From Deltaproteobacteria bacterium (lineage in GTDB: Bacteria > JAUYMQ01), in the NCBI GenBank assembly GCA_030698575.1, contig JAUYMQ010000521.1, positions 1 to 10,982 on the forward strand: 10,982 bases of DNA. Reading direction: 5' to 3'. The translations under genes and the position numbers were made by a program. Shown piece by piece: positions 1 through 10,982 of this stretch; within the stretch, counting starts at the first letter, position 1, and the number at the start of each line of letters is the position of its first letter. The notes beneath the pieces are model-generated. The model made no database searches. It saw nothing but the letters and a program-made list of their open reading frames with translations, and was not told the DNA's origin.

Positions 1-317
1 TCCCGGGCGGGGTCTGCTTCCGGCTGCTTCGCGGCCGGGGCCGGTACGGATGCGCGCGATGGAGGCGCGGCCTCCTCGCCGTCTTCAACGAGCAGTGCTA
101 TCACCGCGCCTAGTTCCACCGACTCGCCTTCAGCCACCCGAATTTCCGCAAGCGTTCCCGTGTAGAACGACTGGAACTCGACGTCCGCCTTGTCCGTCTC
201 GATCACGCAGAGGAGATCCCCCTCCTCGACGTGATCTCCCGGCTTCACCTTCCACTCAACGACTTTTCCCTCGTCCATCGTGTCGGAGAGCCGCGGCATC
301 TTGATCTCGACGGGCAT
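1..317 (-). CDS. pdhC: Pyruvate dehydrogenase E2 (dihydrolipoyl acetyltransferase), N-terminal part, runs off left edge
   Basis: Only the first 105 codons are in the window; the catalytic domain lies beyond the left edge. The translation begins MPVEIKMPRLSDTMDEG and is a classic lipoyl (biotinyl_lipoyl) domain, residues about 1-78. The lipoylated lysine is K43 in the motif ETDKADV. From about residue 80 the chain becomes Ala/Pro/Glu-rich, as expected of the flexible linker to the peripheral-subunit-binding domain. E2 takes the acetyl group from E1 on its swinging lipoyl arm and transfers it to CoA. The ATG is preceded by GAGGAAG, and the gene starts 21 nt after the E1-beta stop, so it is the third gene of the operon. 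The family is certain. That it is the pyruvate rather than the branched-chain or acetoin enzyme is inferred from the neighbouring E1-alpha. Number and order of further domains cannot be seen. Confidence 0.93.
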   Translation of the reverse strand, partial: MPVEIKMPRLSDTMDEGKVVEWKVKPGDHVEEGDLLCVIETDKADVEFQSFYTGTLAEIRVAEGESVELGAVIALLVEDGEEAAPPSRASVPAPAAKQPEADPAR

Positions 318-338
318 GTCTTCCTCGGTGGGGCGGGT

Positions 339-1316
339 TCAGCGGCCGAGCAGGCGGTTCACCGCCGCAAAGACCTTCTCGACGCTCGGGAGCGCCGCTT
401 TCTCGAGGTTCGCCGCGTAGGGCATCGGGACGTCCTCGCTCGTCACCCGTTCGACAGGCGCGTCGAGGTAATCGAAGGCGTTTCGCTGCACGAGATAGGC
501 GATCTGCGCTCCGACGCCACCGTAGGGCCAACCTTCCTCGACGATGAGCAGGCGGCTGGTCTTTCGCACCGATGCAAGGATCGCATCCTCGTCGAGGGGC
601 CGGAGGGTGCGGGGATCGATCACCTCGGCGTCGATCCCCTGCTTTTCGAGCTCCGGCAGCACCAGCTTCACAAGGTGCTGCATCTTCGACCAGGCAACGA
701 TGGTCAGGTCTTTCCCGGGACGCACGACCTCCGCCACGCCCAGCGGAATGGTGTATTCCTCCTCGGGCACCTCTCCCTTGAAGCCGTAGAGCACCTCGCT
801 CTCGATGAATACGACCGGATTCTCGTCGCGGATGGCGCTCTTGAGGAGCCCCTTCGCGTCGCGGGGGGTGGCCGGCATCACGACCTTCAGCCCGGGGGTG
901 TAGCAGTAGAACGGCTCGGTGCACTGCGAGTGTTGCGCGCCGAGCTGGTGCGCCCCGCCGCCGGGGCCGCGGAAGACGATGGGGAGGGTAATCTGGCCTC
1001 CGCTCATGAGGCGGAGCTTGGCGGCGTTGTTGATGAGTTGATCGAAAGCCACCAGGGAGAAGTTCAGCGTCATGAACTCGATGATGGGCCTGAGCCCGAC
1101 CATGGCGGAGCCGATGCCGACGCCGGCGAAACCACATTCGGCGATTGGCGTATCGACGACACGCTTCTCGCCGAACTGCTCGAGCATCCCCTGGGTCACC
1201 TTGTAGGCGCCCTGGTAGGCGCCCACCTCCTCGCCCATGAGGTATACCCGTTCATCGCGGGCCATCTCCTCGGACATGGCCTCGCGAAGCGCCTCGCGAT
1301 AGGCAATCTGTCTCAC
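339..1316 (-). CDS. pdhB: Pyruvate dehydrogenase E1 component, beta subunit
   Basis: This 325-residue protein matches the usual length of E1-beta chains. It pairs with E1-alpha as an alpha2beta2 thiamine-diphosphate enzyme that decarboxylates pyruvate and reductively acetylates the E2 lipoyl group. Visible hallmarks are DTPIAE (55-60), whose Glu60 is the family's cofactor-activating glutamate; the GAQHSQ stretch (126-131), with His129 at the conserved active-site position; and the C-terminal transketolase domain with DPRTLRPLD followed by VEEGWPYGGVGAQIA. The start is GTG at 1316-1314. It overlaps the E1-alpha stop as GTGA, so translation is probably coupled. E2 follows 21 nt downstream. A branched-chain 2-oxoacid or acetoin dehydrogenase role is possible from this subunit alone, but the alpha subunit looks pyruvate-type. 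Confidence 0.95.
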   Translation of the reverse strand: MRQIAYREALREAMSEEMARDERVYLMGEEVGAYQGAYKVTQGMLEQFGEKRVVDTPIAECGFAGVGIGSAMVGLRPIIEFMTLNFSLVAFDQLINNAAKLRLMSGGQITLPIVFRGPGGGAHQLGAQHSQCTEPFYCYTPGLKVVMPATPRDAKGLLKSAIRDENPVVFIESEVLYGFKGEVPEEEYTIPLGVAEVVRPGKDLTIVAWSKMQHLVKLVLPELEKQGIDAEVIDPRTLRPLDEDAILASVRKTSRLLIVEEGWPYGGVGAQIAYLVQRNAFDYLDAPVERVTSEDVPMPYAANLEKAALPSVEKVFAAVNRLLGR

Positions 1317-2299
1317 GTCCCGCCTCCGGCCGTCTCTTCGCCGCTCCCGGCGTAGACATAGTCGTGGAGCGTCTTCTCGTCGGGCAGCGGGGAGTTCCGC
1401 GCGAACTCGACGGCTTCATCAATCTCTCGCCGCACCTCGAGTTCCATCTCCTTCAGCTGCGCCTCGTCCGCCATGCCGAGCGTGTAGATTCGTTCAGCCA
1501 GTGTCAGGATCGGATCGCGTTTCTTCCAGAACTCGAGCTCCTCCTTCGATCGGTACTTCGCCGGGTCGCTGATGGAGTGGCCGCGGAAGCGGTAGGTCTT
1601 GGCTTCGACGAGCGTGGGCAGGCCTTCCTCCCTCGCCCGCCGGAGGGCGCGCCCCACCGACTCGCGCACCTCGAGCGCGTCGTCGCCGTTGATCGTCTCG
1701 CGGGCCATCGGGTAGCCGAGCGCGCGTGTGGAGACGTCCTCCACCGCCAGCGTCTTGTAGAGCGGCGTTCCCATGGCGTAGAGATTGTTCTCGCAGATGA
1801 ACACGACGGGGAGTTTCCAGAGCGAGGCGAGGCACAGCCCCTCGTGGAAGGCCCCCATGTTCGCGGTCCCGTCGCCGAAAAAACAGAGCGTCACGTCCGG
1901 CTCAGCACGGTACTTCGACGCGAAGGCCACGCCCGCGGCCAGCGGCACGTGCCCGCCGACGATGGCGTGCCCCCCCATGAACCGCCTGGCGAGATCGAAG
2001 AAATGCATCGATCCGCCCCGCCCCTTCGAGCAGCCGCTCGCCCGCCCGAATAACTCCGCCATGGCGGACTTCGGGTCACGTGTGCGCGCCAGATAGTGCC
2101 CGTGCTCGCGGTAGGTGGCGACGATGTAATCGGTGGGGCGGGCGGCCGAGATGGCCCCGACGGCCACCCCTTCCTGGCCGGTATAGAGATGAAGGAATCC
2201 GCTGATCAGGCCCTCCGTGTAGCAGCGGTGAGCCACTTCCTCGAAGCGCCTGATGAGAAGCATGTCACGGTAAATTTCTAAAAGGAGTCCTCTGTCCAT
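1313..2299 (-). CDS. pdhA: Pyruvate dehydrogenase E1 component, alpha subunit
   Basis: A 328-residue E1-alpha. The thiamine-diphosphate motif is complete: GDG at 142-144 through N171-N172, with TANMGAFHEGL between. Other family landmarks are YREHGHYL (63-70), the SKGRGGSMHFFD segment (91-102), typical of pyruvate rather than branched-chain enzymes, and the phosphorylation-loop-like YRFRGHSISDP (236-246). It carries out the decarboxylation step with E1-beta. An ATG nine codons upstream (2326) would add MYPAFEEVG. I prefer 2299 because a strong GAGGAGG lies 5 nt before it, and that Shine-Dalgarno would otherwise be inside the coding region. It is the first gene of the operon, divergent from a TetR regulator. 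I found no convincing -10/-35 on this strand in the 214-bp gap, so its promoter is unassigned. Confidence 0.96.
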   Translation of the reverse strand: MDRGLLLEIYRDMLLIRRFEEVAHRCYTEGLISGFLHLYTGQEGVAVGAISAARPTDYIVATYREHGHYLARTRDPKSAMAELFGRASGCSKGRGGSMHFFDLARRFMGGHAIVGGHVPLAAGVAFASKYRAEPDVTLCFFGDGTANMGAFHEGLCLASLWKLPVVFICENNLYAMGTPLYKTLAVEDVSTRALGYPMARETINGDDALEVRESVGRALRRAREEGLPTLVEAKTYRFRGHSISDPAKYRSKEELEFWKKRDPILTLAERIYTLGMADEAQLKEMELEVRREIDEAVEFARNSPLPDEKTLHDYVYAGSGEETAGGGT

Positions 2300-2304
2300 C
2301 CCAA

Positions 2305-2311
2305 CCTCCTC
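2305..2311 (-). promoter_or_regulatory. Ribosome binding site deciding the pdhA start
   Basis: On the minus strand this reads GAGGAGG, 5 nt before the ATG at 2299. It lies between that ATG and the upstream in-frame ATG at 2326, and so favours the shorter protein. Confidence 0.75.
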
Positions 2312-2373
2312 GAACGCAGGGTACATCAGGGGCTATCGGCCGCAAACCCTGCCCTCTGGAGCGGACGCGCATG

Positions 2374-2417
2374 CTCACTAACGTGCTTGACAGCCATTCG
2401 GGGGCGGTGTTAGCTAG
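2374..2417. repeat. Imperfect inverted repeat flanking the -35 box in the pdh/TetR gap
   Basis: CTCACTAAC (2374-2382) and GTTAGCTAG (2409-2417) are inverted copies matching at 7 of 9 positions, separated by 26 nt that contain the TTGACA. The inner five bases (CTAAC/GTTAG) are perfect. The placement would suit a repressor or looping site, but arms this short can arise by chance. Confidence 0.25.
2387..2415 (+). promoter_or_regulatory. Candidate sigma-70 promoter for the TetR gene
   Basis: A perfect TTGACA (-35) at 2387-2392 is followed 17 nt later by TTAGCT (2410-2415), a poor -10; TAGCTA one base on is an alternative, preceded by TGT. Transcription would start near 2422 and give a leader of about 90 nt before the TTG start at 2514. 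The -35 match is exact but the -10 is weak, so this may need an activator or may be coincidental. Confidence 0.35.
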
Positions 2418-2434
2418 AACCACGCTGCGGATCG

Positions 2435-2448
2435 GGAACTCATGTTCC
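2435..2448. promoter_or_regulatory. Candidate operator dyad, GGAAC-TCAT-GTTCC
   Basis: A 14-bp dyad with perfect 5-bp arms around TCAT lies between the pdhA and TetR genes, about 13-26 nt after the proposed TetR transcription start. TetR-family proteins bind short palindromes in divergent gaps like this one, so it is a plausible autoregulatory site. This is inference from position and symmetry only. Confidence 0.3.
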
Positions 2449-2500
2449 TTCCCTGTCGGGTAATCCGCGGCGACGCAAGACGGAGGGCCAGTCCGCCATG

Positions 2501-2508
2501 AAAGGAGG
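2501..2508 (+). promoter_or_regulatory. Strong ribosome binding site before the TTG start of the TetR gene
   Basis: AAAGGAGG sits 5 nt before TTG at 2514. It is a near-perfect anti-16S complement and is the reason to accept a TTG start here. Confidence 0.8.
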
Positions 2509-2513
2509 CTAAG

Positions 2514-3140
2514 TTGGGATTGGCTCAACCACGCGCTGTCAGACCGGACAGCCGCCGGGAAATTCTTCGGGTCGCAGAAGAGATCTTCGCCCACAAAGGC
2601 TACGTCGCAACCACCACCCGCGAGATCGCCGAAGCCGCAGGCGTCACGAAGGGCCTGCTCTTCTATCACTTCCAGACCAAACAGCAACTCTATCTGAACG
2701 TCATCGAAAGCCTCATCCAGTCGCTAGCGCAACTCGCCGTGCCCGAGCGGCAGCTCGAGGGCATGGATCGGTTCGACCACGTGAAGGCCTTCATCGAGGG
2801 GTGGACCGATTTCCAGGCCGACCACCCAAACGCGCTGAAGCTCATCACCCGCGAACTGATGGACGAGGGGCGGTTTCACCGGATGGTCATGGATGACTAC
2901 ATCCGGCCGTTGATGGAATTCGGAGTGGATTTCGTGAGACAGGGGACCGCGGAAGGGGTCTTCGCGGATGTGGATCCATTTCATTTCGTGCAGATGCTCG
3001 GCGCTTCGAACACCCTGTATTTCATGCTTCTGAATTTCAACGAGCGCATGTCGGGAGAAAACCTGCGCACGCCCGAGGCCCTGGCCCATCGCAAGAAAGA
3101 GCTCTGGCGCAATTTCTCCCGTGTCCTGCGAAAGGATTGA
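2514..3140 (+). CDS. TetR/AcrR-family transcriptional regulator
   Basis: A 208-residue protein of normal TetR length. The N-terminal DNA-binding domain is unmistakable: RREILRVAEEIFAHKGY (14-30), TTTREIAEAAGVTKGLLFYHF (33-53) with the helix-turn-helix, then the conserved TKQQLY. The rest (about 70-208) is the helical ligand/dimer domain; no specific ligand class can be read from it. Translation starts at TTG behind AAAGGAGG. The gene is divergent from the pyruvate dehydrogenase operon across 214 bp, a typical layout for a TetR protein that controls itself and its neighbour. Regulation of pdh is therefore a reasonable inference, not something the sequence proves. It ends 18 bp before the convergent small gene at 3159. 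Confidence 0.92.
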   Translation: MGLAQPRAVRPDSRREILRVAEEIFAHKGYVATTTREIAEAAGVTKGLLFYHFQTKQQLYLNVIESLIQSLAQLAVPERQLEGMDRFDHVKAFIEGWTDFQADHPNALKLITRELMDEGRFHRMVMDDYIRPLMEFGVDFVRQGTAEGVFADVDPFHFVQMLGASNTLYFMLLNFNERMSGENLRTPEALAHRKKELWRNFSRVLRKD

Positions 3141-3143
3141 TGC

Positions 3144-3176
3144 GGCCGGGCGAAGGCCCTAGCGGGATTCCCGGCC
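3144..3176. repeat. GC-rich inverted repeat at the convergent junction of the TetR gene and the small gene
   Basis: GGCCGGG (3144-3150) and CCCGGCC (3170-3176) form a perfect 7-bp stem with a 19-nt loop, overlapping the last codons of the small minus-strand gene. It lies just past the TetR stop. Neither side has a T-run, so it is not a classic intrinsic terminator, but it could stabilise 3' ends or slow polymerase. Confidence 0.3.
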
Positions 3177-3359
3177 CACCACCTCCGTCGGCTCCGGGAG
3201 GCGCTCGACATTAATCTGCACGTTCTTCCACTCGCCGTCCGCCGCGCCGAGCGGTGTCAGCATGCCCACGAGAGTGCTTGCCACGAGTTCCTGCATGAAG
3301 TGATTCATGTGGGTCTTCTTCCCGTCCCGTGTCACCGTGACCTGGTAGTGCTTCGTCAT
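3159..3359 (-). CDS. Small protein of unknown function downstream of the sigma-54 activator
   Basis: I do not recognise this family. From ATG at 3359 it is 66 residues: a charged start (MTKHYQVTVTRDGKKTH), a hydrophobic, probably helical middle (MQELVASTLVGMLTPLG) and a strand-like WKNVQINVERLPE, suggesting a small beta-alpha-beta fold. There is no signal peptide, no cysteine and no metal motif. GGAG lies 6 nt before the ATG. A GTG at 3392 would add 11 residues and start only 5 nt after the activator's stop; I prefer the ATG for its better ribosome site. Either way the spacing (38 or 5 nt) puts it in one transcript with the activator. Function cannot be inferred beyond that association. Its reality rests on the clean frame, ribosome site and operon position. 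Confidence 0.65.
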   Translation of the reverse strand: MTKHYQVTVTRDGKKTHMNHFMQELVASTLVGMLTPLGAADGEWKNVQINVERLPEPTEVVGRESR

Positions 3360-3397
3360 GCTCTGCTCCGCAGTCGGTGAAGGCTTCGCCACTCTAC

Positions 3398-4960
3398 CTA
3401 TTCGCGCGCGAATCGGCTCCGATCGATGTTGTACTTCTTCAGCAGCTGTTGCAGCAGCGTGCGGTTCATCCCCGCTGCAGCCGCCGCCTGGGTCACGTTT
3501 CCCTTGCTTGCCGTGAGTATCTGCTCGAGGAATCTTCGCTCCACCTCGGCGGCCGCCTGATCCCGGGCCCTGCGCTTCGCCTCCTTGAGATCCTCGTTCA
3601 TGACAACCCCGTCCCGCGCCTCCGGTGCGCTGCTGAGGGCAGCCGCCAAATCAGGCGGCAGATCCGACTTCTCGATTTGCGGACCGCGGCTCAGGACGAT
3701 GCCGCGCTGGATGACGTTTTCGAGCTCGCGCACGTTGCCCGGCCAATGATGGGCGCGCATGGCATCCATCGCCGCGGACGTAAGGCTCTTGAGATTCTTT
3801 CGCGACTCCTTTGCGTATCGCTCGAGGAAGAACGCGACGAGCAGGTCCAGGTCGGCGATGCGCTCGCGCAGCGGTGGCAGGATGATCGGCACGACGTTCA
3901 ACCTGTAAAAGAGATCCTCGCGAAATTTTCCCTCGCGGACCTGTTTCTCGAGGTCGAGGTTGGTGGCGGCAATCACGCGGATGTCCACGGCGATCGGGCG
4001 ATTGCCGCCGACGCGCTCGATCTCGTGCTCCTGAAGCAGCCGGAGGAGCTTGATCTGCAGCTCCTGTGGCATCTCGCCGATCTCGTCGAGAAAGAGCGTG
4101 CCCCTCTGGGCCAGCTCGACCTTGCCGATCTTCTGCCGCGTCGCCCCCGTGAAAGATCCCTTCTCGTGGCCGAACAGTTCCGAGGCGAGCAGTTCCTGAG
4201 ACAGCGTGGTGCAGTTCACCGCAACGAAGGGCCGCCCGGCGCGGGGACTCCACTGGGTAATCGCCCGCGCGAAGATCTCCTTGCCGGTTCCGCTTTCTCC
4301 CAGCAGGAGGACCGTGGCCTTCGAATCCGCCACGGCCTTGGCCAGATCGATGACCCGCGTCAGCGCCGGGCTCTCACCCACGATCTGATAGCGCTTCGAG
4401 ACCTGAACCCGGAGTTCCTCGCGCTCCTGATTGGCCACCCCGTAAAGCCGCGCGTTCTCGATGGCGATCGCGGCGAAATGGGCGAAAGCCATGATCAGCG
4501 CCATGTCGCTCTCGTCGAAACCGCTCGCGCGCCTGGCGTTGATGGCCTCGAGTACGCCGATGAGCCGGTCTTTCACCTTGAGCGGGACGGCCAGCAGGGA
4601 CCTGGTATCGAAGCCGCTCTCCTCGTCGTAACCTGAATAGAAGCGGGAATCCTTGTGGGCGTCGCCGATGAGGACGGGCTTCCCCTCGCGAGCCACCCAT
4701 CCGGCCACGCCCGTATCCACCGGCAACCGCTGCTCCCTGAGTTCCTCCCCCTTCGCGCCCTTGGCGACCGCAAAAACGAGAGAGGTCCCCGCCTCGTCGA
4801 GCAGGAGGAGGCTGATTGCTTCGCACTGAAGGAGTTCGCCGGCCCGCGTCACAAGGACATCCAGGATGGCGTCCAGTTCGAGGGTCGATGTGAGAAGGCC
4901 GCCTACTTCGAGAAGGCTCTCGAGGCGTCCTGCTGGGATTCGGCCGAGGTCTTTGGTCAA
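3398..4960 (-). CDS. Sigma-54-dependent transcriptional activator (GAF - AAA+ - Fis HTH)
   Basis: A bacterial enhancer-binding protein of 520 residues from the TTG at 4960. A GAF sensor domain (about 27-172) comes first, then a short coiled linker. The AAA+ sigma-54 contact domain (about 192-420) has Walker A GESGTGKE (221-228), the sigma-54 loop as GSFTGA (268-273), Walker B FLDEIGEM (D292, E293), arginine-finger region [11 protein letters not shown] (347-357) and [12 protein letters not shown] (406-417). A Fis-type HTH ends it: [24 protein letters not shown] (487-510, long hairpin-free helix pair). There is no receiver domain, so it answers to a ligand, redox state or partner rather than to a kinase. 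The frame stays open to 5233, but a good promoter at 5015-5043 lies inside that extension. I therefore place the start at TTG 4960, which has AGGGG 7 nt upstream. The target genes are not evident; the adjacent small gene is probably cotranscribed. Confidence 0.93.
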
Positions 4961-5007
4961 GGGGGCACCCCTGGGTCCGGCATCTCCGGGCGACGGGACC
5001 AGAGTGT

Positions 5008-5024
5008 TTGTTATTTCATAACAA
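5008..5024. promoter_or_regulatory. Perfect 17-bp palindromic operator candidate, TTGTTAT-TTC-ATAACAA
   Basis: Seven-base arms are perfectly inverted around a 3-bp centre. The palindrome covers the whole -10 hexamer of the activator promoter, so a dimer bound here would block polymerase. The binder is unknown. Autoregulation by the Fis-type HTH of the activator, or control by an unlinked repressor, are both possible. Confidence 0.55.
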
Positions 5025-5043
5025 TTGCTTCGGAGAGCGTCAA
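5015..5043 (-). promoter_or_regulatory. Candidate sigma-70 promoter of the sigma-54 activator gene
   Basis: On the minus strand TTGACG (5043-5038) and TATGAA (5020-5015) are separated by exactly 17 nt. Both hexamers are close to consensus and they lie in an AT-rich island of an otherwise GC-rich gap. Transcription would start near 5008-5003 and give a leader of about 45 nt before the TTG at 4960, which supports that start over the longer frame. Confidence 0.6.
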
Positions 5044-5115
5044 AGAAAACCTGAGAGACCGGGGATGGCGCGCCGGCCTCCGGCCATGCTATGGGGTTCC
5101 CGGGGCCGGCTAATC

Positions 5116-5129
5116 CGGGAATATTCCCG
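5116..5129. promoter_or_regulatory. Perfect 14-bp palindrome, CGGGAATATTCCCG
   Basis: An uninterrupted palindrome in the gap between the sigma-54 activator and the ECF sigma gene, 53 bp before the latter. It overlaps the -35-like GGAATA of the candidate ECF promoter, so it may be an operator, or the symmetry may be incidental to the promoter element. Confidence 0.4.
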
Positions 5130-5146
5130 CGGGGCCGACACGTCTT
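5118..5146 (+). promoter_or_regulatory. Candidate ECF-type promoter of the sigma factor operon
   Basis: GGAATA (5118-5123) is followed after 17 nt by CGTCTT (5141-5146). ECF (group IV) promoters commonly have a GGAA-type -35 and a CGTC-type -10 at 16-17 nt, and ECF operons are often autoregulated. Transcription would start about 5152-5155. I see no sigma-70 promoter for this operon in the gap. Confidence 0.4.
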
Positions 5147-5181
5147 GGGGGTGAGACTTACAGCAACCCGGGTATCCAAGC

Positions 5182-5922
5182 TTGAGCCATTTCTCCATTC
5201 GAACGCCGCTCGCGCCCCTTCTGCTGGCGGCAACTGCCGCCGGGGCCGGCGCCTCTGGTCCGGACCGGAACCACGCCTTGTCCCGTGATCGCGAGAACAC
5301 CCCCCCTCGCCCTCCCGAGCCCACCGCCTCCGGGCCGACGGACGAGTATCTGCTGTGGGTGGCGGAAGCCCGGACCGAGAGCGCTGCCGGGGATCGGGCG
5401 TTCACGCGGCTGGTGGAACTTTACCGCTCGCGGGTGGTATCGCTGGTGGCGGCGCACCTCGGCGACGCCGATCAGGCGGAGGATGTTGCGCAGGAGGTCT
5501 TCCTGAAGGCGCGGGCGGCCCTGCCCTCCGTTCGGGAGGAGGCGCGGTTCGAGTCCTGGCTCCTGCGCATCGCCTATCGGACCGCGATCGATCACACGCG
5601 CGGGTTCTGGTGGCGGCGGCGGGTGAGCCTCGAGAGGCTTGCGGAGTCCGCCCGCGAGACGGCGCTGGCGGGCGCCGCGGTGGCCGGGGCGGGGAATGAT
5701 CCGGAGAGCACGCTCCTGCGCTCCGAACGGTCGAGCCAGGTTCGCAAGGCCCTTCGCGAAGTGCCCGAGGCCTTCCGGGCGCCGGTGGTCCTGAGAGATA
5801 TTGCCGGTCTCTCTTACGAGGAAATCGGTCGCATCCTCAACTGTCCGCTTGGCACCGTCGAGTCGCGAATACACCGGGGCCGACAAGCCCTTCGCAGGAA
5901 ACTGGAGAAGCTGCTGCCATGA
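5182..5922 (+). CDS. ECF (group IV) RNA polymerase sigma factor, RpoE-like
   Basis: 246 residues from the TTG at 5182. Region 2 spans about 73-140, with [30 protein letters not shown] (97-110) and [19 protein letters not shown] (122-140). Region 4 spans about 185-240, with the [23 protein letters not shown] (210-229). No region 3 or 1.1 is present, so it is an ECF factor directing polymerase to stress promoters. The first 60 residues are an odd Ala/Pro-rich tail. TTG 5182 has no good ribosome site. TTG 5278 has GGAA 7 nt before it and would give a more usual 214 residues; the start is therefore uncertain. The stop overlaps the anti-sigma ATG by 4 nt (ATGA), so the pair is translationally coupled. 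Activity is expected to be held off by the next gene's product. Confidence 0.93.
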
Positions 5923-6356
5923 ACTCCGAAATGCGGTGTCAGGATGTCCGCTCCCGCCTGTCCGGCTACCACGACAGCGCACTGCCTCCGCCGCTCGCCG
6001 GGAGCATCCGCCTTCATCTGGACAAGTGCCCCGACTGCGCCGGGGAGCTGGCGGCGATCTCTCGCGTGGCCGGACTGGTCAGCGGGAGCATGCTGGACGC
6101 ACGGCCCGGCTTCGAGGAACGGTTCGCGCGCAAACTCACGGCGCGGCGCGCGGCAGGAGAGTCCTGGGCGGCGCGGGCACGGCTGGCGAAACGGCTGAGC
6201 GCCTATGCCGCCGCGTTCCTGCTCGCGGCGCTCGTCGGGCTCGGACCGGCCGTCGTCCGTGACGTGCGGGATTACGTGGCGCCATCCAGCGACGCTCAGA
6301 TTCTCTACCTGGCGCTCATCGAGAACGGTTCAGGGGATCAGGAGGATTCGCATTGA
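5919..6356 (+). CDS. Zinc-finger (zf-HC2) anti-sigma factor, single-pass membrane protein
   Basis: 145 residues. The N-terminal anti-sigma domain carries the ZAS-type signature H33-x3-C37-x2-C40 (HLDKCPDC) plus C7, all four expected zinc ligands. A hydrophobic helix at about 93-113 (LSAYAAAFLLAALVGLG) would anchor it in the inner membrane, leaving a short periplasmic tail of about 30 residues. It should bind and silence the ECF factor encoded immediately upstream, with which it overlaps by 4 nt. Its own stop overlaps the next TTG start as TTGA. ZAS anti-sigmas are released by redox or by proteolysis; with a conserved HCC set either is possible. The small periplasmic tail suggests that the partner LTxxQ proteins may do the sensing. 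Confidence 0.92.
   Translation: MNSEMRCQDVRSRLSGYHDSALPPPLAGSIRLHLDKCPDCAGELAAISRVAGLVSGSMLDARPGFEERFARKLTARRAAGESWAARARLAKRLSAYAAAFLLAALVGLGPAVVRDVRDYVAPSSDAQILYLALIENGSGDQEDSH
6340..6345 (+). promoter_or_regulatory. Ribosome binding site for the TTG-started anchored LTxxQ gene
   Basis: AGGAGG lies 7 nt before TTG at 6353, inside the end of the anti-sigma gene. It supports a TTG start that shares bases with the upstream TGA stop. Confidence 0.75.
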
Positions 6357-6796
6357 ATTCGGAAAGACGTTGGATCGGAGTTTTCTCGGCGCTTCTGTTG
6401 CTGCTCGGGATCTTCATCGGCATCGCGATGGATCGATTCCTCTTCCGGCCCGGGCCGCCGCGCATCTCCGTGGCCGGTGGAGCGGAACCGGGACGGCGTC
6501 CCGCGGGCGACGCCCGCCATTTCCTGGAGCGGCTCACCTTGCAACTGGATCTGACGGATGAGCAGCGCGGGCAGGTGGAAGAGGTGTTCAATCGTAACAT
6601 TCCGCGCTTTCGCGAGGCGCGGGGCAACCGGGCTGGCTTTCAGGAGGCCCGCCGCCAGATGTGGGAAGAGCTGGCAGCCGTGCTCGGTGAAGAGCAGATG
6701 AAGCAGCTTGACGAACTGAGACGCAGCGAGCGGGACGAGCATCGCAAGCAACGGGGACTGCCGCCGGGCCCGGGCGCCCCCCCCCGCAACGAATGA
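6353..6796 (+). CDS. Membrane-anchored periplasmic LTxxQ / heavy-metal-sensor-like protein
   Basis: 147 residues. An N-terminal hydrophobic helix (about 7-26, WIGVFSALLLLLGIFIGIAM) follows arginines and has no clear signal-peptidase site, so it probably stays as a membrane anchor. The periplasmic part is helical and holds LTDEQ (67-71) and a degenerate second copy, LGEEQ (111-115), the hallmark repeats of the Spy/CpxP/ZraP and Metal_resist (CnrX-like) group. The C-terminus is charged and then Pro/Gly-rich. Only two histidines and two methionines after the anchor are seen, so a CnrX-type metal site is not evident. It sits directly behind the anti-sigma gene, overlapping by 4 nt. That fits a sensor or modulator of the sigma/anti-sigma pair, as CnrX is in CnrYXH; this role is inferred. 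Confidence 0.85.
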   Translation: MNSERRWIGVFSALLLLLGIFIGIAMDRFLFRPGPPRISVAGGAEPGRRPAGDARHFLERLTLQLDLTDEQRGQVEEVFNRNIPRFREARGNRAGFQEARRQMWEELAAVLGEEQMKQLDELRRSERDEHRKQRGLPPGPGAPPRNE

Positions 6797-6847
6797 TCGC
6801 CGCGCCCAACGGCGCGACGGGTATCACGACGATTTCCCAGAGGGGAG

Positions 6848-6853
6848 AGGAGG
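6848..6853 (+). promoter_or_regulatory. Ribosome binding site deciding the start of the secreted LTxxQ gene
   Basis: AGGAGG sits 8 nt before ATG 6862. This favours 6862 over the in-frame ATG at 6793, which would put 23 non-signal-like residues ahead of the signal peptide. Confidence 0.75.
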
Positions 6854-6861
6854 CAAGCACG

Positions 6862-7314
6862 ATGCGTTCAAACCGTATGCTTCACTTCACCCTGCCGGCG
6901 GCGCTCGCGATGGCCGTCGCGCTCTTCGCCTGGGCAAGTCAGGCCCCGGCCTTCCCGCGCGGGCAAGGTCACGACGCCCCTTCGGTGGCGCTCGAGAAGG
7001 CCGCCGAACTCGGACTGACGGATGAACAGGTGCAGCAAGTCCGCTCGCTCAGGGAAAAGCAGCTCTCCTCAATGGCTGGACCTCATGATGCGCTGAAGTC
7101 GCGGCAGGCGGCCCTCCGGGCGCTGCTCTCCGCGGATCCGATCGACCGCGGTGCGGCCGAGCGGGAGATCGATGCACTCGTGAAAGAGAGCTCCGATTTC
7201 CAGCGGCGACGGCTGCAGGCGAAGATCGATCTGGCGGAGATACTCACGCCCGAGCAGCGGGGCAGGCTGAAGGAACTCAATCGGCCGAGGCGCGGTCGCC
7301 CCGGTCACCGCTAG
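6862..7314 (+). CDS. Secreted Spy/CpxP-like LTxxQ periplasmic protein
   Basis: 150 residues. A typical signal peptide (1-30: Arg-containing n-region, hydrophobic TLPAALAMAVALFAWAS, likely cleavage after APA) leads into an all-helical body of about 120 residues. It has two LTxxQ motifs, LTDEQ (52-56) and LTPEQ (128-132), and a basic tail (RPRRGRPGHR). Spy and CpxP relatives are ATP-independent periplasmic chaperones or stress sensors, induced with envelope-stress regulons. This one closes the operon, 65 nt after the anchored LTxxQ gene. An in-frame ATG at 6793 overlaps the upstream stop as ATGA but lacks a signal peptide at its start and a good ribosome site. The TAG stop lies in a CTAG shared with the convergent gene, and a strong terminator follows 10 nt on. 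Confidence 0.88.
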   Translation: MRSNRMLHFTLPAALAMAVALFAWASQAPAFPRGQGHDAPSVALEKAAELGLTDEQVQQVRSLREKQLSSMAGPHDALKSRQAALRALLSADPIDRGAAEREIDALVKESSDFQRRRLQAKIDLAEILTPEQRGRLKELNRPRRGRPGHR

Positions 7315-9467
7315 TCGTCCGTGGAGGGCGCGGTCCCGGCCGCGCCCTCTTCGTTTTCGTCCGCCGGCGCGCCACGAACCTGCATGGGTGGGTACCGCGC
7401 GACGAGTCCGTTGTCGCCGGCCGCCCAGGCGCCGCCGTCGTCGAGCTGGACGAACGCGCGGAGGAAACGTGAGGGACCAATCACCTGGCGGCGCCAGTTG
7501 CGCCCGCCGTCCGTTGTAACGTGTATCGATTGCGGCCCGGCGAGCCAGCCACGCTTCGGATCGGCAAAGAAGGATGCGCGGACATCCCTCGCCGGAAGTT
7601 CGATCGCCTGCCATTCCGCGCCGGCGGTCTCGGTGATGTAGAGGAGATCCGGCGAGCCCTCCTTCCGCCCCAGAACCCACCCGTGCGCGGCGTCTACGAA
7701 CTGCAGGGCCCTGAGGCGCGCGTCCGGATCCACCACCACCCGATCCCATGCCTCTCCCCCGTTTCGCGTCCGAAGAAGCCGCCCCTCGGCCTGGAGGGCG
7801 AGCAGATGCTCCGGCGCCGGCGCGGCGAGATCGACGAAGCTGCCCGCCCCCAGCCCCGACGGAAGCGATGCGGCTGTGAGCGATTGCCCGTCGTTGCCGG
7901 AACGATAGATCGTGGAGGCGGTCGCGGCCCATAGTGCATTCCGCTCGACGAGAGCGACCGCGACGATCGCGCCGCTGATTCCCGTGCTCCGGCGGATCCA
8001 GCTGTCGCCTCCGTCCGCCGTCGTCATGAGCAGGCCGTTTTCGCCAGCCGCGGCGCCGCGTGAGGAATCCTGAAACGCAAGATCGAGGATGTCCTCGCGC
8101 GTCGTCGTTCGCTGCGACCGCCAGGGGCTGCGCCAGGGATGCCCCTCGGAAATCGAAGCCAGAACGGTGCCGCCTCCTCCAGCTGCCCAGGCGCGGGCGC
8201 TCTCCGGGGAAAGCAGCACGCTCTGCACGCGGCGAAGCGGTGAATCGAACCGGCGCGACCCCTCCCGCCAGCGCTTCCCGCCGTCCTCCGTGACGAGAAT
8301 CCGCCCGGCCCGTCCGACCGCCCAGCCACGTTGCGGGTCAGCAAAGTGAACATCGGTAAGATCGAAGAATTCACCGCCGATCTGGACCGGCCAGGTTCGG
8401 GCGCCGTCGCGCGTTGCCCGGAGGTTACCGTTGCCGTCAAGGGCAAGGCCGTTGCGCCCGTCGGACATGGAAAAGCTGACCAGTTCGGCGCCTTCGCCGC
8501 GGCGAGCCTTGTATGCCTGCTTCCAGAACCGGCCCAGGCTTCGCGTGCGGAACAGTCGCTGCGTCCCGCCATCCATCACTTCCGCCAGGCCGTTGTACCG
8601 GTCGACGAAGCGGACATGTGAGATGTAGGACGCCCCATCCGGTCCGCCGTCGAATTCGAGAAGGTGCTCGAGCGCGCGAACGGGCCGCCAGCTTTCGCCG
8701 CCGTCGTCGGTTGCGAATATGCTCTTCCCGTCCGTCGCGTAACCGCGCCGGCCGCTCACGAACCACCAGCCAGGCGCGTCTTCGAGAGCCACCCAGCTCG
8801 TTCCGGCGTCGCGCGTGCCGAGAAGGAGTCCGGGGCCGCCCGCCCAGCCGGTTTTCTCGCTCAGCATTTGCACGACGGTCAGATCGCCCGACACCGCCTC
8901 CTCGTAACGGGCCCAGGTGGACCCGCCGTCGATTGTATGCAGGAGCAGCCCGCGCTGACCGACGGCCCAACCCTTCTCCTCGTCGACGAAATCCAGGTGC
9001 AGCACCCGATCGGACGAAGCAGCCCTCACGCTCTTCCAGGTTCCACCGCCGTCGTCCGTCCTGAGGATCTCGCCGTCAGTCGCGAGCGCGAAACCGCGAT
9101 CAGGCCCCTTCCAGTCGAGCTGAACAAAACGCCCAAGGTCCACGCCGACGAGCGCCTCCCAGGATCGGCCGGCATCGCGAGTCCGGTAGACGCCCCCGGA
9201 GACCCCGCCCACCCAGGCGTGCTCTCCGTCGACGGCCCACAGTGCCGTCAGATCGTCGTCGATCCCGGACTCGATGACCCGCCATCTGTCTTTGTCGTAG
9301 GGAGATCGGTAAGGCTTCTCGGAGGCGCGGTGCCCGTGGACGATCACCTGCGCCTGGTTGGCCCTTCGCCCCAGTCCAGGCGTGGGCTGGGGAAAGAGCA
9401 GCGCCGCCAGGCCCAGCAGGGCGATGGCGGTCGCTGAAAAGTGGAATAGACTGGAGTTGGGGATCAC
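7311..9467 (-). CDS. Secreted YCF48/BNR-type beta-propeller protein with about 13 Asp-box repeats
   Basis: 718 residues. A hydrophobic stretch (about 10-26) is signal-like, although the residues before it carry no Lys or Arg. The rest is a repeat protein with Asp-box motifs (S/T-x-D-x-G-x-x-W type) at about 95-103, 136-144, 177-185, 217-225, 252-260, 307-315, 351-359, 392-400, 482-490, 566-574, 611-619 and 650-658, and a degenerate one near 521-530. GW-AVG strands (167, 381, 597, 640) are typical of YCF48/Hcf136-like propellers. The number of repeats suggests two propellers, or one large one, in the periplasm or outside the cell. No sialidase active-site pattern (arginine triad with FRIP) is seen, so it is probably a binding or assembly scaffold, not an enzyme. 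Start is GTG 9467, the only usable one, without a Shine-Dalgarno. It ends on a CTAG shared with the convergent gene. Confidence 0.85.
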   Translation of the reverse strand: MIPNSSLFHFSATAIALLGLAALLFPQPTPGLGRRANQAQVIVHGHRASEKPYRSPYDKDRWRVIESGIDDDLTALWAVDGEHAWVGGVSGGVYRTRDAGRSWEALVGVDLGRFVQLDWKGPDRGFALATDGEILRTDDGGGTWKSVRAASSDRVLHLDFVDEEKGWAVGQRGLLLHTIDGGSTWARYEEAVSGDLTVVQMLSEKTGWAGGPGLLLGTRDAGTSWVALEDAPGWWFVSGRRGYATDGKSIFATDDGGESWRPVRALEHLLEFDGGPDGASYISHVRFVDRYNGLAEVMDGGTQRLFRTRSLGRFWKQAYKARRGEGAELVSFSMSDGRNGLALDGNGNLRATRDGARTWPVQIGGEFFDLTDVHFADPQRGWAVGRAGRILVTEDGGKRWREGSRRFDSPLRRVQSVLLSPESARAWAAGGGGTVLASISEGHPWRSPWRSQRTTTREDILDLAFQDSSRGAAAGENGLLMTTADGGDSWIRRSTGISGAIVAVALVERNALWAATASTIYRSGNDGQSLTAASLPSGLGAGSFVDLAAPAPEHLLALQAEGRLLRTRNGGEAWDRVVVDPDARLRALQFVDAAHGWVLGRKEGSPDLLYITETAGAEWQAIELPARDVRASFFADPKRGWLAGPQSIHVTTDGGRNWRRQVIGPSRFLRAFVQLDDGGAWAAGDNGLVARYPPMQVRGAPADENEEGAAGTAPSTDD
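7324..7357 (+). terminator. Intrinsic terminator of the ECF sigma operon
   Basis: GAGGGCGCGG (7324-7333) and CCGCGCCCTC (7340-7349) form a perfect 10-bp GC-rich stem with a 6-nt loop, followed by the T-rich tail TTCGTTTT. It begins 10 nt after the stop of the secreted LTxxQ gene. It lies inside the last codons of the convergent propeller gene; on that strand no T-run follows, so it should act only for the plus-strand operon. Confidence 0.75.
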
Positions 9468-9474
9468 GCGCGGG

Positions 9475-9483
9475 ATTCTATCA
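9475..9483 (-). promoter_or_regulatory. Candidate extended -10 element for a leaderless propeller-gene transcript
   Basis: On the minus strand this reads TGATAGAAT, a TGn extended -10 with a 5/6 match to TATAAT. It ends 7 nt before the GTG at 9467, so the transcript would begin at or next to the start codon. No convincing -35 is present. Confidence 0.4.
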
Positions 9484-9552
9484 CACGGGAATAACGCCGT
9501 GCTTCCTTCGCGGCCTGTAAACTTCTCTCCTGGCGATCATCTCGCTGCCACC

Positions 9553-10338
9553 TCAGCGTCCCTTCCAGACCGGGTCGCGCTTCTCCATGAACGCCGATAT
9601 TCCCTCGATCACGTCCTCGGCCATGGTGTTGATCGTAAGTTGGGACTTGAGGAATTCGAGAGCTTCGTCGAAGCCCATGTCCTGGGCGTTGTAGAAGGCA
9701 TCCTTGGCGAGCTTCAGAATGGCGGGAGAAAGTCCCGCAAGCTTCTCCGCCATTTCGTTCACCTTCGCCTCGATCTGATCCTTCGCCACCACGTAGTTCA
9801 CGAAACCGATGCGGTGCGCCTCGGCGGCGTCGATGCGCTCGCCCGTGAGGATCATCTCGAGCGCTTTCTTTCTCCCGAGGTTGCGGACGATCGTGGCCAT
9901 GATGATCATGGGGACGAGGCCCCGCTTTATTTCGGGCGTTCCGAATGTGGAATCATCCGTTGCGATGATGAGATCGCAGGCGAGGGCCAGGCCGAACCCC
10001 CCCGCCAGGCAATAACCCGTGACCGCGGCGATCACCGGCTTGCCGAGGCCGTTCATCGTCAGGAAGAGATCCGCGAAGACACCCCGCCCCTCGTGGCGAT
10101 CCAGGAACGACTGATCCGCCTGAAACATGCCTCCACCCAGATCGGCGCCGGCCGAGAAGGCTCGCCCGCCCGCGCCCGAAAGCACGACGACCCGAACCTC
10201 CGCGTCGGACTTCGCCTTCTCGAGGAGTTCCTTGAGGCGCGTGGTCACCTCGGGGGAGATGGCGTTGCGGGCTTCGGGACGGTTGATGGTGATCCTGGCG
10301 ATGTGATCCTTGACTTCGTAGAGAACGACGTCGGACAC
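9553..10338 (-). CDS. Enoyl-CoA hydratase/isomerase (crotonase) family protein with an altered active site
   Basis: 261 residues, the normal crotonase length. The oxyanion-hole segment FSAGADL (61-67) and the second one, GYCLAGGFGLALACD (108-122), are clear, as is FGTPEIKRGLVP (132-143). In rat enoyl-CoA hydratase the two catalytic glutamates lie in GGGCEL and in GQPEI. Here the second is kept (E136) but the first is glycine (G116). It is thus unlikely to be a standard two-glutamate hydratase; an isomerase, hydrolase or other CoA-thioester role is likelier. The usual PGAGGTQRL stretch is also replaced by PMIIMATIVRN. Start is GTG with GGAGGAG just upstream (10342-10348). It lies 87 nt after prmA and 85 nt before the propeller gene, which does not reveal its substrate. 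Confidence 0.88.
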   Translation of the reverse strand: MSDVVLYEVKDHIARITINRPEARNAISPEVTTRLKELLEKAKSDAEVRVVVLSGAGGRAFSAGADLGGGMFQADQSFLDRHEGRGVFADLFLTMNGLGKPVIAAVTGYCLAGGFGLALACDLIIATDDSTFGTPEIKRGLVPMIIMATIVRNLGRKKALEMILTGERIDAAEAHRIGFVNYVVAKDQIEAKVNEMAEKLAGLSPAILKLAKDAFYNAQDMGFDEALEFLKSQLTINTMAEDVIEGISAFMEKRDPVWKGR

Positions 10339-10425
10339 GGACTCCTCCCACGGGGGCGCGGCCGGGCCGCCGCCCCGGGTCAGGTGTTCAAAGGCTGCAA
10401 GGCTAGCCCACGATTGATTCGCGAG

Positions 10426-10982
<557 letters not shown>

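Follow-up and report, generated by a model that had tools for sequence, protein, structure and literature searches.

A stretch of a deltaproteobacterial genome carries four genes on the same (+) strand, between positions 5182 and 7314. The first encodes an ECF sigma factor and the second an anti-sigma factor of the class I zinc-finger type; the products of the last two are LTxxQ proteins, one short and anchored in the membrane, the other secreted and of the Spy type. On balance, we favor the view that these genes form a single ECF switch operon, in which the anchored Spy-fold protein would act as the sensor-partner of the anti-sigma factor and the free protein would serve as an induced chaperone with a feedback function. 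ECF sigma factors rank among the major signalling classes, and for most of them no sensor is known. If the anchored Spy-fold protein is the sensor in this recurrent arrangement, it would supply a testable input for numerous orphan sigma/anti-sigma pairs of distantly related bacteria, and proteins now filed in databases as 'heavy-metal resistance' would prove to be stress sensors of the chaperone type. The host lineage is barely sampled; the arrangement is real and recurrent, and it is from this arrangement that we infer a mechanism. The following features were identified in the window, by which we mean the whole stretch of 10,982 nucleotides (contig JAUYMQ010000521.1) that was analysed.

5117..5146, + strand: candidate ECF-type promoter GGGAATA...CGTCTT (GGAATA-N17-CGTCTT at 5118-5146; consensus match only)
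5182..5922, + strand: ECF sigma factor, gene 1 (Pfam Sigma70_r2 and Sigma70_r4_2, NCBIfam sigma70-ECF, all above cut-off)
5919..6356, + strand: class I zinc-finger (ZAS) anti-sigma factor with one membrane helix, gene 2 (zf-HC2, hydropathy)
6015-6038, + strand: HCC motif H33-x3-C37-x2-C40 of the anti-sigma factor (sequence)
6340..6345, + strand: Shine-Dalgarno sequence AGGAGG, 7 nt ahead of the TTG that starts gene 3 (sequence)
6353..6796, + strand: membrane-anchored short LTxxQ protein, gene 3 (homologue alignment A4, AlphaFold2, VIA-align)
6844..6853, + strand: Shine-Dalgarno sequence GGAGAGGAGG for gene 4 (sequence)
6862..7314, + strand: secreted Spy/CpxP/ZraP-type LTxxQ protein, gene 4 (PF13801 and PF07813 above cut-off, AlphaFold2, VIA-align)
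7323..7350, + strand: terminator-like hairpin, 12 pairs followed by TCGTTTTCGT (hairpin scan)

The order sigma, anti-sigma, anchored LTxxQ and secreted LTxxQ had been put forward in the original prediction and is borne out by Pfam, hydropathy and AlphaFold2; the overlaps noted there between the first three genes are likewise present (ATGA at 5919-5922, TTGA at 6353-6356). The product of gene 1 possesses sigma-70 regions 2 and 4 only, as is typical of ECF factors (Sigma70_r4_2, 1.3e-14; Sigma70_r2, 5.2e-14). Its start at 5182 is doubtful: this TTG puts about 70 extra residues ahead of region 2, and an in-frame TTG at 5278 or GTG at 5359 appears equally credible. The anti-sigma factor is matched by zf-HC2 with an E-value of 1.8e-8 (34.7 bits versus a cut-off of 22.2) and falls into class I of the ZAS proteins by its Hx3Cx2C motif (H33, C37 and C40) in an N-terminal anti-sigma domain. 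According to hydropathy, a single hydrophobic helix at about residues 93-111 is followed by a periplasmic tail of 34 residues. As this tail is too small to hold a sensor domain, sensing may have been handed to the anchored protein.

Gene 3 displays an LTDEQ motif at residues 67-71 and a degenerate LGEEQ motif at residues 111-115. Its sequence alone reached 17.2 bits against the Pfam LTXXQ model, below the cut-off of 24.3, while a profile of its homologues matched Spy at 2.6e-7, NccX at 0.013 and CnrX at 0.11. In the AlphaFold2 model, residues 3-31 form a continuous helix that a loose linker joins to a four-helix domain at residues 53-133; pLDDT values are mostly 88-95. Helix 3-31 together with the profile match to Spy agrees with the earlier description of gene 3 as an LTxxQ protein with an uncleaved-looking helix. 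In alignment A4 of the short type, G19 of the anchor, situated in a GxxxG-like run, is invariant, and so are Q71 and L111. Gene 4, in turn, was matched by both Metal_resist (3.3e-12, 47.1 bits) and LTXXQ (1.6e-8, 35.6 bits) above cut-off and has the two LTxxQ motifs of this family. The strong ribosome site GGAGAGGAGG upstream of it indicates that the ATG at 6862, rather than position 6793, is the likely start. Judged by eye, its N-terminus resembles a cleavable signal peptide, with a hydrophobic segment ahead of ASQAPAF. The Pfam scores thus agree with the proposed LTxxQ identity of gene 4, and the signal peptide proposed with it is consistent with our reading by eye.

Both LTxxQ proteins are predicted to adopt the Spy/CnrX hooked-hairpin fold. 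The model of gene 4 forms a full hooked hairpin (pLDDT 88) that VIA-align matched to ZraP (Z 10.5), CnrX (10.4), CpxP (10.0) and Spy (9.2); the best rows for gene 3 were STV (Z 7.7; 73 residues, 2.3 A), Spy (Z 6.7) and CnrX (Z 5.9). By Foldseek alone, neither of the two models reached an E-value <0.001, and the fold assignment is based on VIA-align, the Spy profile match and, for gene 4, the Pfam scores. For bundles of helices, Z values in this range are moderate, and the maximum of 7.7 for gene 3 is modest; the family claim is carried by the sequence profiles.

The pairing of these genes was then viewed against the source genome (4.13 Mb, 653 contigs). Gene 4 was the sole match of the Metal_resist model, and the LTXXQ model found gene 4, gene 3 below threshold and one sub-threshold piece on another contig. 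Since whole-genome matches are almost confined to genes 3 and 4, the position of the LTxxQ pair beside the sigma operon is not due to chance. Zinc-finger anti-sigma matches numbered three in this genome, and no LTxxQ gene adjoins the other two. The genome also contains a further sigma/zinc-finger anti-sigma pair (L112, G000:C483, 1468-2542), which is followed by a secreted-looking protein with no Pfam match and the core VKVIRASNDGTGIDPEL..., and whose anti-sigma tail ends in ...STIIWVFDD. This triple with its tail signature also occurs in three other families (L006, L019, L020), representing another recurrent sigma/anti-sigma/partner module.

With respect to the operon boundaries, the candidate promoter at 5117-5146 makes autoregulation of the operon possible. 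A loose version of the pattern, GGAA[CT]-N15-19-CGTC, occurs upstream of 5 out of 39 sigma genes in such operons (shuffles: mean 0.5, maximum 3). The region upstream of the sigma gene is common to a divergent regulator gene of the GAF / sigma-54 activator / Fis type (3398-5000, - strand). At the other end, the hairpin at 7323-7350 and the convergent orientation of the next gene mark the free LTxxQ gene as the end of the operon; as a scan the hairpin result is weak (one found, 1.4 expected from shuffles), and it is the strength and position of this hairpin that fit. The convergent gene (7311-9467, - strand) encodes a 718-aa protein with many YCF48/BNR repeats.

Among the genomes compared, the source species stands alone in its class and phylum, and recurrence was judged in distant genomes. 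The viral contigs searched held no relative of the window, and the plasmids searched yielded only a Shinella Spy gene with neither sigma nor anti-sigma among its neighbours. A scan of named genomes by the sigma factor gave two distant loci, with an anchored LTxxQ gene in neither. A sigma-similarity search of 59 genomes (58 of them distant) returned 29 loci other than the window, at five of which the anti-sigma gene is followed by one for an anchored LTxxQ protein. We further used the anchored proteins themselves as queries. These comprise two types, a long one with a hairpin of Spy length and the short one to which gene 3 belongs, where about 40 residues separate the two motifs. The long-type profile (A2) found matches in 168 of 386 genomes, and the majority of the top matches, read with their flanks, lie behind sigma and anti-sigma genes. 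The short anchored type, detected with a second profile made from gene 3 plus its closest relative, is also mostly positioned behind such genes.

Altogether, a sigma gene followed by an anchored LTxxQ gene was found at 44 loci in 30 families, with an anti-sigma gene recognised in most but not all, and the full four-gene order that had been proposed as a search target, completed by a free LTxxQ gene, at 15 loci in 12 families; as loci were chosen by best match to the anchored profiles, these counts, made by eye, document recurrence and not frequency. Anchored and secreted proteins were told apart by their N-terminal sequence, and breadth was counted in families, since genomes were labelled by family code. 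Loss of the LTxxQ genes next to the sigma/anti-sigma pair in relatives had been named as evidence against the circuit; instead, the linkage recurs in many distant bacteria, at loci collected by sigma similarity and by anchored profiles. This recurrence makes the arrangement look like a common, little-studied way of sensing extracytoplasmic trouble.

The co-occurrence of an anchored and a free protein, which the original prediction had read as a two-part mechanism, stood up in part. The pair recurs, as about 20 of the 44 anchored loci adjoin a free LTxxQ gene (15 downstream and five just upstream of sigma), but no free member was found beside more than half of them. The free LTxxQ protein therefore looks like an accessory arm and not a necessary half of the sensor. 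The same absence weighs against the idea that gene 3 acts as an additional negative regulator and does no more than lock the anti-sigma factor in place, comparable to artificially tethered CpxP in the Cpx system, with the free protein carrying the signal upon titration; we regard this as very improbable.

Several variations were seen among the free partners and neighbours. The free gene is located just upstream of sigma, not at the operon end, at L063, L125, L127, L131 and L133. The free partner of one short-type operon (L039, 9422-10555) is a secreted-looking protein of 377 aa with repeated LSQEQ and a terminal FlgD-like Ig domain. In two distant genomes, a lipoprotein-like gene resides downstream of the four-gene order (L035, 6745-7647, reverse complement; L037, 10030-10923). 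It encodes the pattern WSA..VDG.M..W..FFE....LGL.NDSE and an LTxxQ-like stretch of its own, and the L037 copy is without a Pfam match.

We next considered whether the anchored protein is a partner of the anti-sigma factor or a product of the response. The co-location of the genes may reflect mere co-regulated outputs: both LTxxQ proteins would then be sigma-induced envelope chaperones, and the anti-sigma factor itself would sense by regulated proteolysis. Operons with sigma, anti-sigma and a single secreted-looking LTxxQ protein do exist (L067, L068, L071), and the LTxxQ protein encoded by cirYZ-spy is an induced output (PMC13114119). However, this explanation, which we consider rather unlikely, leaves three observations unaccounted for. 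First, the anchored kind is tightly tied to sigma/anti-sigma genes: a sigma gene was present 200-900 bp upstream of 27 out of 38 anchor-including matches, compared to 9 out of 33 without the anchor (Fisher p 3e-4), and most of the 11 anchor-including matches that lack an upstream sigma gene appeared secreted-looking on reading. Second, the 4-nt overlap between the anti-sigma and the anchored gene seen in the window was found in 11 of 18 operons inspected. Third, anti-sigma tails are short beside anchored partners, with a median of 49 (long type) or 40.5 (short type) residues when the partner is encoded downstream, compared to 73 residues in 27 sigma-linked controls (p 5e-6).

The long-type tails also share a motif, P-x(1-2)-[SQ]-[ILVMF]-x(2-4)-[YHL] (for example LPPGSLGEAY), which is present in 14 of 23 tails, in 3 of 29 controls and in 6% of shuffled tails, counted on the same sequences on which the motif was defined. 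Its recurrence suggests that the anti-sigma tails of long-type operons likely have a docking peptide in common. The tail of the window's own anti-sigma factor does not carry this motif, its score of 1.5 bits being not above that of shuffles. A quick tree was built from 83 sigma factors: 20 of 24 long-type sigma factors fell inside one supported group, those of short-type operons were scattered over several positions and that of the window was unplaced. The pairing of sigma and LTxxQ genes has either been retained for a long time or been acquired repeatedly.

As to the signal, a transition metal has to be considered. The metal site of CnrX is formed by His/Glu/His/Met ligands. CnrX binds Co/Ni and requires Met123 (PMC7689651). 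A metal-sensing switch of the CnrYXH type, with a transition metal bound by the anchored protein and buffered by the free one, would be in line with the fold class shared with CnrX (VIA-align), with the Pfam family name Heavy-metal resistance and with Met/His-rich stretches in some free members elsewhere (L057, L061). Set against this, the periplasmic part of gene 3 contains only two His (56 and 129) and no Cys, the start Met is the only conserved column of His, Cys or Met in alignments A2, A4 and A5, and efflux genes are absent downstream of the operon within the window. The original remark that the CnrX metal ligands are not evident is thereby confirmed, and metal as the signal is not favored by these sequences; we deem such a switch improbable. 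Unfolded proteins are bound in the cradle of Spy (PMC8144458), and misfolded proteins are thought to titrate CpxP (PMC6737893). By this analogy, the signal is more likely to be unfolded envelope protein. At one locus (L038, 7449-12064, reverse complement), TolC-, membrane-fusion-protein- and MacB-type ATPase/permease-like genes directly follow the sigma/anti-sigma/anchored triple; read from sequence, they likely represent an efflux output, which would fit a broader envelope-stress role.

In the switch that we favor, the zinc-finger anti-sigma factor would hold the sigma factor at the membrane. The co-translated anchored Spy-fold protein would be the sensing component, placed beside the anti-sigma factor by its own membrane helix and its hairpin domain. 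The ligand of the hairpin would most likely be an unfolded envelope protein or an amphipathic molecule and not a metal ion. Engagement of the ligand would alter the grip of the hairpin on the anti-sigma factor and release sigma. This release could follow from a conformational change of the CnrYXH kind or from the tail becoming accessible to proteolysis, in the manner of RseB and RseA. Free sigma would then drive transcription of its own operon including the free Spy-type gene, whose product would act as an output chaperone and exert feedback by competing for the same ligand. Only tentatively do we extend this to a general scheme, in which a tethered Spy/CpxP chaperone senses unfolded envelope protein on behalf of a widespread class of ECF anti-sigma factors by gripping their short tail, and a free paralogue competes and shuts the response off.

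Known systems share individual parts of this arrangement. In E. coli RseA/RseB, too, a separate periplasmic protein guards an anti-sigma factor. RseB, however, has an unrelated fold and is not anchored, and the periplasmic domain of RseA is long, whereas the partner in the window is anchored, has the predicted Spy fold and goes along with a short anti-sigma tail. CpxP/Spy and the Cpx system of E. coli provide a free LTxxQ protein of the same fold that is induced by the response and feeds back on the sensor (PMC6737893), but there the target of CpxP is a histidine kinase and not an anti-sigma factor. An operon of an ECF sigma factor, an anti-sigma factor and a co-transcribed Spy-like protein, cirYZ-spy, was reported in 2026 for Phocaeicola vulgatus along with a second such locus; both cirY and spy are raised once cirZ, which encodes the anti-sigma factor, is deleted (PMC13114119). 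Compared by description, these loci have one Spy-like gene each, whereas the window has an anchored and a free one (PMC13114119). Sigma/anti-sigma/Spy operons as such are therefore already known; an anchored-plus-free LTxxQ pair with a sigma/anti-sigma pair was not found described in our literature search, which covered few subscription papers.

The comparison with CnrYXH of Cupriavidus metallidurans, drawn in the original prediction, holds for the three-part layout, a membrane-anchored hooked-hairpin sensor beside sigma and anti-sigma, and for the fold match to CnrX, but not for the class of the anti-sigma factor. In addition, the His/Glu/His/Met metal site is missing from the window's anchored protein (A2 and A4 columns), no RND efflux genes are located nearby, as gene 4 is followed by the hairpin and the convergent BNR/YCF48-like gene, and the window adds a free LTxxQ gene. 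CnrX transmits to CnrY (PMC7689651), which is a class II anti-sigma factor (PMC7406223), whereas that of the window is a class I zinc-finger protein. Given the different anti-sigma class and the missing metal site, we refer to the system as CnrYXH-like and not as CnrYXH; the operon would resemble CnrYXH and CpxP in its working and is a member of neither.
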